Virus record (IMG/VR): IMGVR_UViG_3300032291_003205
Location: 1 to 64,000 of that record
Origin: a virus
Reading direction: 5' to 3' (one strand)
Length of the DNA: 64,000 nucleotides
The notes beneath the pieces are model-generated. The model worked only from the letters and a program-made list of their open reading frames with translations. It had not been told where the DNA came from and made no database searches. Of this stretch, positions 1 through 64,000 are shown in pieces (within the stretch, counting starts at the first letter, position 1; each line of letters opens with the position of its first letter). Both the position numbers and the translations under genes were made by a program.

Positions 1-150
1 AAAGAATCAAACAATGAATACCAAGAACAAAAGCAATCTTATGAGAACAGTGTAGAAATGTTTCCTATTGATTTTGCGAATTATTTAGAAGTAGGATTTA
101 TAGAAGGTGCAAAATGGATGCGTAATAAAATACAAGGAGGTGAGCAATGA
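1..150 (+). CDS. 3' end of a small accessory phage protein (truncated by window start)
   Basis: The frame is open from base 1 to a TGA at 148-150 and gives the last 49 residues of a protein ending QGGEQ, with an EGAKWM motif at visible residues 35-40. I recall similar EGAKW proteins among small accessory genes of Bacteroidota phages, but the function is unknown. The last codons (GGA GGT GAG) are also the Shine-Dalgarno sequence of the next gene, whose ATG overlaps this stop as ATGA. The true start lies outside the window. Confidence 0.7.
   Translation, partial: KESNNEYQEQKQSYENSVEMFPIDFANYLEVGFIEGAKWMRNKIQGGEQ
134..144 (+). promoter_or_regulatory. Strong Shine-Dalgarno site (AAGGAGGTGAG)
   Basis: A near-perfect complement of the 16S anti-Shine-Dalgarno sequence lies 2 bases before the ATG at 147. 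Such sites are rare elsewhere in this window, where starts typically follow AATAAAGGTT or have no purine box. It is embedded in the last codons of the upstream gene. Confidence 0.8.
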
Positions 151-440
151 GCCTTGACTTAAACAAACTTGAAAACAAACTTGATGAAGCATTAATTAAG
201 GAAACAACTGAAACACTAACCAAATTTTTAAACGATAAAAGAATGATAAACAAACAACCAAAACCACCATTAGGACTAATGCCACATAGTGTATTTTTAT
301 TAAGAAGATTAGAAGAGATTTTTCAAGCGATTGAAAGATACTATGAGGCAAGTATGCAAATTCCAATTGAATGGATTCAAGAATACAATTTGTTAATAGA
401 AATGTATAAAAATAATTTAGGAAACTGTGACAAACAATAA
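147..440 (+). CDS. Small accessory protein, paralogue of the 56941 gene
   Basis: A 97-residue soluble protein of unknown function. Its first 36 residues (MSLDLNKLENKLDEAL...FLNDKRM) are nearly the same as those of the protein at 56941, and the DNA is also clearly similar, so the two are recent paralogues. After residue 36 the sequences diverge, suggesting a shared N-terminal module joined to different C-termini. The start is fixed by the Shine-Dalgarno site and the ATGA overlap with the preceding gene. Confidence 0.75.
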   Translation: MSLDLNKLENKLDEALIKETTETLTKFLNDKRMINKQPKPPLGLMPHSVFLLRRLEEIFQAIERYYEASMQIPIEWIQEYNLLIEMYKNNLGNCDKQ

Positions 441-741
441 ACAACAGACGGCGGTGGAATGGTACATTGAAAAACTACTCGATTTAGATTATGAATATGC
501 AAAAGGACTAATAACTTTGGCAGTTTGGAGTGAAAGAAAAAAATCTTTAATTGAACAAGCCAAAGAAATGGAGAAGCAAATGACAATGAAACTTTATAAT
601 GATTATGAAAATTATTTAGAAGAAGCATTCAAGAACCAATGCGGTGGTCAAGCGGTGATAATGTCATTTGGAGCATTTTACGACCAAACCTACGGAGAAG
701 ACGATAGTATTAAAATTAACAATGGAGGACATCAGATCTAA
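427..741 (+). CDS. Small accessory protein with MTNNKQQTAVEW leader
   Basis: A 104-residue protein starting at GTG (427), overlapping the previous gene by 14 bases. The N-terminal MTNNKQQTAV leader recurs at 55848 and 56147, and as MSNNKQTSVEQ at 61087, defining a small paralogous family. A YDQTYG motif near residues 86-91 matches the YEQTYG and YNQTFG ends of the relatives. I recall such proteins from flavobacterial phages, but no function is known. The stop overlaps the next start as TAATG. Confidence 0.7.
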   Translation: MTNNKQQTAVEWYIEKLLDLDYEYAKGLITLAVWSERKKSLIEQAKEMEKQMTMKLYNDYENYLEEAFKNQCGGQAVIMSFGAFYDQTYGEDDSIKINNGGHQI

Positions 742-911
742 TGAAGCTAGGTGGTATTGTTGAATTGTTGATTAAGATAATTACATTTGGACAAGGCCAC
801 CGAATTGCTTTATTCATAGCCAAAAAAATGGGTTATGATGATTGTGGTTGTAAAGCAAGAAAAGACAAGCTAGACTTGTTTTGGGACAAAATATTAAATA
901 AATTAAAGTAA
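741..911 (+). CDS. Small conserved phage protein, 56 aa
   Basis: A 56-residue ORF coupled by TAATG overlaps on both sides (starts in the stop of the 427 gene, ends in the start of the dCTP deaminase-like gene). The N-terminal half is hydrophobic and helix-like (KLGGIVELLIKIITFG), followed by DDCGCKARKDKLD, a Cys-rich basic stretch. This could be a membrane-associated or metal-binding peptide; the function is unknown. Gapless packing and coding bias support it as real. Confidence 0.65.
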   Translation: MKLGGIVELLIKIITFGQGHRIALFIAKKMGYDDCGCKARKDKLDLFWDKILNKLK

Positions 912-1417
912 TGTTATTAAATTCAAATCAAATCGCAAATCACGTTATTGAATCAGAATTCTCTAAACGTGCACAAATTGGCATTGACCTATCAGTGTGT
1001 AAAATTGAGCGTATTGATGTGGGTTCTGTTGTCTATAAAGACAAAACTCATATTGATGCGACAGGTTATCATGAGCTTCCAACTCAACTTATAGACAATA
1101 AGGATTGTTGGAGACTAGAAAAGGGTGTTTACTCGGTTACATTTAACGAGGGTATTAAAGTTCCAGCTGATGCTGCTGCTAAAATTACTCACCGCTCATC
1201 TTTGTATCGTACAGGAACTATTATCGAATCGCCTTGGTGGGATCCAGGATTCTATTGTGACCAAATGAACACAACAATGATTGTAACAAGTGTTATTATC
1301 ATTGAAAAAAATGCTCGTATTGGACAAATTGCATTCTGGCAAGTAGGTGAGGTAGGAGAGCAGTATGGTGGTGAAGGAAGTCAATGGCAAGGATTAAACA
1401 CTGCTTACAAACAATAA
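911..1417 (+). CDS. dcd: dCTP deaminase / dUTPase-fold protein
   Basis: A 168-residue member of the trimeric dCTP deaminase/dUTPase superfamily, which makes dUMP or dUTP for thymidylate synthesis. Visible motifs are HRSSLYR (94-100), DPGF (111-114), ARIGQIAFW (135-143) and a C-terminal Gly-rich YGGEGSQWQG (152-161), which in the family closes over the nucleotide. HRSSLYR resembles the dCTP deaminase RSS motif, so deaminase or bifunctional activity is more likely than pure dUTPase, but I cannot settle this. It starts inside the stop of the preceding gene, and a terminator-like hairpin follows. It fits with the thymidylate synthase at 48873. Confidence 0.8.
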   Translation: MLLNSNQIANHVIESEFSKRAQIGIDLSVCKIERIDVGSVVYKDKTHIDATGYHELPTQLIDNKDCWRLEKGVYSVTFNEGIKVPADAAAKITHRSSLYRTGTIIESPWWDPGFYCDQMNTTMIVTSVIIIEKNARIGQIAFWQVGEVGEQYGGEGSQWQGLNTAYKQ

Positions 1418-1437
1418 TTTTTACATTTTCTTAATTT

Positions 1438-1463
1438 AAGGCTTGGGAAACCAAGCCTTTTTT
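1438..1463 (+). terminator. Intrinsic terminator hairpin merged with a promoter
   Basis: A perfect 9-bp stem (1438-1446 with 1451-1459) with GAAA loop is followed by a T run to 1463. TTGG in the ascending arm (1443-1446) is exactly 19 bases before TATATT (1466-1471), so the hairpin also carries the -33 box of the polymerase promoter. Confidence 0.8.
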
Positions 1464-1474
1464 ATTATATTGAC
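1443..1474 (+). promoter_or_regulatory. TTGG-N19-TATATT promoter for DNA polymerase
   Basis: TTGG at 1443-1446 and TATATTGAC at 1466-1474, with the 19-base spacing shared by all such elements in the window. It lies only a few bases before the ATG at 1480, so the mRNA would be nearly leaderless. Confidence 0.7.
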
Positions 1475-1479
1475 ACCAC

Positions 1480-4146
1480 ATGTATCAAGCTGTATTTTAC
1501 GATAAAAACGAGAAACAATATTATTTACGTGATGATAGGTGGGATGGTTTTAAAACTGTTCAACATTGGCCTACCTATTATGTAGCTGATCCAGATGGTG
1601 AGTTTGTAACCTTAGAGGGTACACCTGTATCTCCTGTAAAAAAGATGGATGATTGGAAAAATCCTAAATACTTTGAAAAGGATGTAGATAAGGATACTCG
1701 ATTATTAGTTGATTATTATTACGAATCAGATGATACTCCCAAGTTCCACAACATTGTATTTTTAGATATTGAGTGTGAAATAGCAGGAGCATTAACTCCA
1801 GAAAACATTCGTAATCCTAAAGGTAAAATCACTTCTATTGCTCTTTATGATAATAATTCTAAAAAATATTATTGTTTAGTTTTAGATGAAAAACAAATTA
1901 TGAGTCCTAAATCTCATGATTTTAAAGAAGTTATCCCTTATATTAGTGAAAAGGATTTATTAAATGGATTTTTAGAGTTATGGATTAAGTTAGATCCTAC
2001 AATTTCATCTGGATGGAATAGTGCATTTTTTGATATGCCTTATTTGTATTTCCGTATGAAAAACATTTTAGGTGAAGAAACAGCATCTTACCTGTCTCCA
2101 ATAAATAAAGTTATATATAACGAATATAACAGTGATGACCCGCTAACAATTGGTGGTATTAATCACTTGGATTATATGTTGTTATTTAAAAAGTTTATTA
2201 CTAAACAAGAACCATCTTATCGTTTAAATGATATTGGTACTAAGTATGTTAAGTTAGGTAAGATTGATTATGAGGGTTCGCTTGATAAATTGTTTGTAGA
2301 CGATATAGATAAGTTTATTGATTATAACCTACGAGACGTAGAAATTATTGTTGAGTTAGAGAAAGCACAAAAATATATTGAGCTGACAGTTAATATTTGT
2401 CACTTATGTCATACCCCATATGATACAATTTATTATTCAACTGTTCTGAATGATGGAGCTATTTTAACTTACCTAAAACGTAAAGGAATAGTTTCACCTA
2501 ATAAACCAACTACTTACAATCCAGGATTAAGAGATATTAGTGTTAAAAAAGCTAAATTTGAATATGAAAAGGGCAATATTACAAAAGATGAATACGATGA
2601 AATAATATTATTAGCAGAATATGCTGGAGGTTATTTAAAAGATCCGGTACCTGGTTTATATGAGTGGGTTATTGATTTGGATTTTACTTCCTTGTATCCC
2701 TCAATTATTCGTTCACTTAATATGGGAATTGAAACATTAGTTGGTAGGGTTGTACATAGTGGTAAATTTGACAACCAGTGGTCATTAAAGGAATTAAAAC
2801 AAATGGACCCTGAAAGAGTTGTTGATATTGAAAAAATTAAAAAAGATAGAACAATTTCTATCTCTAAAATTAAAGTAGGTGACCTAGTAGAACTTATTGA
2901 AGAAAACGATTTATATATTTCGGCACCTGGGGTAATGTTTCGTAAAGACAAGTTAAGTGTTGTTTGTGAAATTTTATCAGACTGGTTTGCTAAACGTCAA
3001 GAATATAAACGTTTAATGAAAAAAGCATATAAAGTTGATAAAGACCCTGTAATGGGGGCTTTTTATGATAAACGTCAACATGCTTATAAAATTAAATTGA
3101 ATGATGTTTATGGTGTATTTGCTATTAATGGTTGGAGATACACAGATGGTAATAAGTTTATTAGTAAAGCTATTACTTTAACAGGACAACGTTTGTTACA
3201 AGAAAGTATTTCTAATATGAATGTTTATCTAAACAAGGAATTAGGTAATGAAATACCAGTAGATTATATTATTACAAGTGATACAGATTCACTATTCATT
3301 CAGTGTAAAGATCTATTAAAAGCAAGACATCCTGATATTGACTTTACTAATCATGAGGATGTAGTTAAAAAAATATTAGTAATTGCTACTGAGTTACAAG
3401 CAATGGCAAATAAGTTTATTGGTGAGTTTGCTGGAGAGGCTTTTAATTTAGGAGATGATGCCTTACACTATTTTGAATTGAAGCAAGAGGTTGTACTTGA
3501 TAGAGGTTATTTTGCTGGTAAGAGAAGATACGCCCAACACATTGTTAATAAAGAAGGTGTACCAACAGACGAACTAGATGTTAAAGGATTAGATTTGATG
3601 AAATCAAATTTCCCACCATTATTTAAAAAGTTTGGTGAACATCTTATTAATGAAATTATGTTTGGTAAACCCAAAACCGATATTGATAAACAAATATTAG
3701 ACTTTAGAAACGAAATAAGGACAATTAGTTGGAGGAAAATCCTAAAACCTACAGGATTAAAGATAATGAAAGAATATCTAGCATCTCCTCCATCAGCAGG
3801 TGAAATATTTTCTAAACTTAAATTAAAATGTCCTATTAATACTAAAGCAGCAATTTATACAAATGATATTTTACGATTTAAGAAACTAGATAAAAAATAC
3901 CCAACATTCCAGATTGGAGATAAAATTTATTTAGTATACCTAAAAGATAATCCATACAGAATAGATGCTATTGCTTTAAATGGTTATAATGATGCTCCTG
4001 AATTATTAGAGTTTGCTGAAAAATATATAGACAGAGATGGCTTATTTGATTCAGTTATGAAGAATAAATTAGAGTCATTATATTCGGATTTAGGATGGGG
4101 TGCTGTAGTACTTAATCCAAACATTAATAAATTTTTTAAATTTTAA
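1480..4146 (+). CDS. 43: Family B DNA polymerase (T4 gp43-like)
   Basis: An 888-residue replicative polymerase with proofreading exonuclease. Exo I is FLDIECE (Asp96, Glu98), Exo II is GWNSAFFDMPY, Exo III is YNLRDVEII. The polymerase domain shows motif A DFTSLYPSII (from Asp401), motif B KIKLNDVYG and motif C SDTDS (600-604). KRRYAQH downstream fits the thumb boundary. Length matches T4 gp43 (about 900). All key acidic residues are present, so it should be active. It is followed by the sliding clamp, and the clamp loader lies 4 kb downstream. The start is the first ATG after the merged terminator/promoter. Confidence 0.97.
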   Translation: MYQAVFYDKNEKQYYLRDDRWDGFKTVQHWPTYYVADPDGEFVTLEGTPVSPVKKMDDWKNPKYFEKDVDKDTRLLVDYYYESDDTPKFHNIVFLDIECEIAGALTPENIRNPKGKITSIALYDNNSKKYYCLVLDEKQIMSPKSHDFKEVIPYISEKDLLNGFLELWIKLDPTISSGWNSAFFDMPYLYFRMKNILGEETASYLSPINKVIYNEYNSDDPLTIGGINHLDYMLLFKKFITKQEPSYRLNDIGTKYVKLGKIDYEGSLDKLFVDDIDKFIDYNLRDVEIIVELEKAQKYIELTVNICHLCHTPYDTIYYSTVLNDGAILTYLKRKGIVSPNKPTTYNPGLRDISVKKAKFEYEKGNITKDEYDEIILLAEYAGGYLKDPVPGLYEWVIDLDFTSLYPSIIRSLNMGIETLVGRVVHSGKFDNQWSLKELKQMDPERVVDIEKIKKDRTISISKIKVGDLVELIEENDLYISAPGVMFRKDKLSVVCEILSDWFAKRQEYKRLMKKAYKVDKDPVMGAFYDKRQHAYKIKLNDVYGVFAINGWRYTDGNKFISKAITLTGQRLLQESISNMNVYLNKELGNEIPVDYIITSDTDSLFIQCKDLLKARHPDIDFTNHEDVVKKILVIATELQAMANKFIGEFAGEAFNLGDDALHYFELKQEVVLDRGYFAGKRRYAQHIVNKEGVPTDELDVKGLDLMKSNFPPLFKKFGEHLINEIMFGKPKTDIDKQILDFRNEIRTISWRKILKPTGLKIMKEYLASPPSAGEIFSKLKLKCPINTKAAIYTNDILRFKKLDKKYPTFQIGDKIYLVYLKDNPYRIDAIALNGYNDAPELLEFAEKYIDRDGLFDSVMKNKLESLYSDLGWGAVVLNPNINKFFKF

Positions 4147-4157
4147 TATTTATAATA
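4146..4157 (+). promoter_or_regulatory. ATATTTATAATA motif, candidate late/middle promoter
   Basis: ATATTTATAATA lies 8 bases before the clamp start. The same motif precedes the adhesin genes and other genes. It contains the reverse complement of the T4 late box TATAAATA, so equivalence is only suggestive. Confidence 0.5.
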
Positions 4158-4165
4158 AATAAGTT

Positions 4166-4906
4166 ATGATTAATAAATTAGACCTAGTTTCGATTATTTC
4201 AAAGTATTTCCTTAATGGCAAAAACGAGGCCGTTAAATGGGATATTAAAGACAACAAATTAACAATCAAGTTTAAAGCCCCTGACAAAGCAATGATTGGG
4301 AGTGTCACTTGTGATACTTTTGATTTAGAGGATTCATCAATTGGTATTAGTAATACTACTCAACTACTTAAGTTGTTAGCTATTACAAATGGTCCTTTAA
4401 GTTTAGAATATACCAAGCAACATAAGTTAATTACAAAACTTATTGTAGCTGATAACCAATTTACACTTAATTATGCTTTAGCAGATACAATGATTATCCC
4501 CCCAGCCGGTGAATATGTTGGTGATAATGTATACAACATTGAGGCCACGTTAGATAACGAGAGTATAAATTCTATAGTGCGAGCAAAATCGGCTTTGGCC
4601 GAAACCGATACAGTTGTATTTAAACCGTTTACTAACGCTGATGGTGATTTACAATTAGAGATGTTATTTGGTGGAAACATTGAATACTCAAACAAAGTAT
4701 CATTTTACATTCCAGACATTATTACTCATGATTTACCATATGATTTTAAAGTTAATTATGATTCTAACATGATTAAAGAAATTATGTATTGTAATAAAGA
4801 CGTAGCACATTGTACTATGGGGATTAATTTGGATGGAATTATGAAATTAGCTTTTGATAACGGAAGTATTAAAAGTGAATATTATGTAATTTCTAAAGAT
4901 TATTAA
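4166..4906 (+). CDS. 45: Sliding clamp (T4 gp45-like)
   Basis: A 246-residue protein directly after the polymerase, in the position and with the length expected of a T4 gp45-type processivity clamp (T4 gp45 is 228 aa). The alternating hydrophobic pattern, LTIKFKAPDKAMIGSVTCDTF near the N-terminus and FKVNYDSNMIKEIM near the C-terminus fit the two-domain clamp fold. It would tether the polymerase and, as in T4, might activate late transcription. Clamps lack a sharp motif, so the call rests partly on context with the polymerase and the gp44/gp62 homologues. Confidence 0.8.
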   Translation: MINKLDLVSIISKYFLNGKNEAVKWDIKDNKLTIKFKAPDKAMIGSVTCDTFDLEDSSIGISNTTQLLKLLAITNGPLSLEYTKQHKLITKLIVADNQFTLNYALADTMIIPPAGEYVGDNVYNIEATLDNESINSIVRAKSALAETDTVVFKPFTNADGDLQLEMLFGGNIEYSNKVSFYIPDIITHDLPYDFKVNYDSNMIKEIMYCNKDVAHCTMGINLDGIMKLAFDNGSIKSEYYVISKDY

Positions 4907-4907
4907 T

Positions 4908-5123
4908 ATGAATATTCCACTAATTGCTATTAAAGACGAATTGTATCATGTTATTAGACAAATCCCAGAACATTCAGGAATTGATACAAACTTATTTAAA
5001 GGTTACACAAATACAACTCATGTATTTAGAAAAGATGGAATGTTTTGGTTTGTTCGCTTAATAGAGGAAGCTCAAATTGTTGAAGAAGAACAACCACTTC
5101 TTGAGGAAAATTTGGAATCCTAA
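4908..5123 (+). CDS. Unknown small protein, 71 aa
   Basis: A 71-residue protein with an aromatic core (GMFWFVRLIEEA) and a Glu-rich tail ending NLES. No recognised family. It starts one base after the clamp stop. Its last codons, TTG GAA TCC TAA, contain the TTGG box of the next promoter, so the C-terminal LES is tied to the regulatory element; the 31989 gene ends the same way. Confidence 0.65.
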   Translation: MNIPLIAIKDELYHVIRQIPEHSGIDTNLFKGYTNTTHVFRKDGMFWFVRLIEEAQIVEEEQPLLEENLES

Positions 5124-5144
5124 GGGAGAGTTCGTATATTACCG
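5112..5144 (+). promoter_or_regulatory. TTGG-N19-TATATT promoter
   Basis: TTGG at 5112-5115 and TATATT at 5135-5140, preceded by the common TTCG extension. The -33 box is inside the final codons of the upstream gene. It would drive the 5160 gene and the GroES/GroEL genes. Confidence 0.8.
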
Positions 5145-5159
5145 GAAATAAAGACTGTT

Positions 5160-5480
5160 ATGACAAAAGAAAAAGAAGAGTTATCAAACAACACGTTTAT
5201 TAGAGACGAAAAAATTGAACCTTATTTTATTGGTAAGGATTCACACTGCTACACAGTTTATGAAACTATTACCCCTGACACACGTTACACAGAAGGTAAT
5301 GTAGCTGGAAAAGATTACACTAAAGCATTAGGACATTACAGTAATTTTGGAAATTGCCTAAAAGCAATTGCTCGTAACAAAACAAACGACAAACAAAATT
5401 ATAGTTCTATTTTAGAGTATCTTGAAACATACAAACAAATGGAAACAACAATCAATCAATTAATTAACACAGGAATATGA
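5160..5480 (+). CDS. Unknown conserved phage protein, 106 aa
   Basis: A 106-residue soluble protein. The stretch EPYFIGKDSHCYTVYE (residues about 20-35) followed by KALGHYSNFGNCLKAIA looks like a conserved small phage fold I recall from other phages without assigned function. It is first in the operon with GroES and GroEL, and its stop overlaps the GroES start. Confidence 0.65.
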   Translation: MTKEKEELSNNTFIRDEKIEPYFIGKDSHCYTVYETITPDTRYTEGNVAGKDYTKALGHYSNFGNCLKAIARNKTNDKQNYSSILEYLETYKQMETTINQLINTGI

Positions 5481-5788
5481 AATTAGAAGCATTATACAAC
5501 GCAGTTATCGTTAAACCAGTAGAGGCAGAGGAAACCTCATACGGTGGAATCATTGTTCCCGATTTGGGAAATGAAAAGAACAAACTTGGTAAAGTAGTAG
5601 CAGTTGGAGACGGTTATTACTCAGTTACAGGAACTTACATCAAAACCATTCTTAAAGAAGGTGACACTATTATCTTACCTACAATGGGTTTTAGTAAACT
5701 AGAGCATGAAGGTGATGAGTATTGGATTGGTCCTGAAAACCAAGTGTTAGGTAGATTAGTAGAAGATTCAATTGAAGTACCATTTTAA
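5477..5788 (+). CDS. groES: GroES co-chaperonin
   Basis: A 103-residue GroES/Cpn10. The N-terminus LEALYNAVIVKPVEAEE and the mobile loop (about 18-36, with GGIIVPDL) match bacterial GroES; GDTIILP and a roof loop follow. It caps the GroEL ring during folding of capsid or other phage proteins. Length is close to bacterial GroES (97). It lies 10 bases before the GroEL gene, in the usual order. Its partner is encoded by the phage, so it may form a phage-specific chaperonin rather than replacing host GroES only, as T4 gp31 does. Confidence 0.95.
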   Translation: MKLEALYNAVIVKPVEAEETSYGGIIVPDLGNEKNKLGKVVAVGDGYYSVTGTYIKTILKEGDTIILPTMGFSKLEHEGDEYWIGPENQVLGRLVEDSIEVPF

Positions 5789-5795
5789 TAAATAA

Positions 5796-7409
<1,614 letters not shown>

Positions 7410-7419
7410 ATTTACAGGT

Positions 7420-7608
7420 ATGCAAGACGCAGTATCACTAATCGGAAAACTTATTAATATGAACGGTCAATTACTTACCGTTAAATCGTTATATTTTGTT
7501 CCTGGTACTGATAGGATTTTTGTAGGTATGGCCACAGCAGGTCATACCTACATAAATTATCCTATTGAGGATTTAATTCCATATTTTCAAAATCAAATCA
7601 AGTTATGA
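7420..7608 (+). CDS. Unknown small protein, 62 aa
   Basis: A 62-residue protein after GroEL, with no family recognised. The pattern (GKLINMNGQLLTVKSLYFV...IFVGMAT) suggests a compact beta-rich fold. Its stop overlaps the next start, consistent with translational coupling. Confidence 0.6.
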   Translation: MQDAVSLIGKLINMNGQLLTVKSLYFVPGTDRIFVGMATAGHTYINYPIEDLIPYFQNQIKL

Positions 7609-7871
7609 GCAAAACAGAAGTTATAGAAAAAAATATTGAGATTGCAAATCGAATCCCACCAGGTGATAGATGGCAAGTGATTGGTGTTGAAGGAATTCAA
7701 AACGGATTAACTGATGCTTTAGAAGCTTATTATAATGTATCTACTGTTAAACCAAATGCATTTAGGTTGGGTTTAACTGAAGGTAAACTTTATGCTATTG
7801 TAAGTAATGAGGTTGAAGTCAAAATTCCAGAACCTAAAAAATATTCAATTTACGGAGACTATGAGTTCTAA
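7605..7871 (+). CDS. Unknown small protein, 88 aa
   Basis: An 88-residue protein of unknown function, with IPPGDRWQVIGVEGIQNGL near the middle. It overlaps both neighbours, and its end overlaps the start of the clamp-loader gene by 11 bases, so it belongs to the replication operon. Confidence 0.6.
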   Translation: MSKTEVIEKNIEIANRIPPGDRWQVIGVEGIQNGLTDALEAYYNVSTVKPNAFRLGLTEGKLYAIVSNEVEVKIPEPKKYSIYGDYEF

Positions 7872-8799
7872 GAGAGAACACACTTTATGGGTTGAGCTTT
7901 ATAGACCTGATAGTCTAGAAGGTTATGTTGGTAATGAAAATATCAAACAAACAATTAACCACTACCTTCTTCAAAACGATATCCAGAACTTTTTATTCTA
8001 TGGACCTCCAGGATGTGGTAAAACTACACTAGCAAAACTTATTGTTAACAATCTTGATTGTGAATATATGTACATCAATGCAAGTGATGAAAATGGAATT
8101 GACACAATTAGGGAAAAAGTTAAAAGTTTTGCCTCTGTTGCCTCATTTAAACCATTTAAAGTAATCATTCTTGATGAAGCAGATTATATTACAATTCAGG
8201 GCCAAGCAGCGCTTCGTAATATCATTGAAACATTTTCAAGGTCAACTCGTTTTATCTTAACTTGTAACTATATTGAACGTGTAATCGATCCTTTACAATC
8301 TCGTTGTCAGGTATTAAAAATTGTACCTCCTTCCAAAAATGAGATTGCTTATCATATTATGAATGTCCTTAAACAAGAGGAAGTTGACTGTAGTGCTGAT
8401 GATTTAAAATCAGTTATCAACCAACATTATCCTGATATTCGTAAAATGCTTAACACACTACAAATGAGTGTTAACGGCAATGAAATAGTTGTAGATAAGA
8501 GTATATTAGTGTCTAATAGCTACAAAAACAAGGTGCTCGCGGAACTATGTAAACCAACATCTAAATCGTTTAATAACATTAGACAAATAATTGCTGATTC
8601 GAATGTAAGTGATTTTGAAGACATGTTTAGGTACTTGTATGACAATGTAGAAAAATATGCTCCATTAAGTGTAGGTGAGGTAGTAATTTATATTGAAGAA
8701 TACCAATATCATTCCAATTTTAGAATCGATAAAGAAATAAATACAATGGCTTTGATATCCAGAATCTTGTCATTAATTTCAAGTAAAAGAGTTATATGA
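7861..8799 (+). CDS. 44: Clamp loader large subunit (T4 gp44-like AAA+ ATPase)
   Basis: A 312-residue AAA+ ATPase that opens and loads the sliding clamp. Walker A is GPPGCGKTT (48-56), Walker B VIILDEAD (101-108), sensor 1 TCN (134-136), and the trans-acting SRC motif is at 147-149. The N-terminal WVELYRPDSLEGYVG is typical of RFC/gp44 subunits. I start at 7861 (MSSKREHTLW) rather than upstream in-frame codons, because family homology begins there and ATG overlaps the upstream gene end. T4 gp44 is 319 aa. The partner gp62 lies 1 kb downstream behind an endonuclease gene. Confidence 0.95.
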   Translation: MSSKREHTLWVELYRPDSLEGYVGNENIKQTINHYLLQNDIQNFLFYGPPGCGKTTLAKLIVNNLDCEYMYINASDENGIDTIREKVKSFASVASFKPFKVIILDEADYITIQGQAALRNIIETFSRSTRFILTCNYIERVIDPLQSRCQVLKIVPPSKNEIAYHIMNVLKQEEVDCSADDLKSVINQHYPDIRKMLNTLQMSVNGNEIVVDKSILVSNSYKNKVLAELCKPTSKSFNNIRQIIADSNVSDFEDMFRYLYDNVEKYAPLSVGEVVIYIEEYQYHSNFRIDKEINTMALISRILSLISSKRVI

Positions 8800-8996
8800 G
8801 AAAATTTGTCCTATTTTTCATAATGTGGGTAGCTAGTAATTTATCTATTCCGTTTTGGGCAGTAGGACATATTCATCTAACCATGAATGTATATGATGAT
8901 ATTAAAGAAATAATAGCATCTTTCGGTATGAACATATTAGTTGCTACCGGATTTTATTTAGATTGGAAAAAACATAAAAAAGAAAACAATGAATAA
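8796..8996 (+). CDS. Small two-helix membrane protein
   Basis: A 66-residue protein with two hydrophobic segments (about 3-23 and 45-57) and a basic tail DWKKHKKENNE, so probably an inner-membrane protein. Overlaps of 4 and 8 bases with its neighbours place it in the clamp-loader operon. Function unknown. Confidence 0.65.
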   Translation: MRKFVLFFIMWVASNLSIPFWAVGHIHLTMNVYDDIKEIIASFGMNILVATGFYLDWKKHKKENNE

Positions 8997-9249
8997 TAAA
9001 CAACAAATGAATGTCAATATTGACATCAAAAACACTAAAGCCATTACATCACCAGAAGGCAATCACGTTTTTGCTGAGGGTGTAATTTTACGTAAAGTAT
9101 CTCGTTTTGTAACAGGTACATCCGAAGACGGAGTTATCCCAGTACCTTGTTTTTATGATATAGCTACAGGAAAAGTATTAGTAGAATTGCTTCCTAAAGA
9201 ATTAAGAGCAGAATTTGAAGAGGGTTCAACTGAACATTCAATGGACTAA
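8989..9249 (+). CDS. Unknown conserved-looking protein, 86 aa
   Basis: An 86-residue protein with a predicted beta-rich middle (VFAEGVILRKVSRF...GVIPVPCFYDIATGKVLVELLP) and acidic C-terminus. No family recognised. It lies between gp44 and gp62, and is followed 3 bases later by the orphan start of gene 62. Confidence 0.65.
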   Translation: MNNKQQMNVNIDIKNTKAITSPEGNHVFAEGVILRKVSRFVTGTSEDGVIPVPCFYDIATGKVLVELLPKELRAEFEEGSTEHSMD

Positions 9250-9252
9250 TAA

Positions 9253-9306
9253 ATGACAATATTTGATGACTTTTTGATTTTATACCATATGTATAATCAA
9301 AAATAG
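9253..9306 (+). pseudogene. 62: Orphan 5' end of gene 62 cut off by the GIY-YIG insertion
   Basis: ATGACAATATTTGAT encodes MTIFD, which matches the FTIFDWLKEI start of the intact gp62 frame at 9921. After GAT the frame continues for only 12 codons and stops at 9304-9306. I read this as the original start of gene 62, separated from the rest by the inserted endonuclease gene. Confidence 0.65.
9256..9267 (+). repeat. Direct repeat copy 1 (ACAATATTTGAT)
   Basis: This 12-bp sequence recurs exactly at 9922-9933, 666 bp downstream. The copies bracket the GIY-YIG gene and encode the same TIFD residues of gp62. Confidence 0.85.
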
Positions 9307-9310
9307 TCAT
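9266..9310 (+). promoter_or_regulatory. Hairpin over the start codon of the GIY-YIG gene
   Basis: An imperfect inverted repeat (9266-9284 with 9292-9310) ends in the A and T of the ATG at 9309. Folding in a long transcript would hide the start codon. It begins at the 3' edge of the direct repeat, so it arrived with the element. Confidence 0.65.
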
Positions 9311-9917
9311 GATTGGAATTTATAAGATCACCTCACCCACAGGTAAAATATACATTGGGAAATCAATTCATGTTAATGAAAGAATCAATAGCTACAAATA
9401 TGCTAGTAGAAGACAATCTCAACATAAATTGAATAATTCTATTAAAAAATATGGTTTAGAAAATCACCTATTTGAAATAATAGAAGAGTGTATTGAAGAA
9501 TTACTTGATGAAAGAGAAATATATTGGATAAACTTTTATAATAGTGTAACAGAAGGACTTAATTTAAAATATGGAGGAGAAGGGGGTAAACATAGTCAAG
9601 AAGTAAAAGATAAAAAATCTAAATCTATGACTGGAAAAAAAGCCTCTTTAGAAACCAAACAAAAAATGAGTCAATCTAAAAAAGGACACTCAATGTATAA
9701 TGATGAATGGAAGGAAAAAATGAAACAAAAAACATGGGTAAGTGGAACAAGCTCCAAACCTATCCTTCAGTTTGATTTAGATGGGAATTTTATAAAAGAG
9801 TATGTATCTTGCGCTGAAGCAAAAAAGGCACTAAATACAACATCAGTTTCAATAAATAATGTTTTAACAGGTATAAGCAAAACAGCTCATGGTTACAAAT
9901 GGAAATATAAAGAATAG
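9309..9917 (+). CDS. GIY-YIG homing endonuclease
   Basis: A 202-residue homing endonuclease. The catalytic domain is at residues 1-95 (GIYKI...KIYIGKS, then an Arg and a Glu-rich helix LLDEREIYWI), followed by NUMOD3-type DNA-binding repeats (about 98-130, SMTGKKASLETKQKMSQSKKG) and a NUMOD1-like helix-turn-helix at the end (PILQFDLDGNFIKEY...). It would nick or cut alleles lacking the insertion. It separates the orphan gene 62 start from the rest of gene 62, and a hairpin covers its start codon. Confidence 0.93.
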   Translation: MIGIYKITSPTGKIYIGKSIHVNERINSYKYASRRQSQHKLNNSIKKYGLENHLFEIIEECIEELLDEREIYWINFYNSVTEGLNLKYGGEGGKHSQEVKDKKSKSMTGKKASLETKQKMSQSKKGHSMYNDEWKEKMKQKTWVSGTSSKPILQFDLDGNFIKEYVSCAEAKKALNTTSVSINNVLTGISKTAHGYKWKYKE

Positions 9918-10344
9918 TTTTACAATATTTGATTGGCTTAAAGAGATAACAACAACGAAATCAGCTTGGTCTTCTTTTACAGAAGACCAGCAAAATTCGT
10001 TTAATTCTTACATGGTTCACCGATTTGTTAGTATGTATGAGGAGTATACCGAGGTTGCGAATTATGGCCAAAGGATACCATATCCTGAAAAAGAAAAAAC
10101 CTATAAATACTACTGCCATATGTTACCTAAAAAGAATGTCTTCCTTAAGTACGTGAAAAGTTCACGTAAAAAATCAAACGAACAATTGTTACATCACATT
10201 GCTAATCATTTTACAGTATCATTAGGTGAGGCAGAAGAATACATTGAGTTATTAAAAAAAGCCGGAGTAGAACAAATCCTTGAAAAATCAGGGGTTGACG
10301 AAAAGGAAATAAAAAAGTTACTTGCTTCTATAAAAGGAAATTAA
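9889..10344 (+). CDS. 62: Clamp loader small subunit (T4 gp62-like), 5' end rebuilt after insertion
   Basis: A 151-residue protein matching the gp62 position and style (FTIFDWLKEITTTKSAWSSF, then FVSMYEEYTEVANYGQ). It pairs with gp44 to load the clamp. The ATG at 9889 lies inside the end of the GIY-YIG gene and adds about ten residues (MVTNGNIKNS) before the native FTIFDW. The original start is probably at 9253. It may therefore be translated by coupling to the endonuclease. An alternative is internal initiation. Confidence 0.8.
   Translation: MVTNGNIKNSFTIFDWLKEITTTKSAWSSFTEDQQNSFNSYMVHRFVSMYEEYTEVANYGQRIPYPEKEKTYKYYCHMLPKKNVFLKYVKSSRKKSNEQLLHHIANHFTVSLGEAEEYIELLKKAGVEQILEKSGVDEKEIKKLLASIKGN
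9922..9933 (+). repeat. Direct repeat copy 2 (ACAATATTTGAT)
   Basis: Second copy of the 12-bp repeat, here in the functional gene 62 frame. The 666-bp offset is a multiple of three, so both copies are in the same frame. Confidence 0.85.
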
Positions 10345-10348
10345 AAAG

Positions 10349-10381
10349 TTCATTTTCTATATATTTATAATAGAATATGAA
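10349..10381 (+). promoter_or_regulatory. Hairpin over the HNH start codon with late-type motif in the loop
   Basis: A 12-bp stem with one mismatch pairs 10349-10360 with 10370-10381, enclosing the ATG at 10377. The loop is ATATTTATA, the core of the candidate late promoter motif. A transcript starting at that motif would lack the 5' arm and leave the start free. Confidence 0.7.
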
Positions 10382-11084
10382 AGTATGTACTAAATGTAAA
10401 GAAGAAAAAAACCTATTTGATTTCCCTAAGAATAAAAGAAAAAATGATGGATACCACTACCAGTGTAAGGTTTGTGTAAATAATACCTCCAAAACATACC
10501 ATCAAAATAATAAAGAAAAAAGAAATAAATATATAAAACAGTATCAAAATTTATCTAAAGATCAAATTAAAGAATACCAACAGTTCTGGTATTTGGGTAA
10601 TAAAGAAAAATTAAAAAATATATACGATTCTAAAAAAGAAACTAAATTATTATATCAAAAAGAATATTATCAAAATAATAAAGAAAAAAGAAATGAATAT
10701 TTAAAACATTATCATAAAAATAAATACAATAATGATATTGATTTTAAATTAAGTATTTCTTTTAGAACTAGAATTATTGCTGCTTTAAAGGGAAATTTTA
10801 AGGAAGATAAAACTTTTAGTCTTTTAGGTTGTAATATTAAAGAATTTAAATTATATTTAGAAACACAATTTTTAAAAGAGATGAATTGGGATAACCATGG
10901 ATATATTTGGGAAATAGATCATATAAAACCTTGTGCTATGTTTAATTTATCTGACCCTAAACAACAAAAGGAATGCTTTCATTATACAAACCACCAACCT
11001 CTTTTTAAAACAACAGAAATAGCAAAATCTTTTGGTTATAAAAATTATATAGGAAACAGAAATAAATTTAAAAACAAGTTATGA
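10377..11084 (+). CDS. HNH homing endonuclease with N-terminal zinc finger
   Basis: A 235-residue protein. Cys4, Cys7, Cys30 and Cys33 form a zinc finger at the N-terminus; a Lys/Tyr-rich region with YHQNNKEKRNKY-type repeats follows (about 40-125). The HNH core is EIDHIKP (about 178-184) and YTNHQPLF near 203-210. It would be a free-standing homing nuclease. It lies between gp62 and the MazG-like gene, and its start is in a hairpin. Confidence 0.9.
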   Translation: MKVCTKCKEEKNLFDFPKNKRKNDGYHYQCKVCVNNTSKTYHQNNKEKRNKYIKQYQNLSKDQIKEYQQFWYLGNKEKLKNIYDSKKETKLLYQKEYYQNNKEKRNEYLKHYHKNKYNNDIDFKLSISFRTRIIAALKGNFKEDKTFSLLGCNIKEFKLYLETQFLKEMNWDNHGYIWEIDHIKPCAMFNLSDPKQQKECFHYTNHQPLFKTTEIAKSFGYKNYIGNRNKFKNKL

Positions 11085-11329
11085 CAAAAAACAGCGATTT
11101 AGGAATTGTAGGGAAACACCCTGAAATAAGAACAGTTATTAAAACAGACTCAGTAGTTGATTCTATTGTTGATAGTTTTATCTCAAGAGCAGCCCAAGGT
11201 AAAGAAAAATATGGACATACCTTAGACAGACAGGATTTATCAGTATTAGACTGGATCAATCATGCTCAGCAAGAACTTCAAGATGGTATTTTATATCTTG
11301 AAAAACTAAAACAAACCTTAGGTGGCTAA
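11081..11329 (+). CDS. MazG-like nucleotide pyrophosphohydrolase-type protein
   Basis: An 82-residue all-helical protein. GKEKYGHTLDRQDL (about 40-53) followed by WINHAQQELQDGILYLEKL (58-76) resembles the phage all-alpha NTP pyrophosphatase pattern, with Glu and Asp in the helix available to bind Mg2+. It may hydrolyse a nucleotide, in line with the neighbouring nucleotide genes, but it is short and activity is inferred. It overlaps its neighbours at both ends. Confidence 0.6.
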   Translation: MTKNSDLGIVGKHPEIRTVIKTDSVVDSIVDSFISRAAQGKEKYGHTLDRQDLSVLDWINHAQQELQDGILYLEKLKQTLGG

Positions 11330-12275
11330 GAAGAAAAAAATACCTGCTATTGTAAAACAGATACAAAAGCAACCTGTTAAGGAAGTTAACTATGCGTTTC
11401 ATAAATCGATCTCGTATAGTCAACTTTCTATGTATACTAACTGTCCACGCAAATGGGCTTTACAGTATAGAGACGGTCATTACACGTCTGAGGCATCGAT
11501 TCACATGACGTTTGGTACAGCGTTGCACGAAACCTTACAACATTATATAACAACTATATACGAGGTAAGTGGTGCTGAAGCCGACAGAATTGATTTAGAT
11601 GCTTATTTTGAGGAACGTTTTAGAGAAACATACTTAAAGGATTATAAGTCAAATAAAAAAGTACACTTTAGTGACCCGGTCCAAATGAAGGAATTTTATG
11701 AAGATGGACTTGAAATTATTAAAGTTGTAAAGAAAAATAGAGGTGGCCATTTTGGTAAAAGAGGATGGTATTTAATAGGCTGTGAAGTACCTATTATTTT
11801 AACTCCACTACCTGAATTCAATAATGTTTTATACAAAGGTTATTTGGATGTTGTTTTATATCATGAACCAACTAATAGTTTTAAAATCCTAGATATTAAA
11901 ACATCTACTAAGGGTTGGAGCGATTACGAGAAAAAAGATGAAACAAAACAATTCCAATTAATACTTTACAAACACTTCTTTGCTAAACAATTTGGAGTTG
12001 AAGTTGATAAAATTGATATTGAATTCTTTATTGTTAAGCGTAAACTATGGGAAAATTCCCCATACCCACTATCCAGAATACAAGAGTTTACTCCAGCCTC
12101 TGGTAAAGTAAAATTAAATAAAGCAGTAAATGCTGTAACAAGTTTTATAGAAGGTGTATTTAACACAAACGGTTCTTACAAAGATATAGTTCATGAACCT
12201 AATCCTACTCTCAGTACTTGTAAATACTGTCCTTTTAAAGATAACAAAGAATTATGTAATAAAGGTATATCTTAA
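11322..12275 (+). CDS. PD-(D/E)XK nuclease, RecB/Cas4-like with probable Fe-S cluster
   Basis: A 317-residue nuclease starting at GTG. Conserved elements are SYSQLSMYTNCPRKW (about 31-45), GTALHE (65-70), GYLDVV (Asp176) and ILDIKTS (Asp191, Lys193), the PD-(D/E)XK core. Cys41 plus Cys300, Cys303 and Cys312 match the four-cysteine cluster of Cas4/AddB-type nucleases. It probably acts on DNA ends in recombination or host DNA breakdown. It ends the replication operon. Confidence 0.9.
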   Translation: MAKKKKIPAIVKQIQKQPVKEVNYAFHKSISYSQLSMYTNCPRKWALQYRDGHYTSEASIHMTFGTALHETLQHYITTIYEVSGAEADRIDLDAYFEERFRETYLKDYKSNKKVHFSDPVQMKEFYEDGLEIIKVVKKNRGGHFGKRGWYLIGCEVPIILTPLPEFNNVLYKGYLDVVLYHEPTNSFKILDIKTSTKGWSDYEKKDETKQFQLILYKHFFAKQFGVEVDKIDIEFFIVKRKLWENSPYPLSRIQEFTPASGKVKLNKAVNAVTSFIEGVFNTNGSYKDIVHEPNPTLSTCKYCPFKDNKELCNKGIS

Positions 12276-12286
12276 GGGATCTACAT

Positions 12287-12300
12287 ATATTTATATATAA
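12287..12300 (+). promoter_or_regulatory. ATATTTATATATAA, candidate late-type promoter
   Basis: A variant of the ATATTTATAA motif 20 bases upstream of the 12320 gene, in the only sizeable gap between the nuclease and the glycan island. Confidence 0.4.
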
Positions 12301-12319
12301 CAAAAAAATAATAAAAGCT

Positions 12320-12514
12320 ATGACAAATAAAAAGGATATGACATTAACCTCTGTGAAAGTACAGAGCGAGTTATTCGAGGATTTCAAGATTGCATGTGTT
12401 AAGTACAAATTTTCTTTACAAAAACTTGCCGACCGCACTATTCATTTGTATCTTACAGATGATGATTTTCGTAAAAAAGTTCACTCACACAACAACCTAG
12501 AAATTAAAAACTAA
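12320..12514 (+). CDS. Small ribbon-helix-helix-like protein
   Basis: A 64-residue protein. TLTSVKVQSELFEDFKIACVK followed by FSLQKLADRTIHLYL has the beta strand then two helices of ribbon-helix-helix (Arc/ParG-type) DNA-binding proteins. It stands first in the glycan island after a candidate promoter, so it could regulate it; this is inference. Confidence 0.55.
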   Translation: MTNKKDMTLTSVKVQSELFEDFKIACVKYKFSLQKLADRTIHLYLTDDDFRKKVHSHNNLEIKN

Positions 12515-12521
12515 AAAACAC

Positions 12522-13958
12522 ATGAATTCAAGTTTTGCTTACTTACCTCCTGAAAAGAGGAAGAAAATTTTGCTTATTTGTGATGACATTAGAGTTCACT
12601 CTGGTGTAGCAACAGTAGGTAGAGAAATCGTAGTCCATACTGCCCAACATTTCAATTGGGTAAATATTGGAGGAGCTATTAAACACCCAGACAATGGAAA
12701 ACGTTTAGATTTATCACAATCAACAAACGAAAACACAGGTCTAACAGATACATCTGTTACTTTGTATCCTGTTGATGAGTATGGTAATCCAGACATTTTA
12801 AGACAATTAATTAAAATCGAGAAACCAGATGCAATTATGTTGATTACGGATCCTCGTTATTTTGTTTGGTTGTTTATGATGGAAAACGAAATCCGTAGAA
12901 CAATCCCAATTACCTATTTAAATATTTGGGATGATTATCCAGCACCTTTGTATAACAAACCATTCTATGAGGCCTGTGATTTGTTAATGGGTATTTCAAA
13001 ACAAACAGTTAACATCAATAGATTAGTATTAGGTGATGCTGCCGATAGTAGGATTCTTAAGTATATTCCTCATGGATTGAATCATGATATTTATAAACCT
13101 TTAGATAAAAATGATTCTACTTTAAAGGAATTTAAAAAGAACTTATTTAAAGGTAAAGACTATGATTTTGCTTTATTGTTTAACTCTAGAAACATCAGAC
13201 GTAAACAGATTCCAGATACATTATTAGCATACAGAATTTTTATTGATCAATTATCTATTGAACAAGCTAAAAAATGTTGTTTAGTATTACATACAGAACG
13301 AGTTAACGAACATGGTACTGATTTAGATGCTGTTATTGAGTTGTTATTAAATGGTGAACAATACAATGTTATTTTCACAGATGCTAGATTTGATAACGGA
13401 CAAATGAATATGTTGTATAATAGTACGGATGCTCAAATCTTATTAACATCTAATGAGGGTTGGGGATTAAGTTTAACTGAAGCCATGCTAGCAGGTAAAC
13501 CTATTATTGCAAACGTAACAGGTGGTATGCAAGACCAAATGAGATTTGAAGATGAAAATGGAAACTGGTACACACCATCTCCAGAAATTCCTTCAAACCA
13601 TAGAGGTACCTATAAAAAACACGGTAAATGGGCTTTTCCAGTATACCCAACATCACGTTCAATTGTTGGTTCACCTCCAACACCTTATATTTTTGATGAC
13701 AGGTGTGAGGCAGAAGATGCATCTAAACAAATTATGAATGTTTATAACTTATCTCCTGAAGAACGTGCTGAATTAGGTTTAGCAGGTAGAGAATGGGCTA
13801 TTGGAGAGGAAGCAGGATTTACAGGTGATCATCAAGGTAAGAGAGTAATAGAGGCATTTGATGAATTATTTGCAACCTGGAAGCCAAGAGAAAAATATGA
13901 ATTAATCAACACAAACGAAGTTAAAGATAGAGTTATAAACCATAAATTGTTATATTAA
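12522..13958 (+). CDS. Glycosyltransferase, GT4-type (GT-B fold)
   Basis: A 478-residue glycosyltransferase. The N-terminal KKILLICDDIRVHSGVATVG resembles the first Rossmann domain, and EGWGLSLTEAMLAGKP (about 312-327) is the GT4 sugar-nucleotide binding motif with its Glu pair. It transfers a sugar from a nucleotide donor to an unknown acceptor (phage particle, DNA base or host glycan). It abuts a second GT-B enzyme, with stop and start overlapping. Confidence 0.9.
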   Translation: MNSSFAYLPPEKRKKILLICDDIRVHSGVATVGREIVVHTAQHFNWVNIGGAIKHPDNGKRLDLSQSTNENTGLTDTSVTLYPVDEYGNPDILRQLIKIEKPDAIMLITDPRYFVWLFMMENEIRRTIPITYLNIWDDYPAPLYNKPFYEACDLLMGISKQTVNINRLVLGDAADSRILKYIPHGLNHDIYKPLDKNDSTLKEFKKNLFKGKDYDFALLFNSRNIRRKQIPDTLLAYRIFIDQLSIEQAKKCCLVLHTERVNEHGTDLDAVIELLLNGEQYNVIFTDARFDNGQMNMLYNSTDAQILLTSNEGWGLSLTEAMLAGKPIIANVTGGMQDQMRFEDENGNWYTPSPEIPSNHRGTYKKHGKWAFPVYPTSRSIVGSPPTPYIFDDRCEAEDASKQIMNVYNLSPEERAELGLAGREWAIGEEAGFTGDHQGKRVIEAFDELFATWKPREKYELINTNEVKDRVINHKLLY

Positions 13959-15265
13959 TGAAACCATTATTTATTATAAGTTGCCCTTTTGACACCTACA
14001 GTGGCTACGGTGCTCGTTCAAGAGATTTAGTTAAAGCCATTATTGAAACAGACAAATATGAGGTAAAACTTTTATCTCAAAGATGGGGTGCTACACCTTT
14101 TGGATTTTGTGATGCTAATCCTGAGTGGTCATTTTTAATGAACCATGCTTTAAATTCCCCTCAATTACCAAAACAACCAGAAATTTGGATGCAAATTACA
14201 GTACCAAATGAATTCCAACCTATTGGAAAATTTAATATTGGTTGTACAGCAGGTATTGAAAGCAATGCTTGTCCTGGAGATTGGATTGAAGGTATTAATA
14301 GAATGGATTTAACTCTAACATCATCAGAACACTCTAAAAAAGTATTTTTAGATTCTACATTTGAAAAAAGAAATAAACAAACAAATGCTTTAGAAGGTGA
14401 AGTTAAATTAGAAAAACCCGTTGAAGTATTATTTGAAGGTGCTGATACAGACATTTACAAAGTAATTGAATCACACCAAATTAAAAATATCAACTTAGAT
14501 TCTATTAAAGAAAAATTTGCTTACTTGTTTGTAGGTCACTGGATGGAAGGTGATTTAGGTGAGGATAGAAAAAATGTAGGTTTATTGGTTAAAGCGTTTT
14601 TTGAAACATTTAAAAACAAAGCCAACAAACCAGCCTTAATTTTAAAAACAGCTCAAGTAGGTTCATCTTATTATGATAGAGAAGAACTTTTAAAGAAAAT
14701 TAAGAAAATCAGAAAATCAGTAGGTTCAGACAACGTACCAAATGTTTATTTGTTGTGTGGTGATTTTAGTGATTCAGAAATGAATGAACTTTATAACCAT
14801 CCAAAAGTAAAATCTATGATTAGTTTAACTAAAGGTGAAGGTTATGGACGTCCATTGTTAGAATTTACTTTAACTAAAAAACCATTAATTACTACAGGAT
14901 GGTCAGGACATATGGATTTCTTAAATCCTGAGTTTACTAACTTATTAGGTGGTACATTAACCCCTGTACATCCAAGTACTAAAAACCAATTCTTAATTCC
15001 AGATTCAAGATGGTTTTCACCAGATCCAGCCCAAGTAGGTTTTTATTTAAAAGATGTATTTGAAAATTATAAAAAATACACTGATAAAGCAAAACGTCAA
15101 TCATTTAAATCTAAAAGTGAATTTAGTTGGGACAAAATGGTTGATAAAACAAACGAATTACTTACTAAATATGTACCTGAATTTCCTCAAGAGGTAGAAC
15201 TTAAACTACCTACTATGAAGAAAATTGAAATACCAAAACTTAAAAACTTAAATACAAATGGATAA
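13958..15265 (+). CDS. Glycosyltransferase, GT-B fold
   Basis: A 435-residue enzyme with FDTYSGYGARSRDLVKAI at the N-terminus, FVGHWMEGDLGEDRKNVGLLV in the middle, and GEGYGRPLLEFTLTKKP (about 293-309) as donor-binding motif. It is related to, but distinct from, the preceding enzyme. The two may act in sequence on the same glycan. Confidence 0.88.
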   Translation: MKPLFIISCPFDTYSGYGARSRDLVKAIIETDKYEVKLLSQRWGATPFGFCDANPEWSFLMNHALNSPQLPKQPEIWMQITVPNEFQPIGKFNIGCTAGIESNACPGDWIEGINRMDLTLTSSEHSKKVFLDSTFEKRNKQTNALEGEVKLEKPVEVLFEGADTDIYKVIESHQIKNINLDSIKEKFAYLFVGHWMEGDLGEDRKNVGLLVKAFFETFKNKANKPALILKTAQVGSSYYDREELLKKIKKIRKSVGSDNVPNVYLLCGDFSDSEMNELYNHPKVKSMISLTKGEGYGRPLLEFTLTKKPLITTGWSGHMDFLNPEFTNLLGGTLTPVHPSTKNQFLIPDSRWFSPDPAQVGFYLKDVFENYKKYTDKAKRQSFKSKSEFSWDKMVDKTNELLTKYVPEFPQEVELKLPTMKKIEIPKLKNLNTNG

Positions 15266-15713
15266 TCTAATTAATTGTACTCGATGTGGTTCTGATGCTT
15301 GTTATGTAGATGAAGTAAACCAGGACATTAAAACATATTTTTGTTATGGGTGTGGTTTTCAAACTAACTCATTAATGAAAGAAGGTGAAGAATTCTATGA
15401 ACAACAAATAGCTCTTTTACCTGAACTCTATAAGGATTTACTTTATACAGATGAAAATGGACTAATTTGGATGCCTTCAACAGTAAATGTTCCTACTCAA
15501 GGAATGATATTTGCTAACGGACCTTCTAAAACAGATTGGGGATGGGCAGCTGTAAAAGCAGTTCCTGTAACAGAGGAAGAAAAAGAAAAATATCCAATCC
15601 TCGGAAAAAAAGGAGAATACTATGAATGGAGAATGGATATGACCACACTTCAGATGTTTCTTGAACGTGATTTTATGGAAGCACTTTCATATATTGGAGT
15701 AATACCAGAATGA
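15258..15713 (+). CDS. Zinc-ribbon protein of unknown function
   Basis: A 151-residue protein. Cys7, Cys10, Cys29 and Cys32 form a zinc ribbon, followed by an alpha/beta region with PSTVNVPTQGMIFANG and a terminal helix. I recall similar proteins in marine T4-like phages, without function. Short overlaps with both neighbours place it in the glycan operon. Confidence 0.65.
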   Translation: MDNLINCTRCGSDACYVDEVNQDIKTYFCYGCGFQTNSLMKEGEEFYEQQIALLPELYKDLLYTDENGLIWMPSTVNVPTQGMIFANGPSKTDWGWAAVKAVPVTEEEKEKYPILGKKGEYYEWRMDMTTLQMFLERDFMEALSYIGVIPE

Positions 15714-16318
15714 TTAGCATAGCAATAACGGTTTGTAACGAACATAAGGAGTTAGAGACTTTATTGGATTATTTATCTGAAAGGGCTCTATCTCCGGATT
15801 ATGAAATTGTTGTTCAGATTGATGAACAGAATCATACACCTGAGGTACTTCATACTATCATAGATAGAGGTATTAAACATCATTTTTTCCCGTTAAATAA
15901 AGATTTTGCTTCTTATAAAAATGAGCTAATTAAACATTGTTTAGGAGAATATATCTTTCAAATAGATGCTGATGAAATACCAAATCCTGAGTTACTTACT
16001 ATGTTACCTAGTATTTTAAAAAGTAATCCGGATGTAGATGTATATTTAGTTCCTCGAATTAATACTGTAAGTGGTATCACCGAGGAACACATCCAGAAAT
16101 GGAGATGGAATGTAGAAGGTGATAGAATAAATTTTCCTGATTATCAATGGAGAGTTTATAAAAACATCCCAACAATAAAATGGATAAATAAAGTACACGA
16201 ACGCTTGGATGGGTTTAAAATTTATAGTACATTACCTCCCCAAGATGAATTTTGTTTACTTCATCCAAAAACAATTGAACGACAAGAAAAACAAAACAAT
16301 TTTTACAACACGTTATGA
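15710..16318 (+). CDS. Glycosyltransferase family 2-like
   Basis: A 202-residue GT-A fold enzyme. ISIAITVCNEHKELETLL opens the nucleotide-binding fold and FQIDADEIPN (about 83-92) is the metal-binding DxD motif. YQWRVYKN and WINKVHERL near the C-terminus resemble the acceptor region of SunS/YdaM-type GT2 proteins. It is shorter than typical GT2 enzymes (about 250) and may be a minimal catalytic domain. Confidence 0.85.
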   Translation: MISIAITVCNEHKELETLLDYLSERALSPDYEIVVQIDEQNHTPEVLHTIIDRGIKHHFFPLNKDFASYKNELIKHCLGEYIFQIDADEIPNPELLTMLPSILKSNPDVDVYLVPRINTVSGITEEHIQKWRWNVEGDRINFPDYQWRVYKNIPTIKWINKVHERLDGFKIYSTLPPQDEFCLLHPKTIERQEKQNNFYNTL

Positions 16319-16755
16319 TATATTGGTTTACAGGACAACCAGGACATGGTAAGACAGTTTTAGCGACTGCTTTTAAAGAATATTTAAATAATAAGTGTTT
16401 CCATATTGATGGAGATGATATTAGAGAAATTTTTGATAATAAAGATTACTCGGAGGCAGGTCGTAGAAAAAATATTGAACTGGCTCAACATTTATCTCAT
16501 TTTTTACACAGAAAAGGACAAAACGTTGTTGTATCTTTAGTATCACCTTATAAAGACCAAAGAGATGCTTTTAAACATAAACTAGGAAAAGGCGTTTTAG
16601 AATATTATATTCACACTACTGATATTAGAGGTAGAGAAGATTATCATGTTGATGGATATGAAGCACCTACCGAAGATTTTTGTGGTATAGATACAACAAA
16701 CATTTCACCTTTAGATAGTTTAAAACAAATTATTAGTTATGCAAAATTGGGATAA
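16315..16755 (+). CDS. cysC: Adenylylsulfate kinase-like P-loop kinase
   Basis: A 146-residue kinase. The P-loop is GQPGHGKT (7-14); HIDGDDIREIF and GRRKNIELAQHLSHFL match APS kinase (CysC), which makes PAPS from APS and ATP. It is shorter than bacterial CysC (about 200). A nucleotidyltransferase and a DUF2061 protein follow, a grouping reminiscent of sulfate-activation loci. Another possibility is phosphorylation of a nucleoside or sugar. Translation is coupled by overlaps on both sides. Confidence 0.75.
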   Translation: MIYWFTGQPGHGKTVLATAFKEYLNNKCFHIDGDDIREIFDNKDYSEAGRRKNIELAQHLSHFLHRKGQNVVVSLVSPYKDQRDAFKHKLGKGVLEYYIHTTDIRGREDYHVDGYEAPTEDFCGIDTTNISPLDSLKQIISYAKLG

Positions 16756-17134
16756 AAAAATCCATGTACAATCTTCTTTATCTCCTAAAGAAGGACAACA
16801 CGCTATGTTTGTAGGTAGGTGGCAACCACTACATACAGGACATCAAGAACTATTTAAACGAGCAATGGATGAAGGTAAGAATGTTTTGATTTGTATTAGA
16901 GATATCCAACCAGATGAAAAGAACCCATTTACGGCCCAACAAGTATTAGAAAACATTACTGAGTTTTATCAAAATGAACCTCGAGTTACAGTAATGGTCA
17001 TTCCTGATATTTGTTCAATTGAATTTGGACGTGGTGTTGGTTATGATATTATTGAACATGTTCCCCCTACAGTAATTGGAGAAATTTCTGCTACCAAAAT
17101 TAGAGAACAAATGAAAGCCGAAGGTAAGTTATGA
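16739..17134 (+). CDS. Cytidylyltransferase/NadM-like nucleotidyltransferase
   Basis: A 131-residue protein. FVGRWQPLHTGHQELF has the HxGH motif (32-35) and ISATKIREQ at the C-terminus the second signature, as in NMN adenylyltransferase and cytidylyltransferases. It joins a nucleotide to a phosphate-bearing substrate. Beside the APS kinase-like gene it might substitute for an adenylyl transfer step, but the substrate cannot be read from sequence. It overlaps the preceding gene by 17 bases. Confidence 0.75.
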   Translation: MQNWDKKIHVQSSLSPKEGQHAMFVGRWQPLHTGHQELFKRAMDEGKNVLICIRDIQPDEKNPFTAQQVLENITEFYQNEPRVTVMVIPDICSIEFGRGVGYDIIEHVPPTVIGEISATKIREQMKAEGKL

Positions 17135-17568
17135 GCACTTCAAAAATATACCAGATAAGATTTAATACTGTATCTAAAGATGATACCGAAAGGTGGAGAC
17201 TAATTGAAAACGGCAATGAAACATTAGTAGCAAACATTATTATTGATGGTTCTACTTATACAACTAAAGACTGGATGGAAGAAATTCAGGATTATAAGTG
17301 GCATGTTACTTGTGAGGGTCATTGTGAAGTAAAAAACAATATTGCTTACATTAAAACAGTTAAAGAAAAATCAGTATTAAAAAGACATATCCTAAAAGCA
17401 ATTTCATGGAGAGCAATTGGTACTATTGATACTATGATTTTGGGTTGGATTATTACTGGAAACCCTTTACTAGGTTTAAAAATTGGAGCATTAGAAGTTT
17501 TAACTAAAATGACTCTATACTTTCTTCATGAAAGAATTTGGTACAAATACGTTAAAATTAAAAAATGA
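17131..17568 (+). CDS. DUF2061-type membrane protein with extra N-terminal domain
   Basis: A 145-residue protein. The C-terminal 65 residues (RHILKAISWRAIGTIDTMI, then LKIGALEVLTKMTLYFLHERIW) match DUF2061, a small membrane family often found next to cysteine or sulfate assimilation genes. The N-terminal 80 residues (TERWRLIENGNETLVANIII) are soluble and unusual for the family. This context strengthens a sulfur-related reading of the two preceding genes. Confidence 0.7.
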   Translation: MSTSKIYQIRFNTVSKDDTERWRLIENGNETLVANIIIDGSTYTTKDWMEEIQDYKWHVTCEGHCEVKNNIAYIKTVKEKSVLKRHILKAISWRAIGTIDTMILGWIITGNPLLGLKIGALEVLTKMTLYFLHERIWYKYVKIKK

Positions 17569-18377
17569 AATTAAAAGTAGCTCACTTTGATAAACAGGTT
17601 TTTGAAGATAAATTACAACATTTATCTCACCTGGATTTTTCTTTATTTATAGAAACAGCTCCTCAATCACAAGATGAGTTGTCTGATCTGAACATTATCT
17701 CATTCCAGGAACCAAATGAATATTTTGGACTACATGATTGGGTTATTAAGAACCAACATATATTTTCAGTTATCTTAACTCAAAATGATAAAGTATTAAA
17801 CAACTGTGATAATGCCACTTATCAACCTTTTGGACACACTTGGTTAAAACCAGACCAATACAATAAAGATCATGAGAAAAAATTTCAATTATCTCATTTG
17901 TGTGGTAAATTAAATAAAACATACGGTCATTCTTTAAGACACGAAACACTAGCCAGACAAAATGAGTTTAGTATTCCTCTTAATTTTTATGAAACTTATG
18001 GGGATCGAAACAATATTGAGGATGCTCGTTTAGGTAAAGAATTTATATTTGGAGATTCACAGTTTGGAGTAGTAATTGAAAATACTTCTTATAGAGGTTA
18101 TTTTACCGAAAAAATATTAGACTGTTTTTTATTGAAGACAATTCCGATTTACTGGGGTTGTTCGAACATAGGGGATTATTTTGATATAGACGGTATTATA
18201 ACGGTTAATAACGTAGATGATTTGATATACAAGACAAATCAATTAAATGAACGTTATTACGAAAATAGAAAAGAAATAATTGAGAAAAATTGGAAATTGG
18301 CTTTAGATTACGTAGATTACCAGCAAAACATAGTTAACACAATCACAAACATTTTTAAACACAACAAATTAATATGA
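17565..18377 (+). CDS. Alpha-1,3-fucosyltransferase-like enzyme (GT10)
   Basis: A 270-residue protein. FGVVIENTSYRGYFTEKI (from 167) and IPIYWG (193-198) are the hallmark GT10 motif with the ENxxxxxYxTEK core that binds the GDP-sugar. GT10 enzymes move L-fucose, and some relatives related 6-deoxy or 3,6-dideoxy sugars, from GDP. It sits directly upstream of a ColD/RfbH-like dehydrase and near a GDP-sugar reductase-like gene. Confidence 0.88.
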   Translation: MKLKVAHFDKQVFEDKLQHLSHLDFSLFIETAPQSQDELSDLNIISFQEPNEYFGLHDWVIKNQHIFSVILTQNDKVLNNCDNATYQPFGHTWLKPDQYNKDHEKKFQLSHLCGKLNKTYGHSLRHETLARQNEFSIPLNFYETYGDRNNIEDARLGKEFIFGDSQFGVVIENTSYRGYFTEKILDCFLLKTIPIYWGCSNIGDYFDIDGIITVNNVDDLIYKTNQLNERYYENRKEIIEKNWKLALDYVDYQQNIVNTITNIFKHNKLI

Positions 18378-19516
18378 AAAAAGTATGGTACGCCCCTTAT
18401 AAGTTTGAATCTTATGGGGAAGAAGAAATTAAAGCCGTAGAGGAATCATTACGTTCTGGATGGCTTGGAGGACAAGGTCCTAAATCAGTAGAATTTGAAG
18501 AAAAAATTGCTAAACGTTTTGGAAAAAAATATGGTGTGTTTGTTAATTCAGGCTCATCAGCATGTTTATTAGCTTTAGCAAGTTTGCAGTTACCTAAAGG
18601 TACTAAAGTAATTACACCAGCTTGTACTTTTTCAACTACATTAGCTCCTATTGTCCAATTAGGACTTAGACCTGTATTTGTTGATGTAGGACTAAACGAT
18701 TATGTAGCTAATATTGATCAAGTAATAGAGGCTGTTACTCCTGATGTAAAAGTAATTATGCTACCTAATCTAATTGGTAACAAACCAGATTGGAAAAAAC
18801 TTAAGAATGATTTAAAATTCTTAGGTAGACCTGATGTTATTTTAATTGAAGACTCAGCAGATACAGTTACTTATACTTCTGAATCAGATATTTCTACTAC
18901 CAGTTTTTATGCCTCACACGTTATTACAGCAGGTGGAACAGGTGGGATGGTAATGTTTAATAGTAAAAAATTAGTTACTGTTTGTCTTCAATTTAGAGAT
19001 TGGGGTCGTTTAGGTGGTGATTCTGAAATTATGTCTGATCGTTTTAATCATATAGTTGATGGTATTCCTTATGACCATAAATTCCTATATAGTGTTTTAG
19101 GATATAATTTTAAATCCTCAGAAATGAATGCTGCTTTTGGTTTAGTTCAATTAGAAAAATTTAAAACATTTGAACAAATCCGAAGAGCAAACGTTGAACG
19201 TTATTTAGAAAATCTTAAGGATGTAGAAGAAATTATATTACCTAATGATTCTATCAAACCTAACTGGTTAGCAATTCCAATGCAAACCGAAAGACGTTAT
19301 GAATTACTTAACTTTTTAGAAGATAATAATATTCAAACACGAGTAACATTTGCTGGAAATGTAACACGTCACCCTGCTTATAGAGAATATCTTCAAGACT
19401 TTACCAATTCAGATATTATTATGAAAAATGGTTTCTTGTTAGGTGCACACCATGGAATGACGATTGAGGATGTAGATTACGTTTGTGATAAAATTAAAGA
19501 ATTCTTTAGTAAATGA
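18374..19516 (+). CDS. DegT-family sugar 3-dehydrase-like enzyme (RfbH/ColD type)
   Basis: A 380-residue PLP-fold type I protein. VNSGSSACLLAL (58-69) and IEDSAD (158-163) are DegT/DnrJ/EryC1 motifs. At SFYASH (177-182) the catalytic Lys of the aminotransferases is replaced by His182. This is the change found in RfbH and ColD, which remove the C3 hydroxyl in 3,6-dideoxyhexose synthesis instead of transaminating. IMLPNLIGNKPDW also resembles RfbH (LGNPFDL). I therefore prefer a 3-dehydrase over an aminotransferase. Confidence 0.82.
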   Translation: MKKVWYAPYKFESYGEEEIKAVEESLRSGWLGGQGPKSVEFEEKIAKRFGKKYGVFVNSGSSACLLALASLQLPKGTKVITPACTFSTTLAPIVQLGLRPVFVDVGLNDYVANIDQVIEAVTPDVKVIMLPNLIGNKPDWKKLKNDLKFLGRPDVILIEDSADTVTYTSESDISTTSFYASHVITAGGTGGMVMFNSKKLVTVCLQFRDWGRLGGDSEIMSDRFNHIVDGIPYDHKFLYSVLGYNFKSSEMNAAFGLVQLEKFKTFEQIRRANVERYLENLKDVEEIILPNDSIKPNWLAIPMQTERRYELLNFLEDNNIQTRVTFAGNVTRHPAYREYLQDFTNSDIIMKNGFLLGAHHGMTIEDVDYVCDKIKEFFSK

Positions 19517-20124
19517 TAAATCTAAAAAACCGTATACTAGAAATTGCTTATAAAAATAAATTAAGCCATTTGGGTTCTTATTTATCTAGTTTAAGTATTA
19601 TAGAAGAAATATACAATAAAAAACACCCAGAAGACATATTTATTTTATCTTCTGGACATGCTGCCTTAGCTTTATATGTTATTTTAGAAGCATATGAAGG
19701 AAAAAATGCTGAAGAATTATTTAAAAAACATGGTGGACATCCTCATCGAAATGAAGAGGATGGATTATATTGTTCAACAGGTAGTTTAGGATTAGGCATT
19801 ACTATTGCTGTAGGTAGAGCATTAGCTAATCCTAAAAGAAAAGTATATGTTTTGATTAGTGATGGTGAATGTGCTGAAGGTAGTATATGGGAGGCTTTAA
19901 GGTTTATTCATGATCAAAATATAAAAAATATAGAAGTATATGTAAACATAAATGGATATGCTGCTTATGATAAAGTAGACTCTGAATATTTAACTAATAG
20001 ATTATTAACATTTTTACCTAATATTAATTTAAGATACACATCAGTTAACCAATATCCATTCCTAAAAGGAATAAATGCCCATTATCATGTTATGTCAGAC
20101 GAAGAATACCAATCAACACTATGA
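19513..20124 (+). CDS. Transketolase N-terminal (thiamine diphosphate) subunit
   Basis: A 203-residue protein matching the ThDP-binding domain of transketolase: LSSGHA (46-50), the acidic SDGECAEGSIWEAL (117-129) in the GDG position, and GSLGLGITIAVGRAL. It needs the pyrimidine-binding domain encoded by the next gene, which overlaps it. It is shorter than bacterial split subunits (about 270). It would transfer a two-carbon unit, probably to an NDP-sugar given the neighbours. Confidence 0.85.
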   Translation: MINLKNRILEIAYKNKLSHLGSYLSSLSIIEEIYNKKHPEDIFILSSGHAALALYVILEAYEGKNAEELFKKHGGHPHRNEEDGLYCSTGSLGLGITIAVGRALANPKRKVYVLISDGECAEGSIWEALRFIHDQNIKNIEVYVNINGYAAYDKVDSEYLTNRLLTFLPNINLRYTSVNQYPFLKGINAHYHVMSDEEYQSTL

Positions 20125-20591
20125 GAAAAGAATTTGCATCCTTACTACATTCAGCAATGTCTGAAAATGAAAATATTATTTTATTAACTGGAGATTTAGG
20201 TTATGGGTTATGGGATAGAATAAAAATTGATTATCCTGATAGATTTTATAATACATTATCTGCTGAACAATTAATGTTAGGAACAGCTATAGGGATGGCT
20301 ATGGATGGAAAAATACCTGTAGTTTATTCTATTACATCATTTGCAATTTATAGACCTTTTGAATTAATAAGAAACTATTTAAACCATGAAAATATTCCAG
20401 TAAAAATTGTAGGTGGAGGAAGAGATAAAGAATATGGTTACTTAGGTTTTTCTCATTGGGCTGAAGAAGATATTGATATTTTATCTAATTTTAAAAATTT
20501 AAATTTATTTAAACCTAAAGAATTTAACTTAAAACTATTTAATACTTTTATGTTTAATAATAAACCTTCATATTTAAACTTATCTAAATGA
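20121..20591 (+). CDS. Transketolase pyrimidine-domain subunit
   Basis: A 156-residue protein resembling the Pyr domain of transketolase: ENIILLTGDLGYGLWDRI, NTLSAEQLMLGTAIGMAM (with the Glu that activates ThDP) and KIVGGGRDKEYGYLGFSHW. The usual C-terminal swivelling domain of transketolase (another 130 residues) is absent. Coupled to the upstream subunit by an ATGA overlap. Confidence 0.8.
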   Translation: MRKEFASLLHSAMSENENIILLTGDLGYGLWDRIKIDYPDRFYNTLSAEQLMLGTAIGMAMDGKIPVVYSITSFAIYRPFELIRNYLNHENIPVKIVGGGRDKEYGYLGFSHWAEEDIDILSNFKNLNLFKPKEFNLKLFNTFMFNNKPSYLNLSK

Positions 20592-21367
20592 AAATTTTAA
20601 TTACAGGTACAAACGGTTATATAGGTAAATCCTTATATAATGCTTTAAAAGATGAGCATAATGTAACGGGTCTAACCAGAAATGATTTTGATTTAACCGA
20701 TTCATCTGAGACTTTTAATTTTTTTATAGACAAATACTTTGATGTTGTTATTCATTGTGCTGTAGTAGGTGGTAGTAGACTTAAAATGGATGATAATGAT
20801 GTTTTAGATAATAATCTAAAAATGTATTATAATCTTTTAAACAATAAATACCATTTTAATAAACTAATCCATTTAGGATCAGGAGCAGAAATACACCAAC
20901 AAAATACTTTGTATGGATTAAGTAAACACGTTATAAGAACTTCATTACTAAATCAAGATAATTGTTATAATTTAAGAATATTTGCTGTATTTGATGAGAA
21001 TGAATTAGAAACTAGATTTATAAAAACAAACATTAAAAAATATTTAAATAAACAACCTATAGAAATTTTTCATAATAAAAAGATGGATTTCTTTTATATG
21101 GAAGACTTGGTTATGTTAATAAAGTTTTGTATATTTAACGATAATTTACCTAAAGAAATAAATTGTAATTATAATTATACTCCTTACATGTTGGATATAG
21201 CTGATATAATTAATGGTTTAGATTCTTATAAAATAGATATTAAAAATATTTCTCAAAAAACATTTGTTGAAAACTATTGTGGAGATTTTACAAATCTAAA
21301 TATAAATTTTATTGGGTTAGAACAAGGTATAAAAAACGTTTATAATAAATTAAAAAATGAACATTAA
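20588..21367 (+). CDS. NDP-sugar epimerase/reductase (extended SDR)
   Basis: A 259-residue extended short-chain dehydrogenase. The NAD(P) motif is GTNGYIG (7-13), and the catalytic YxxxK is Tyr109/Lys113 with Ser98 in GSGAE. Overall it resembles GDP-fucose synthase and GDP-colitose synthase (ColC), which follow a dehydrase and epimerise/reduce the 4-keto sugar. With the RfbH/ColD-like enzyme and the GT10 gene this would give a route to a deoxyhexose; the first steps would need host GDP-mannose dehydratase. Confidence 0.82.
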   Translation: MKILITGTNGYIGKSLYNALKDEHNVTGLTRNDFDLTDSSETFNFFIDKYFDVVIHCAVVGGSRLKMDDNDVLDNNLKMYYNLLNNKYHFNKLIHLGSGAEIHQQNTLYGLSKHVIRTSLLNQDNCYNLRIFAVFDENELETRFIKTNIKKYLNKQPIEIFHNKKMDFFYMEDLVMLIKFCIFNDNLPKEINCNYNYTPYMLDIADIINGLDSYKIDIKNISQKTFVENYCGDFTNLNINFIGLEQGIKNVYNKLKNEH

Positions 21368-22310
21368 AATTACAAGCCATATTATGCCTTGGGACATTGA
21401 TTATGCCTTATTAATGTTTACCCAATTAAAAAAATCCAAATACCATCTTCCAGATGATGTAACTGTAACTTTAGATGTTGAACTAAACCTTACAAGTTAT
21501 TTATATAATTGGGAAGAAAGCAAATTGCCTAAAGATTATTTCATTGATAAATTTAATAATTTGCTTTTATTATTAAAAGATTATAAAGTAGATAGTAAAA
21601 TATATGAGGGAAATGAGTTATATGGACATTTAAATCAACAACGAAATGCAATATCTCCTGAAGTAGATTTTTACATGAACATATGTCCTGATATTTACTT
21701 TAGTGAATTTGCTTTAACATATTTGATAGAATCAGCTAAACAAGTTAATAATAAGTATTTTGTTATTACCCCTCAAATTTCCAAAGTTGGAGATTCTAGT
21801 TGGGACGAAATAACAAATTCAGAGCTTGTAAACATCCCATACTCAGATTATCTTAAAGTTGATATTTTTGATGTAAGACATATTAACAAATATTCTAATC
21901 AAGAAAAACAATTATATTCAACTAAAAATAGTAAATGGGCTGGGTGGTTTGATCTTTATAATAAAGCATTTTATGAAGAACTATGTCCCTATTTAGAGGA
22001 ATGGAATGGATATGGTCCTTGGGATCATTATTCTATTATAATATCTGATGTAGCTAAATCTGCCGGGGTTGATTTTCAACAATATGTTGTTCAAGGAGAA
22101 ATAATTTGGATGTATCCCTCTGGACCATTATTAAAAGATGGAGCTGATGGATTTACTAAATACTACAGAGATAGATTAAAAACAAATGATATTCCAAGTC
22201 AAAGAGCTGAATTTGAAGCCAAGATGCCAGAATATATAAATAAAAGTATATCAATTCTAAAACAAAAAAATATATTACCGGAACAATTAAATGTAAGTTT
22301 TAAACAATAA
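21357..22310 (+). CDS. Probable glycosyltransferase-like protein of unknown family
   Basis: A 317-residue protein. ITSHIMPWDIDYALLMFTQL at the N-terminus and EVDFYMNICPDIYFSE in the middle, and Trp-rich WAGWFDLYNKAFYEE, suggest a GT-A-like fold with a possible D-x-x motif, but I see no clear DxD. The position within the sugar cluster is the main argument for a glycan role. It overlaps the upstream gene by 11 bases. Confidence 0.5.
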   Translation: MNIKITSHIMPWDIDYALLMFTQLKKSKYHLPDDVTVTLDVELNLTSYLYNWEESKLPKDYFIDKFNNLLLLLKDYKVDSKIYEGNELYGHLNQQRNAISPEVDFYMNICPDIYFSEFALTYLIESAKQVNNKYFVITPQISKVGDSSWDEITNSELVNIPYSDYLKVDIFDVRHINKYSNQEKQLYSTKNSKWAGWFDLYNKAFYEELCPYLEEWNGYGPWDHYSIIISDVAKSAGVDFQQYVVQGEIIWMYPSGPLLKDGADGFTKYYRDRLKTNDIPSQRAEFEAKMPEYINKSISILKQKNILPEQLNVSFKQ

Positions 22311-22313
22311 AAT

Positions 22314-22883
22314 ATGGCACATAGAGAACAAATAGAGTACGTAAACAGGGTTAAAGATAAATTCCCTACGTTTTTTCAAAACCAAAAAGTTTTAGGTATA
22401 GGTACCTTTAATGTTTGTGGTACTGAAGATGAATTTTTTAATGATTGTGATTATCAAGGATTAGATCTAGGACCAGGACCTGGAGTGGATATTGTATGTC
22501 CTGCTCAAGATTATGATGCACCTGATAATTCATATGATGTTATTATTTCATGTGAGTGTTTTGAACACAATCCATTCTATAAAGAAACAATCCAAAACGC
22601 TTATAGAATATTAAAACCAGGAGGCATGTTTTTATTTACATGTGCTACAACAGGTAGACCAGTTCATGGAACAGCTTCGTTAGAGGAAGAAAGTAAAATG
22701 AAATGGGAAAATTGGAAAACAATGCCTAATGTTGTAAAAGAAAATTGGGATAATGATTACTATAAAAACCTAACAGAAGAAGACATCAGAGAATGTATTG
22801 ATATTGATGCCTCATTTAGTGAATATAAGTTTGAAGTAGAAACAAACCATTGCGATTTGTTTTTCTGGGGATTTAAAAAGTAA
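22314..22883 (+). CDS. SAM-dependent methyltransferase
   Basis: A 189-residue class I methyltransferase. KVLGIGTF and GLDLGPGPGVDIV provide the SAM-binding strand ends, YDVIISCECFEHNP is motif IV-like, and RILKPGGMFLFTC is the familiar post-motif. It probably methylates a sugar or other small molecule of the glycan pathway; it does not resemble DNA methylases (no NPPY or PC motif). Confidence 0.82.
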   Translation: MAHREQIEYVNRVKDKFPTFFQNQKVLGIGTFNVCGTEDEFFNDCDYQGLDLGPGPGVDIVCPAQDYDAPDNSYDVIISCECFEHNPFYKETIQNAYRILKPGGMFLFTCATTGRPVHGTASLEEESKMKWENWKTMPNVVKENWDNDYYKNLTEEDIRECIDIDASFSEYKFEVETNHCDLFFWGFKK

Positions 22884-22886
22884 TAT

Positions 22887-23870
22887 ATGAGAGTTTCATT
22901 CGTTATTCCTGTTGTAAATAATTTTAAATACACAAAGTATGTGTATGATAATTTAAGGAAATACTATCCAAACGATGAAATTGTTATTTCTGATGGAGGA
23001 AGTACTGATGAAACTATAGATTATTTTAGTAATATTGAAGACAATAATTTAATATTATTAAATAATGGGTCTTGTAATTTAGCTAAAAACTATAATATTG
23101 CTGTTGAAAATTCTACTAGTGAGGTTATCATATTATTACATAATGATATGTTTATTCCTCCTAACTTTAAAGATAAAATACTAAAAGATTTAACCCCAAA
23201 CAACATTGTAACATATACTAGAATTGAACCCCCTATCTTTCCAGGTGAATCATCAGGTAAATTAGTAAGAAATTTTGGTAACGATATTAATGAATTAAAA
23301 CAAGAAGAATTTATTAAGTTTGCTGAAAATTATAATATAAAAACTGATGGTGGGGGTCAATTGTTTTTTGCTTGTTACAAAAATAATTACCTAAAATTAG
23401 ATGAAGTAACTTATCACCCACCTCAAATGTGGTGTTCGGATGATGATATTCACTTACGTTTTATTTTAAAAGGATTAGATAAAGTTGTAAGTAGTGCTTG
23501 TGTTTATCATTTTGTAAGTAAAACTTCCAGAACAGGTGAATATAAGGAAGGTGAAATAATATCTAATAAAAACTTCCTTCGCAAGTGGGGATTTAGAAAA
23601 TCTAACTACAATGTAGTTTATAATAAAAAATTTATTTCTAATGTAGTATTAGATGATGAAACTAGAGAAGTTTTAGGATGTTTTTTTAACGGTGGGGAGG
23701 ATATTATTGTAGAACTAAATAATAATTTCAATGATGATGATTATAGTTATATTCAACAATTAAATGACATTGTAAAACAAACAAACGATACAGGAACATT
23801 TGAGTTAGGAAATCTAACCATTACCGTCAACTCATTAGAAGAACAACAAAATAAATATATTATACTATGA
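22887..23870 (+). CDS. Glycosyltransferase family 2
   Basis: A 327-residue GT-A enzyme. VSFVIPVVNNFKYTKYVYDNL, ISDGGSTDETI and IILLHNDMFIPP are typical GT2 elements. SDDDIHLRFIL (about 190-200) is the base/acceptor motif. The last 80 residues have no recognisable fold. It closes the glycan island; its stop overlaps the next small gene. Confidence 0.88.
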   Translation: MRVSFVIPVVNNFKYTKYVYDNLRKYYPNDEIVISDGGSTDETIDYFSNIEDNNLILLNNGSCNLAKNYNIAVENSTSEVIILLHNDMFIPPNFKDKILKDLTPNNIVTYTRIEPPIFPGESSGKLVRNFGNDINELKQEEFIKFAENYNIKTDGGGQLFFACYKNNYLKLDEVTYHPPQMWCSDDDIHLRFILKGLDKVVSSACVYHFVSKTSRTGEYKEGEIISNKNFLRKWGFRKSNYNVVYNKKFISNVVLDDETREVLGCFFNGGEDIIVELNNNFNDDDYSYIQQLNDIVKQTNDTGTFELGNLTITVNSLEEQQNKYIIL

Positions 23871-24025
23871 TATTCAAATTTTATAGCAGAAACGATAAAA
23901 ATCAAGAAACAATTGGTCGTATAATCACCTCCTCAAGGTTACAAGCAGCTAAATTGTTTGCCGAACGTAAACAATTACCACTAAAAGAATTCTTGAAAAT
24001 ATTTGGTGTAACAACTATCCTATGA
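23867..24025 (+). CDS. Small conserved phage protein, 52 aa
   Basis: A 52-residue basic protein (MIFKFYSRNDKNQETIGRI, then LFAERKQLPLKEFLKIF). Overlap with the preceding stop (ATGA) and with the next start supports it. I recall a similar short protein in T4-like marine phages. Function unknown. Confidence 0.65.
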   Translation: MIFKFYSRNDKNQETIGRIITSSRLQAAKLFAERKQLPLKEFLKIFGVTTIL

Positions 24026-24399
24026 AAAATTTTGGTAAAAATCTAAAAGTTCAACCTAAAAAACGAGAGTTAAACGAAAAAGATACGTTTATTGACCTTA
24101 TCGATATTTTTGATAATTGCAATATGCGTACCGAGGAATTAGAGGGTAATTTTATGTTTAATATTTCATCTTATGATGAGCCATTTTATATAATGATAGA
24201 AAATTTATTTTTATTACATTATGGTGAGTGGAAAACAGATATTATATTGTGGTGGATTTATGATAGGTTTAATGAGGAAGGCAATATATCACCTATTGAA
24301 TTTAATGACCACGATACAAACTCTCAAGAAGAAGTATTAGTAGAAACACCAGAACAACTCTGGAACTTTTTAAAACGAATTGATAAATTAAAAAAATAA
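24022..24399 (+). CDS. Unknown protein, 125 aa
   Basis: A 125-residue acidic protein with a basic N-terminus (KNLKVQPKKRELNEKD) and an aromatic middle (LHYGEWKTDIILWWIYDRF). No family recognised. It lies in a run of small genes that follows the glycan island. Confidence 0.6.
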   Translation: MKNFGKNLKVQPKKRELNEKDTFIDLIDIFDNCNMRTEELEGNFMFNISSYDEPFYIMIENLFLLHYGEWKTDIILWWIYDRFNEEGNISPIEFNDHDTNSQEEVLVETPEQLWNFLKRIDKLKK

Positions 24400-24402
24400 A
24401 AT

Positions 24403-24708
24403 ATGGTTATAAGACATTGTACCGGGTGTGGAGAGCAAATTCACCCCAAACGTTTAGAAATTATGCCTACAACAACTCGTTGTGTAGCATGTTCAACAGT
24501 ACAGAAAAAAGGAGCAGTAACAATTATGAAGGGTGAAGGTGATCATACTTGGGTAGAAACAATTCATTTAGAACATGATGAGTTTAAAAAGTATATGGAG
24601 GCAGAAAATAAGCTACGTAAAAACGGAGCAGCCTTATTAGACACCCCAGAAACACCTACAGAGGTTCCCTTTGGATTCAGTGAAACTAAATTAGAAAAAA
24701 ATGCCTAA
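24403..24708 (+). CDS. TraR/DksA-type zinc-finger protein
   Basis: A 101-residue protein. HCTGCGEQIHPKRLEIMP then TRCVAC (Cys6, Cys9, Cys27, Cys30) is the DksA/TraR C4 zinc finger, normally at the C-terminus but here at the N-terminus, without the coiled coil that inserts into RNA polymerase. A transcription role is possible but not certain. It overlaps the next gene by 8 bases. Confidence 0.65.
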   Translation: MVIRHCTGCGEQIHPKRLEIMPTTTRCVACSTVQKKGAVTIMKGEGDHTWVETIHLEHDEFKKYMEAENKLRKNGAALLDTPETPTEVPFGFSETKLEKNA

Positions 24709-25345
24709 GGCTCGTCCTTTAAGCCATGAGATGATAAGAGCAGCTGTTGCTAAAACTAAAAGTAATAAGGCAGCAGCAAGATACCTCAATTGTAGCTATA
24801 TTCACTATAAAAAGTGGGCTAAAACATATGATGCTACAGAACCTGGTTATGCTAATATATTTGAACAACACAAAAATCAATCAGGTAAAGGTATACCTAA
24901 GTTTTTAAGCAATGGTAGCCCTAGAAAGGATTTTGCCTTATTAGATTTAATAGAAGGTAGAATCGATCCATCATCCTTTAATCCAGCTAAAATTAAGTAC
25001 CGCTTAATTCAAGAGGGTTATATACAAGAGGAATGTACTACCTGTGGGTTCCATGAACGTAGGGTATTAGATTATAAAATGCCCTTAATCATGCACTTTA
25101 AAGATGGTAATAAACAACATTACCGGCTTGAAAATATACAATTACTATGTTACAATTGTTATTATCTTCAGATTGGGGATTTATTTACAGGTAAACAACT
25201 TGAGGGGATGGAAGATCATGTATCTAAAAATGAATCTAAAGTGGATTGGGAAGTAGATTCTTATACTGAACAACGACTTAAAGAATTAGGATTATATGAT
25301 TCTAAACCAGTTGATGATGGTAGTGAATATATTTCTCGTTTTTAA
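24701..25345 (+). CDS. HNH-fold-like protein with N-terminal helix-turn-helix
   Basis: A 214-residue protein. SNKAAARYLNCSYIHYKKWAK (about 26-45) looks like a helix-turn-helix. The C-terminal half has ECTTCGFHERR, then LIMHFKDGN, RLENIQLLCYNCYYL, which follows the layout of zinc HNH nucleases (C..C, H-DGN, LENLQLLCxNCH), but the second catalytic His region is altered (NCYYL instead of NCH). It is either a divergent nuclease or a DNA-binding derivative. Confidence 0.6.
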   Translation: MPKARPLSHEMIRAAVAKTKSNKAAARYLNCSYIHYKKWAKTYDATEPGYANIFEQHKNQSGKGIPKFLSNGSPRKDFALLDLIEGRIDPSSFNPAKIKYRLIQEGYIQEECTTCGFHERRVLDYKMPLIMHFKDGNKQHYRLENIQLLCYNCYYLQIGDLFTGKQLEGMEDHVSKNESKVDWEVDSYTEQRLKELGLYDSKPVDDGSEYISRF

Positions 25346-25354
25346 TATTTATTA
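25345..25354 (+). promoter_or_regulatory. ATATTTATTA motif, candidate late-type promoter
   Basis: Variant of the short motif directly before the 25357 start. Confidence 0.35.
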
Positions 25355-25356
25355 AT

Positions 25357-25542
25357 ATGGTTAAAAAAATACCATTACTGAAAAAGGGTAAGCATAAAAA
25401 ACACGATGCTATTGTAAACGATTTTGAAGCACAAAAAAATAAACATCTTGAAAAACTTGCTACAAAGAGCTTGTCTGAGCAAGAGAAATTTAGTAAATTA
25501 AAGGAAAAGAACATTAAAACAGATTTTTTTAAATTATTTTAA
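25357..25542 (+). CDS. Small basic protein, 61 aa
   Basis: A 61-residue Lys-rich helical protein (KKGKHKKHD...SLSEQEKFSKLKEKN), function unknown. It could bind nucleic acid or act in head assembly; no motif decides. Confidence 0.55.
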   Translation: MVKKIPLLKKGKHKKHDAIVNDFEAQKNKHLEKLATKSLSEQEKFSKLKEKNIKTDFFKLF

Positions 25543-25544
25543 CC

Positions 25545-25877
25545 ATGGTAGCAGAAATCACATTAAACAACTCAGACGAATTCCAAGAATTGGTAGACCA
25601 AAAAGATTTTAGAATATCTAAAGCAATTGTAGAGGGTATTTTAGATAACATTAACTCAAAGAAAAAACACGTACATGTTTTATCCGTTACTTGTCTTGAA
25701 GACGATCAGATATATGATATTACAGTCGAACGTAGGCACTTTGCTGAAACCTTAGAGGAAAATTTACCTTACTACATTAGAGAGGAACAATATGAGGATT
25801 GTCGACGTATTGTAAGCACAATTAATGAGTTAAAAAATCCTATAGTTAAACAAAGAGGTAGACCAAAGAAATCTTAA
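25545..25877 (+). CDS. Unknown protein with AT-hook-like tail
   Basis: A 110-residue protein with ITLNNSDEFQELV and a beta-strand/helix pattern, ending KQRGRPKKS. RGRPKK is the core of an AT-hook, which binds the minor groove of AT-rich DNA such as this genome. Function unknown. Confidence 0.6.
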   Translation: MVAEITLNNSDEFQELVDQKDFRISKAIVEGILDNINSKKKHVHVLSVTCLEDDQIYDITVERRHFAETLEENLPYYIREEQYEDCRRIVSTINELKNPIVKQRGRPKKS

Positions 25878-25883
25878 TTTAAC

Positions 25884-25916
25884 TTGGCAAGTCAAAATCT
25901 TGTCATTATATTCCAC
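25884..25916 (+). promoter_or_regulatory. TTGG-N19-TATATT promoter
   Basis: TTGG at 25884-25887 and TATATTCCAC at 25907-25916, 19 bases between boxes. The first in-frame ATG downstream is 25932, which I take as the start of the next gene. TTG at 25884 is part of this element, not a start. Confidence 0.65.
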
Positions 25917-25931
25917 TCAAAAATAAATGTT

Positions 25932-26234
25932 ATGAAAAATTTAATCACAGAAGAGTTCAAAGAAAAATTCAAAGCAGCATTTGCTCGCTTTATGAACATT
26001 ACTATTGTAGCATCAACTTTGATTGCTGGTTTTGGTTTGGGTTACTATTTCCAAGAATTAAAAATGAAACCTAAAGCTGTTAACGAAACTATCCTAAATA
26101 AAGAAGTTAGGATTGCTGTTGATAGTGAAAGTAAGCTTATTGTTATGGATAGAAAAACAGGTCAGTATGTTATTTACAGTGACTCAGTTGGTAAAGCTAT
26201 CTTTAACATGTATGCTACTAAAATCGTTCAATAA
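25932..26234 (+). CDS. Single-pass membrane protein, 100 aa
   Basis: A 100-residue protein. A basic N-terminus (EEFKEKFKAAFARF) leads into one membrane segment (about 19-37, ITIVASTLIAGFGLGYYF), then a soluble domain (VRIAVDSESKLIVMDRKTGQYVIYSD). It is coupled by TAATG to the lytic transglycosylase, so it may assist lysis or the cell-wall step of infection. Confidence 0.6.
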   Translation: MKNLITEEFKEKFKAAFARFMNITIVASTLIAGFGLGYYFQELKMKPKAVNETILNKEVRIAVDSESKLIVMDRKTGQYVIYSDSVGKAIFNMYATKIVQ

Positions 26235-26785
26235 TGAATATGTTCGCTAAATTAAAACATTGGTATTTGATTATCATCCTAGGTGTTATGGTGCTTATGT
26301 ATCTTAACCTTAATAGAAGGATTGATGATTTTGAAGACAAATTAGATTTAGCAGCTGGAACCACATCACTCCAGATGTATGAGTCAATTGAACACTGGAG
26401 TGATAGTTTCGGTATTCCAAAACACATTGCTTACAATGTTGCTTACTTGGAAACACGTTATCAAGGTCCGTTTGATTTTGATTATAACCATAAACAAACG
26501 TCATCTGCAGGAGCAACAGGTGCAATGCAAATCATACCTAAATATGCTCATAAGTTTGCTGGGAGGAAAGTTTCACCTAAAGAATTAAAAACAAATTTTA
26601 ATCTAAATATAAAAATTAGTATGCAAATGCTAAGAGCATGGTATAATATATATCACGATTGGACTTTAGCAGCAGGAGCCTATAACTCAGGTCAACCTAT
26701 TAGAAACGAATATGCTCTTTACGTTTCATCTAATAAAGATTATAAAAATAAATGGGTAAAATGTAACGTATATTTAGAAGATTAA
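26234..26785 (+). CDS. Membrane-anchored lytic transglycosylase (SLT)
   Basis: A 183-residue protein. An N-terminal membrane segment (about 10-26) is followed by an SLT goose-type lysozyme domain: catalytic Glu73 in YLETRY, SAGATGAMQ (91-99) and AAGAYNSG (about 151-158). It cleaves the beta-1,4 link between MurNAc and GlcNAc in peptidoglycan. The anchor would place it in the periplasm. It could be the lysis enzyme or act in DNA entry. A hairpin follows. Confidence 0.9.
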   Translation: MNMFAKLKHWYLIIILGVMVLMYLNLNRRIDDFEDKLDLAAGTTSLQMYESIEHWSDSFGIPKHIAYNVAYLETRYQGPFDFDYNHKQTSSAGATGAMQIIPKYAHKFAGRKVSPKELKTNFNLNIKISMQMLRAWYNIYHDWTLAAGAYNSGQPIRNEYALYVSSNKDYKNKWVKCNVYLED

Positions 26786-26792
26786 TAAATAA

Positions 26793-26812
26793 GGGGTGTA
26801 TAAAAACACCCC
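26793..26812 (+). terminator. Hairpin, possible terminator
   Basis: GGGGTGT (26793-26799) pairs perfectly with ACACCCC (26806-26812) around a 6-base loop. Only two T follow, so termination may be weak. Confidence 0.5.
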
Positions 26813-26817
26813 CTTGC

Positions 26818-26861
26818 ATATTTATTATCGACCAAAACAATAAAAATGCGATGATAAATAT
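26818..26861 (+). promoter_or_regulatory. Hairpin over the GIY-YIG start codon, motif in the 5' arm
   Basis: ATATTTATTATCG (26818-26830) pairs with CGATGATAAATAT (26849-26861) with one wobble, burying the ATG at 26851. The 5' arm contains the ATATTTAT core of the candidate late motif. Confidence 0.7.
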
Positions 26862-27420
26862 TACGTACATCTATCTAGTTGAAAACTGTTTCAACAATCT
26901 TAATAAAATTTATATTGGTAAAACTATAGATTTATCAAACAGAAAAAGTAAACATAAAAAAGTATATGGTAAAGAAATTAAGTTTACTATAATAGATGAA
27001 GTTAATTCCTTAGATAGAAAAGATTGGAGACCTATTGAAACAATGTGGATACAAAGTTTTATAGGTTGGGGTTTTGATGTTTTAAATACTCAAAAAGATG
27101 GAGGTAGCGGTCCATCCTTTAAAACCGAAGAACAGAAAAAACATTTAAGTAAAAAATTAAAAGAAAGAAAATATTTAGATAATTGGACATTAAAAAATAA
27201 AGAAAACCAACGTAAAGGTCCAAAACATTCTAAAGAACAAATTAAAAAATGGAGTAAACCAGTCCTTCAGTTTGATAAATATGGAAATTTTATTAAAGAA
27301 TTCCCATCAATATTATCAGCTGCTTCTTCTTTAAATAAAAGTAGACCCTTTATTTGGAATTGTTTAAAAGGAATAGTTAAAACTGCTGGTGGTTACATTT
27401 GGAAATACAAAAATAATTAA
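26851..27420 (+). CDS. GIY-YIG homing endonuclease
   Basis: A 189-residue protein. The catalytic domain has YIYLVEN and KIYIGKTIDLSNRKSKH, with Glu in PIETMWIQ; a NUMOD1-type DNA-binding end (PVLQFDKYGNFIKEF...) closes it. It is not visibly inserted inside another gene; the upstream gene ends normally. Its stop codon region holds a TTGG-N19-TATATT promoter for the next genes. Only one NUMOD3-like stretch (about 85-130) is seen. Confidence 0.85.
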   Translation: MINITYIYLVENCFNNLNKIYIGKTIDLSNRKSKHKKVYGKEIKFTIIDEVNSLDRKDWRPIETMWIQSFIGWGFDVLNTQKDGGSGPSFKTEEQKKHLSKKLKERKYLDNWTLKNKENQRKGPKHSKEQIKKWSKPVLQFDKYGNFIKEFPSILSAASSLNKSRPFIWNCLKGIVKTAGGYIWKYKNN

Positions 27421-27427
27421 TTATATT
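27399..27427 (+). promoter_or_regulatory. TTGG-N19-TATATT promoter
   Basis: TTGG at 27399-27402 (within the terminal codons of the GIY-YIG gene) and TATATT at 27422-27427, 19 bases apart. It lacks the TTCG extension, so it is the weakest member. Confidence 0.5.
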
Positions 27428-27452
27428 AAAATGTCATGTATGTATTGGCATC

Positions 27453-27608
27453 ATGGCAGCAGCAAAATCTAAAAAAACAACAGTAAGTGCATCTTCACTT
27501 TACAAAGAAAAACCTAAGAGATCAAGAAAAGGTATCGTAGCAAAAACAAAAACAAGTAAAACAAAAACAAGTAAAAATTATAAAAAATTATCAGTAGGAC
27601 AAGGTTAA
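27453..27608 (+). CDS. Small Lys-rich basic protein, 51 aa
   Basis: A 51-residue protein beginning MAAAKSKKTTVSASS and rich in KTKTSK repeats. The strongly basic composition suggests DNA or RNA binding. It has a promoter candidate upstream and coding bias consistent with its neighbours. Confidence 0.55.
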   Translation: MAAAKSKKTTVSASSLYKEKPKRSRKGIVAKTKTSKTKTSKNYKKLSVGQG

Positions 27609-27615
27609 AACATTT

Positions 27616-27738
27616 ATGAGCAAAACAAGTAATTTACAAAGATTATCGGTTCTGAAAATTTGGTTAGAAGAACAAAAACGCAAAGGCAAGATTAAAAAAC
27701 AACCAGCTTGGTTAAAGGAAATCTTAAACGAAGATTAA
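27616..27738 (+). CDS. Small basic protein, 40 aa
   Basis: A 40-residue helical, Lys-rich protein (SNLQRLSVLKIWLEEQKRKG). It starts 8 bases after the previous stop and ends 3 bases before the next start. Function unknown. Confidence 0.5.
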   Translation: MSKTSNLQRLSVLKIWLEEQKRKGKIKKQPAWLKEILNED

Positions 27739-27741
27739 TAA

Positions 27742-27924
27742 ATGAAACTAGATGGAGGTGCTTTGGAATTCTTTCAAAGTTTACCTGATGATTTAATGGT
27801 TCAAATTGCTATTAATGATTGGGATGCTTTAGAAAGATTATGTGTAGCACTTTCCCTAGATATTCAACTTATTATTGAAGACGCTGAACGATTAAAGAAG
27901 AAAAAAACCAAAAAGAAAAACTAA
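27742..27924 (+). CDS. Unknown small protein, 60 aa
   Basis: A 60-residue helical protein (ALEFFQSLPDDLMVQIAIND...) with a basic KKKKTKKKN end. No family recognised. Its stop overlaps the next start. Confidence 0.55.
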   Translation: MKLDGGALEFFQSLPDDLMVQIAINDWDALERLCVALSLDIQLIIEDAERLKKKKTKKKN

Positions 27925-28874
27925 TGAGTAAGTTTCAACTAGTAAATTACAATTTTGATGATCAAAGAATAGATTTTAGAATCAATCATCCTGTTAAAGA
28001 CGGTTATATTATAACTAAGGATATAGATTTAGATACTACTATCTATAAAATGAAAATATGGAATGTAACTCCAGGTTTATTTGCTTTCTTTATCCCTACA
28101 CCAAGACATGGTTTTGATTTTCAAAGAGAGGATTTTGGTGGATTTACTTTTGAACTTATTGATGAGGGTGTTGTCTTAGAAAGACAAATCCTTCGCTTTA
28201 GGTACACTAACATGTATCAACACAAACAAAACATAAACGACTTTTACCATCCCGTATTTGTTAATTATAGGGAGTTTTTTGTTTATGATAGGTATAAAGA
28301 ATTCAATTTGGAAGGATGTGAAAATGTTATTGATGCTGGAGCTAGTGTAGGTTTGTTTACACAATATATGTTAAATAAAGGAGCTAAACAAGTAGCATCT
28401 GTTGAGTGTGATGATAGAAGTATAGTAGCTTTATTTAGTAACTTTGTTAGTAATCTAAAAGTTAAAATCATTGGAATGGCTTTATCAGATATTAATGGTG
28501 AAAAAGAATTATACTGGAAAGAAGATAATCCATTAGTAAATAGTTTAGATATTGATGGTAGTGAGTTTAGTACTCATGTTAATCCTAATTCTAAAACAGT
28601 TAAAACTACAACTTTAGAAACATTAATCAATAATTTAAATTGGGATAAAACCGATTTATTAAAAATAGATATTGAGGGAAGTGAATGGGACGTTATTAAT
28701 ACTACTCCAGATGATACTTTTCAATCTATAGATAAAATATTATTAGAATATCATTGGCCAAAAGATAGATTACAATCTGTTATTTCTAGATTCCAATCAC
28801 TAGGGTTTAAACATATGTTTGAATCTGGATGTGATGGAAGTGAGGAAAACGGCACTGTATTCTTTTCAAAGTAA
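27924..28874 (+). CDS. FkbM-family methyltransferase
   Basis: A 316-residue protein. The C-terminal two thirds show the FkbM SAM-binding core: VIDAGASVGLFTQY (about 136-149), SVECD, and LLKIDIEGSEWDVI (about 245-258). The N-terminal 100 residues are a beta-rich extension. FkbM enzymes O-methylate sugars and small molecules. It lies 4 kb away from the glycan island and may add a finishing methyl group. Confidence 0.85.
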   Translation: MSKFQLVNYNFDDQRIDFRINHPVKDGYIITKDIDLDTTIYKMKIWNVTPGLFAFFIPTPRHGFDFQREDFGGFTFELIDEGVVLERQILRFRYTNMYQHKQNINDFYHPVFVNYREFFVYDRYKEFNLEGCENVIDAGASVGLFTQYMLNKGAKQVASVECDDRSIVALFSNFVSNLKVKIIGMALSDINGEKELYWKEDNPLVNSLDIDGSEFSTHVNPNSKTVKTTTLETLINNLNWDKTDLLKIDIEGSEWDVINTTPDDTFQSIDKILLEYHWPKDRLQSVISRFQSLGFKHMFESGCDGSEENGTVFFSK

Positions 28875-28875
28875 T

Positions 28876-28908
28876 TTGGATTTCTGAATTCCTGTTCGTA
28901 TATTCATG
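28876..28908 (+). promoter_or_regulatory. TTGG-N19-TATATT promoter
   Basis: TTGG at 28876-28879, TTCGTATATT ending at 28904; 19 bases between boxes. It drives the 28923 gene. Confidence 0.8.
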
Positions 28909-28922
28909 TCATAATAAAGGTT

Positions 28923-29393
28923 ATGGCATTACATAAAATAATTGAAAAACATCAAGTAAATATCTTAGGTCAAGAAATTACCTACACTAATAGGTTTTTT
29001 AAGTATTCTAAAAGTACATCTTATGGTTTTAAACCATCTAAAAGTTTAGTTAGTAGTGGTGTTTATGTGTTTAAATACACTTATGAACACCACTCATTAC
29101 CCCCAACATTATTTGTTTCACCTATTTCAGGTAAGAAATTTATTGTTCCTACTTGGCAAGAGGTTCATCCACAAACTACATTATCAGATATTGAGTGGAT
29201 TAGACCAGTTAAAGTAGAAGTACCTGTAGAAAAAGGAACTTGGATGTTTGAATCCTCAAGTGAAAAAGGTATATTTTACAAAGTTACTAAACAAGGTGAT
29301 AAATTAACTTGCAACTGCTCAGGCTTTTATCGTTGTAAAGATAGAAACAAAGGTTGTAAACATGTTCAAGAAGTTCGTAAACAATTAAATTAA
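28923..29393 (+). CDS. SWIM-type zinc-finger protein
   Basis: A 156-residue protein. The C-terminus has Cys130-x-Cys132 then Cys145-x-His147 (CNC...CKH), the SWIM zinc-finger pattern used for DNA or protein contacts. The N-terminal 100 residues form a possible beta-barrel. It overlaps the next gene start. Confidence 0.65.
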   Translation: MALHKIIEKHQVNILGQEITYTNRFFKYSKSTSYGFKPSKSLVSSGVYVFKYTYEHHSLPPTLFVSPISGKKFIVPTWQEVHPQTTLSDIEWIRPVKVEVPVEKGTWMFESSSEKGIFYKVTKQGDKLTCNCSGFYRCKDRNKGCKHVQEVRKQLN

Positions 29394-29611
29394 TGATAAC
29401 AAGTAAACGTCCTAAAAAAACTAAAATCGAAATCGATTTGTTGGGTCCTGAAGGTAATGCTTTTGCTTTACTAGGTATTGCTAAGGATTTATGTCACAAA
29501 ACAGGTATTGAATGGGAACCTGTTAAAAATGAAATGACAAGTAGTGATTATGAAAATCTAATTAATGTTTTAGATAGACATTTTGGTGATGTGATAGTCA
29601 TGTATCGGTAA
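29393..29611 (+). CDS. Unknown small protein, 72 aa
   Basis: A 72-residue protein (KIEIDLLGPEGNAFALLGIAKDL) with a short beta strand and helices. I recall similar phage proteins of unknown function. A promoter for the next gene begins after its stop. Confidence 0.6.
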   Translation: MITSKRPKKTKIEIDLLGPEGNAFALLGIAKDLCHKTGIEWEPVKNEMTSSDYENLINVLDRHFGDVIVMYR

Positions 29612-29612
29612 T

Positions 29613-29645
29613 TTGGCTTTTTGAATGATTGTTCGTATATTCACG
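29613..29645 (+). promoter_or_regulatory. TTGG-N19-TATATT promoter
   Basis: TTGG at 29613-29616 and TATATTCACG at 29636-29645, 19 bases apart. The leader to the ATG at 29663 carries ATAAAGG, the usual start context here. Confidence 0.85.
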
Positions 29646-29662
29646 GTATGGAAATAAAGGTT

Positions 29663-30094
29663 ATGGAAAAAACAGAACGTAGAGGTAGGCCTGCTGAAGC
29701 ACCTGCTGTAGTATTAGATAAGTTTGAAAGAACGTTTTATGAGTTTGCTAATGAGCAATATCAAAAAGATGGTCGTAAAACTACTTTTTATTATGATATG
29801 AATAAAACCGCTAATGGTCCTTATAAAACTGAAGTAGCTTATCCTAAAGGTTATAAACACGACAAGGTTAAAGCAGAAAAAGGTAAAGCATATAATAACC
29901 AACCAGTGGTAATGGTGTTCAAATCATCTGAACGTTCAAATGCTAAATTCAAAATTAAAGTATGGAATAATGAAAATATTGACTACATTATTACAGCTCC
30001 TACATTACCAGGTGTTCCTGATAGCGCTATTATTTTAGAGGTAGGCGTAGGAGAAAGTTTTATTGATTCTTTTAAATCTAAATACAATTTGTAA
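29663..30094 (+). CDS. Unknown protein with AT-hook-like N-terminus
   Basis: A 143-residue protein. ERRGRPAEAP near the N-terminus resembles an AT-hook. The rest is beta-rich (TFYYDMNKTANGPYKTEV). I start at 29663 because the promoter TATATT ends at 29641; upstream in-frame codons would fall in the promoter. Confidence 0.6.
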   Translation: MEKTERRGRPAEAPAVVLDKFERTFYEFANEQYQKDGRKTTFYYDMNKTANGPYKTEVAYPKGYKHDKVKAEKGKAYNNQPVVMVFKSSERSNAKFKIKVWNNENIDYIITAPTLPGVPDSAIILEVGVGESFIDSFKSKYNL

Positions 30095-30107
30095 TATTTA
30101 TAACATA
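30094..30107 (+). promoter_or_regulatory. ATATTTATAACATA motif, candidate late promoter
   Basis: Motif 6 bases before the start at 30114. The identical stretch precedes the adhesin at 33236. Confidence 0.5.
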
Positions 30108-30113
30108 TAAATT

Positions 30114-30623
30114 ATGGCAACCAGAGGACAAATCGCTTACTTAGCAAACCCAAACACAATATTTTCAATATACAACCACTATGATTCTTACCCAGAACAT
30201 TTAGGTACAGCATTAACTACTTACTTTAATTCAGATAGTGATGCAGAAGACGTAGTAATGAATGGTGGTGATATTAGATTCATTGATGATGATGGAACTG
30301 TAGATCGTTTTGATAAAGGTGGAGCAATACAAATTAAAGGCGAAGAACCAGAAGATTTATTTAATGAGTTGTACTCACACTCCGATAGTGCTTCCGCTGA
30401 TTATGTTTATGTTTGGTTAGAAGATAAATGGATTACTCTTCCTATAAACAAAGGTAGAGAATACTTTGTAGGTACTTTACTTGATTCAATCAGAAAATCA
30501 GAACCAGCTATGGAAGCTTATCACATTGGTGGGAATAGGGAAGTAATTACTAAAGAAGACGAAGACGAAATGAATGAAATTTTTGTTCGTCAAATGAAAT
30601 ATAAAGCAGGTATTATTAAATAA
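30114..30623 (+). CDS. Unknown conserved-looking phage protein, 169 aa
   Basis: A 169-residue acidic protein (MATRGQIAYLANPNTIF, then NHYDSYPEHLGTALTTYF). The N-terminal GQI-type strand and NHYDSYPEHLG resemble a conserved phage fold, function unknown. A late-type motif precedes it. Confidence 0.6.
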   Translation: MATRGQIAYLANPNTIFSIYNHYDSYPEHLGTALTTYFNSDSDAEDVVMNGGDIRFIDDDGTVDRFDKGGAIQIKGEEPEDLFNELYSHSDSASADYVYVWLEDKWITLPINKGREYFVGTLLDSIRKSEPAMEAYHIGGNREVITKEDEDEMNEIFVRQMKYKAGIIK

Positions 30624-30645
30624 AAAATAAATAAAAATAAATAAA

Positions 30646-31344
30646 ATGAAAAAAGCAGATAATTTTGACGCAACAAAGTGGTTAGTAGAAAATAAAATTA
30701 CTACTCAATCTCGTTTAAATGAAGAATATTCAAATGAAAGAATAAACCAACGTGATGTAGAAATAGCAGGTGGAGAAGTTATTAATCATACCTTTGATAC
30801 TATTGATATGATTGATCTTGATAATGGATATAAAGTAAAAATAATTACAACTTATTACTTTAGAGATCCAGGAGTAAAAGGATATAGTAGTACTGCTAGT
30901 GATGAAAATCCTATGTTAAGTGGTGTAAAAACTACATTAATGGATTCTTCTGGTAAACCAATTAAAAACCATAATTTTACAGGTTCTGGTCAATGGTGGA
31001 TGCTTCAAGGAGGAAAAGAATACTTCATGCCACAAATTAAAGCATGGTGGGAAAATAAAATGGGTAAGTTAGGTTTAAGCGAATCTAAATTAAACGAAGA
31101 TTTAACAGACGAAATAGCAGCATTACCAAATCACCACACAGCAGAAGATACAGCAGAAGCAACATTAGTAGTTGGTAAATATGCTGTTGTTCGCTATGAT
31201 GAAAGCGATGAAGGAGGTGAAGACATGTATGTAGTATGGGACAATACTAGAGACCAAGAAGAAATAGGTCCATATGAAGATGAACCTGAATTCGAATCAA
31301 CAGATCCAGCTGAAGTAGCTGCTTTTTTAATGAAAAATTCATAA
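30646..31344 (+). CDS. Possible internal head protein, leader paralogue 1
   Basis: A 232-residue protein. The first 26 residues (KADNFDATKWLVENK... SRLNE) match the start of the next gene's protein at 22 of 26 positions by eye. Each ends in an (L)xE motif: SRLNE here, and again SESKLNE near residue 149. T4 prohead protease gp21 cuts after (I/L)xE, so the leader may target the protein into the head and be removed. The rest is unknown. Confidence 0.55.
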   Translation: MKKADNFDATKWLVENKITTQSRLNEEYSNERINQRDVEIAGGEVINHTFDTIDMIDLDNGYKVKIITTYYFRDPGVKGYSSTASDENPMLSGVKTTLMDSSGKPIKNHNFTGSGQWWMLQGGKEYFMPQIKAWWENKMGKLGLSESKLNEDLTDEIAALPNHHTAEDTAEATLVVGKYAVVRYDESDEGGEDMYVVWDNTRDQEEIGPYEDEPEFESTDPAEVAAFLMKNS

Positions 31345-31360
31345 TTTAGAACCATTCTAT

Positions 31361-31909
31361 ATGAAAAAAGCAGATAATTTTGACACAAAACAATGGTTGG
31401 TTGAAAATAAAATTACTTTTCAATCTCGTTTAAATGAAGATGAAGAGGAAAAAAAATATTACCTTGCAGCAAAGTCAAAGGATGGAAAAAAACATGAAGT
31501 ATTTAAAAAAAATCCAAACTATATAAAAACAACTTATGATAGTGCTTTAAAGCTTATAAACTCTTTAAAAAAACCAAAACATTATACCTACTACGTATCA
31601 GATATAGATGGTAACCCTGTTGATAAAAATGGTAACATTATTAATGAATCTCGTTTAAATGAAAATTTTGAAGAAACCCATGAATATCTTGAAATAAGTC
31701 CTGAGAATTTCCAACCAGGTGATTATTTTTTAAGAACTCCTGTATATGATAATAGTGGTGAATTTTTTGATCATAAAGAAAAAATTAAAATATTATCTAT
31801 TGATCTTCCTAAAGATGGTAGAAGCGATATATCCAAAGTTAAAACTGAAGATGGTGAAATAATGGGGTTATCTAGTACTTCATTATACGACATAGCAAGA
31901 CCATTGTAA
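31361..31909 (+). CDS. Possible internal head protein, leader paralogue 2
   Basis: A 182-residue protein sharing the leader with the preceding one. LNE motifs occur at about residues 24-26 (SRLNEDEEE) and 97-99 (SRLNENFEE), so processing could release three pieces. The middle (about 30-90) is Lys-rich, unlike the leader. It ends before a terminator/promoter hybrid. Confidence 0.55.
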   Translation: MKKADNFDTKQWLVENKITFQSRLNEDEEEKKYYLAAKSKDGKKHEVFKKNPNYIKTTYDSALKLINSLKKPKHYTYYVSDIDGNPVDKNGNIINESRLNENFEETHEYLEISPENFQPGDYFLRTPVYDNSGEFFDHKEKIKILSIDLPKDGRSDISKVKTEDGEIMGLSSTSLYDIARPL

Positions 31910-31946
31910 GTAAAAATAATATTATTTGGAATTATTCTAAATGACG

Positions 31947-31973
31947 AAGGGAGGTGGCTTTGTCATCTCCCTT
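31947..31973 (+). terminator. Hairpin merged with a promoter
   Basis: A 10-bp stem (31947-31956 with 31964-31973, one G-T) with a 7-base loop ends in TT, and the promoter TATATT follows at 31977. GTGG (31954-31957), the -33-like box, lies in the stem arm and loop. Confidence 0.65.
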
Positions 31974-31985
31974 TCGTATATTGAC
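31954..31985 (+). promoter_or_regulatory. GTGG-N19-TATATT promoter within a hairpin
   Basis: A variant of the class (GTGG instead of TTGG) with TATATT at 31977-31982 and 19 bases between. It precedes the small 31989 gene. Confidence 0.6.
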
Positions 31986-31988
31986 GAC

Positions 31989-32129
31989 ATGATGAAAGAG
32001 CAAGACAAATTTAATGGTTTATCAAAAGGTCAAGTGAAACAAATCATTAGACGTAATATGATTACTCGTGTAAAATCAAGTAAAAAAGTTTACGATCGAA
32101 AGAATTTTAAAAGAGATTTGGAATCCTAA
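31989..32129 (+). CDS. Small basic protein, 46 aa
   Basis: A 46-residue basic protein (MMKEQDKFNGLSKGQVKQII...). I start at 31989, just after the promoter's TATATTGACG; 31992 is an equally possible ATG. The end LES overlaps the TTGG box of the next promoter. Confidence 0.55.
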   Translation: MMKEQDKFNGLSKGQVKQIIRRNMITRVKSSKKVYDRKNFKRDLES

Positions 32130-32150
32130 AAGAGGGTTCGTATATTCACG
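32118..32150 (+). promoter_or_regulatory. TTGG-N19-TATATT promoter
   Basis: TTGG at 32118-32121 (inside the last codons of the preceding gene) and TATATTCACG at 32141-32150. Confidence 0.85.
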
Positions 32151-32167
32151 GTATGGAAATAAAGGTT

Positions 32168-32440
32168 ATGGAAAAAATAAAAATAAACACAAATTTTAAA
32201 TTCACTTTCGACACTGATGTTGATCTTAGAAGAGCCGAATTAACAGGTTACATTGAATCATATGATATGGTTCGTATTTGTGTTAAAAGATTAGACAATG
32301 GAAACCAAGTTGATTTTCCAATTAAAACCAGAGAAGATTATTTTGACACAGTTGCTAGTTTGAATGAAAGATCTAACGAGTATGATATGGTAGAAATTTA
32401 CCAAGACACTCATATGTTTGATATGTACGATTATATTTAA
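32168..32440 (+). CDS. Unknown protein, 90 aa
   Basis: A 90-residue protein with a beta-rich core (NFKFTFDTDVDLRRAELTGYIE...VRICVKRL). I start at 32168 after the AATAAAGG leader; upstream codons lie in the promoter's transcribed region. Unknown function. Confidence 0.6.
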   Translation: MEKIKINTNFKFTFDTDVDLRRAELTGYIESYDMVRICVKRLDNGNQVDFPIKTREDYFDTVASLNERSNEYDMVEIYQDTHMFDMYDYI

Positions 32441-32451
32441 TAAATAAAGTT

Positions 32452-32517
32452 ATGATAATTACAGTAATAGTAGCAGCAGCTTGGACCGGTTGGACAATTC
32501 ACTTATTAAAAAAATAA
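32452..32517 (+). CDS. Tiny membrane peptide, 21 aa
   Basis: A 21-residue ORF (MIITVIVAAAWTGWTIHLLKK) that is almost entirely one transmembrane helix with a basic end. Spacing to neighbours (11 and 5 bases) and the AATAAAGTT leader resemble real starts. Function unknown; it is short enough to be spurious. Confidence 0.4.
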   Translation: MIITVIVAAAWTGWTIHLLKK

Positions 32518-32522
32518 AAGTT

Positions 32523-32759
32523 ATGAAAAAAACAAATGTTATTACCCCGATGTGGCTTAAGTGCCAAGAAATCCTTAAAACTGGTGATTTGGAACTCGCT
32601 GATAACAAATTAATGGAACTAGTTTGGAAACTATCCGACTATACAATGGAAGGTTTTAAAGATGCTGATGTGATTGAAGGTGTAAAGCTCGAAACATGGA
32701 AAGAACGTGTATGGTTTGCTATTGAGAATGCTGGCTTATTACCTGAACTAAATGACTAA
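32523..32759 (+). CDS. Unknown protein, 78 aa
   Basis: A 78-residue helical protein (PMWLKCQEILKTGDLELADNKLMELVWKL). I chose the ATG at 32523, preceded by AAAAGTT; an upstream in-frame ATG would overlap the tiny peptide. Function unknown. Confidence 0.6.
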   Translation: MKKTNVITPMWLKCQEILKTGDLELADNKLMELVWKLSDYTMEGFKDADVIEGVKLETWKERVWFAIENAGLLPELND

Positions 32760-32889
32760 CGAGGAACAAGACACATTGTACACTAAGTTAATGAGTATTC
32801 TAATGCTTATGGAGAAGGATTATTACTATAAGGCTACATTAGAGTTGGAATCGTTAATAGAACATATTAAATTTGGACAAGTAAAATAA
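32752..32889 (+). CDS. Small helical protein, 45 aa
   Basis: A 45-residue helical acidic protein (TNEEQDTLYTKLMSILMLME). It overlaps the previous gene by 8 bases, and its stop overlaps the next start as TAATG, which supports it. Confidence 0.55.
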   Translation: MTNEEQDTLYTKLMSILMLMEKDYYYKATLELESLIEHIKFGQVK

Positions 32890-33194
32890 TGGAAAAAAGA
32901 GGACAATTAGAAAAACTAAGATACAATTTTGACACAGCCAAAGGTGTTTTTGTTAAAATGAATGATAAAATGTATCGAGTAACAGAACGTGACTTTAGAT
33001 CATTTAATGGTGAAAGATTCATATTTGAAAAAGTAGATGGTGAGTATCAACATGTACCTTACAAAGGTCCTCTTTACTACCACAACACAAATAAAAAATG
33101 TAAAGAACCAATTGGTATAAACAAGGTTCAATACGCTCATGATTTACCTTGGACTTCAATTAGAAGACCACATGAAAACTATTTAGTTGATTAA
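32889..33194 (+). CDS. Unknown protein, 101 aa
   Basis: A 101-residue protein with aromatic-rich beta pattern (GVFVKMNDKMYRVTERDFRSFNGERFIFEKV). It ends 42 bases before the adhesin region. Function unknown. Confidence 0.6.
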   Translation: MEKRGQLEKLRYNFDTAKGVFVKMNDKMYRVTERDFRSFNGERFIFEKVDGEYQHVPYKGPLYYHNTNKKCKEPIGINKVQYAHDLPWTSIRRPHENYLVD

Positions 33195-33208
33195 AACAAG
33201 AGAGATTA

Positions 33209-33222
33209 ATATTTATAACATA
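33209..33222 (+). promoter_or_regulatory. ATATTTATAACATA motif, candidate late promoter
   Basis: Identical to the 30094 motif; located 13 bases upstream of the first adhesin gene. Confidence 0.5.
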
Positions 33223-33235
33223 TAACTGTTATTAA

Positions 33236-35761
33236 ATGGCTAGTCTACTCAACAATGCTTCACTCTTATTAAATCCTGCGGGTAGTATAATTGCTTACGA
33301 GGAGGATAAAATATTTTCTGTGTTACCATCAAATGGTACCGGTGATTTTACTTTTTCAGGAGGTGATGGAGGTACTAGAGTAAATCAACAAGGGTATATT
33401 GAACAGACACCTGCTAACTTTATGCTTAACAGTGGTACTACTTGGACTCCTTTTAATGTTACAGTTACTACAGGTGTAACTGATCCTGTAGGTGGTACGG
33501 GAGCTTATACTATAGGTAGTATAGCTTCTGGAAATATTACTGATTATGGTAATAAAGGAAGTAATACTATGTCTCTTCCTGCAGGTACTGTTATTACTTT
33601 TTCAATTTCTATGAAAGGTTCAGGTACTATTGCTACTTACCTTGAAAGAGCATTAGCTGGTACTTATTGGTTTGATGTTAAAACTCATACTTTAAGCAGT
33701 GAATGGCAGGTATTTACCCACACTTATACAGTTCCTACAGATGCTAGTGGTGTTGGAGTTTATGTAGGTAATGCTACAGGAACAACCGCTACATCTGTTG
33801 ATATAGCATTTCCAATGTTAAATTATGGCTCAACAGCTAAACCATACCAACCAACAACAGACCGCTTAAATTATCCTCGTATAACTTATCAAAATGGTAG
33901 AGGTGCTTTATTACAAGAACCACAGAGAACAAATGTAACAACTAATAGCCAAACTATAAGTGCAGGTACCGGTACTACTGTTTCTTTGGATAGTGGAATA
34001 TCTCCTGATGGAACTCAAAACGCTGATAAACTTATAGAAGATACAAGTACAGGAACTCATATAACAACATTTGGAGGTTCTTTAGGTGGTTCTGTAGATT
34101 CAAGTACTTTTTGTGTTAGTATCTTTGCTAAAGCTGCTGGTAGAACACGTTTCATAATATTCGACAATAATCAGGGTGCAGGTGCTGCTATAAATGTTTT
34201 TGATTTAGGTAATGGTACAAAAATTAGTGGGAATGGAACTATTGAAAATTATGGAAACGGGTGGTATAGGTGTATTATTTTTCCATCAAAAACTGATAAT
34301 ACAACAGCTAATATACAAATTAGATTAATAAATACAGGAACAAATGATAGTTACACTGGAGATGGATCTAGCGGTATCTTTTTTTGGGGTAAACAAATCG
34401 AAGTAGGTGAATTTCCAACCTCATACATCCCAACAACATCAGCAACAGTAACTAGACCTATAGACCAATTCTTTAAAAATGATTCACCAGCTTTAAGTAC
34501 TACTAGTTGGACATTTTATATGTCTGGAGTTAATATAGGAAAAAATCAAAATTCTAGTGGGAATCCTATTGATGCTGTAAACTGGAGTTTTGATAGTGGT
34601 GCTGGTCCTTATGGGGCAAACTCAATACATAACTACAATAATACAGTGTATTATTATGATACTGTTAATGGGGCAGCATTTTTAGGGGCAATTGGTAGTA
34701 CAACTACAAAATTTGCAGTTACTAAAAACGGAACTACATTTAAATTTTTTAGAGATGGAGTTTTAACTACAACAAGTACACTTTCTTTAGCAAGTAATGT
34801 TTGGGATTCATTTAGAATGTATGGTGATGTAGATGGCCAAGGCCAAGCATTTTCAAATAACCCATCTACATTAGCTATTTTACCCTCAGCTTTATCAGAT
34901 TCAGATGCACAATCACTAACCACAGTCCGCTCAGGTTCAGGTGGTAACATCTCATACTACGGACCATACACAATCCATACATTCACAGGCTCAGCAACAT
35001 TCACTCCTTCATTTACAGGTCCTGTAGAGGTACTTGTTGTTGCTGGAGGTGGTGGAGGAGGTTCTGGTTTTAATAGATCTGCCTGTGGTGGTGGAGGTGG
35101 TGCTGGAGGTTTACTTTATGCTTCATCCTATGGTGTATCTGCTGGTACTGGAATAACTGTCACTATTGGTGCCGGTGGTGCTGGTGGACCTGCAGGTACA
35201 GGAAGCCCTACAGGAGATGGTTCTAATGGCTCTAATTCAATATTTGGAGGATTAACATCTATTGGTGGTGGTGGAGGTACTACTTATTTTGATACTAATG
35301 GTAAAAATGGAGGTTCTGGAGGTGGAGCTGGAGGTGCTGGTGGTTATACTCCAGTAGGCGGACAAGGAATACCAGGCCAAGGAAATAATGGCGGAAACCA
35401 AGTTGGTTCAGGACAAAGTACAGACACTACATCTTGTGGAGGTGGTGGAGGTGCTGGAGCTGTAGGAGCAAACGGAGTTACCTCTCAAAGAGGAGGTAAT
35501 GGTGGTATTGGTCTACCTTACTATATTTCAGGATTTTCTACTTATTATGCTGGTGGTGGTGGTGGAGGTGCTTCACAAGTAGGTGGTGGATTTGGAGGTC
35601 TTGGTGGTGGAGCCAATGGAGGTAATTTAGATAGTAATGGATCTAGTGGTGTTAATTATACAGGTGGAGGCGGAGGCGGAGCTAGTTCAGGGGTTGGAGT
35701 AGCAGCAACAGCAGGTGGTACAGGAGGTTCAGGTATAGTAATAGTACGTTATTTAACTTAA
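33236..35761 (+). CDS. Tail adhesin with C-terminal glycine-rich domain
   Basis: An 841-residue protein. The N-terminal 200 residues and region 200-400 are beta-sandwich-like (LNYPRITYQNGRGALLQEPQ, WGKQIEVGEFPTSYIP), with a LamG-like section ending WTFYMSG (about 420-560). From about residue 575 a YTIHTFTGSATFTPS strand leads into VEVLVVAGGGGGGSG and a Gly-rich domain to GSGIVIVRYLT. Such Gly-rich ends are used by phage receptor-binding tips. This is the first of five related proteins. Confidence 0.8.
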   Translation: MASLLNNASLLLNPAGSIIAYEEDKIFSVLPSNGTGDFTFSGGDGGTRVNQQGYIEQTPANFMLNSGTTWTPFNVTVTTGVTDPVGGTGAYTIGSIASGNITDYGNKGSNTMSLPAGTVITFSISMKGSGTIATYLERALAGTYWFDVKTHTLSSEWQVFTHTYTVPTDASGVGVYVGNATGTTATSVDIAFPMLNYGSTAKPYQPTTDRLNYPRITYQNGRGALLQEPQRTNVTTNSQTISAGTGTTVSLDSGISPDGTQNADKLIEDTSTGTHITTFGGSLGGSVDSSTFCVSIFAKAAGRTRFIIFDNNQGAGAAINVFDLGNGTKISGNGTIENYGNGWYRCIIFPSKTDNTTANIQIRLINTGTNDSYTGDGSSGIFFWGKQIEVGEFPTSYIPTTSATVTRPIDQFFKNDSPALSTTSWTFYMSGVNIGKNQNSSGNPIDAVNWSFDSGAGPYGANSIHNYNNTVYYYDTVNGAAFLGAIGSTTTKFAVTKNGTTFKFFRDGVLTTTSTLSLASNVWDSFRMYGDVDGQGQAFSNNPSTLAILPSALSDSDAQSLTTVRSGSGGNISYYGPYTIHTFTGSATFTPSFTGPVEVLVVAGGGGGGSGFNRSACGGGGGAGGLLYASSYGVSAGTGITVTIGAGGAGGPAGTGSPTGDGSNGSNSIFGGLTSIGGGGGTTYFDTNGKNGGSGGGAGGAGGYTPVGGQGIPGQGNNGGNQVGSGQSTDTTSCGGGGGAGAVGANGVTSQRGGNGGIGLPYYISGFSTYYAGGGGGGASQVGGGFGGLGGGANGGNLDSNGSSGVNYTGGGGGGASSGVGVAATAGGTGGSGIVIVRYLT

Positions 35762-35762
35762 T

Positions 35763-35963
35763 ATGGATATAATAGAACAATATTTAGGGTTATGGGGTGT
35801 AGATGTAGCAGTTAAAAAATTACGTCCACATGCTCAATTTGAACTTTACAATACAACATTTACTAAGTGGGTTGATCCTACAGGAACACAACCTCCTACT
35901 TGGGAAGAAATAAACAAACAAATAGAAAAAGATAAAGAATTATGTCATACTTTGCACACATAA
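35763..35963 (+). CDS. Small tail-associated protein, 66 aa
   Basis: A 66-residue protein. WGVDVAVKKLRPHAQF, TPGTQPPTWEEINKQ-like end (PTGTQPPTWEEI) resembles small proteins encoded beside tail-fibre genes of marine phages. It overlaps the next gene. Possibly a fibre chaperone or assembly factor. Confidence 0.5.
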   Translation: MDIIEQYLGLWGVDVAVKKLRPHAQFELYNTTFTKWVDPTGTQPPTWEEINKQIEKDKELCHTLHT

Positions 35964-36280
35964 ACGAAAACAGTGTTGTTACTACCGTTATAGTAGCAAC
36001 TCAAGAATTTATTAATACAGGTAGTGAAGGCGATCCTGCTAGTTGGATAGAGACATCTATAGACGGTAGTTTCCGCAAACAATATGCGGGTATAGGTTAT
36101 ACCTATGATGCTGAAGCAAATGTATTTATATGTCCTCAACCTTACCCATCTTGGGTTTTAGATTCAAATTATGATTGGGTTGCTCCTGTACCTTATCCTC
36201 AAGATGGTAAGTGTTATGTGTGGGATGAGACAATTATTAACTGGGTAGAAGTACCTTGTATGCCAACTGGATCAATTTAA
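35942..36280 (+). CDS. Tail-fibre-associated protein, 112 aa
   Basis: A 112-residue protein. SYFAHINENSVVTTVIVATQE, RKQYAGIGYTYDAEANVFICPQPYPSW and a terminal YVWDETIINWVEV match a family found repeatedly beside tail fibres of T4-like cyanophages and marine phages. Function is not established. It overlaps its predecessor by 22 bases. Confidence 0.65.
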   Translation: MSYFAHINENSVVTTVIVATQEFINTGSEGDPASWIETSIDGSFRKQYAGIGYTYDAEANVFICPQPYPSWVLDSNYDWVAPVPYPQDGKCYVWDETIINWVEVPCMPTGSI

Positions 36281-36281
36281 T

Positions 36282-36671
36282 ATGCATAACTACCAATATA
36301 GAAAATATATGATGAGTGATTTATCTCTATTAAATGAGATAACTCAAAGTTATACTAACCCTATTACAGAGGAAACTAGTTTTACTTACACTCAAACAGT
36401 TTATGTTATGGGTCCAATTTGTGAACAATGGGTAACAGGTAGTTCTCCTATGGGAATGCCTATTATGTCTTGTTCTTTATATTCTACAGCCTCAGCGGTA
36501 GATATTTTATGGGATCAAGAACCACTACCTAATTTTAGCTCAAGTGAGGTATGGCCTTTTCCAGGTACAGAATTAACTACATTTGGTAATGCAATGCCTA
36601 TTTACCAAAAAGACTATTGTGAGCGTTTTTATTGTCCTACAGGTTCAGGTCCAATACCTCCACCTCTTTAA
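36282..36671 (+). CDS. Tail-region protein with Pro-rich end, 129 aa
   Basis: A 129-residue protein (NYQYRKYMMSDLSLLNEITQ, ending PTGSGPIPPPL). It is part of the adhesin block, and the end resembles the PMPTGSI and FPTGSIG ends of the 35942 and 39978 proteins. Function unknown. Confidence 0.55.
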   Translation: MHNYQYRKYMMSDLSLLNEITQSYTNPITEETSFTYTQTVYVMGPICEQWVTGSSPMGMPIMSCSLYSTASAVDILWDQEPLPNFSSSEVWPFPGTELTTFGNAMPIYQKDYCERFYCPTGSGPIPPPL

Positions 36672-36683
36672 TATTTATAATAA
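36671..36683 (+). promoter_or_regulatory. ATATTTATAATAA motif, candidate late promoter
   Basis: Motif 6 bases before the LamG adhesin start at 36690; the preceding stop overlaps it. Confidence 0.5.
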
Positions 36684-36689
36684 ACTAAT

Positions 36690-38402
36690 ATGCCAAATCC
36701 AGTTGCTGTTAATGATCTAAGTCCTATATCTGGGAGCTTACAAACCTCTAGGATAAGTTATGCTGTAGATACAGCAGGTAAAGATTATGGTCAAGACTAC
36801 AACGGTACAACTTGGTACTCAGATATTCCACAAAATGGAAGTCAATATACAATTATTTCAGATAATTATACAGCTAACTATTATGTATCTCGTTCAAATG
36901 CCGAAGGTGCTTATGTTGAAGGTGGTTTACCAGCAGTAGATGAATATTCTGCTCCTGTGTTTTGGTTAACAGCAGGTACTTCAAGTTTAGATATTATAAC
37001 TATTGTAAATGGTTTACCTGATAGAAGAGGACAAATACCATTTAACTCTGGTTCTCAAGCATTAAATTGGGTTGCCTCAAGTAGTAATTATTTTGCTGTT
37101 GGACCTCCATATGAACAAATTGATGCTGATTCTTTAAAATTATATTTAAATGCAGGTCAAATTATTTCTTATCCAACTACAGCTTCTACTTGGTATGATA
37201 TAAGTGGATATAGTTCAAAAGGTACATTAATAAATAGTCCTGCATTTAATTCAAATGGTTGGATTGATTTTGATGGTACTGACGATTATGTTAATTTTTT
37301 CAATAATAGTCTTTTAAATATAGGTACTAGCAATTTTTCCCAAACAGTTACTTTTTTAATCAACTCAGTTACAAGTGGTCAAAGAATAACTTTTAAAAGA
37401 CTAGGAGGTTTAGGATATGGGTATTCTATGTTTATAGATGGAACCGGGGCACTTGGATTTGAAATTCTTACACCATCTACTTCTATTACTGCTTACGGTG
37501 GATACCCTTCAACAGGAAGATGGCATCAAGCAACATTTTCATTAAATAGATCAGGAAATGGTATTTTATATCTTGATGGGGTTGCAAGTACTCCTGTAAG
37601 TTTTAGTTCATTAGTTGGGTTAGATATTTCTAATAATGAGGATTTTTGTTTAGCAGCAGTAAGTCCTGCTATTGGTGGAGGTGCTTATTTAAATGGAGAT
37701 TTAGCTACAGTAGCTTCATATGCCAAACAATTATCAGCAGCAGAAGTAGCTCAAAACTACTACGGTGGTCCAATTGTAACAGGTAGTTTATTATTTGCTA
37801 TAGATGCAGGTAATTTAGTATCATACCCTAAATCAGGAACAGCAGTCTACACATTAACAGGAAGTGTTAACGGTACTTTAACAAACGGACCAACATTTAA
37901 TCCTACTTTTGATGGGTGTTGGAATTTTGATGGTACAGACGACTATATTCTACTAGGCTCAAGTATTACTCCAGGAAACGGTAACTGGACATTATCAGCA
38001 TGGGTAAGAGGATTTGGAGGAGTAGTAGGTAATACATCAGGAGGTCCTGTAGCTAGTGGTTTTGGGATATTTAGTACCGGAGGTAATTATAAAATTTTTT
38101 ATGCTAACTATGATGGCTCTTGGAATTATAATTACGGAAATACTACTTTAAATCCTAATGAGTGGTATTTTTTAACTTGGGTAAACTATACAGGAAATAC
38201 TATGAAAATGTATGTTAATGGGATAGCAGACTCATCAGTATTTAACTCTCTTACCTCTAATGGTGGGCCTGTTGATGCTGTAGGAGGAACACAAGGAACA
38301 CCTGGAGGGACATTTAATGGAAATATAGCATCAGTTCAGTGGAACATAGGTACTGCTTTTACTGATGCTCAAGTCTTACAAAACTATAACGCAACAAAAT
38401 AA
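36690..38402 (+). CDS. Tail adhesin with two LamG-like domains
   Basis: A 570-residue protein. N-terminal module (about 1-145: PNPVAVNDLSPISGSLQ...) is homologous to the starts of the 40264 and 42585 proteins. Two concanavalin/LamG-like domains follow, with WYDISGY, DFDGTDDYV and DGTDDYI signatures near residues 170-350 and 360-560. LamG domains bind glycans, so it likely binds the host surface. It ends QNYNATK, a motif repeated in the paralogues. Confidence 0.85.
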   Translation: MPNPVAVNDLSPISGSLQTSRISYAVDTAGKDYGQDYNGTTWYSDIPQNGSQYTIISDNYTANYYVSRSNAEGAYVEGGLPAVDEYSAPVFWLTAGTSSLDIITIVNGLPDRRGQIPFNSGSQALNWVASSSNYFAVGPPYEQIDADSLKLYLNAGQIISYPTTASTWYDISGYSSKGTLINSPAFNSNGWIDFDGTDDYVNFFNNSLLNIGTSNFSQTVTFLINSVTSGQRITFKRLGGLGYGYSMFIDGTGALGFEILTPSTSITAYGGYPSTGRWHQATFSLNRSGNGILYLDGVASTPVSFSSLVGLDISNNEDFCLAAVSPAIGGGAYLNGDLATVASYAKQLSAAEVAQNYYGGPIVTGSLLFAIDAGNLVSYPKSGTAVYTLTGSVNGTLTNGPTFNPTFDGCWNFDGTDDYILLGSSITPGNGNWTLSAWVRGFGGVVGNTSGGPVASGFGIFSTGGNYKIFYANYDGSWNYNYGNTTLNPNEWYFLTWVNYTGNTMKMYVNGIADSSVFNSLTSNGGPVDAVGGTQGTPGGTFNGNIASVQWNIGTAFTDAQVLQNYNATK

Positions 38403-39955
38403 TGAGTAGATTCGAAGGTCCACAAGGTATAATAACAAATGGTTTAGTATTAAACCTAGATGCAGGCGATCCGGATTCATACACTCGCTCACAACCTCCA
38501 TATGTTGAGGTATTAGTTGTTGCTGGTGGTGGTGGAGGTGGAACATATGCAGCCGGAGCTGGAGGCGGAGCAGGAGGTGTAATATACAACAGTGCATACC
38601 AACTAACATCAGCTGCTGCTGTTACTGTTACTGTAGGTGCTGGAGGAAATGGGGGTGTGTGGAGTGTTAGTAATTCTACCCAAGGATCTAATAGTGTATT
38701 TGGTTCATTAACTGCTGTCGGTGGAGGATATGGAGGAACAGGTTGGATTACCCAAGCTGGAGGTAATGGCGGCTCTGGTGGTGGTGGTGGAGGGTATGAT
38801 GGAAGTAACGGCACATTTACTGTTGCTGGTGGTACAGGTACAGCAGGTCAAGGATTTAACGGAGGTTTAGGTAGAGGCATTAGTGGAAACAGAGGAGCAG
38901 GAGGTGGTGGAGGTGGAGCAAGTACTCAAGGTGGAGACTCTACTACAAACTCTGGAGGTAATGGTGCTAATGGCTTAGCATTTTCAATATCAGGTACATC
39001 AACATACTATGGTGGAGGTGGAGGTGGAGGTGATTACGGTTCTGCTAATGGAGGTCAAGGCGGTTTAGGTGGTGGAGGAAACGTTAGTGGTGGCAATAGC
39101 AGTGGAATACCAGGATACCCCGGTACAGCAAACACTGGTGGTGGAGGTGGTGGTTCTAGAAGCGCTACCTCAGATAGTTGGAATGGGGGTAATGGTGGTT
39201 CAGGCATCATCATAGTACGTTACCCAGGCCTACCAGCAGCAACCGGAGGTACAATTACATATGTAAACGGATACACAATCCATACATTTACCTCTAGTGG
39301 AACATTTACTCCATTTTTATGGAATGATGTGAGTGGGAATGGAAAAAATGCTACTTTTACAAATGGTGTTCCTAGTGATAGTTATGTAAACTACATTAAA
39401 GGAGGTTATATGAGTGGTTTTTCCACTGATGATTATTGGAATGTAGGAAATACTCCTTACGGAGTAATACCAACTGGAACTTCTACTAGAACAATATTTA
39501 CTGCTTTTAGAACCCCTACCACTCTAAACTCAAACATTTATTACCATATATTTCATTACGGAACAGCTAATACTGACAATGCTTTTGGCTTAGCTATATA
39601 TGGTAATTTACTCAATAATCACACATGGGCTGGTAATTCTAATTTTTCTAATTTTACCTTAAGTGCTGATACTGATTATATAGTAGCTGTAAGATTTAAT
39701 AATAGTAATTCTCCTAGAAATAATTTCTTTATAAATGGAACTTTTGGAACTACAGGATTTGGCCAAGGCAAAACAGCAGATTATGCTATTAGTACAGGAA
39801 CTAGTAATGAACCTAGAGTTGGGATGCGTATTGATTCCCCAACAGAAGGTCTAAATAACGGTAGAGTGTATGCTCTATATATCTATAATAGTTATTTATC
39901 AGATGCTGAAATTACTCAGAATTACAATGCTTTAAGGCCAAGGATAGGAATTTAA
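38402..39955 (+). CDS. Tail adhesin with glycine-rich insert inside a LamG domain
   Basis: A 517-residue protein. It begins with the LamG start GLVLNLDAGDPDSYTRS (about 15-32), then VEVLVVAGGGGGG opens a Gly-rich section (about 37-280), then YTIHTFTSSGTFTPF, and the LamG fold resumes with WNDVSGNGKNATFTNG to residue 517. So the Gly-rich block is placed inside the LamG domain, and in permuted order relative to the 33236 protein. Confidence 0.75.
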   Translation: MSRFEGPQGIITNGLVLNLDAGDPDSYTRSQPPYVEVLVVAGGGGGGTYAAGAGGGAGGVIYNSAYQLTSAAAVTVTVGAGGNGGVWSVSNSTQGSNSVFGSLTAVGGGYGGTGWITQAGGNGGSGGGGGGYDGSNGTFTVAGGTGTAGQGFNGGLGRGISGNRGAGGGGGGASTQGGDSTTNSGGNGANGLAFSISGTSTYYGGGGGGGDYGSANGGQGGLGGGGNVSGGNSSGIPGYPGTANTGGGGGGSRSATSDSWNGGNGGSGIIIVRYPGLPAATGGTITYVNGYTIHTFTSSGTFTPFLWNDVSGNGKNATFTNGVPSDSYVNYIKGGYMSGFSTDDYWNVGNTPYGVIPTGTSTRTIFTAFRTPTTLNSNIYYHIFHYGTANTDNAFGLAIYGNLLNNHTWAGNSNFSNFTLSADTDYIVAVRFNNSNSPRNNFFINGTFGTTGFGQGKTADYAISTGTSNEPRVGMRIDSPTEGLNNGRVYALYIYNSYLSDAEITQNYNALRPRIGI

Positions 39956-39958
39956 TTA

Positions 39959-39971
39959 ATATTTATAATAA
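39959..39971 (+). promoter_or_regulatory. ATATTTATAATAA motif, candidate late promoter
   Basis: Motif 6 bases before the 39978 gene. Present at the start of most independent units of the adhesin block. Confidence 0.5.
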
Positions 39972-39977
39972 AATAAT

Positions 39978-40259
39978 ATGACAACACAAGAAGAGTATAT
40001 TAACAGACGTTTTGTAATTTTCAACGTTACAGAACTCCCCCTTATTGACTTTAATCAAGTCTACGAAACCTCAATTGACACAGTCCGTAAATCAGTTGAT
40101 GGAACTCAAACATTTGTAAAATACGATATACCAGAACCTTCATCAGTTACTGCTTTAACTACAAAATCTATAGAATACACATATGATGAGATTTTGCAAA
40201 TTTTAGCTACACCAGAGTGGACAAACCCAGAACCATTCCCAACCGGTTCAATAGGTTAA
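39978..40259 (+). CDS. Small tail-region protein, 93 aa
   Basis: A 93-residue protein (RRFVIFNVTELPLIDFNQV) ending PEPFPTGSIG like the 35942 and 36282 proteins. The shared ends suggest that small tail-associated proteins precede each adhesin and may aid assembly. Confidence 0.55.
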   Translation: MTTQEEYINRRFVIFNVTELPLIDFNQVYETSIDTVRKSVDGTQTFVKYDIPEPSSVTALTTKSIEYTYDEILQILATPEWTNPEPFPTGSIG

Positions 40260-40263
40260 TTGA

Positions 40264-42585
40264 ATGTCTAGGCCTATAGCATATAATGCTTCGGGTCCTT
40301 TGTCTGGTAGTATTAGAGGAGGATCTGTTAATTACACTGTAGATAGTGGTAATAGGGATTATACTACCTTTGCCTCTAAAAAATGGGTACCATCAGCAGA
40401 TGGGGTTGCCCCAATTGTATTTGTAACAGATACTTATACTCAAGGGTTTGAACTTAATCCTAGTTTAGCTGTACCTTTATTTTTTTCATGTAATGGAACA
40501 GGTTCAGCAGCTATTTTATACACGGCAAATCGTATACCGGGTTCACCAGGTAATTATAGTGATGCAAATGTTGCCTTAAATGATTTAATAAATGCTAGAG
40601 GTTATTTTATTTTAGAATCAAATGATCCGTTTGAAGGAATAGATGCTGATGGGTTGGCTTTAGATTTAGATGCTGCTAAAATGTCTTCTTATCCTCAAGT
40701 AGGTACTAACTGGCGTGATTTAAGTGGTAATGGGAATACAGGAGCTTTAACTAATGGACCAACTTGGAATTCAAATGGGTGGTTTGATTTTGATGGGATT
40801 GATGATTATGGTTTAGCCAGTAGAACACCATCTATCTCTCCTACTTCCGGGATTACCCAAGAAGCTTTAGTAAATTTTGATGCCGATAGTGCAGTTATAA
40901 TAGGATTACAGTATGGAGCTAGTTCAGATAACTCTTATGCTTTTTGGAGAGATGGTGCTAATTGGAATGGTCTAGTTAAAACATCCAGCGGAACTCAAGT
41001 TATACAATATAATCAAGTATTAACTACTGGAAGATGGATTCATTTTTTACATACCTATAGTGGTTCAACTCAATATCTGTATGTAAATGGAACTCAAGTT
41101 GCCTCATCCGGAGTATCTGGTGGTGATATTATATATGATTCTAATAATAATGTAGTAGTAATTGGAGGTGATTTTAACTCAGGATATAATGCTGGATTAG
41201 CCCTACCTCTCAATGGTAAATTAGCCAAAGTAGGTATATACAGTAAAGGATTATCTCAAACAGAAATTAATCAAAACTACTTCGGTTCACCAATAGTCAC
41301 AGACGGTCTAGTATTTGCTGTTGATGCTAATAATATAGTATCATATCCTAAATCAGGAACAGCATGGTATAATTTAACTGGTAGTGTAGGTACAGGTACA
41401 TTAACTAACGGACCTACATTTAACATAAATAATGGTGGTTCTATTAGATTTGATGGAGTTGATGATTTTGTAAATATCCCATATAATTCTTCTTTAGATA
41501 TTCCAACTGCTATTACTGTTGAAGTATGGGTAAAATATGCTTCTCAAGGAGAAATCGGTAGTGGTGGAAGAACATACTCCGTACTTAGTTATAAAGGATA
41601 TCCATGGACATGGTTATTAGAGGATATAAGTGGACAATTTAATTTTAGAATTTCAACAACATCCGATGGAGATAGTCGTCTTGATTCTAATTACTATCAT
41701 GGGGTTGAACGTTGGGATCATGTAGCTTGTACTTATAACGGCTCAACTCAATCTATTTATGTAAATGGAATTTTACAAAACAGTAAAAGTTTAACAGGAA
41801 CTATTATTACAAGTGGAACCACAATTGAATTAGGAACATATGGTACAGGTGATTACAGTTTTAATGGATGGTTAGCCAATCACAGAGTATACAACAGAGC
41901 ACTCTCAGCCGCCGAAGTTCAACAAAACTACCAAGCCGAACAATACAGATTTGAAACACCAGCAGGCCCAGCAACAAATGGATTATTATTATATTGGGAT
42001 GCAGGTAATTTAGATTCCTACCCAGGAACAGGTACTACAATTTATGATTTATCAGGAAATGGCAATAATGGTACTTTAGTAAATGGAGTAGGATATAATC
42101 AAACAAATGGTGGTGTATTAACTTTTGATGGTGTAGATGATGGTGTGTATTTAACCTCACTAAATTTATCAAGTACTAATAATACAGTAATGGGTGCTGC
42201 TCGTTATACAGGTACTACTCCTCATGGAAGGATGATTAGTGCTTATAATAACAACTGGTTAATTGGGTGTTGGAATAACTCAACTGAAAATTATTATGCT
42301 CAAGGTTGGGTATCACCGGTTCAAAATGGAGCTAATGATACTAATTGGAGAATAGTAACTGCTTTAGGAGATGTAGGAGCTGATAGTTATACTTCATATA
42401 TAAATAATACCCTTTCAGCTGGCCCTAATAATGGTGGATCACAAGGACCTGATGGTATTTTCATTAGTCCATCATCTGAACCAAGTACAGGCCAATTTAG
42501 TTTCTTATTAGTGTACAACAGAGTACTTACCGCAGCAGAAATGACTCAAAACTACAATTACTTTAAAGGAAGATTCGGACTCTAA
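40264..42585 (+). CDS. Tail adhesin with three LamG-like domains
   Basis: A 773-residue protein. N-terminal module (about 1-130, SRPIAYNASGPLSGSIR) is homologous to the 36690 and 42585 proteins. Three LamG-like domains follow, with NWRDLSGNGNTGAL (about 150), WYNLTGSVGTGTL (about 377) and IYDLSGNGNNGTL (about 590), each with FDGxDD. The units repeat near-identical motifs, suggesting domain duplication and recombination with neighbours. Confidence 0.85.
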   Translation: MSRPIAYNASGPLSGSIRGGSVNYTVDSGNRDYTTFASKKWVPSADGVAPIVFVTDTYTQGFELNPSLAVPLFFSCNGTGSAAILYTANRIPGSPGNYSDANVALNDLINARGYFILESNDPFEGIDADGLALDLDAAKMSSYPQVGTNWRDLSGNGNTGALTNGPTWNSNGWFDFDGIDDYGLASRTPSISPTSGITQEALVNFDADSAVIIGLQYGASSDNSYAFWRDGANWNGLVKTSSGTQVIQYNQVLTTGRWIHFLHTYSGSTQYLYVNGTQVASSGVSGGDIIYDSNNNVVVIGGDFNSGYNAGLALPLNGKLAKVGIYSKGLSQTEINQNYFGSPIVTDGLVFAVDANNIVSYPKSGTAWYNLTGSVGTGTLTNGPTFNINNGGSIRFDGVDDFVNIPYNSSLDIPTAITVEVWVKYASQGEIGSGGRTYSVLSYKGYPWTWLLEDISGQFNFRISTTSDGDSRLDSNYYHGVERWDHVACTYNGSTQSIYVNGILQNSKSLTGTIITSGTTIELGTYGTGDYSFNGWLANHRVYNRALSAAEVQQNYQAEQYRFETPAGPATNGLLLYWDAGNLDSYPGTGTTIYDLSGNGNNGTLVNGVGYNQTNGGVLTFDGVDDGVYLTSLNLSSTNNTVMGAARYTGTTPHGRMISAYNNNWLIGCWNNSTENYYAQGWVSPVQNGANDTNWRIVTALGDVGADSYTSYINNTLSAGPNNGGSQGPDGIFISPSSEPSTGQFSFLLVYNRVLTAAEMTQNYNYFKGRFGL

Positions 42586-44969
42586 TGCCACAACCAGTAT
42601 CATATAACCCCGGAACACCAGTATCAGGTAGTATACAAGAAAACAGTATATCATATGTTGTTGATGGTCAAAACCGTAACTACAGAGGTGGTTTCGGAGG
42701 ACTATCTTGGATGAGTGAAGTACCGGCGGCCAACAATGTTATTTTTATAGGTAACTCTGTTAGTTTAGGTAGAGGACCAGCTAACATACCTTTATTTTAT
42801 CCTTCATATAATAACAGTGCGGCCAATATTATTTATGCCGCTAATACATTACCGGGTTCACCTAGGAATTTTACAACTACCGCAAGTGCTTATAACTGGG
42901 CAGTAACAAATAATTTCTTTATTAATAATTCTGATAATCCTATTCCTAGAATTGATGCTGATAGTATGTTTTTGTGTTTAGATGCTGAACAAGCAACTTC
43001 ATTCCCACAAACAGGAACTAGTTGGTATGATATGAGTGGGGCAAATTATACAGTTACAGGTACTAATAATCCTACTTGGAATTATAATAATGGTAAATCA
43101 TATTGGCAATTTGATGGTACAGATGATTATTTTGCATTTTCCTCAACACCCCCAATAGCTCAAAGCACATATACATCAACTGTTGAAATTTGGGCTAAAT
43201 CAATTAATAATGTTCCAACATTTCAAGTAATGTTTGGTGGTGGTGTACAAAATACAAACCAAGGATATTATTATGGTTTTAGACAAGATAATGCAAATTT
43301 TATGTATGCTTTCTATGCTAATGACCAAGATGGATCTACACCAAGAGATAATAGAGTTTGGAATCACTATGTGGCTGTTTATAATCAAGCCACTGGAGCA
43401 AGATACAGGTATTTTAATGGGGAATTATTATCTCCATCCCAAGCATCGGGAGTAACTGCTACTTCAGCTAATAGTTTTACTATTGGTGCTTTTAAAGATG
43501 TTAATACTGGACCTCAATACTTCTATAATGGGTATATTTCTAAAGTTAGAGGATACAGTAAAGAATTAACTCAAGCTGAAATTAAACAAAATTATTTCCA
43601 AGGTAATATTGTTACTGGTAGTTTAGTATTCATGATGGATGCTAATAATATAATTTCATATGAAAGTTCAGGTACCCTAGTCTATTCATTAACAGGTTCA
43701 TTAAGTGGTTCATTAATAAATGGAGTTGGATATAATACAGGAAATGGAGGCAGTTGGGTATTTGATGGAACAGATGATTATATTAATTTTGGTCCTTTAG
43801 CAACAAATTCACCATTATCATTTACAAATGGTAATTTTACATTAGAACATTGGATTAAACCAACATCTCTTCAAAGTAGTACATATTTTGGTTTAACTAA
43901 TATAATATTATCTAAAGGTCCAGCTAGTACATTCAATTATGCAACCCAAGTTGTTGATGCTACAAGTGTTAGGTTTTATCATAGAGATAATAATGAAGGT
44001 TTATCTAATAATACATTTACAGTTCCTAATTTATTAAATGCATGTACCCATCTAGTGTTTGTTATTAATCCAGCAGGAACTCAAATTACTTTATATATGA
44101 ATGGTATTTTACAGCAAACACAAAATTTAACTGGAAATCCTATAACCCCCTATACAAATGATGAACTACTTATTGGTAGTCACTATGGACAGCAATATAC
44201 TAACTTTATTGGTAACATTTATACAAATAGAATATACAGTAGAGCACTCACCTCAGATGAAGTCCAACAAAACTACCAAGCAACCAAAGATAAATTCCTA
44301 GGTGAAAACATAGTAACAAACGGATTAGTACTTAATTTAGATTCTGCTAATAAAGATTCATATCCTGGAACAGGAACAACATGGTATGATTTAAGTGGAA
44401 ATGGAAATAACGGTACTTTACAAAATGGACCCTTGTTTATACCTAATCAAAATAGTGGTGTTTTATCATTTGATGGAGCAGATGATTTTGGGACAGCTGG
44501 TAGCTTTTTTACATATCAAGCATTCACAATTAATTTATGGATTAGACCAGGTTCATCTCAAACAACATATGCTGATATAATTGATAATAACCATACAGGA
44601 ACCCAGAACTGGGTATGTCAACAAAATGAAAATAACCTAAACCAATATGAATTTGCGGTACTTGGTGGGGGAGGTGCTTTTAGTACAACAGGATTATTCA
44701 CATTAACTTCAAATATATGGGTTAATTTAACTTTTACTTATGATGGTGACAAAGTAAGAGGATATAATAACGGATCTTTATTTGGAACTGGTATTTCTCT
44801 AGGTACTACTATTAACTATGTTGCTCCTACTTTTAACATAGGTAGATGGAATCTTGGAGGTAGAAATTGGAATGGACAGTATGGTATAATAAATGTTTAT
44901 AACAGAACATTATCTGCAGCAGAAATAACTCAAAACTATAATGCTGCCAAAACAAGATTTGGCCTTTAA
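42585..44969 (+). CDS. Tail adhesin with three LamG-like domains
   Basis: A 794-residue protein, closest to the 40264 protein in layout. N-terminal module (PQPVSYNPGTPVSGSIQ), LamG-like units beginning WYDMSGANYTVTG, YSLTGSLSGSL and WYDLSGNGNNGTL, and FDGTDD motifs. It ends QNYNAAKTRFGL. It starts in the stop of the preceding gene. Likely one of several alternative or co-assembled receptor-binding proteins. Confidence 0.85.
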   Translation: MPQPVSYNPGTPVSGSIQENSISYVVDGQNRNYRGGFGGLSWMSEVPAANNVIFIGNSVSLGRGPANIPLFYPSYNNSAANIIYAANTLPGSPRNFTTTASAYNWAVTNNFFINNSDNPIPRIDADSMFLCLDAEQATSFPQTGTSWYDMSGANYTVTGTNNPTWNYNNGKSYWQFDGTDDYFAFSSTPPIAQSTYTSTVEIWAKSINNVPTFQVMFGGGVQNTNQGYYYGFRQDNANFMYAFYANDQDGSTPRDNRVWNHYVAVYNQATGARYRYFNGELLSPSQASGVTATSANSFTIGAFKDVNTGPQYFYNGYISKVRGYSKELTQAEIKQNYFQGNIVTGSLVFMMDANNIISYESSGTLVYSLTGSLSGSLINGVGYNTGNGGSWVFDGTDDYINFGPLATNSPLSFTNGNFTLEHWIKPTSLQSSTYFGLTNIILSKGPASTFNYATQVVDATSVRFYHRDNNEGLSNNTFTVPNLLNACTHLVFVINPAGTQITLYMNGILQQTQNLTGNPITPYTNDELLIGSHYGQQYTNFIGNIYTNRIYSRALTSDEVQQNYQATKDKFLGENIVTNGLVLNLDSANKDSYPGTGTTWYDLSGNGNNGTLQNGPLFIPNQNSGVLSFDGADDFGTAGSFFTYQAFTINLWIRPGSSQTTYADIIDNNHTGTQNWVCQQNENNLNQYEFAVLGGGGAFSTTGLFTLTSNIWVNLTFTYDGDKVRGYNNGSLFGTGISLGTTINYVAPTFNIGRWNLGGRNWNGQYGIINVYNRTLSAAEITQNYNAAKTRFGL

Positions 44970-44970
44970 C

Positions 44971-45004
44971 TTGGCTTCCTAAAATATTATCATTATATTA
45001 CACT
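44971..45004 (+). promoter_or_regulatory. TTGG-N19-TATATT promoter
   Basis: TTGG at 44971-44974 and TATATTACAC at 44994-45003, 19 bases apart. It drives the genes after the adhesin block. Confidence 0.65.
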
Positions 45005-45033
45005 ATCAATTAAGTTTGATGATATTTATGTCT

Positions 45034-45222
45034 ATGACTAACGAAGAGCTAATCGAGGAATTGTACCACAAAGCTCATGCAAAGGGTTTCTTTCATGAGT
45101 TACATGAGAAAGTAAAAGAAGTAAAACAAAGTGGTATAAAAGAGTGTGAACATAGATTAGTTCAAAGAGCATATAGTGAGCTTAAAAAAATTAAGCTTGC
45201 ATTACCTACCCCACAAATTTAA
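45034..45222 (+). CDS. Small helical protein, 62 aa
   Basis: A 62-residue helical acidic/basic protein (TNEELIEELYHKAHAKGFFH). In-frame ATGs at 45019, 45028 and 45034 are all possible; I chose 45034 as the one giving a normal hydrophilic start. Function unknown. Confidence 0.5.
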   Translation: MTNEELIEELYHKAHAKGFFHELHEKVKEVKQSGIKECEHRLVQRAYSELKKIKLALPTPQI

Positions 45223-45264
45223 TCCGTATATACGAACCCCATAAAATAAATAAGTTATAAATTC

Positions 45265-46278
45265 ATGATTGATAAACAAAAGGTATGTATTATAATAGGT
45301 AGTTACCCCCAAAACTATAAAGATAATACTTTACTTGGATTAACAATTGAAAGTTTTAAGTCCCAAGGCTATGATATATGTTTAGTATCTCATTCCCCAA
45401 TTAACCAAGAACTACAACAAGCAAGCAAATTTACAATATATTCAGATGAAAACCAAATACTAAATTTTCCAACACCATCAGTGGTGACAGAATTTTGTGA
45501 TGGAGATGATTTAAGATTCCAGACCAACCACGGAAATAGGGTTGGACAGCATTCATTTGCTGTTTTAATGAATCTAAAAAATGGGCTATGGTTATTGAAA
45601 AATAAAAAATACACTCATTTTATTTATGCTGAAAATGATACATTTTTAACTAGTAAGGATCAAAAATTATTAGAAAATAAATTAGAGGAATTTAATTTTA
45701 TGGAAAATGATTATTGGTTTATGCTTGAGAACCAACATACACAACTGGTGGCAACATCAATGTTTGGGGGAAAAATTGATGTATTTTCGGATACATTGGA
45801 TTCAATTAATTCCCCCGAGGATTATCTTAAAGTTGAGGCCTCGTCTTTAGAGGCATTTATGGGTAAATTATTTACTAATAAGGATTATTATTATGATGTT
45901 AAACCTAGGGATTTGTTTGAGAGTAAATGGCTAGGAATTTCTAGTTATTGCTCTATTAATTTTCCAGGTATTGACAGTAAGTTAACAGTAATGGTTGATA
46001 TTGTTAGGAATTTAAAGGATGAAGAAAATGTGTTTTTTATTGTAAATAAAAACGATAATGTAGAGGAGGTAAATGTAAGGCTTTATAGAGATAACCAAAT
46101 AGCTACAACAACTGATATAAAAACAGGTCCGTTGTATTATTGGGGGTATCAAAAACAAGATACTAACATTTGGAAGATGGAGGTGTGGATGAATGATAAA
46201 ATTATATCTCAAGTTGAAAGAACAACTGAGGAAATATTTTGGAACCGAATGTCTTATTTTGAAATTAAAAACAATTAA
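45265..46278 (+). CDS. Glycosyltransferase-like protein
   Basis: A 337-residue protein. KVCIIIGSYPQNYKDNTLLGLTIESF resembles a GT-A start, and YAENDTFL around residue 118-125 could be the metal-binding motif. Family not certain. It lies between the adhesins and envelope-directed genes and could glycosylate the adhesins. Confidence 0.6.
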   Translation: MIDKQKVCIIIGSYPQNYKDNTLLGLTIESFKSQGYDICLVSHSPINQELQQASKFTIYSDENQILNFPTPSVVTEFCDGDDLRFQTNHGNRVGQHSFAVLMNLKNGLWLLKNKKYTHFIYAENDTFLTSKDQKLLENKLEEFNFMENDYWFMLENQHTQLVATSMFGGKIDVFSDTLDSINSPEDYLKVEASSLEAFMGKLFTNKDYYYDVKPRDLFESKWLGISSYCSINFPGIDSKLTVMVDIVRNLKDEENVFFIVNKNDNVEEVNVRLYRDNQIATTTDIKTGPLYYWGYQKQDTNIWKMEVWMNDKIISQVERTTEEIFWNRMSYFEIKNN

Positions 46279-46282
46279 TAAA

Positions 46283-47005
46283 ATGAATATAAAAGATAGA
46301 TTATTATTGATAGCCGCTAGTTTTGCACTAGGGTGGTTATTAGTTGACGCAACTACAATGTCTATTAGTTCCGCGGCCCTAAACAGTACGTTGGTTATAG
46401 ACACTATTAAACACGTTAAACCACAGGACACCGTTGGAGCTAGTGTCCAACAGGACACTATTGTGGATGTTAAAGGTAAAAATGTACTGTTTATAGGGGA
46501 TTCACATACGGCCGCAGACTACGGATGGCAACACCAACTGTGTAAAAAAACACAAATGAGGTACTTAAACACAGCCGTTGGAGGTAAACAAACTGGATGG
46601 ATGTTGGAGGTAGCTAAACTGCATGTTAATTCAGGATACGATTACTGTTTTATTTACGGAGGGGCAAATGATATGGCAGGTAATAGAGCTCCTATTAAAT
46701 CAGTTAAAAATATACAAAAGATTGTAAACATGTGTTTGGCAAAACAAGTAACACCAATTGTGTTAACAGGTTTTGATCCAGTAAGTTGTATTAATGTTAA
46801 CGGCCGAGATGTATACAAAGGATATCCACAACGCTATGCCAAGTTTCAACAACTGTTAGTTGATTCGATTGTAGGGGCTAAAGTATTGAAAACACATTGT
46901 ATTTCAAGGACCGATTGTGGAGACTTTTTATGCCACATGACAGCCTCAGGTCATAGGAAGATGACAAGCTTTATTATTTTAGCTTGTAGATTTAAAACAT
47001 ATTAA
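46283..47005 (+). CDS. SGNH/GDSL-family hydrolase with N-terminal anchor
   Basis: A 240-residue protein. Residues 1-22 form a signal or anchor segment. FIGDSHT (70-76, Ser74), GGAND (126-130) and DFLCH (214-218, Asp214/His218) are SGNH blocks I, III and V. Such enzymes deacetylate or deacylate sugars, so it may strip acetyl groups from a host surface glycan or the wall. I start at 46283, the ATG with a natural signal peptide. Confidence 0.8.
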   Translation: MNIKDRLLLIAASFALGWLLVDATTMSISSAALNSTLVIDTIKHVKPQDTVGASVQQDTIVDVKGKNVLFIGDSHTAADYGWQHQLCKKTQMRYLNTAVGGKQTGWMLEVAKLHVNSGYDYCFIYGGANDMAGNRAPIKSVKNIQKIVNMCLAKQVTPIVLTGFDPVSCINVNGRDVYKGYPQRYAKFQQLLVDSIVGAKVLKTHCISRTDCGDFLCHMTASGHRKMTSFIILACRFKTY

Positions 47006-47021
47006 TTATATTTAGGTGATT

Positions 47022-47168
47022 ATGTGGTTACAGAATAATTTTAAATTAGTTATGATTGGTGGGTTGGCTTTAATACTAGGTTTAAGTTTTATGGGTGCTA
47101 GGCAAACTCATAAAGAAATTAAGAAGGGCGAGGCCCAATGGTTATTAAAAAAGAAGAAAAATAAATGA
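47022..47168 (+). CDS. Small single-pass membrane protein, 48 aa
   Basis: A 48-residue protein with a hydrophobic helix (about 8-25) and a strongly basic tail WLLKKKKNK. Its stop overlaps the next gene start. Function unknown. Confidence 0.5.
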   Translation: MWLQNNFKLVMIGGLALILGLSFMGARQTHKEIKKGEAQWLLKKKKNK

Positions 47169-48031
47169 AAAAAATTATAGCACTGTTAATGCTTTTGGTC
47201 TCCTTAGCATCAGTGAACGCAAAATGTGATTGGAGCTCACTAAAACTCCAACAATGGAACAATCGTAATTACTATAAATGGTATGTGAGTGGAAAAGCAT
47301 TAGATGACACTTGTGTTGATTGGATGTTTATGATTTACGATTTTCAAACCAAGAAAACCGACACTGTATGGGACAACAAAGGTATTTGTGAAGTTCAATT
47401 CAACAAAAAAGGTAAATACAAAATGTATTTGAAGGTTTGGAACAGATGTAAAAAGTGTGATACAGCATTGTTTCGTGAAGTAAATATTATCTATTTTCCT
47501 AAATGCACATTTACTTATGGGATGAGAAGTTCTAAAGGTAATAATTGTGCTGATAGTATGGTCGGTGAAATGAGTTTAGGACCTTGGACTAAAGGTGATA
47601 CTTGTTGGCAGTGGTGGTCTTATATTTACAATAGTAAAGAATTAAATGACTTATCACAGAGTGATTGGGATTCAATGAGTAATGAGCAATTATATAACTA
47701 CTACGATTTTAACGATACTGGAATGATATTTTATCAGGGTCCAACAAATGCTGCTCGTAGGATTGAATACAAATTCCCACGCGATGGAAAATACTTGGTA
47801 GTAACTCAATGGTATAACAAATGTTTAAGTCAAGATACGTTCTTCTTTACTCGTATTACTGTTAAATGTAGTAAAGTAACAAGTGTTGAGAAAATTGTTA
47901 AGAATGAGAATTTAAAAATAATTGGTTACTATGATATGATTGGCCGTAAGGTTGAGTATATGGAAGTTGATAAACCATATGTTATTATTTATAGTAATGG
48001 TAAGCGTCAAAAAGTAATTAGAACAAAATAA
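47165..48031 (+). CDS. Secreted protein with T9SS-like C-terminal sorting domain
   Basis: A 288-residue protein. Residues 1-19 form a signal peptide (ALLMLLVSLASVNA). Two Cys/Trp-rich beta-sandwich repeats follow (YYKWYVSGKALDD..., then TCWQWWSYIYN). The last about 40 residues (YYDMIGRKVEYME, YVIIYSNGKRQKVI) resemble the type A sorting domain of the type IX secretion system (DLLGRKV, YIVKxxNG), though the usual YPNP lead-in is missing. If real, the host T9SS would place it on the cell surface. Confidence 0.6.
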   Translation: MKKIIALLMLLVSLASVNAKCDWSSLKLQQWNNRNYYKWYVSGKALDDTCVDWMFMIYDFQTKKTDTVWDNKGICEVQFNKKGKYKMYLKVWNRCKKCDTALFREVNIIYFPKCTFTYGMRSSKGNNCADSMVGEMSLGPWTKGDTCWQWWSYIYNSKELNDLSQSDWDSMSNEQLYNYYDFNDTGMIFYQGPTNAARRIEYKFPRDGKYLVVTQWYNKCLSQDTFFFTRITVKCSKVTSVEKIVKNENLKIIGYYDMIGRKVEYMEVDKPYVIIYSNGKRQKVIRTK

Positions 48032-48050
48032 TTTAAAAATATTTCATAAG

Positions 48051-48076
48051 AGGGTTGGCTTTTGCCAACCCTTTTT
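48051..48076 (+). terminator. Intrinsic terminator merged with a promoter
   Basis: Perfect 9-bp stem (48051-48059 with 48064-48072), TTTT loop and a T run to 48076. TTGG (48055-48058) in the left arm is 19 bases before TATATT (48078-48083). Confidence 0.85.
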
Positions 48077-48087
48077 GTATATTCACG
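48055..48087 (+). promoter_or_regulatory. TTGG-N19-TATATT promoter merged with a terminator
   Basis: TTGG at 48055-48058, TATATTCACG at 48078-48087. The T tail of the terminator fills the spacer. It should read-through-block upstream RNA while starting the 48101 transcript. Confidence 0.8.
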
Positions 48088-48100
48088 TATAATAAAAGTT

Positions 48101-48523
48101 ATGGAAAAAATAGAATACACTAATCGTTACAATGATGTTTTTACATTCACTAAAACAGAGGATGGAAACATTTTATTTGAAGGAGAATTTAAATGGATGC
48201 GTTGTAGTTGGCCTAATGTTTATGATAGAGCTTATGAAGCATATTGTGCTGATGCTGATACTGATGAGCGAATGACTTTAGGTGAATTTAAAACCGCTGT
48301 TCATGAGTATGATAAGGAAACATTCAAATCAACCCCATTAGCTAAAAAATATCAAGGTTTAGTTTACTCAAATACAAAAGTAATTGATTCAATAGATCCA
48401 AGTGGGGGCCCATATTTACATAGTGGTTATGATATGGGAATGTTTGATAAATCATTTAAAGGAATGATTGTTGAAGAATTTAAATCAACTCCAGAAGGAT
48501 ATTTACTAATAATTAAAAAATAA
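48101..48523 (+). CDS. Unknown protein, 140 aa
   Basis: A 140-residue protein (EKIEYTNRYNDVFTFTKTEDGN, FKWMRCSWPNVYDRAYEAYC). Start at 48101, after the promoter and AATAAAAG leader. No family recognised. Confidence 0.6.
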   Translation: MEKIEYTNRYNDVFTFTKTEDGNILFEGEFKWMRCSWPNVYDRAYEAYCADADTDERMTLGEFKTAVHEYDKETFKSTPLAKKYQGLVYSNTKVIDSIDPSGGPYLHSGYDMGMFDKSFKGMIVEEFKSTPEGYLLIIKK

Positions 48524-48526
48524 GTT

Positions 48527-48883
48527 ATGGAAAACAATTTTATCTACAATTTAAGCGAGACCGAATATTTGGTATTTAAAACCCAACGAGATTACTTTGA
48601 ACTATTCAGCGGACATGAAGGTTCAGAAACAAATAGTAAACTAGCTACCTACAAAGGTGGTAGATGGATATTTAAAGATTATAATCAAAAGAAACTATTT
48701 TGGTTTTTGTTTAGTATCTATAAAAAGGATTTTGGTAAAGCGCTTAAACAATATATTCGCTCACAACAAGAAAAACCTAAAACATTGATTTTTACTTGTG
48801 CTAAACGAAGAGTTGATATTAAAATTACAAAAATGAAGCGTAATGTGTGGGATTGGTTTTATGGAACATTTTATGGCAAATAG
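48527..48883 (+). CDS. Unknown protein, 118 aa
   Basis: A 118-residue basic protein with WIFKDYNQKKLFWFLFSIYKK. No family recognised. It overlaps the thymidylate synthase start by 11 bases. Confidence 0.6.
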   Translation: MENNFIYNLSETEYLVFKTQRDYFELFSGHEGSETNSKLATYKGGRWIFKDYNQKKLFWFLFSIYKKDFGKALKQYIRSQQEKPKTLIFTCAKRRVDIKITKMKRNVWDWFYGTFYGK

Positions 48884-49967
48884 ATTAGACGAACAGTATC
48901 AAAGCTTACTCCAAGACATTATTGATTTTGGGGTTGACAAGCAAGATAGAACGGGAACTGGAACTAAAAGTATTTTTGGTTACATGATTCATCATAACAT
49001 GAGGAATGGTTTTCCATTACTAACTACTAAAAAGGTCCCATTCAAAACAATGGCTATTGAACTGATGTGGTTTTTGATGGGTGATACAAATATTAAGTAT
49101 TTAGTTGATAACAATTGTCATATTTGGGATGGGGACTGCTATAAGAACTATTTAAAACATTATAATATACTCGCTGAGGATTTAAATGAGTGGCAAAAAG
49201 AAAATATACCTCCTCTAACTCAAGAACAGTTTATTGATGCTATCAAAACAGACGAAGAGTTTGCTAAGAAGTGGGGTGAATTAGGACCAATCTATGGTAA
49301 GCAGTGGAGAGCATTTGATGAAGAGGAATGGGGCGGTATAGACCAAATAACAAACCTAATTAACGAGCTCAAAACAAATCCAGATTCAAGACGATTAATA
49401 GTTACAGCTTGGAATCCATCTTATCAGCATCAAATGGTTCTTCCACCTTGTCATTATGGATTTCAAGTTTATACAAGAGAGTTGAATAGAGCAGAAAGAG
49501 TAGAAAATTACAACTCTATGTTTGAAAATAAAATAGACATACCATTCATAAAAGTAAACTTAGGAGACGTAATAGAAAATACTATTGATACAGCTTTAAC
49601 TCAAGCTAACATACCAACTAGAGCAATCTCATTATCTTGGAATCAACGTTCCGTGGATGTGTTTCTAGGTTTGCCGTTTAATATTGCTTCATACGGTCTA
49701 TTACTTGAGATGATTGCTCATGAGGTAAATATGGTGCCTGAACATTTAATTGGTCATTTAGGCGATACACATTTGTATTCAAACCATATTGAACAAGCTA
49801 AAGAACAAATCAGTAGAGAACCTAAAGAATTACCCACATTAAAAATGAGTTCAGGTCATAATTTTAGAGCAGCAATGGCTGGTAAAGTAGATGAAATTGA
49901 TTTGAATGATTTTATTTTATTAGGATATGAACCACACCCAACAATTAAAGCACCTTTATCAAACTAA
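48873..49967 (+). CDS. thyA: Thymidylate synthase (ThyA family) with insertions
   Basis: A 364-residue thymidylate synthase that methylates dUMP to dTMP with methylene-THF. DRTGTGTKSIFG (25-36), GPIYGKQWR, catalytic Cys193 in PPCHYGFQVY, LSWNQRSVDVFLGLPFN and GDTHLYSNH are all intact. It is about 100 longer than E. coli ThyA: an insertion of about 45 residues follows the catalytic Cys (about 201-245), and another lies near 100-135. I start at 48873 (MANRLDEQYQ), the first family-like start. It works with the dCTP deaminase-like gene. Confidence 0.95.
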   Translation: MANRLDEQYQSLLQDIIDFGVDKQDRTGTGTKSIFGYMIHHNMRNGFPLLTTKKVPFKTMAIELMWFLMGDTNIKYLVDNNCHIWDGDCYKNYLKHYNILAEDLNEWQKENIPPLTQEQFIDAIKTDEEFAKKWGELGPIYGKQWRAFDEEEWGGIDQITNLINELKTNPDSRRLIVTAWNPSYQHQMVLPPCHYGFQVYTRELNRAERVENYNSMFENKIDIPFIKVNLGDVIENTIDTALTQANIPTRAISLSWNQRSVDVFLGLPFNIASYGLLLEMIAHEVNMVPEHLIGHLGDTHLYSNHIEQAKEQISREPKELPTLKMSSGHNFRAAMAGKVDEIDLNDFILLGYEPHPTIKAPLSN

Positions 49968-49979
49968 AAAATAAAAATT

Positions 49980-50552
49980 ATGAAATCAGAATTAGCAGAA
50001 AAATTATTTTCAATCTGCGGAAGTGCAGATTTGTATGCAACTTACGGTTATAATGATATTAAATCAATAACTCAGTTAACAGAAGAACAACGTATTGAAA
50101 TTGAATCATTACTAATTGATAATTTAGGATTTGATAAGATAGTATGGGTGGGACTACCTGCAGGTTTAACAGAAGATGGAGAAAAACCAATTGTTGTTAA
50201 AACTAGGAGAATTGTAGACCCATATGAAGAACTCCCTCATAAAGGTGAAGTAGGATATGTTTATACTATAACATTTACTCCAAAAATGTACGACCCGATG
50301 GAAATGTACCAACCTGTAAAAGATGGATGTGTATTTACACCTACTACTTATAATCCAAAAACATTTGAACCTAAACAAAGTATCACTTTAACTTGGTCAC
50401 CTGATTTTTATCAAGACATTAATGCACCTGTTAGAACACATGAAGATGATAAACAAATGATTCGTGGTATGTTAGAAAAAGTATTAGATAATCCTGAGGA
50501 ATATAGACCGGTTGGATATATTGGATGTTTAATAAGATATGCTGCTGTATAA
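49980..50552 (+). CDS. Unknown protein, 190 aa
   Basis: A 190-residue acidic protein (KSELAEKLFSICGSADLYATYGYNDIKS...). Beta-rich centre with repeated YNPKTFEPKQ-like segments. No family recognised. It lies 12 bases after thymidylate synthase. Confidence 0.55.
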   Translation: MKSELAEKLFSICGSADLYATYGYNDIKSITQLTEEQRIEIESLLIDNLGFDKIVWVGLPAGLTEDGEKPIVVKTRRIVDPYEELPHKGEVGYVYTITFTPKMYDPMEMYQPVKDGCVFTPTTYNPKTFEPKQSITLTWSPDFYQDINAPVRTHEDDKQMIRGMLEKVLDNPEEYRPVGYIGCLIRYAAV

Positions 50553-50620
50553 CCCAACAACCAAACCCCCTTAAGTAATTAATTTTTAATATTAAAGTAA
50601 TATAATAATTATACAATTTA

Positions 50621-50631
50621 TTATTTATAAC
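50621..50631 (+). promoter_or_regulatory. TTATTTATAAC motif, candidate late-type promoter
   Basis: Variant of the short motif, in an AT-rich 80-base gap before the 50635 gene. Confidence 0.35.
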
Positions 50632-50634
50632 TGA

Positions 50635-51318
50635 ATGAAAACACTTATCATTTCAGACCTTCATATAGGGTCTAAAGGTTGTAAAACAGAGGAGATTTTA
50701 GAGTTATTAAAAGACGAGTCATTTGAACGTTATATTTTAGTAGGAGATATAATTGATGGGTGGTTATTTAAAAAATATAAAAAATTCTCATACCAACATG
50801 CTCGAGTAATTAGACGTTTACTTAAATTATCTAAAAACAAAGATATTATTTGGATTTCAGGTAATCATGATGAGTTTTTACGTAAGTATACTCCAATTGA
50901 ACTAGGTAATATTAAAGTAGTAGATGAATTTATTGAAGATGGTATTTGGTATTGTCATGGAGACAAATACGATGGTATTGTTAAGATGCGTTGGTTAGGA
51001 ATATTAGGTTCAATTGGTTATGATTTAGCTATCATAATTGATAGATTTTTAAAGCGTTTTAATAAGAAAACTAGTTTATCTAAATACCTTAAAGATAATG
51101 TTAAAGCCGCTGTTTCGTTTTTAGTTGATTTTGAAAATGAAATGGTTCGTCAAGCTAAAAAACGTAAATGTCATACTGTAGTTTGCGGTCATATTCACAC
51201 TCCAGAATATAAAATTATTGATGGAGTGGATTATTTGAATTGTGGTGATTGGGTTGAAAATTGTTCACACATTGTATTAGAAAATAATAAATTTAACTTA
51301 TGTTATCAAAACAACTAA
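50635..51318 (+). CDS. LpxH-like metallophosphoesterase
   Basis: A 227-residue calcineurin-fold enzyme. ISDLHIG (6-12), GDIIDGW (37-43), GNHDE (76-80) and GHIHTPEY (about 189-196) are the metal-binding motifs. Layout and size match UDP-2,3-diacylglucosamine hydrolase LpxH of lipid A synthesis and related YbbF-type enzymes. It may modify lipopolysaccharide precursors or act on another phosphoester. The TLIISDLHIGSKGCK start is typical. It overlaps the next gene. Confidence 0.8.
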   Translation: MKTLIISDLHIGSKGCKTEEILELLKDESFERYILVGDIIDGWLFKKYKKFSYQHARVIRRLLKLSKNKDIIWISGNHDEFLRKYTPIELGNIKVVDEFIEDGIWYCHGDKYDGIVKMRWLGILGSIGYDLAIIIDRFLKRFNKKTSLSKYLKDNVKAAVSFLVDFENEMVRQAKKRKCHTVVCGHIHTPEYKIIDGVDYLNCGDWVENCSHIVLENNKFNLCYQNN

Positions 51319-52016
51319 CCATTGTAATTCCAACTTACAATGAGGGTAAATACATTGCTCGAACATTGTATGCTATTGCTGCTCAATCTAAAACTAAAGG
51401 TATTAAAATTATTATTGCTGATGCTAAATCAACTGATAATACTAGAACAATGGCTGAGACTAATGGGTTTGAATTAGGATTAAACTTAATGGTTATAGAT
51501 GGTGGTTTACCTGCTGTAGGTAGGAATGCTGGAGCTAAATTAGCAACTACACCTTATGTTTTATTTTTAGATGCTGATGTAACATTTACTCACAGACATG
51601 CTATTAAAGAAGCGTTTGATGAAATAGCAACAGGTAAATACGAAATGGTAGCAACAACACCGGTTTATAAGGGCGAGTTAGACATTAGAGCATTCATTAT
51701 GTTCGGTCTAAATAAGTATGTAACGTGGTTCCTATCTAAAACCGAACCATTTGCAATAGGTGGTTTTACAATGGTTAATAGACAAGTATTTAATAAATTA
51801 GGTGGTTATGATGAGAAAGCAAAACAAAGTGAGGATTGGTTATTAAGTAAAAAAATAAAACCCCATAACTTTAAACTAGTATCAGAATTAATCACTCAGG
51901 ACAATAGACGATTTAAGCGTTATGGTTATTTTAGTATGGTGAAATTATTATATAATAACTGGAGGAATCGTAATAATACTCAATATTTTTACGAGGATCA
52001 GGGTTATTGGAAATAA
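51300..52016 (+). CDS. Glycosyltransferase family 2
   Basis: A 238-residue GT-A enzyme: LTIVIPTYNEGKYIARTLYAI, IIADAKSTDNT, FLDADVTF (DxD) and FAIGGFTMVNRQVF are typical of GT2. QSEDWLLSKKI carries the acceptor-site ED motif. It overlaps the LpxH-like gene by 19 bases, hinting at joint action on lipid A or a surface glycan. Confidence 0.88.
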   Translation: MLSKQLTIVIPTYNEGKYIARTLYAIAAQSKTKGIKIIIADAKSTDNTRTMAETNGFELGLNLMVIDGGLPAVGRNAGAKLATTPYVLFLDADVTFTHRHAIKEAFDEIATGKYEMVATTPVYKGELDIRAFIMFGLNKYVTWFLSKTEPFAIGGFTMVNRQVFNKLGGYDEKAKQSEDWLLSKKIKPHNFKLVSELITQDNRRFKRYGYFSMVKLLYNNWRNRNNTQYFYEDQGYWK

Positions 52017-52018
52017 TT

Positions 52019-52030
52019 ATATTTATTATT
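52019..52030 (+). promoter_or_regulatory. ATATTTATTATT motif, candidate late-type promoter
   Basis: Variant motif 5 bases before the 52036 gene. Confidence 0.4.
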
Positions 52031-52035
52031 AAGTT

Positions 52036-52368
52036 ATGTTAGAAGATATAAAAATCATTCACCTTAAAAGCAATGCCCAACAGCTTGAAACATGGATTGC
52101 TATGTTAAATGGGGAAATTGTAGGTCATATCTACATGGAACGTGAAGAAAACGCTAAAATTAAATTTTTAGATGCTTGGGTACATGAAGAACACAGACTA
52201 AAAGGTATATTTAGGAGATTGTGGGACACTAGATGGGAATATGTAACAAACAAATACAAAGGTTATAGTGTGTATGCTTGGTGTAAACCAGGTTCATTAC
52301 CATTACTTTTAGAAAAGGGGTTTAGTGAGGGTGAAACGTGTACCTATGTTGAGAAAACAGTAGAGTAA
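52036..52368 (+). CDS. GNAT-like acetyltransferase, 110 aa
   Basis: A 110-residue protein. IGKFLDAWVHEEHRLKGIFRRLW-type core (AWVHEEHRLKGIFRRL) contains the acetyl-CoA pyrophosphate loop, with Arg/Gly in RLKGI replacing the usual RxxGxG/A. Short for a GNAT domain (about 140) and may lack one strand. Substrate unknown. Confidence 0.6.
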   Translation: MLEDIKIIHLKSNAQQLETWIAMLNGEIVGHIYMEREENAKIKFLDAWVHEEHRLKGIFRRLWDTRWEYVTNKYKGYSVYAWCKPGSLPLLLEKGFSEGETCTYVEKTVE

Positions 52369-52817
52369 TGCGTATTTTGCTGCTTATATTGGTTTTATTT
52401 ACGTTTAACAACGTATATAGTCAAATAACTATACCGGCAATGGCAAGCCAATACGCTAAAACAATTGACTCGGCTATAACGTTGGTTCAAAAAACTGATA
52501 TAGAGGTTTATAATAGACTAGATAGTGTTTGTGATGGGGTTGATTTATGGTTAGGTAGTTTTTCGTCTTGTAGTGACGGGATTATTTACATAAGTAGGAA
52601 CGATGTTTTATTAGGTGTTCAAAATGTAGCCGCTGTTTTGGTTCATGAAAGTAAACACTTATGGATTTGGCAACAACAAATCAAATTGGAGATTGAGCAA
52701 GAGGAGACAATGTGTTATAAGTATGAGTTAGAGTTTTTAAATAAAATACCTAACTGTAGTTGGGAGCTTAAAAAACATGCTATAAATTTTATAATAGAGT
52801 TTGGCTCCCCAAAATAG
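52368..52817 (+). CDS. Secreted HESKH protein, possible metallopeptidase
   Basis: A 149-residue protein. Residues 1-18 are a signal peptide (ILLLILVLFTFNNVYS). VLVHESKHLWIW (about 91-102) contains HExxH, and EQEETMCYKYELEF further on could supply the third ligand Glu. A small secreted zinc peptidase, or a structural relic, is possible. Ends GSPK, overlapping the next promoter. Confidence 0.6.
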   Translation: MRILLLILVLFTFNNVYSQITIPAMASQYAKTIDSAITLVQKTDIEVYNRLDSVCDGVDLWLGSFSSCSDGIIYISRNDVLLGVQNVAAVLVHESKHLWIWQQQIKLEIEQEETMCYKYELEFLNKIPNCSWELKKHAINFIIEFGSPK

Positions 52818-52833
52818 GGTTCGTATATTCACG
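52801..52833 (+). promoter_or_regulatory. TTGG-N19-TATATT promoter
   Basis: TTGG at 52801-52804 (in the last codons of the preceding gene), TATATTCACG at 52824-52833. A short TTTGG/CCAAA hairpin surrounds the box. Confidence 0.85.
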
Positions 52834-52835
52834 GC

Positions 52836-53033
52836 ATGGAAAAAAATAATAAATCAGATAGTTTAGGTCTTGGAACAATTTTATTTTTGATTTTCTTAAC
52901 ACTTAAACTAGCTGGAATAGGTGTTGTTGCTACTTGGAGTTGGTGGTGGATATTTTCACCTATTTTGATTCCTTTAGCTGGTTTGTTGGTAATATTTATT
53001 ATTATTGGAATAGCTACTTATATTAATAGATAA
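52836..53033 (+). CDS. Small membrane protein resembling phage 'Fragile-X-F' family
   Basis: A 65-residue protein with two membrane segments (about 10-32 and 38-63) and WSWWWIFSP between. LGTILFLIFLTLKLAGI followed by the Trp-rich turn recalls a small transmembrane protein named after Fragile-X-F in phage annotations. Function unknown. The ATG lies right after the promoter, so the mRNA is nearly leaderless. Confidence 0.6.
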   Translation: MEKNNKSDSLGLGTILFLIFLTLKLAGIGVVATWSWWWIFSPILIPLAGLLVIFIIIGIATYINR

Positions 53034-53035
53034 TT

Positions 53036-53266
53036 ATGACAAACGTTCCTATATTAGATCTACATGGTGTTTCACATAGTGATGCCTTGTTAATTGTTGA
53101 AGAATGGGCTATTATGTGGGATTATCGAGTATTAGGTTTTCAAGGTAAAATCATTACAGGCAATAGCACTAAAATGAAAACACTAGCAATTAGTGCATTA
53201 AAAAAACATAAATTTAATTACCAAATTATGGGTGATGGTTCAATTTTAGTTTCAGGAACAATATGA
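53036..53266 (+). CDS. Smr-domain protein
   Basis: A 76-residue protein. ILDLHGVSHSDALLIVEEW (about 6-24) has the LDLHG start, and the central VLGFQGKIITGNSTKM, GDGSILVS complete a minimal Smr fold. Smr domains are endonucleases or DNA/RNA-binding modules. As a stand-alone small domain in phage, function unknown. Confidence 0.75.
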   Translation: MTNVPILDLHGVSHSDALLIVEEWAIMWDYRVLGFQGKIITGNSTKMKTLAISALKKHKFNYQIMGDGSILVSGTI

Positions 53267-53685
53267 GCAAAGAATATAACGAGTGGTATTGGAGATTGTA
53301 TAGGTGGATAAGATGGGAATTACCTTACCAACACAAGTACATTAAGTACGGAGTTAAAAACCTATATAACTGGTTTTGGATCATTTGGAAGGATAGAGAC
53401 TGGGACCATCATTATATTTTTGAGGTATTAAAATTTAAATTAGAAAAACAAGCCAAACATTTAGGTGAAAGAAATTGGCATGAAAGTTCTAAACGTGATG
53501 CTGAGTTAATGATGACTTGTGTTAGGTTGATTAATAAAATTCAAAATGAAGAATATTATGATGGGCTTTATAATTTAGATGAAAAGTCACCTGAAGTATT
53601 TAAAATAGTAATCGATAGACATAATAAAGCTAGACGTTTATTATTTAAAATTCTGGAGCAAAAAATTGAAAGTTGGTGGGATTGA
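53263..53685 (+). CDS. Unknown conserved phage protein, 140 aa
   Basis: A 140-residue basic helical protein. NLYNWFWIIWKDRDWDHHYIFEVLKFKLEK is a distinctive stretch I recall from other large phages, but the function is unknown. It ends before a promoter. Confidence 0.6.
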   Translation: MSKEYNEWYWRLYRWIRWELPYQHKYIKYGVKNLYNWFWIIWKDRDWDHHYIFEVLKFKLEKQAKHLGERNWHESSKRDAELMMTCVRLINKIQNEEYYDGLYNLDEKSPEVFKIVIDRHNKARRLLFKILEQKIESWWD

Positions 53686-53686
53686 T

Positions 53687-53719
53687 TTGGAATCCCGAGA
53701 GATTATTCGTATATTCACG
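53687..53719 (+). promoter_or_regulatory. TTGG-N19-TATATT promoter
   Basis: TTGG at 53687-53690, TATATTCACG at 53710-53719, ATG at 53722. Confidence 0.85.
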
Positions 53720-53721
53720 TC

Positions 53722-54351
53722 ATGAAATTAGATAAAAATAGTAAATTCTACACACCACCAACGTTTAAACAACGTTTAGATAATATCAAGTATGGTATAT
53801 TGTTTTGGAAAGGACGTAGTAAAGGTATGATTTATACTCGTAGTATTGAGTTAGATGATCTACGTTACATATTCTTTCCTAAAGGTTTTCATGAAAAGTA
53901 TAGTTATTTAGGTTCTGTTCCTTATAATGAGGACGGACCATATTTTAAAGCAATGCTTCCTTTAGTATTAGCAATGGATTATGAGGCAAGACCTAAGTTA
54001 TGTCCAAAATGGTTCTTACGTTTCTTAGAAGTATTTGGTAACGATAGATCTATTGTTCGAGTTCGTAACCGGACTTTGCACGATCTACATAAGAAACTAA
54101 CTAAAGGTATGCGTTTTATTGATTATAAAACTAAATGGGAGGATTATGACTTACGTATTTCAATTAGTGCTCCTAAACATTTACAAGATCTAGCTGATGA
54201 TATTGAATTTGGATATTACAGTAGAGGTAAACAAGAAGAGTTAGTAGCTGAAATAAAAAAATTAGACCCTAATGCTAGTATTATTTGGGGGAGTGTTGAT
54301 AGATTAACAAAACAATTAGAAGAATTAGAAAACAAACAAGATAATAAATAA
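53722..54351 (+). CDS. Unknown protein, 209 aa
   Basis: A 209-residue basic protein with YTPPTFKQRLDNIKYGILFWKG at the start and helical C-terminus. No family recognised. It is first in the unit that includes the RNA ligase. Confidence 0.6.
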   Translation: MKLDKNSKFYTPPTFKQRLDNIKYGILFWKGRSKGMIYTRSIELDDLRYIFFPKGFHEKYSYLGSVPYNEDGPYFKAMLPLVLAMDYEARPKLCPKWFLRFLEVFGNDRSIVRVRNRTLHDLHKKLTKGMRFIDYKTKWEDYDLRISISAPKHLQDLADDIEFGYYSRGKQEELVAEIKKLDPNASIIWGSVDRLTKQLEELENKQDNK

Positions 54352-54357
54352 GAAGTT

Positions 54358-55041
54358 ATGGAAAATCAAAATAGTGTATGTTTTGTAGCTCGTATTAACG
54401 AGATTAAACCAATTGAAGGAGCAGACAATATCGAACTAGCAGTAATTGGTGGTTGGAACTGTATTGTAAAAAAAGGACAATACAAAGTAGATGATTTAGT
54501 AGCTGTAGCAACTACTGATGCAGTCATTCCTCAACATTTGTCTGATGATATGAATGTGACTAATTACTTACGTAAGGGTGGTCGTGTTCGTACTGTTAAA
54601 TTAAGAGGTGTTTATTCCGAGTGTTTGATTATTCCTATTGAAAAAACAGGATTATTCAAATATGAGTTTACTGAAGGTAAAGATTTGATGGACATAATGT
54701 ACATCTACAAGTACGAACCACCAGCAGTTCAAATCCAATTATCTTCAGGTAAGATTAGGAAATGTAAGGAGAATGAAGCTTTTAAAGTGTATTATAAATT
54801 TCCTAATATCAAGAATGTAAACGGTATGTTTAATGAATTTGATGAAGTAGAGGTAACACGTAAAATACATGGCACATCAGCAAGATATGGTATTGTTAGA
54901 AAAGTAGAATTAACTTTATTAGATAAGGTTAAGTTGAAATTAAATAAGATGTTTGGTATTGGAGGTGATAGTTGGAAGTACTGCGATTATGAATTTTATA
55001 TTGGTAGCCATAATGTTGTAAAAGATATACAAGATTTGTAA
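54358..55041 (+). CDS. RNA ligase, N-terminal fragment (OB-fold plus motif I)
   Basis: A 227-residue fragment. Residues 1-95 form an OB-fold-like domain (VRTVKLRGVYSECLIIP), as in DraRnl/Rnl5-type ligases. KIHGTSAR (169-176) is motif I with the adenylated Lys169. The frame then runs through EFYIGSHNVVKD and stops at residue 227. Motifs III, IV and V are missing here but present at 57449. The two halves are separated by a GIY-YIG gene and six small genes. Confidence 0.85.
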   Translation: MENQNSVCFVARINEIKPIEGADNIELAVIGGWNCIVKKGQYKVDDLVAVATTDAVIPQHLSDDMNVTNYLRKGGRVRTVKLRGVYSECLIIPIEKTGLFKYEFTEGKDLMDIMYIYKYEPPAVQIQLSSGKIRKCKENEAFKVYYKFPNIKNVNGMFNEFDEVEVTRKIHGTSARYGIVRKVELTLLDKVKLKLNKMFGIGGDSWKYCDYEFYIGSHNVVKDIQDL

Positions 55042-55048
55042 CTTTTAT

Positions 55049-55069
55049 ATATTTATGTCCGATGGATAT
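55049..55069 (+). promoter_or_regulatory. ATATTTATG motif with a small start-codon hairpin
   Basis: ATATTTATG (55049-55057) lies just before the GIY-YIG start at 55062. ATGTCC (55055-55060) can pair with GGATAT (55064-55069), with the start codon in the loop and stem. Weaker than the other three hairpins. Confidence 0.45.
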
Positions 55070-55778
55070 TTCGAGCAATATAGGAATTTATAAAATATTA
55101 AATCCTAAAGGAAGAGTATATATTGGACAATCTACTAATTTAAAAAATAGAGAAAAACAATATAAAAACATAAAAGAATCTAAAGAACAAATAAAATTAA
55201 ATAGATCTTTTAAAAAATATGGGATTGATAATCACCTATTTGATATTGTAGAGTATTGTACTTTAGAACAGTTAGATGATAGAGAAATATATTGGGGTGA
55301 ATTTTATAATGTATTAAAAACAGGTTTAAATTGTAGATTAGGTAGAGGTAGAGGATTAGTAAGTGATGATTTGAGAGAAAGAATGAAAATATCTAATAAA
55401 AGGAAAAAAATTAAACCTGTTTTACAATATGATTTATATGGTAATTTTATTAAAAAATGGGAAGCAATTTCAGATGCTGAAAAAAGCTTAGGAGTTAATA
55501 ATAATACTAACATAAGTGCTTGTTGTTTAGGAAAACAAAAAACAGCATGGGGTTTTATTTGGAGATTTGAAAACGGGGATATAGAGAAAAAAATAGAGGG
55601 AGTAAAACACACACAAGTAGTTGTACAATATGATTTAGAAGGTAATTTTATTAAAGAATGGGATAATATAAAACAAATTAAAGAAACATTAGGTTTTTCT
55701 TATTCAACATTATATGAATGTGTAAATGGAAGATGGAAACAATGTAGTGGTTTTATTTGGAAGTATAAAGAAATTTAA
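55062..55778 (+). CDS. GIY-YIG homing endonuclease with two NUMOD1 repeats
   Basis: A 238-residue protein. The catalytic domain is IGIYKILNPKGRVYIGQS with LDDREIYW; two NUMOD1-like DNA-binding units follow (PVLQYDLYGNFIKKW about 112-165 and VVQYDLEGNFIKEW about 180-235). It lies in the break of the RNA ligase gene, so it probably came with the event that split it or targets that site. Confidence 0.9.
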   Translation: MDISSNIGIYKILNPKGRVYIGQSTNLKNREKQYKNIKESKEQIKLNRSFKKYGIDNHLFDIVEYCTLEQLDDREIYWGEFYNVLKTGLNCRLGRGRGLVSDDLRERMKISNKRKKIKPVLQYDLYGNFIKKWEAISDAEKSLGVNNNTNISACCLGKQKTAWGFIWRFENGDIEKKIEGVKHTQVVVQYDLEGNFIKEWDNIKQIKETLGFSYSTLYECVNGRWKQCSGFIWKYKEI

Positions 55779-55786
55779 AAATAAAT

Positions 55787-55819
55787 TTGGCTTCCTGAAG
55801 GATTGTTCGTATATTAACG
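55787..55819 (+). promoter_or_regulatory. TTGG-N19-TATATT promoter
   Basis: TTGG at 55787-55790, TATATTAACG at 55810-55819. It drives the Shine-Dalgarno cassette starting at 55848. Confidence 0.8.
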
Positions 55820-55847
55820 ACATAGAAAAAAGATAAAAATAAAAGTT

Positions 55848-56150
55848 ATGACAAACAATAAACAACAAACGGCAGTACAACTAATTATTGAAGCCTTGGA
55901 CATTGAATGCAAATCAAGAGGAATGAATGTGAATTGGGATATGTATTTAGAAATAGAGAAGAAACAGAGGATTAAAGACAAACTTGAATTGTCAGCATCT
56001 TTAGTTAAAAATAAAGAGCAACAACATGAAACTACTTGGATAGCAGCACTTGACTATGGAATTGAAAAACTGAAAGGTTTAAATGATTTAGAATCTAAAG
56101 ATGCTTTTGAACAATACTATGAACAAACCTACGGAGGAGGTGAGCAATGA
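55848..56150 (+). CDS. Small accessory protein with MTNNKQQTAVQ leader
   Basis: A 100-residue protein. The leader MTNNKQQTAV recurs in three other genes of the window. It ends YGGGEQ, encoded by the Shine-Dalgarno site of the next gene (56133-56144). YEQTYG resembles the 427 protein. Function unknown. Confidence 0.7.
   Translation: MTNNKQQTAVQLIIEALDIECKSRGMNVNWDMYLEIEKKQRIKDKLELSASLVKNKEQQHETTWIAALDYGIEKLKGLNDLESKDAFEQYYEQTYGGGEQ
56133..56144 (+). promoter_or_regulatory. Shine-Dalgarno site (GGAGGAGGTGAG)
   Basis: Two bases before the ATG at 56147; lies in the last codons of the preceding gene. Confidence 0.8.
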
Positions 56151-56368
56151 CAAACAATAAACAACAAACGGCAATGAAACAACACACATACGAAGAGTTA
56201 ATATCTATTTCAGATAAACTTTACAGAGAACAAAACCCAACAGGAACTATGTGTACACCAAATAGTGTATACATAACAGTAATTGAAAAGTGGTATCCTA
56301 AATATATAGAATCTAAAAGCGAATTAGATTTCTATGACTACTGTATTAAAACCTATGGAGGTGAGTAA
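56147..56368 (+). CDS. Small accessory protein with MTNNKQQTAMK leader
   Basis: A 73-residue protein of the same leader family (MTNNKQQTAMKQHTYEEL), ending YGGE. Overlaps the previous gene as ATGA and the next as TAATG. Function unknown. Confidence 0.7.
   Translation: MTNNKQQTAMKQHTYEELISISDKLYREQNPTGTMCTPNSVYITVIEKWYPKYIESKSELDFYDYCIKTYGGE
56357..56365 (+). promoter_or_regulatory. Shine-Dalgarno site (GGAGGTGAG)
   Basis: Two bases before the ATG at 56368, inside the last codons of the preceding gene. Confidence 0.75.
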
Positions 56369-56601
56369 TGACAAGTAAATATAAAATTGGTGACATCATA
56401 GTTACCCAAAGAGAATATTTACTCTTGTTTGATGAAGGTGAGGAGTATGAAATTGTTGATATTGAAAACAACTTGGGTGATTTAATGTATTATGTTTCTC
56501 ATAACGGGAAAAGGATAGCAAGTTGGGGTCTTAAAGAATTTGAATTGGATATTCAATTTATAAAAAAACCTACGGAGGAGATAACAAATGAAAGTAAATG
56601 A
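56368..56601 (+). CDS. Small accessory protein, 77 aa
   Basis: A 77-residue protein (TSKYKIGDIIVTQREYLLLF...), a small beta-barrel-like pattern (GDIIVTQREY, GEEYEIVDI). Function unknown. Its end overlaps the next gene by 14 bases. Confidence 0.65.
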   Translation: MTSKYKIGDIIVTQREYLLLFDEGEEYEIVDIENNLGDLMYYVSHNGKRIASWGLKEFELDIQFIKKPTEEITNESK

Positions 56602-56941
56602 ATTAAGAATTGGAAATTGGTACGACCAATTTAGCAATCACCACAAAGCAACATGGGCTACTTTAAAACAATTAGATGAAGCACCCAAATCTCAACTTTG
56701 GTGCAAACCCATCCCACTCACAGAAGAATGGTTGTTAAAGTTTGGGTTTGAGCGTAGACAGATTAAAGATTTAATAAGTTACACCTTGCCAAAATTAGAG
56801 TTGTATCAATATTCATCTAATAACAATAAGATATTTTTTGAATATGCTGATGGGGAAATACAACTTAGATATGTCCACCAACTACAAAACCTATACTTTG
56901 CTTTGACTGGTGAAGAATTAACCTACGGAGGAGGTGAGTAA
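56588..56941 (+). CDS. Conserved Bacteroidota-phage protein, 117 aa
   Basis: A 117-residue protein. NELRIGNWYDQF at the start, IPLTEEWLLKFGF in the middle and YVHQLQNLYFALTGEEL at the end are a pattern I recall from many Bacteroidota phages and prophages, function unknown. It supports the host assignment. Its start follows GGAGGAG at 56574. Confidence 0.8.
   Translation: MKVNELRIGNWYDQFSNHHKATWATLKQLDEAPKSQLWCKPIPLTEEWLLKFGFERRQIKDLISYTLPKLELYQYSSNNNKIFFEYADGEIQLRYVHQLQNLYFALTGEELTYGGGE
56927..56938 (+). promoter_or_regulatory. Shine-Dalgarno site (GGAGGAGGTGAG)
   Basis: Two bases before the ATG at 56941, in the last codons of the preceding gene. Confidence 0.8.
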
Positions 56942-57258
56942 TGAGTCTTGACTTGAACAAACTTGCAAACAAACTTGATGAAGCGTTAAGCAATGAAACA
57001 AGCGAAACACTAAATAAATTTTTAAACGATAAAAGAATGGAAAACAACAAACAAACAACACCAGTTGTAGTAAAACAGCCCACAGGGGTAGCTATTAACA
57101 CCGAAAATGTAAGCCCTGAATTAATTAACCTTTTAACCCAAAACTTTGATCACTATGAAGATGATTATTTCGGTGTCATTGGGATGGATAACGGATCCGA
57201 AGAACATAAATCACTTATGGAATCAATGTCTAAAATGGGTATGGAATGTAAGAAATAA
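56941..57258 (+). CDS. Small accessory protein, paralogue of the 147 gene
   Basis: A 105-residue protein. The first 36 residues (MSLDLNKLANKLDEAL) nearly repeat those of the 147 protein. The rest (VVVKQPTGVAINTENV...) is unrelated to it. Function unknown. Confidence 0.7.
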   Translation: MSLDLNKLANKLDEALSNETSETLNKFLNDKRMENNKQTTPVVVKQPTGVAINTENVSPELINLLTQNFDHYEDDYFGVIGMDNGSEEHKSLMESMSKMGMECKK

Positions 57259-57275
57259 ACAATAATAAACAAATT

Positions 57276-57452
57276 ATGATACATCAAGAATTAAATGAAT
57301 GGGATGAAAATATAAAAGCATTTGTAAAAGAAAAACAAATGACTAAGGAAGTACAAGAAGAATTTTTAACGGAATACGACTCTCATCTATTTAGAGGTGG
57401 AATTAACGATGTTGAATGGTTCTATAACGAATTATATGGAGGTAACAAATGA
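57276..57452 (+). CDS. Small accessory protein, 58 aa
   Basis: A 58-residue acidic protein (MIHQELNEWDENIKAFV..., ending YGGNK). GGAGGT (57438-57443) near its end serves as Shine-Dalgarno for the RNA ligase fragment at 57449. ATGA overlap with that gene supports both. Confidence 0.6.
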   Translation: MIHQELNEWDENIKAFVKEKQMTKEVQEEFLTEYDSHLFRGGINDVEWFYNELYGGNK

Positions 57453-57964
57453 AAAAGTTATTTAATAAATTATTTAAAAGAAAAAAAGAGAAGACTCACT
57501 TCTACCCAACAGACGTTTGGTCTGAAATTGCTGAAAAATATCATATTAGAGAACAATTGTGGAATTTGTTTAAATCTTTACAAGATGTTTATGAGATTGG
57601 TTCCGGTATTGTAATCTATGGTGAAATTTATGGTCCTGGTATTCAAAAGAACTATGACTATGGTTTGAAAGAAATTGAATATGCTGGATTTGATATGACT
57701 ATTAATGGTGAATACACACCATGTAGTACTAGTTTTATGTATCATGATATGTTGGGTTTAAAATATGTACCTGTTTTGGCTGCTGATACTTGGTCTCAAG
57801 AATTACAAGAAAGATATATGTTTGATAAAATCGAAGGAACTAAAGTACCACATGAAGGTGTTGTAATTAAATCTATGGATGGTGACAGACGTAAAGTAGC
57901 TAAAATAATCAATCCAGAATATTTGATTTACGGTGAAAAAAATAACGTAGGAGATTCACACTAA
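57449..57964 (+). CDS. RNA ligase, C-terminal fragment (motifs III, IV, V)
   Basis: A 171-residue fragment. IVIYGEIYG (54-62) is motif III, EGVVIKS (136-142) motif IV and KVAKIINPEYL (149-159) motif V of DraRnl/Rnl5-type RNA ligases. The N-terminal 14 residues (MKKLFNKLFKRKKE) look like a new, basic start; family-like sequence begins at THFYPTDVW. The adenylation Lys lies in the other fragment. The two halves could assemble, be spliced, or be a broken ligase. Confidence 0.85.
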   Translation: MKKLFNKLFKRKKEKTHFYPTDVWSEIAEKYHIREQLWNLFKSLQDVYEIGSGIVIYGEIYGPGIQKNYDYGLKEIEYAGFDMTINGEYTPCSTSFMYHDMLGLKYVPVLAADTWSQELQERYMFDKIEGTKVPHEGVVIKSMDGDRRKVAKIINPEYLIYGEKNNVGDSH

Positions 57965-57976
57965 AAATAAAACAAA

Positions 57977-58345
57977 ATGATAACAGGAGAACAACCTAAA
58001 CTATTAGTTGCCATTGATGAAAATGGCAACATAGGTCTTGATGAAAATCAAGCTGAATTGATGGGCTTAATTGAAAAAGAATTTAATTGGAAATTAGTTC
58101 GTGAACGTGATGGTCTAACTAATCAATCTAAAGATATTAAATGGATTGAGTGGAATGAGGAAGGTAGATATAAAGCTGACCATAAAGAACCAGCAGTGGG
58201 ACGAGCATTACTTATGTCTCCATTTAATGATTTTTTTACTTGGATGACAACAGATATTACAGAAATCGTGGAAGAGCGAGAGGATTATATTAAATTCAAG
58301 ACACGAAATAGTAATTATGAATTATGGAAACTAAAAAACGATTAA
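57977..58345 (+). CDS. Unknown protein, 122 aa
   Basis: A 122-residue acidic protein (LLVAIDENGNIGLDENQAELMGL...). No family recognised; it lies beside the ligase fragment. Confidence 0.6.
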   Translation: MITGEQPKLLVAIDENGNIGLDENQAELMGLIEKEFNWKLVRERDGLTNQSKDIKWIEWNEEGRYKADHKEPAVGRALLMSPFNDFFTWMTTDITEIVEEREDYIKFKTRNSNYELWKLKND

Positions 58346-58644
58346 GTAGAGAACAAAAATGGGAAAAGGCAGTTATTGATTTAATTAACGAAATGTTTAT
58401 CATGGCTGGTCATGAAGTTACTTTTGATGACATCAAAGATAGAAAAGATAACTGGTTTCAGCAATGGACTATGACTATGCAACAATACGAGGACTGGAAA
58501 TTATGGGGTAAAAAATACCTTATGAAAAATTTAAGACTTAGTGCTAAAAACGCTGAAAGAGAGATGATGTGGGTAGGATTACAGTGGGGTCTTAAATGTA
58601 GTGATTATGAAGAATATTGTAAAAAACGGGAAGATGAGAATTAA
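58324..58644 (+). CDS. Unknown protein, 106 aa
   Basis: A 106-residue Trp-rich basic protein (METKKRLSREQKWEKAV, WFQQWTMTMQQYEDWKLWGK). Overlaps its predecessor by 22 bases. No family recognised. Confidence 0.6.
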   Translation: METKKRLSREQKWEKAVIDLINEMFIMAGHEVTFDDIKDRKDNWFQQWTMTMQQYEDWKLWGKKYLMKNLRLSAKNAEREMMWVGLQWGLKCSDYEEYCKKREDEN

Positions 58645-58777
58645 AACACATACCACAGAAATGTACCAATCAGTATTTATTACACCAAACATATGGGTAA
58701 CATGGAATCATCTTTATGTTACAGTAATTTTTGGTTGGTTGAAATGGACTTACGATATTGATTTTTATAAAAAATGA
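58634..58777 (+). CDS. Small aromatic-rich protein, 47 aa
   Basis: A 47-residue protein (MRIKTHTTEMYQSVFI..., WNHLYVTVIFGWLKW). The hydrophobic centre may be membrane-associated. Overlaps its neighbours on both sides. Confidence 0.5.
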   Translation: MRIKTHTTEMYQSVFITPNIWVTWNHLYVTVIFGWLKWTYDIDFYKK

Positions 58778-58974
58778 TGACACAACAGGAATTTGAACAA
58801 CATAGACAAACATGGATCAAAGAGTGGTCTGATAAATGGAGATTACTTGACATTGACTTTGAAATGTATATGATAATGAAAGGTATGGCACCTGAGGAAT
58901 ATAGAGCAATGAATGAGGCAAGTTGGGATAAGAATGAACTTATTGATGATGAGTGGGGTGAAACCTTTATTTAA
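58774..58974 (+). CDS. Unknown small protein, 66 aa
   Basis: A 66-residue acidic helical protein (MMTQQEFEQHRQTWIKEW). No family recognised. A promoter follows its stop. Confidence 0.6.
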   Translation: MMTQQEFEQHRQTWIKEWSDKWRLLDIDFEMYMIMKGMAPEEYRAMNEASWDKNELIDDEWGETFI

Positions 58975-58981
58975 AACAGAT

Positions 58982-59014
58982 TTGGCTTTCTGAGGGATTT
59001 TTCGTATATTCACG
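58982..59014 (+). promoter_or_regulatory. TTGG-N19-TATATT promoter
   Basis: TTGG at 58982-58985, TATATTCACG at 59005-59014. Confidence 0.85.
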
Positions 59015-59031
59015 TTATAGAAATAAAGGTT

Positions 59032-59217
59032 ATGAACAAATTTAATAAAATCAGTAGAGACAAATGGAATCAATTGAAAAACATTTCTGATATGTTTGAA
59101 GTAGTTGGTTATCAATATGGTAAGAATGTTGTTTACAATGAAGTAAAAGTATGGTGTAGAGATAAGTGGGATAACATTAGATATAGTCACGTAGCAATTA
59201 ATGAAAACTGGTATTAA
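59032..59217 (+). CDS. Unknown small protein, 61 aa
   Basis: A 61-residue protein (MNKFNKISRDKWNQLKNI..., ending NENWY). It follows the AATAAAGG leader. Function unknown. Confidence 0.6.
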   Translation: MNKFNKISRDKWNQLKNISDMFEVVGYQYGKNVVYNEVKVWCRDKWDNIRYSHVAINENWY

Positions 59218-59218
59218 T

Positions 59219-59497
59219 ATGAAAAATAAAGCATTTAAAACAACAGTAGAACTAGGTTACAACGATGGTTTTCATATGACATTTGAGAACGGTTGCACTA
59301 TTAGCGTTCAGTTCGGCAAGCACACCTATAGTGATGCTGGTGAAACAACAGCAGAAGTAGCTGCTTGGGATAATCAAGGGAATTGGTTGATGACTGATGG
59401 AGAGAGATGGTTTGAGATTGTAGATGGAAGTGATGTTATGCCTCGTCAAACAGCAAGTGATGTTGCTAAATTAATCTACACTTTAAGTCAATGGTAA
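59219..59497 (+). CDS. Unknown protein, 92 aa
   Basis: A 92-residue beta-rich protein (TTVELGYNDGFHMTFENGCT, CTISVQFGKHTYSDA). I start at 59219 (MKNKAF) one base after the preceding stop. No family recognised. Confidence 0.6.
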   Translation: MKNKAFKTTVELGYNDGFHMTFENGCTISVQFGKHTYSDAGETTAEVAAWDNQGNWLMTDGERWFEIVDGSDVMPRQTASDVAKLIYTLSQW

Positions 59498-59498
59498 T

Positions 59499-59822
59499 AT
59501 GGAAATAGATCAATATAGAAGAGTAGCATTAGAAATTATTCATGAATATTATTATGCACTGCCTAATAATGGTTCATTAAATCATGGGCTTATGAGCTGT
59601 GATAGACGTTATAAAGAAGCAATACAATGTGCTTTAATAGGTGTTAAACGACTTATTCTAACTTTAGAATTTATATCAACAGAATCAAATGATCCCAGGA
59701 TTATGAGCAGAATAAATATCTATGACAAGGTACAGGATGAATTATATAAAATGCAAGCCGATAATAGTAAAGTAACATTAGATGAACTTCCTAAAGTATT
59801 TAACAGCAATGAGCAACAATAA
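59499..59822 (+). CDS. Unknown helical protein, 107 aa
   Basis: A 107-residue helical protein (DQYRRVALEIIHEYYYALPN...). No family recognised. Its end overlaps the next gene by 14 bases. Confidence 0.6.
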   Translation: MEIDQYRRVALEIIHEYYYALPNNGSLNHGLMSCDRRYKEAIQCALIGVKRLILTLEFISTESNDPRIMSRINIYDKVQDELYKMQADNSKVTLDELPKVFNSNEQQ

Positions 59823-59979
59823 AATTAAAATTAAGTTTGAGTATTTTGAAAATATAGTAGAAATACTTCCTACAATTTATTACTACAGACAATCTTTTAG
59901 GGAAAGATTTGGGAAGGGTGTTATTGTAATAGGTTGGTTAAAATGGGGTATTGTAATTTATAAAACCAATGAGCAATAA
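59809..59979 (+). CDS. Unknown small protein, 56 aa
   Basis: A 56-residue protein (MSNNKIKIKFEYFENIVEIL, then GVIVIGWLKWGIVIY) with a hydrophobic C-terminal half. I start at 59809, where the MSNNK start resembles other small genes here. Confidence 0.55.
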   Translation: MSNNKIKIKFEYFENIVEILPTIYYYRQSFRERFGKGVIVIGWLKWGIVIYKTNEQ

Positions 59980-60184
59980 TATGAAAACAGTAAACATGAG
60001 TGAAGATGCATTAGGTAATGTATTTGAGGATTTAAATTTCTTATCTAGATTGATGGATGACATGGTTTCAGATTTACACAATGTAAAGGGCGGTCAACAA
60101 GCAAGACACAGTTATATGCTTTATAGAGAGTATATGTGGAAAATTAAAGCTGAATTGAAAAAAGGTATACAAGAAAAACCATGA
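59969..60184 (+). CDS. Unknown small helical protein, 71 aa
   Basis: A 71-residue protein (MSNNMKTVNMSEDALGNVF, then RHSYMLYREYMWKIKAEL). Function unknown; overlaps both neighbours. Confidence 0.6.
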   Translation: MSNNMKTVNMSEDALGNVFEDLNFLSRLMDDMVSDLHNVKGGQQARHSYMLYREYMWKIKAELKKGIQEKP

Positions 60185-60396
60185 GTAAATTAAGTAAAGA
60201 AATGATATTGCCTTTGGCATCAATGTTCACAGGTCCTTATACAGAAGAAGTAAAACAATCAATGGAATCATTTGATTGGAGTGAATCTAATTACTATAAT
60301 CCATCAACACCTAAAGGTCCAATGACTAAAAAGCAGGTTAAGGTTAGAAACAAAAATAAAGCCGCTCGTAAAGCTAGAAAGAAAAATAGGAAATAA
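60181..60396 (+). CDS. Small protein with strongly basic tail, 71 aa
   Basis: A 71-residue protein with a neutral first half and a RNKNKAARKARKKNRK tail, suited to nucleic-acid binding. Function unknown. Confidence 0.6.
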   Translation: MSKLSKEMILPLASMFTGPYTEEVKQSMESFDWSESNYYNPSTPKGPMTKKQVKVRNKNKAARKARKKNRK

Positions 60397-60401
60397 GAGT
60401 T

Positions 60402-60863
60402 ATGAATAAATGTAATTACTGTAATAAGGAAACACATAATTCTTGGAGTTATCACTCAATGATTTTGCCTCGTGAAGAAATGGAGCAAAAGATTGATAAA
60501 TGGGGTAGATTAAGTTGGTGGGAACATATGAAACGAACTGATTTAACTGAAGATGAAACCAAAGAACTAGAACAATTATCCTTTTATGACCAGATGCTTA
60601 ATACAGTAGGTAGAGGTTATCAGTGTGATGATTGTGCTAAATTAGAAAATAAATTATATAATAAGTACTATCCTGAACAATCTGGTTACCCTGAACAACC
60701 AGTATTCCCTTCAATTACTTTAAAAGAACGAATAGTAGGGGTATTAAAAATACATTCTATTGAAAAACCAGAAGATTGGTCTTACATCATCGAACAACGT
60801 GACTTTGAAGAATTAGCAGATAATTTAATAAAATGTTTTGAACAATTTGGAAGTTCAAAATAG
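60402..60863 (+). CDS. Zinc-binding protein, 153 aa
   Basis: A 153-residue protein. Cys4/Cys7 (KCNYCN) and Cys75/Cys78 (YQCDDC) look like a split zinc site bracketing a helical insert. The C-terminal half is helical. Ends GSSK, overlapping the next promoter. Function unknown. Confidence 0.6.
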   Translation: MNKCNYCNKETHNSWSYHSMILPREEMEQKIDKWGRLSWWEHMKRTDLTEDETKELEQLSFYDQMLNTVGRGYQCDDCAKLENKLYNKYYPEQSGYPEQPVFPSITLKERIVGVLKIHSIEKPEDWSYIIEQRDFEELADNLIKCFEQFGSSK

Positions 60864-60879
60864 GGTTCGTATATTGACG
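60847..60879 (+). promoter_or_regulatory. TTGG-N19-TATATT promoter
   Basis: TTGG at 60847-60850 (inside the preceding gene's last codons), TATATTGACG at 60870-60879. Confidence 0.8.
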
Positions 60880-60898
60880 ACATAAAGGAATTAAGATT

Positions 60899-61087
60899 AT
60901 GGATAATAAAAACGATTTTCAAGTCTACGCTTTAGAATATGTAGATGCAGATACAAAAAATTATAGACATTGGGCAGAAGGATTAACATTGTACATTGTT
61001 AAAGATGGAGTTACAATGAAACTAAATTCAGAAGAAATTCAACAGGTAGCTAAAGCATTACCCGAAACAGTAGGAGGAAAATGGTAA
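60899..61087 (+). CDS. Unknown small protein, 62 aa
   Basis: A 62-residue protein (DFQVYALEYVDADTKNYRHW, then LYIVKDGVTMKLNSEEI). Function unknown. Its stop overlaps the next start. Confidence 0.6.
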   Translation: MDNKNDFQVYALEYVDADTKNYRHWAEGLTLYIVKDGVTMKLNSEEIQQVAKALPETVGGKW

Positions 61088-61293
61088 TGAGCAACAATAA
61101 ACAAACATCAGTAGAACAGTTATTCCATAAGCTATGGGATACACCAAAGGATAAATTCACTTGGTATGCTATATTAGAGGAGCATATGGCAATGCACAAA
61201 AAAGAATGTGTTAATTTATTGAACAAACACAACGATATTTTTTATACATCTGAGGACCATTACAATCAAACATTTGGAGATGATAAGCAATAA
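61087..61293 (+). CDS. Small accessory protein with MSNNKQTSVEQ leader
   Basis: A 68-residue protein of the MTNNKQQT leader family, ending YNQTFGDDKQ, similar to the 427 protein's end. I start at 61087, with MSNNKQ, rather than two codons upstream. Function unknown. Confidence 0.65.
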   Translation: MSNNKQTSVEQLFHKLWDTPKDKFTWYAILEEHMAMHKKECVNLLNKHNDIFYTSEDHYNQTFGDDKQ

Positions 61294-61438
61294 AATAGAC
61301 AACACAATAGGAATGACATGGGACGAATATGGTAATCCAATTCCAGTTATGGATGATGAACAAGCTATTACTGAATATAATAAGATGGAAGAGGAATGGG
61401 AGATGGACAACTATAATGAAATGAAAGACGAACAATGA
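61280..61438 (+). CDS. Small acidic protein, 52 aa
   Basis: A 52-residue acidic protein (MISNKIDNTIGMTWDEYGN...). It overlaps its neighbours by 14 and 4 bases. Function unknown. Confidence 0.5.
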   Translation: MISNKIDNTIGMTWDEYGNPIPVMDDEQAITEYNKMEEEWEMDNYNEMKDEQ

Positions 61439-61896
61439 AAGTTTATAGACACAAACTAACTAAGGCAATCATGAGCGAACATGATTACAATCATTTATCA
61501 AGTTATGAACAGCAACAAATGGAAGTAACAGATAGAGTAACAGTTGCCGAACTAGACCAAATGTCCCGAGAAACATCTTACTGGGTAAGCAAACCAAATG
61601 ATGGGGGAGAAAAATTGACAGGTGAGAATAATAATCCAGATAACACGGTGAAGGAGAAAACGTCGAAACAAAACAATACGGGAAAATATCCTGTTCCGGG
61701 TCAAATTTGGAAGCATTATAAGGGTGGACAGTATGAGATCATTGCAATGTGTAATCACACTGACACGGATGAGTCATTGGTGATTTATCGTTCATTGTCA
61801 TTTGGAGGTTATCATGCTAGACCATATAATGAATGGCATGATGAGGTATGGGATGGTTCTCTTTGTAAAACAAGATTTCAATTAGTATCATGGTAA
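61435..61896 (+). CDS. DUF1653-domain protein, 153 aa
   Basis: A 153-residue protein. Residues about 85-145 match DUF1653: VPGQIWKHYKGGQYEIIAMC, VIYRSL, HARPYNEWHDEV. The N-terminal 80 residues are a distinct Ser/Asn-rich linker. DUF1653 is a small beta-barrel family of unknown function, common in bacteria and phages. Confidence 0.75.
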   Translation: MKVYRHKLTKAIMSEHDYNHLSSYEQQQMEVTDRVTVAELDQMSRETSYWVSKPNDGGEKLTGENNNPDNTVKEKTSKQNNTGKYPVPGQIWKHYKGGQYEIIAMCNHTDTDESLVIYRSLSFGGYHARPYNEWHDEVWDGSLCKTRFQLVSW

Positions 61897-62108
61897 CAAC
61901 ATTTATAGTACTGGCAATCATAGGTTGGTTAATCAATCTCATATTTGGGATAGGAACAATAGTGGATGGGTGGAGAAATAAGGATAAAAAGATGTTCGAA
62001 TTGGGTATATCGGTAACGGTAATAGGATTAATCTTTGGTTTAGTAACGGGATGGGTATTATTGGGGGGAGTGATTAAGGAAAAATATATTGATAAACGTT
62101 TTAAATAA
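61890..62108 (+). CDS. Two-helix membrane protein, 72 aa
   Basis: A 72-residue protein with two membrane segments (about 3-25 and 39-62) and a basic cytoplasmic-looking tail. Function unknown. Confidence 0.6.
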   Translation: MVTTFIVLAIIGWLINLIFGIGTIVDGWRNKDKKMFELGISVTVIGLIFGLVTGWVLLGGVIKEKYIDKRFK

Positions 62109-62109
62109 A

Positions 62110-62241
62110 ATGAGCATGTGGAAATTAATGAAGTTACTAAGTCTATTTAATGGGTTAAAAAGCATAATGCATGATTTAACACCGGATGAATTGGATGCAT
62201 TAATAGACGAGGTAGCACATGTGTATGAGCGCTACAAATAA
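62110..62241 (+). CDS. Small helical protein, 43 aa
   Basis: A 43-residue protein (MSMWKLMKLLSLFNGLKSIM..., ending VYERYK), amphipathic. Starts one base after the preceding stop. Function unknown. Confidence 0.5.
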   Translation: MSMWKLMKLLSLFNGLKSIMHDLTPDELDALIDEVAHVYERYK

Positions 62242-62488
62242 GCACTAATGTAATTATTGCTTTACAATGTTTATGTCCAATCACGAACGGGTGACAAACA
62301 ATAACTATATAGATATACTAAGATACTGATATTTGTATTGTATGTGATAAACAGACGCAACGGTGGAGAACATGAGATAAAAGGGGATGTAACCCCTTTT
62401 CCTCGCGCCCACAACCTAGAGTACAAGTAAAGAAATATATACTATATCATTTAGAATCGCGACAAATGATAATTACTTTGCGATAGGG
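62242..62488 (+). other. Noncoding stretch with hairpins
   Basis: No credible gene. It holds the palindrome at 62379-62400 and another short stem ATCGC/GCGAT near 62456-62485. It may be an untranslated region or a small RNA. Confidence 0.5.
62379..62400. terminator. Bidirectional-looking terminator hairpin
   Basis: AAAAGGGG (62379-62386) pairs with CCCCTTTT (62393-62400) around a 6-base loop, so on either strand a stem is followed by T residues. Confidence 0.7.
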
Positions 62489-62521
62489 TTGGCTCCCCGA
62501 CCCCGGGTTCGTATATTGATG
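62489..62521 (+). promoter_or_regulatory. TTGG-N19-TATATT promoter with a small hairpin
   Basis: TTGG at 62489-62492, TATATT at 62512-62517. GGGTTGG (62486-62492) can pair with CCGACCC (62497-62503). Confidence 0.75.
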
Positions 62522-62523
62522 GT

Positions 62524-62805
62524 ATGGAAGCAATAAAGGTTTTAAATTTAACTCAATTAGAGGAACAAGTATTAAGTAGTTTAATCGCCCAACTATATGC
62601 TGAGGCTGGATTCAGTGATGTTGATGCAAAGGACATTGCCCACCACATTAAAGTTGACATTAAGTCCGTCCGTGGGGCATTAGGTTCATTGGTGCGTAAA
62701 GGTATTATTGGTATTGATGGTAATGATTCAGGTTACCAAATCATATACTTGAATGAGGCACATTGGAACTTACACCCACAATGGAGTAAAGAAATTGCCC
62801 AATAA
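62524..62805 (+). CDS. Winged-helix DNA-binding protein, 93 aa
   Basis: A 93-residue protein. QLEEQVLSSLIAQLYAEAGF, VDAKDIAHHIKVDIKSVRGALGSLVRKGII and a following wing (GIDGNDSGYQIIY) form a winged-helix fold similar to small MarR/LexA-like repressors. It may be an autoregulated transcription factor; the promoter abuts its start. Target unknown. Confidence 0.65.
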   Translation: MEAIKVLNLTQLEEQVLSSLIAQLYAEAGFSDVDAKDIAHHIKVDIKSVRGALGSLVRKGIIGIDGNDSGYQIIYLNEAHWNLHPQWSKEIAQ

Positions 62806-62807
62806 AT

Positions 62808-62840
62808 TTGGCTCCCCAAGAAACGATTCGTATATTCACG
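62808..62840 (+). promoter_or_regulatory. TTGG-N19-TATATT promoter
   Basis: TTGG at 62808-62811, TATATTCACG at 62831-62840. Confidence 0.85.
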
Positions 62841-62857
62841 ATATAGAAATAAAGGTT

Positions 62858-63052
62858 ATGTTAGAAAAAATGGTAGGTCAAGTTGCGAGTGTTAACAATT
62901 CACCTACATTGAGTGCTAAGTTAATTAGTGTAGGTAATAAATGTGTATGGGAAGTAACTCCAAACCGTTACGGTGAGAGAGGTAATAACCGTGTGGGTGA
63001 GAAATTTACATTGCCAGCCTGGATTAGTGGTAACTGTTTCTGGGGAGTATAA
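62858..63052 (+). CDS. Unknown small protein, 64 aa
   Basis: A 64-residue beta-rich protein (MLEKMVGQVASVNNSP..., ending WISGNCFWGV). I start at 62858, after the AATAAAGG leader. Function unknown. Confidence 0.55.
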   Translation: MLEKMVGQVASVNNSPTLSAKLISVGNKCVWEVTPNRYGERGNNRVGEKFTLPAWISGNCFWGV

Positions 63053-63059
63053 TATAAAT

Positions 63060-63140
63060 AGTCAGGTGACAGAAAGTTATTGTCCAATTGCCGATAATGT
63101 AAGTGATTGCGAATTACAGGTTCGAATCCTGTCCTGACTA
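63060..63140 (+). tRNA. tRNA-like element, anticodon not assigned
   Basis: A 7-bp acceptor stem (AGTCAGG 63060-63066 with CCTGACT 63133-63139) and a perfect T-arm (ACAGG-TTCGAAT-CCTGT, 63116-63132) are canonical. A 4-bp D-like stem (GACA/TGTC) is present but the loop lacks GG. Between D-arm and T-arm there are 31 bases; the best stem (CAATT 63085-63089 with GATTG 63105-63109) leaves a 15-base loop, so no standard anticodon can be read. It lacks encoded CCA. It may be a degenerate tRNA, one with an 8-base insert, or a tRNA-like control element. Confidence 0.5.
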
Positions 63141-63142
63141 CT

Positions 63143-63250
63143 ATGAAACAATTAATTAAACAAACCGTAATTGGAACCATGTACATGTTTGCCATTACCT
63201 CATTTATGGCGGTGGTAGTTGTTACCCTGTATACGTTGGCCGGACGTTAG
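63143..63250 (+). CDS. Tiny membrane peptide, 35 aa
   Basis: A 35-residue ORF (MKQLIKQTVIGTMYMFAI...) that is largely one membrane helix. It starts 3 bases after the tRNA-like element. Weak evidence; it may be spurious. Confidence 0.35.
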   Translation: MKQLIKQTVIGTMYMFAITSFMAVVVVTLYTLAGR

Positions 63251-63413
63251 GACGGGGACGGGGGGTAGTACGTGGGTATGCCTGGCGGCATATATACCGC
63301 ATGTATACGTAATAGGATACCACGCGCGCCGTTGTCCATGCGGGCGTGTATATGGCGGAAAAGTGAATTAGCGTGAAAACTATATCGACTATAGGTACAA
63401 CCCATCGACAAAT

Positions 63414-63439
63414 ATATACGAATATACGATTATATACGA
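63414..63439 (+). repeat. Three ATATACGA repeats
   Basis: Copies at 63414-63421, 63422-63429 and 63432-63439. A further ATATACG overlaps the next promoter region at 63540-63546. Confidence 0.6.
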
Positions 63440-63476
63440 TCCCCCACAATGCGATTGCGTTTCCATATAGGGAAAT

Positions 63477-63496
63477 TTTTACGGAAAGCCGTAAAA
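63477..63496. other. Perfect hairpin TTTTACGG/CCGTAAAA
   Basis: Eight-base stem (63477-63484 with 63489-63496) with a 4-base loop in the noncoding block. Confidence 0.7.
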
Positions 63497-63522
63497 GCGA
63501 TCCGAAAGTCTTTTAAAGAAAT

Positions 63523-63555
63523 TTGGCTATCGCAAGGTATATACGTATATTTATG
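63523..63555 (+). promoter_or_regulatory. TTGG-N19-TATATT promoter
   Basis: TTGG at 63523-63526, TATATT at 63546-63551. An ATATACG repeat overlaps the spacer, so a repeat-binding protein could control this promoter. Confidence 0.7.
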
Positions 63556-63578
63556 TCATAATAATGATAATAAAGGTT

Positions 63579-64000
63579 ATGCAAGTTACAGAAAAAATAA
63601 ATCACTTTGGTAAAGAAATTGAGGTATTAAAAAAAGGTTTGTTTGTTGACACTATTAAATTGTCCAATAAACAGAGCGATTTAGCTAAAAAAGAAAACAA
63701 CGATTGTGTTGTTAGAGCATTTATGGCTGCTTTAGATATTCCATATGATCAAGCACACGCTTGGATTAAAAAGAGTATGAACCGTGAAGACCGTAAAGGT
63801 ACTTACACAGGTCAAGCCATTCAAAAAGTTGAAGGTAAAATAAAAAATGGTTATAAGCTTAGTTTTATGGGTGTAAACCCCGCTAAAACACATTGGAAAA
63901 AAATGACCGGAAGTAATAAAGTATTAACTAACCCAAAATATAAAAAACAAACAGGATATACATTAAAGTCATTTATGGAAAATAATCCAGTTGGTCGTTT
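63579..64000 (+). CDS. Partial protein, possible cysteine-peptidase-like fold (runs off window)
   Basis: Open from an ATG at 63579 to the window end, giving 140 residues. ENNDCVVRAFMAALDIPYDQAHAWI (Cys43) resembles the N-terminal helix of papain-like or C39-type peptidases, with GTYTGQAI further on. The His of a catalytic pair would lie beyond or near the end. The start follows the promoter and AATAAAGG leader. It is first in its unit. Confidence 0.55.
   Translation, partial: MQVTEKINHFGKEIEVLKKGLFVDTIKLSNKQSDLAKKENNDCVVRAFMAALDIPYDQAHAWIKKSMNREDRKGTYTGQAIQKVEGKIKNGYKLSFMGVNPAKTHWKKMTGSNKVLTNPKYKKQTGYTLKSFMENNPVGR

Follow-up and report, generated by a model that had tools for sequence, protein, structure and literature searches.

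A gene for a GIY-YIG homing endonuclease sits between codons 5 and 6 of gene 62 in a phage known from a 102-kb virus record, of which a 64,000-nucleotide, AT-rich stretch with 32% G+C (hereafter the window) was analysed. We consider it very probable that this gene belongs to a homing cassette that moves horizontally and repairs the gene 62 it enters, by means of codons 2-5 that it carries and a new start. What comparison of the loci at the sequence level demonstrates is the insertion at codon 5/6, its horizontal spread and the presence, at the end of the insert, of a patch joined in frame to gene 62.

The phage carrying the insertion is T4-like. Its operon runs in the order gp44 (7807-8799), a 66-aa small protein, o86 (8989-9249), gene 62, o82 and a nuclease-like gene; o86, on the + strand like all features of the insertion given below, ends 3 bases short of the native ATG of gene 62. 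In its present form, gene 62 is a 151-aa ORF at 9889-10344 (+ strand), in the same frame as the ATG at 9253, and its product is the small subunit of the clamp loader. It matches PHROG_225 (clamp-loader subunit) at 7e-17, a profile search backs its identity as T4 gp62, and the top five structural matches of a model built from 29 sequences (mean pLDDT 85) are T4 gp62 chains, with weak E-values. Against named phages, megablast of the region gave no match and tblastn of gp62 gave distant matches only; in the named Flavobacterium phage with the closest GroEL, gene order downstream differs.

The native start of gene 62, that is, ATG plus codons 2-5, is still in place at 9253-9267 and is identical in uninserted relatives (e.g. 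loci L009 and L005). It is followed by 666 bp (9268-9933), inserted between codon 5 (GAT) and codon 6 (TGG), which are missing from the relatives whose empty site aligns without gaps. The insertion creates a 17-codon leader reading frame (MTIFDDFLILYHMYNQK, 9253-9306), which stops 2 bases before the ATG of the endonuclease gene (9309-9917). The latter is an intact ORF of 202 aa in which domain searches find GIY-YIG, NUMOD1 and I-HmuI-like modules (Pfam GIY-YIG 4.4e-7 and NUMOD1 7.4e-8, both above cut-offs). Overlapping its 3' end in another frame is the patch, a new gene 62 ATG with ten further codons (MVTNGNIKNSF, 9889-9921), and this is followed by a second, right copy of a 12-bp sequence, ACAATATTTGAT, which by sequence match resupplies codons 2-5 (TIFD) at 9922-9933. 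The left copy (9256-9267) lies in the native start. A first-pass annotation made from the letters of the window alone had reported the repeat, the GIY-YIG gene between its copies, a new ATG at 9889 within that gene and the restoration of the beginning of gene 62 by an extra copy of codons 2-5. All of this was borne out, with ACAATATTTGAT occurring exactly twice in the 64 kb, 666 bp apart, and with 9889 being the only conventional in-frame start (the arrangement is the same in L086); the last point can be refined since, judging by the sequences, the left copy is the native gene 62 start and the right one came with the insert. The number of copies expected by chance is 0.09, and 1 of 100 shuffles gave two or more. 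Because the flanks are AT-rich, a 12-base match is by itself moderate evidence, 12 or more matching bases being seen in 8 of 600 mismatched flank pairs. The decisive sign of an insertion is instead the identity of both copies as gene 62 codons 2-5, together with the existence of uninterrupted relatives.

These relatives come from a gp62 search that gave 80 loci (metagenomic contigs), which were compared at the gene 62 start. More than 70 of the 80 are uninserted and start directly with codons for (M/V)-(T/S)-(I/L)-F-D-(W/F), which is MTIFDW in the closest ones. The window-type endonuclease is found at the same place in L001 and L002, a different endonuclease lies upstream in L020 and L021, L024 is truncated before the gp62 start, and L077/L078 have a naturally longer start (MTNKTFTIFDW). 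When the window flanks were compared with relatives by BLAST, the joined flanks aligned gap-free to L009 (97.2% over 570 bp), L005, L010, L013 and L014, and therefore the 666 bp lie between the GAT and TGG of gene 62. The earlier proposal of an insertion after the fifth codon thus stands, and the same five loci provide the continuous MTIFDW that it predicted for relatives. Among relatives, the endonuclease gene is present or absent at one fixed gene 62 site. The D and W that flank this site are invariant in 29 gp62 proteins, which makes the target codons well chosen.

Removing the 666 bases rebuilds native gene 62 exactly, and this type of endonuclease is common in introns, which would fit a self-splicing intron or other spliced element that takes 9268-9933 out of the mRNA, with gene 62 starting at 9253. 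We hold this to be very improbable. The sequence left outside the endonuclease gene amounts to 41 bases in front of it and 4 that separate its stop from the repeat, in agreement with the first-pass view that room for a group I intron is lacking, and no group I intron core was found outside the endonuclease ORF. An Rfam search of the window gave no match at E up to 1, while a search of six related loci gave no intron but tRNAs and sub-threshold antisense tRNA matches, in L088 only. Moreover, an element removed by splicing would have no use for the in-frame gene 62 ATG that this insert provides.

Searches with the endonuclease and gp62 bring the inserted lineages to at least five, all with the insertion between codons 5 and 6 of gene 62. 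These are A (the window and L001, with L002 showing the right part only), B (L086, L087), C (L088, L089), C' (L164, one contig) and D (L090, one contig). Each keeps on the left the ATG and codons 2-5, then a short frame stopping before the endonuclease (in A, B, C, C' and D, respectively: MTIFDDFLILYHMYNQK, MTVWDYF, MTMFDDIL, MTPFDDSL and MTLFDDIS), and in each, on the right side, an ATG located within or at the 3' end of the endonuclease gene opens a frame that continues into gene 62 (MVTNGNIKNSF-TIFDW in A, MVTNGNSNKSL-TVWDW in B, MEKQIKKTL-TPFDW in C and C', MKMK-NIFDW in D). Uninserted alleles matching the left copy are available for A, B (L177/L178, ATGACAGTTTGGGAT-TGG) and D (L209, ATGACACTATTTGAT-TGG), in which the left copy is proven native; the loci set holds no empty alleles for C and C'. 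Insert lengths are 666 bp in the window and 652, 650, 653 and 665 bp in the sister lineages. The first-pass annotation had pointed to the frame shared by the two copies of the window; the 666-bp spacing is real, but the sister lengths, which are not all multiples of three, make the shared frame incidental.

With these alleles at hand, it is highly unlikely that the endonuclease gene merely lies upstream of a gene 62 that naturally starts at a 9889-type position, the left copy being coincidental. Longer beginnings do exist, since L077 and L078, without endonuclease, start six codons earlier (MTNKTF-TIFDW) and L020 and L021, with another endonuclease upstream, have MTNKQTSF-TIFDW. However, the nearest relatives begin with MTIFDW, the left ATG and codons 2-5 are unbroken native sequence, A, B and D have a left remnant that agrees with their native start, and the empty alleles contradict such a reading directly.

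Two further types of gp62 start were seen. In L221, L242, L266, L270, L274 and L277, uninserted D-lineage alleles start downstream (with GTG in most) and follow a ~16-bp tandem near-repeat (e.g. ATGACACTATTTGATC-GTGACCTTATTTGAT-TGG in L221), which could be either a plain tandem duplication or the footprint of a lost cassette. In L199/L200, the gp62 start has the very sequence of L088 (MEKQIKKTLTPFDW), with a different endonuclease in front of it and no left remnant; endonuclease genes seem to have been exchanged here while the embedded gp62 start was kept.

Taken at sequence level, the cassette is a recurring mobile type, present in at least five gene 62 lineages. The endonucleases of the four other lineages are 55-70% identical to that of the window, against only 31-44% for gene 62. 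Between A and B or C, identity is 68-70% for the endonuclease, 35-38% for gp62 and 44-49% for gp44; between C and C', the endonuclease reaches 87% against 61%, and in D, the most distant lineage, the values are 55% for the endonuclease and 44% for gp62. Since the endonuclease is far more alike than gene 62 across lineages, the cassette moves horizontally. Window and L001 are ~98% identical through the cassette, whereas identity in the left flank (up to 9239) is as low as 83%, with 11 of 36 positions differing in 9204-9239 (mosaic flanks). The endonuclease is under purifying selection (dN/dS 0.08-0.24), and both the GIY-YIG nuclease domain and the modular DNA-binding C-terminus are also intact in the relatives' endonucleases. 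A scan with the DNA-binding half of the endonuclease revealed no further gene 62 insertions among the matches listed.

The origin of the repeat can be approached by comparing its copies. Lineages A and B each have two exact copies, identical to the native codons of the lineage itself, and the repeats of A and B differ from each other at 4 of 12 bases. The copies of C' differ at 3 bases (9/12 match) and both encode TPFD, those of C match at 7/12, and in L090, the one contig of lineage D, the right copy encodes NIFD where the native codons encode TLFD, which implies that the patch was brought by the insert. Exact native bases, different in A and B, are also what a transposon-like insertion with a 12-bp target-site duplication would leave, the restart at 9889 being luck. 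This is improbable, considering that the insert contains no transposase, that GIY-YIG enzymes leave 2-base ends according to a review of T4 endonucleases (PMC2988022), that the right copy in D is not native sequence, that no exact target duplication of constant length runs through the lineages, and that extra in-frame codons and an ATG come with the insert in every one of them. Returning to a patch carried by the cassette, it may derive from another lineage, as the sequence of D suggests, and for A and B the possibilities are that it was formed from recipient sequence when the cassette entered or that it was converted to that sequence. Our preferred inference is that the two copies are homologous ends where exchange with the recipient's single copy occurs. 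The letter-perfect copies in A and B, with their different sequences, are not fully explained by copying from a donor.

How could gene 62 be expressed after such an insertion? Its frame has a stop at 9874 and then the ATG at 9889, within the endonuclease gene, whose stop codon starts 26 bases downstream of the A of that ATG. A random position just behind an endonuclease stop has an ATG upstream that reads into it in frame in 28% of cases; at 0.28 per lineage, a restart ATG in all five lineages is therefore expected by chance at ~0.0016, and selection for it is supported, if not overwhelmingly so. Purine-rich ribosome sites are scarce (13 of 103 genes), which, together with a native gene 62 start right behind the o86 stop, makes a chain of termination and reinitiation the natural reading. 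Translation, including the start at 9889, would then be coupled. In T4, gp62 is translationally coupled to its partner clamp-loader gene, printed as gp46 in the review cited above (PMC2988022). As for the protein, the predicted disorder of residues 1-7 and a first helix from residue 13 in the model suggest that the added N-terminus should be tolerated.

A stem-loop predicted at 9265-9312 spans from the end of the left repeat copy to the start codon of the endonuclease. It is suggestive only (z -2.45, 4 of 200 shuffles as stable), with folds in the other lineages being weaker or different, and it recalls the hairpins that precede several T4 endonuclease genes (PMC2988022). Its position right after a GAT is also reminiscent of T4 gene 60 and would suit ribosome bypassing, with take-off at GAT 9265, landing on the matching GAT 9931, 666 bases skipped and the 12-bp repeat providing matched sites. 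Bypassing in T4 gene 60 needs a ~25-residue nascent peptide, a stop next to the codon of take-off and a gap of 50 bases (PMC5009743), whereas here only five codons precede, the gap contains a gene, no stop directly follows GAT in any lineage, and C (7/12) and D do not retain the repeat. This makes bypassing extremely improbable.

In the patching scenario that we favour, the endonuclease would (i) cut an uninserted gene 62 near its highly conserved codons, whereupon (ii) the cassette would be copied into the cut gene by recombination repair and (iii) break up the target site of the endonuclease. Translation would begin at the former gene 62 ATG, terminate at the end of the leader and reinitiate on the endonuclease, and a second reinitiation at 9889 would yield a gene 62 product whose N-terminus is extended by a short stretch, probably disordered. 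Ordinary deletion of the cassette would be costly, given that the endonuclease gene now contains the gene 62 start; recombination between the 12-bp copies would restore the original gene 62 exactly.

The gp44-gp62 operon is an insertion hot spot, several of the inserts being endonuclease genes of different kinds. Insertions are found at the boundary between gp44 and tm66 in L006, L008 and L017, and upstream of gp62 in L020, L021, L199 and L104, and there is extra DNA between o82 and the nuclease-like gene in L003, L006 and L014. The phage record of the window has two more GIY-YIG genes (26866-27060 and 55080-55295), as well as an HNH/endonuclease VII-like gene (10377-11084) at the 3' end of gene 62, which is not in the other gp62 loci examined. 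This HNH-like gene changes the gene 62 C-terminus from KEVK to ASIKGN, and its stop overlaps the ATG of the next gene (ATGA overlap); a 31-nt imperfect tandem repeat (10301-10362) also lies at the gene 62 3' end. On the + strand, ATATTTAT occurs at 4146, 10361, 12287, 30094 and other positions of the window. It is enriched about 7-fold upstream of genes (10 of 103 upstream regions), also directly precedes many endonuclease genes (those of L086, L088 and L164 among them), and is likely a promoter element; GTTCGTATATT is a second enriched motif.

In a survey of 78 endonuclease loci, the gene 62 family alone showed exact flanking repeats above the level of mismatched flanks, and a looser test of 141 endonuclease ORFs adds as a clear match only the folE (GTP cyclohydrolase) gene of L165. 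Flank similarities in L298, L162 and L104 were read and judged to be chance or intergenic similarity, and that in L313 is an AT-rich match. The folE gene of L165/L363 (the same contig; L165 2332-3360) contains a GIY-YIG gene flanked by an 80-bp direct repeat of 96% identity. The left repeat copy gives folE a complete but altered end (RGVRHKSSTMTTNKF...HAVSLNNPSE) and the right copy is the orphaned native tail (TSTMTTNKF...HAITKNGVSI), which is continuous in the uninserted relative L364 (flanks 98-99% identical). By these sequences, folE of this other phage is a case of an independent endonuclease using the same patch principle at the 3' end of a gene.

The gene-patching principle itself is already known in fungal mitochondria, where mobile ORFs with a C-terminal patch have been described in Allomyces atp6 and in Glomus atp6, atp9, cox2 and nad3 (PMC3630166). 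What these have in common with the gene 62 cassette is an endonuclease ORF that enters a conserved gene and brings a replacement for the severed end, while the native end stays as an orphan and the hybrid gene is used (PMC3630166). They differ in being mitochondrial, with C-terminal patches and mostly LAGLIDADG enzymes, in contrast to a phage cassette with a GIY-YIG enzyme that supplies a new start and a 5' end of five codons; their direct 3'-end counterpart is folE in L363. In gene 62, the hallmark of patching (carried replacement end, native end orphaned) is found with leaders and restarts in five lineages. Introns with a duplicate of the N-terminal part of the host gene, proposed to replace that part, are also on record (PMC7315562), but their duplications are long, whereas the window has no intron core and 12 duplicated bases. 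Among T4 elements (PMC2988022), the seg/mob genes show likenesses, namely (i) a free-standing GIY-YIG gene beside an essential replication gene, (ii) a hairpin before the endonuclease in several and (iii) embedded signals for the neighbouring gene that favour retention. Unlike the gene 62 cassette, T4 seg genes lie between genes, and MobE (in Aeh1 nrdA) and MobA (in the T4 topoisomerase gene) split their targets into two polypeptides (PMC2988022), whereas gene 62 stays whole through the patch. No carried patch is described in the passages of the review consulted (PMC2988022). The T4 gene 60/mobA pair is alike in that a phage gene interrupted in association with a homing endonuclease remains expressed, through a 50-base ribosome bypass (PMC5009743) rather than carried codons and a new start.

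We found no description of a gene-patching endonuclease from a phage in the open-access literature. There is, in our estimation, an even chance that some phage homing endonuclease genes form a distinct gene-patching class, which invades conserved codons of essential genes and needs neither intron nor intein, since every member brings along the part of the target that it severs, be it a 5' end with a new start or a 3' end with a new tail. If so, patching would join RNA splicing and protein splicing as a third means by which a phage coding sequence can accommodate an endonuclease gene, and the gene ends of one phage lineage could be rewritten by patches that originated in another.

The usual way for homing endonuclease genes to spare a host gene is an intergenic location or residence in an intron or intein. 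The present endonuclease gene, which has no intron, sits at the most conserved codons of an essential gene for replication in at least five phage lineages, and the new beginning that it supplies would keep gene 62 usable. Patch cassettes of this kind would explain sudden changes of protein ends in phage genomes, and the patch offers a simple argument, based on the cost of loss, for the persistence of a selfish gene.
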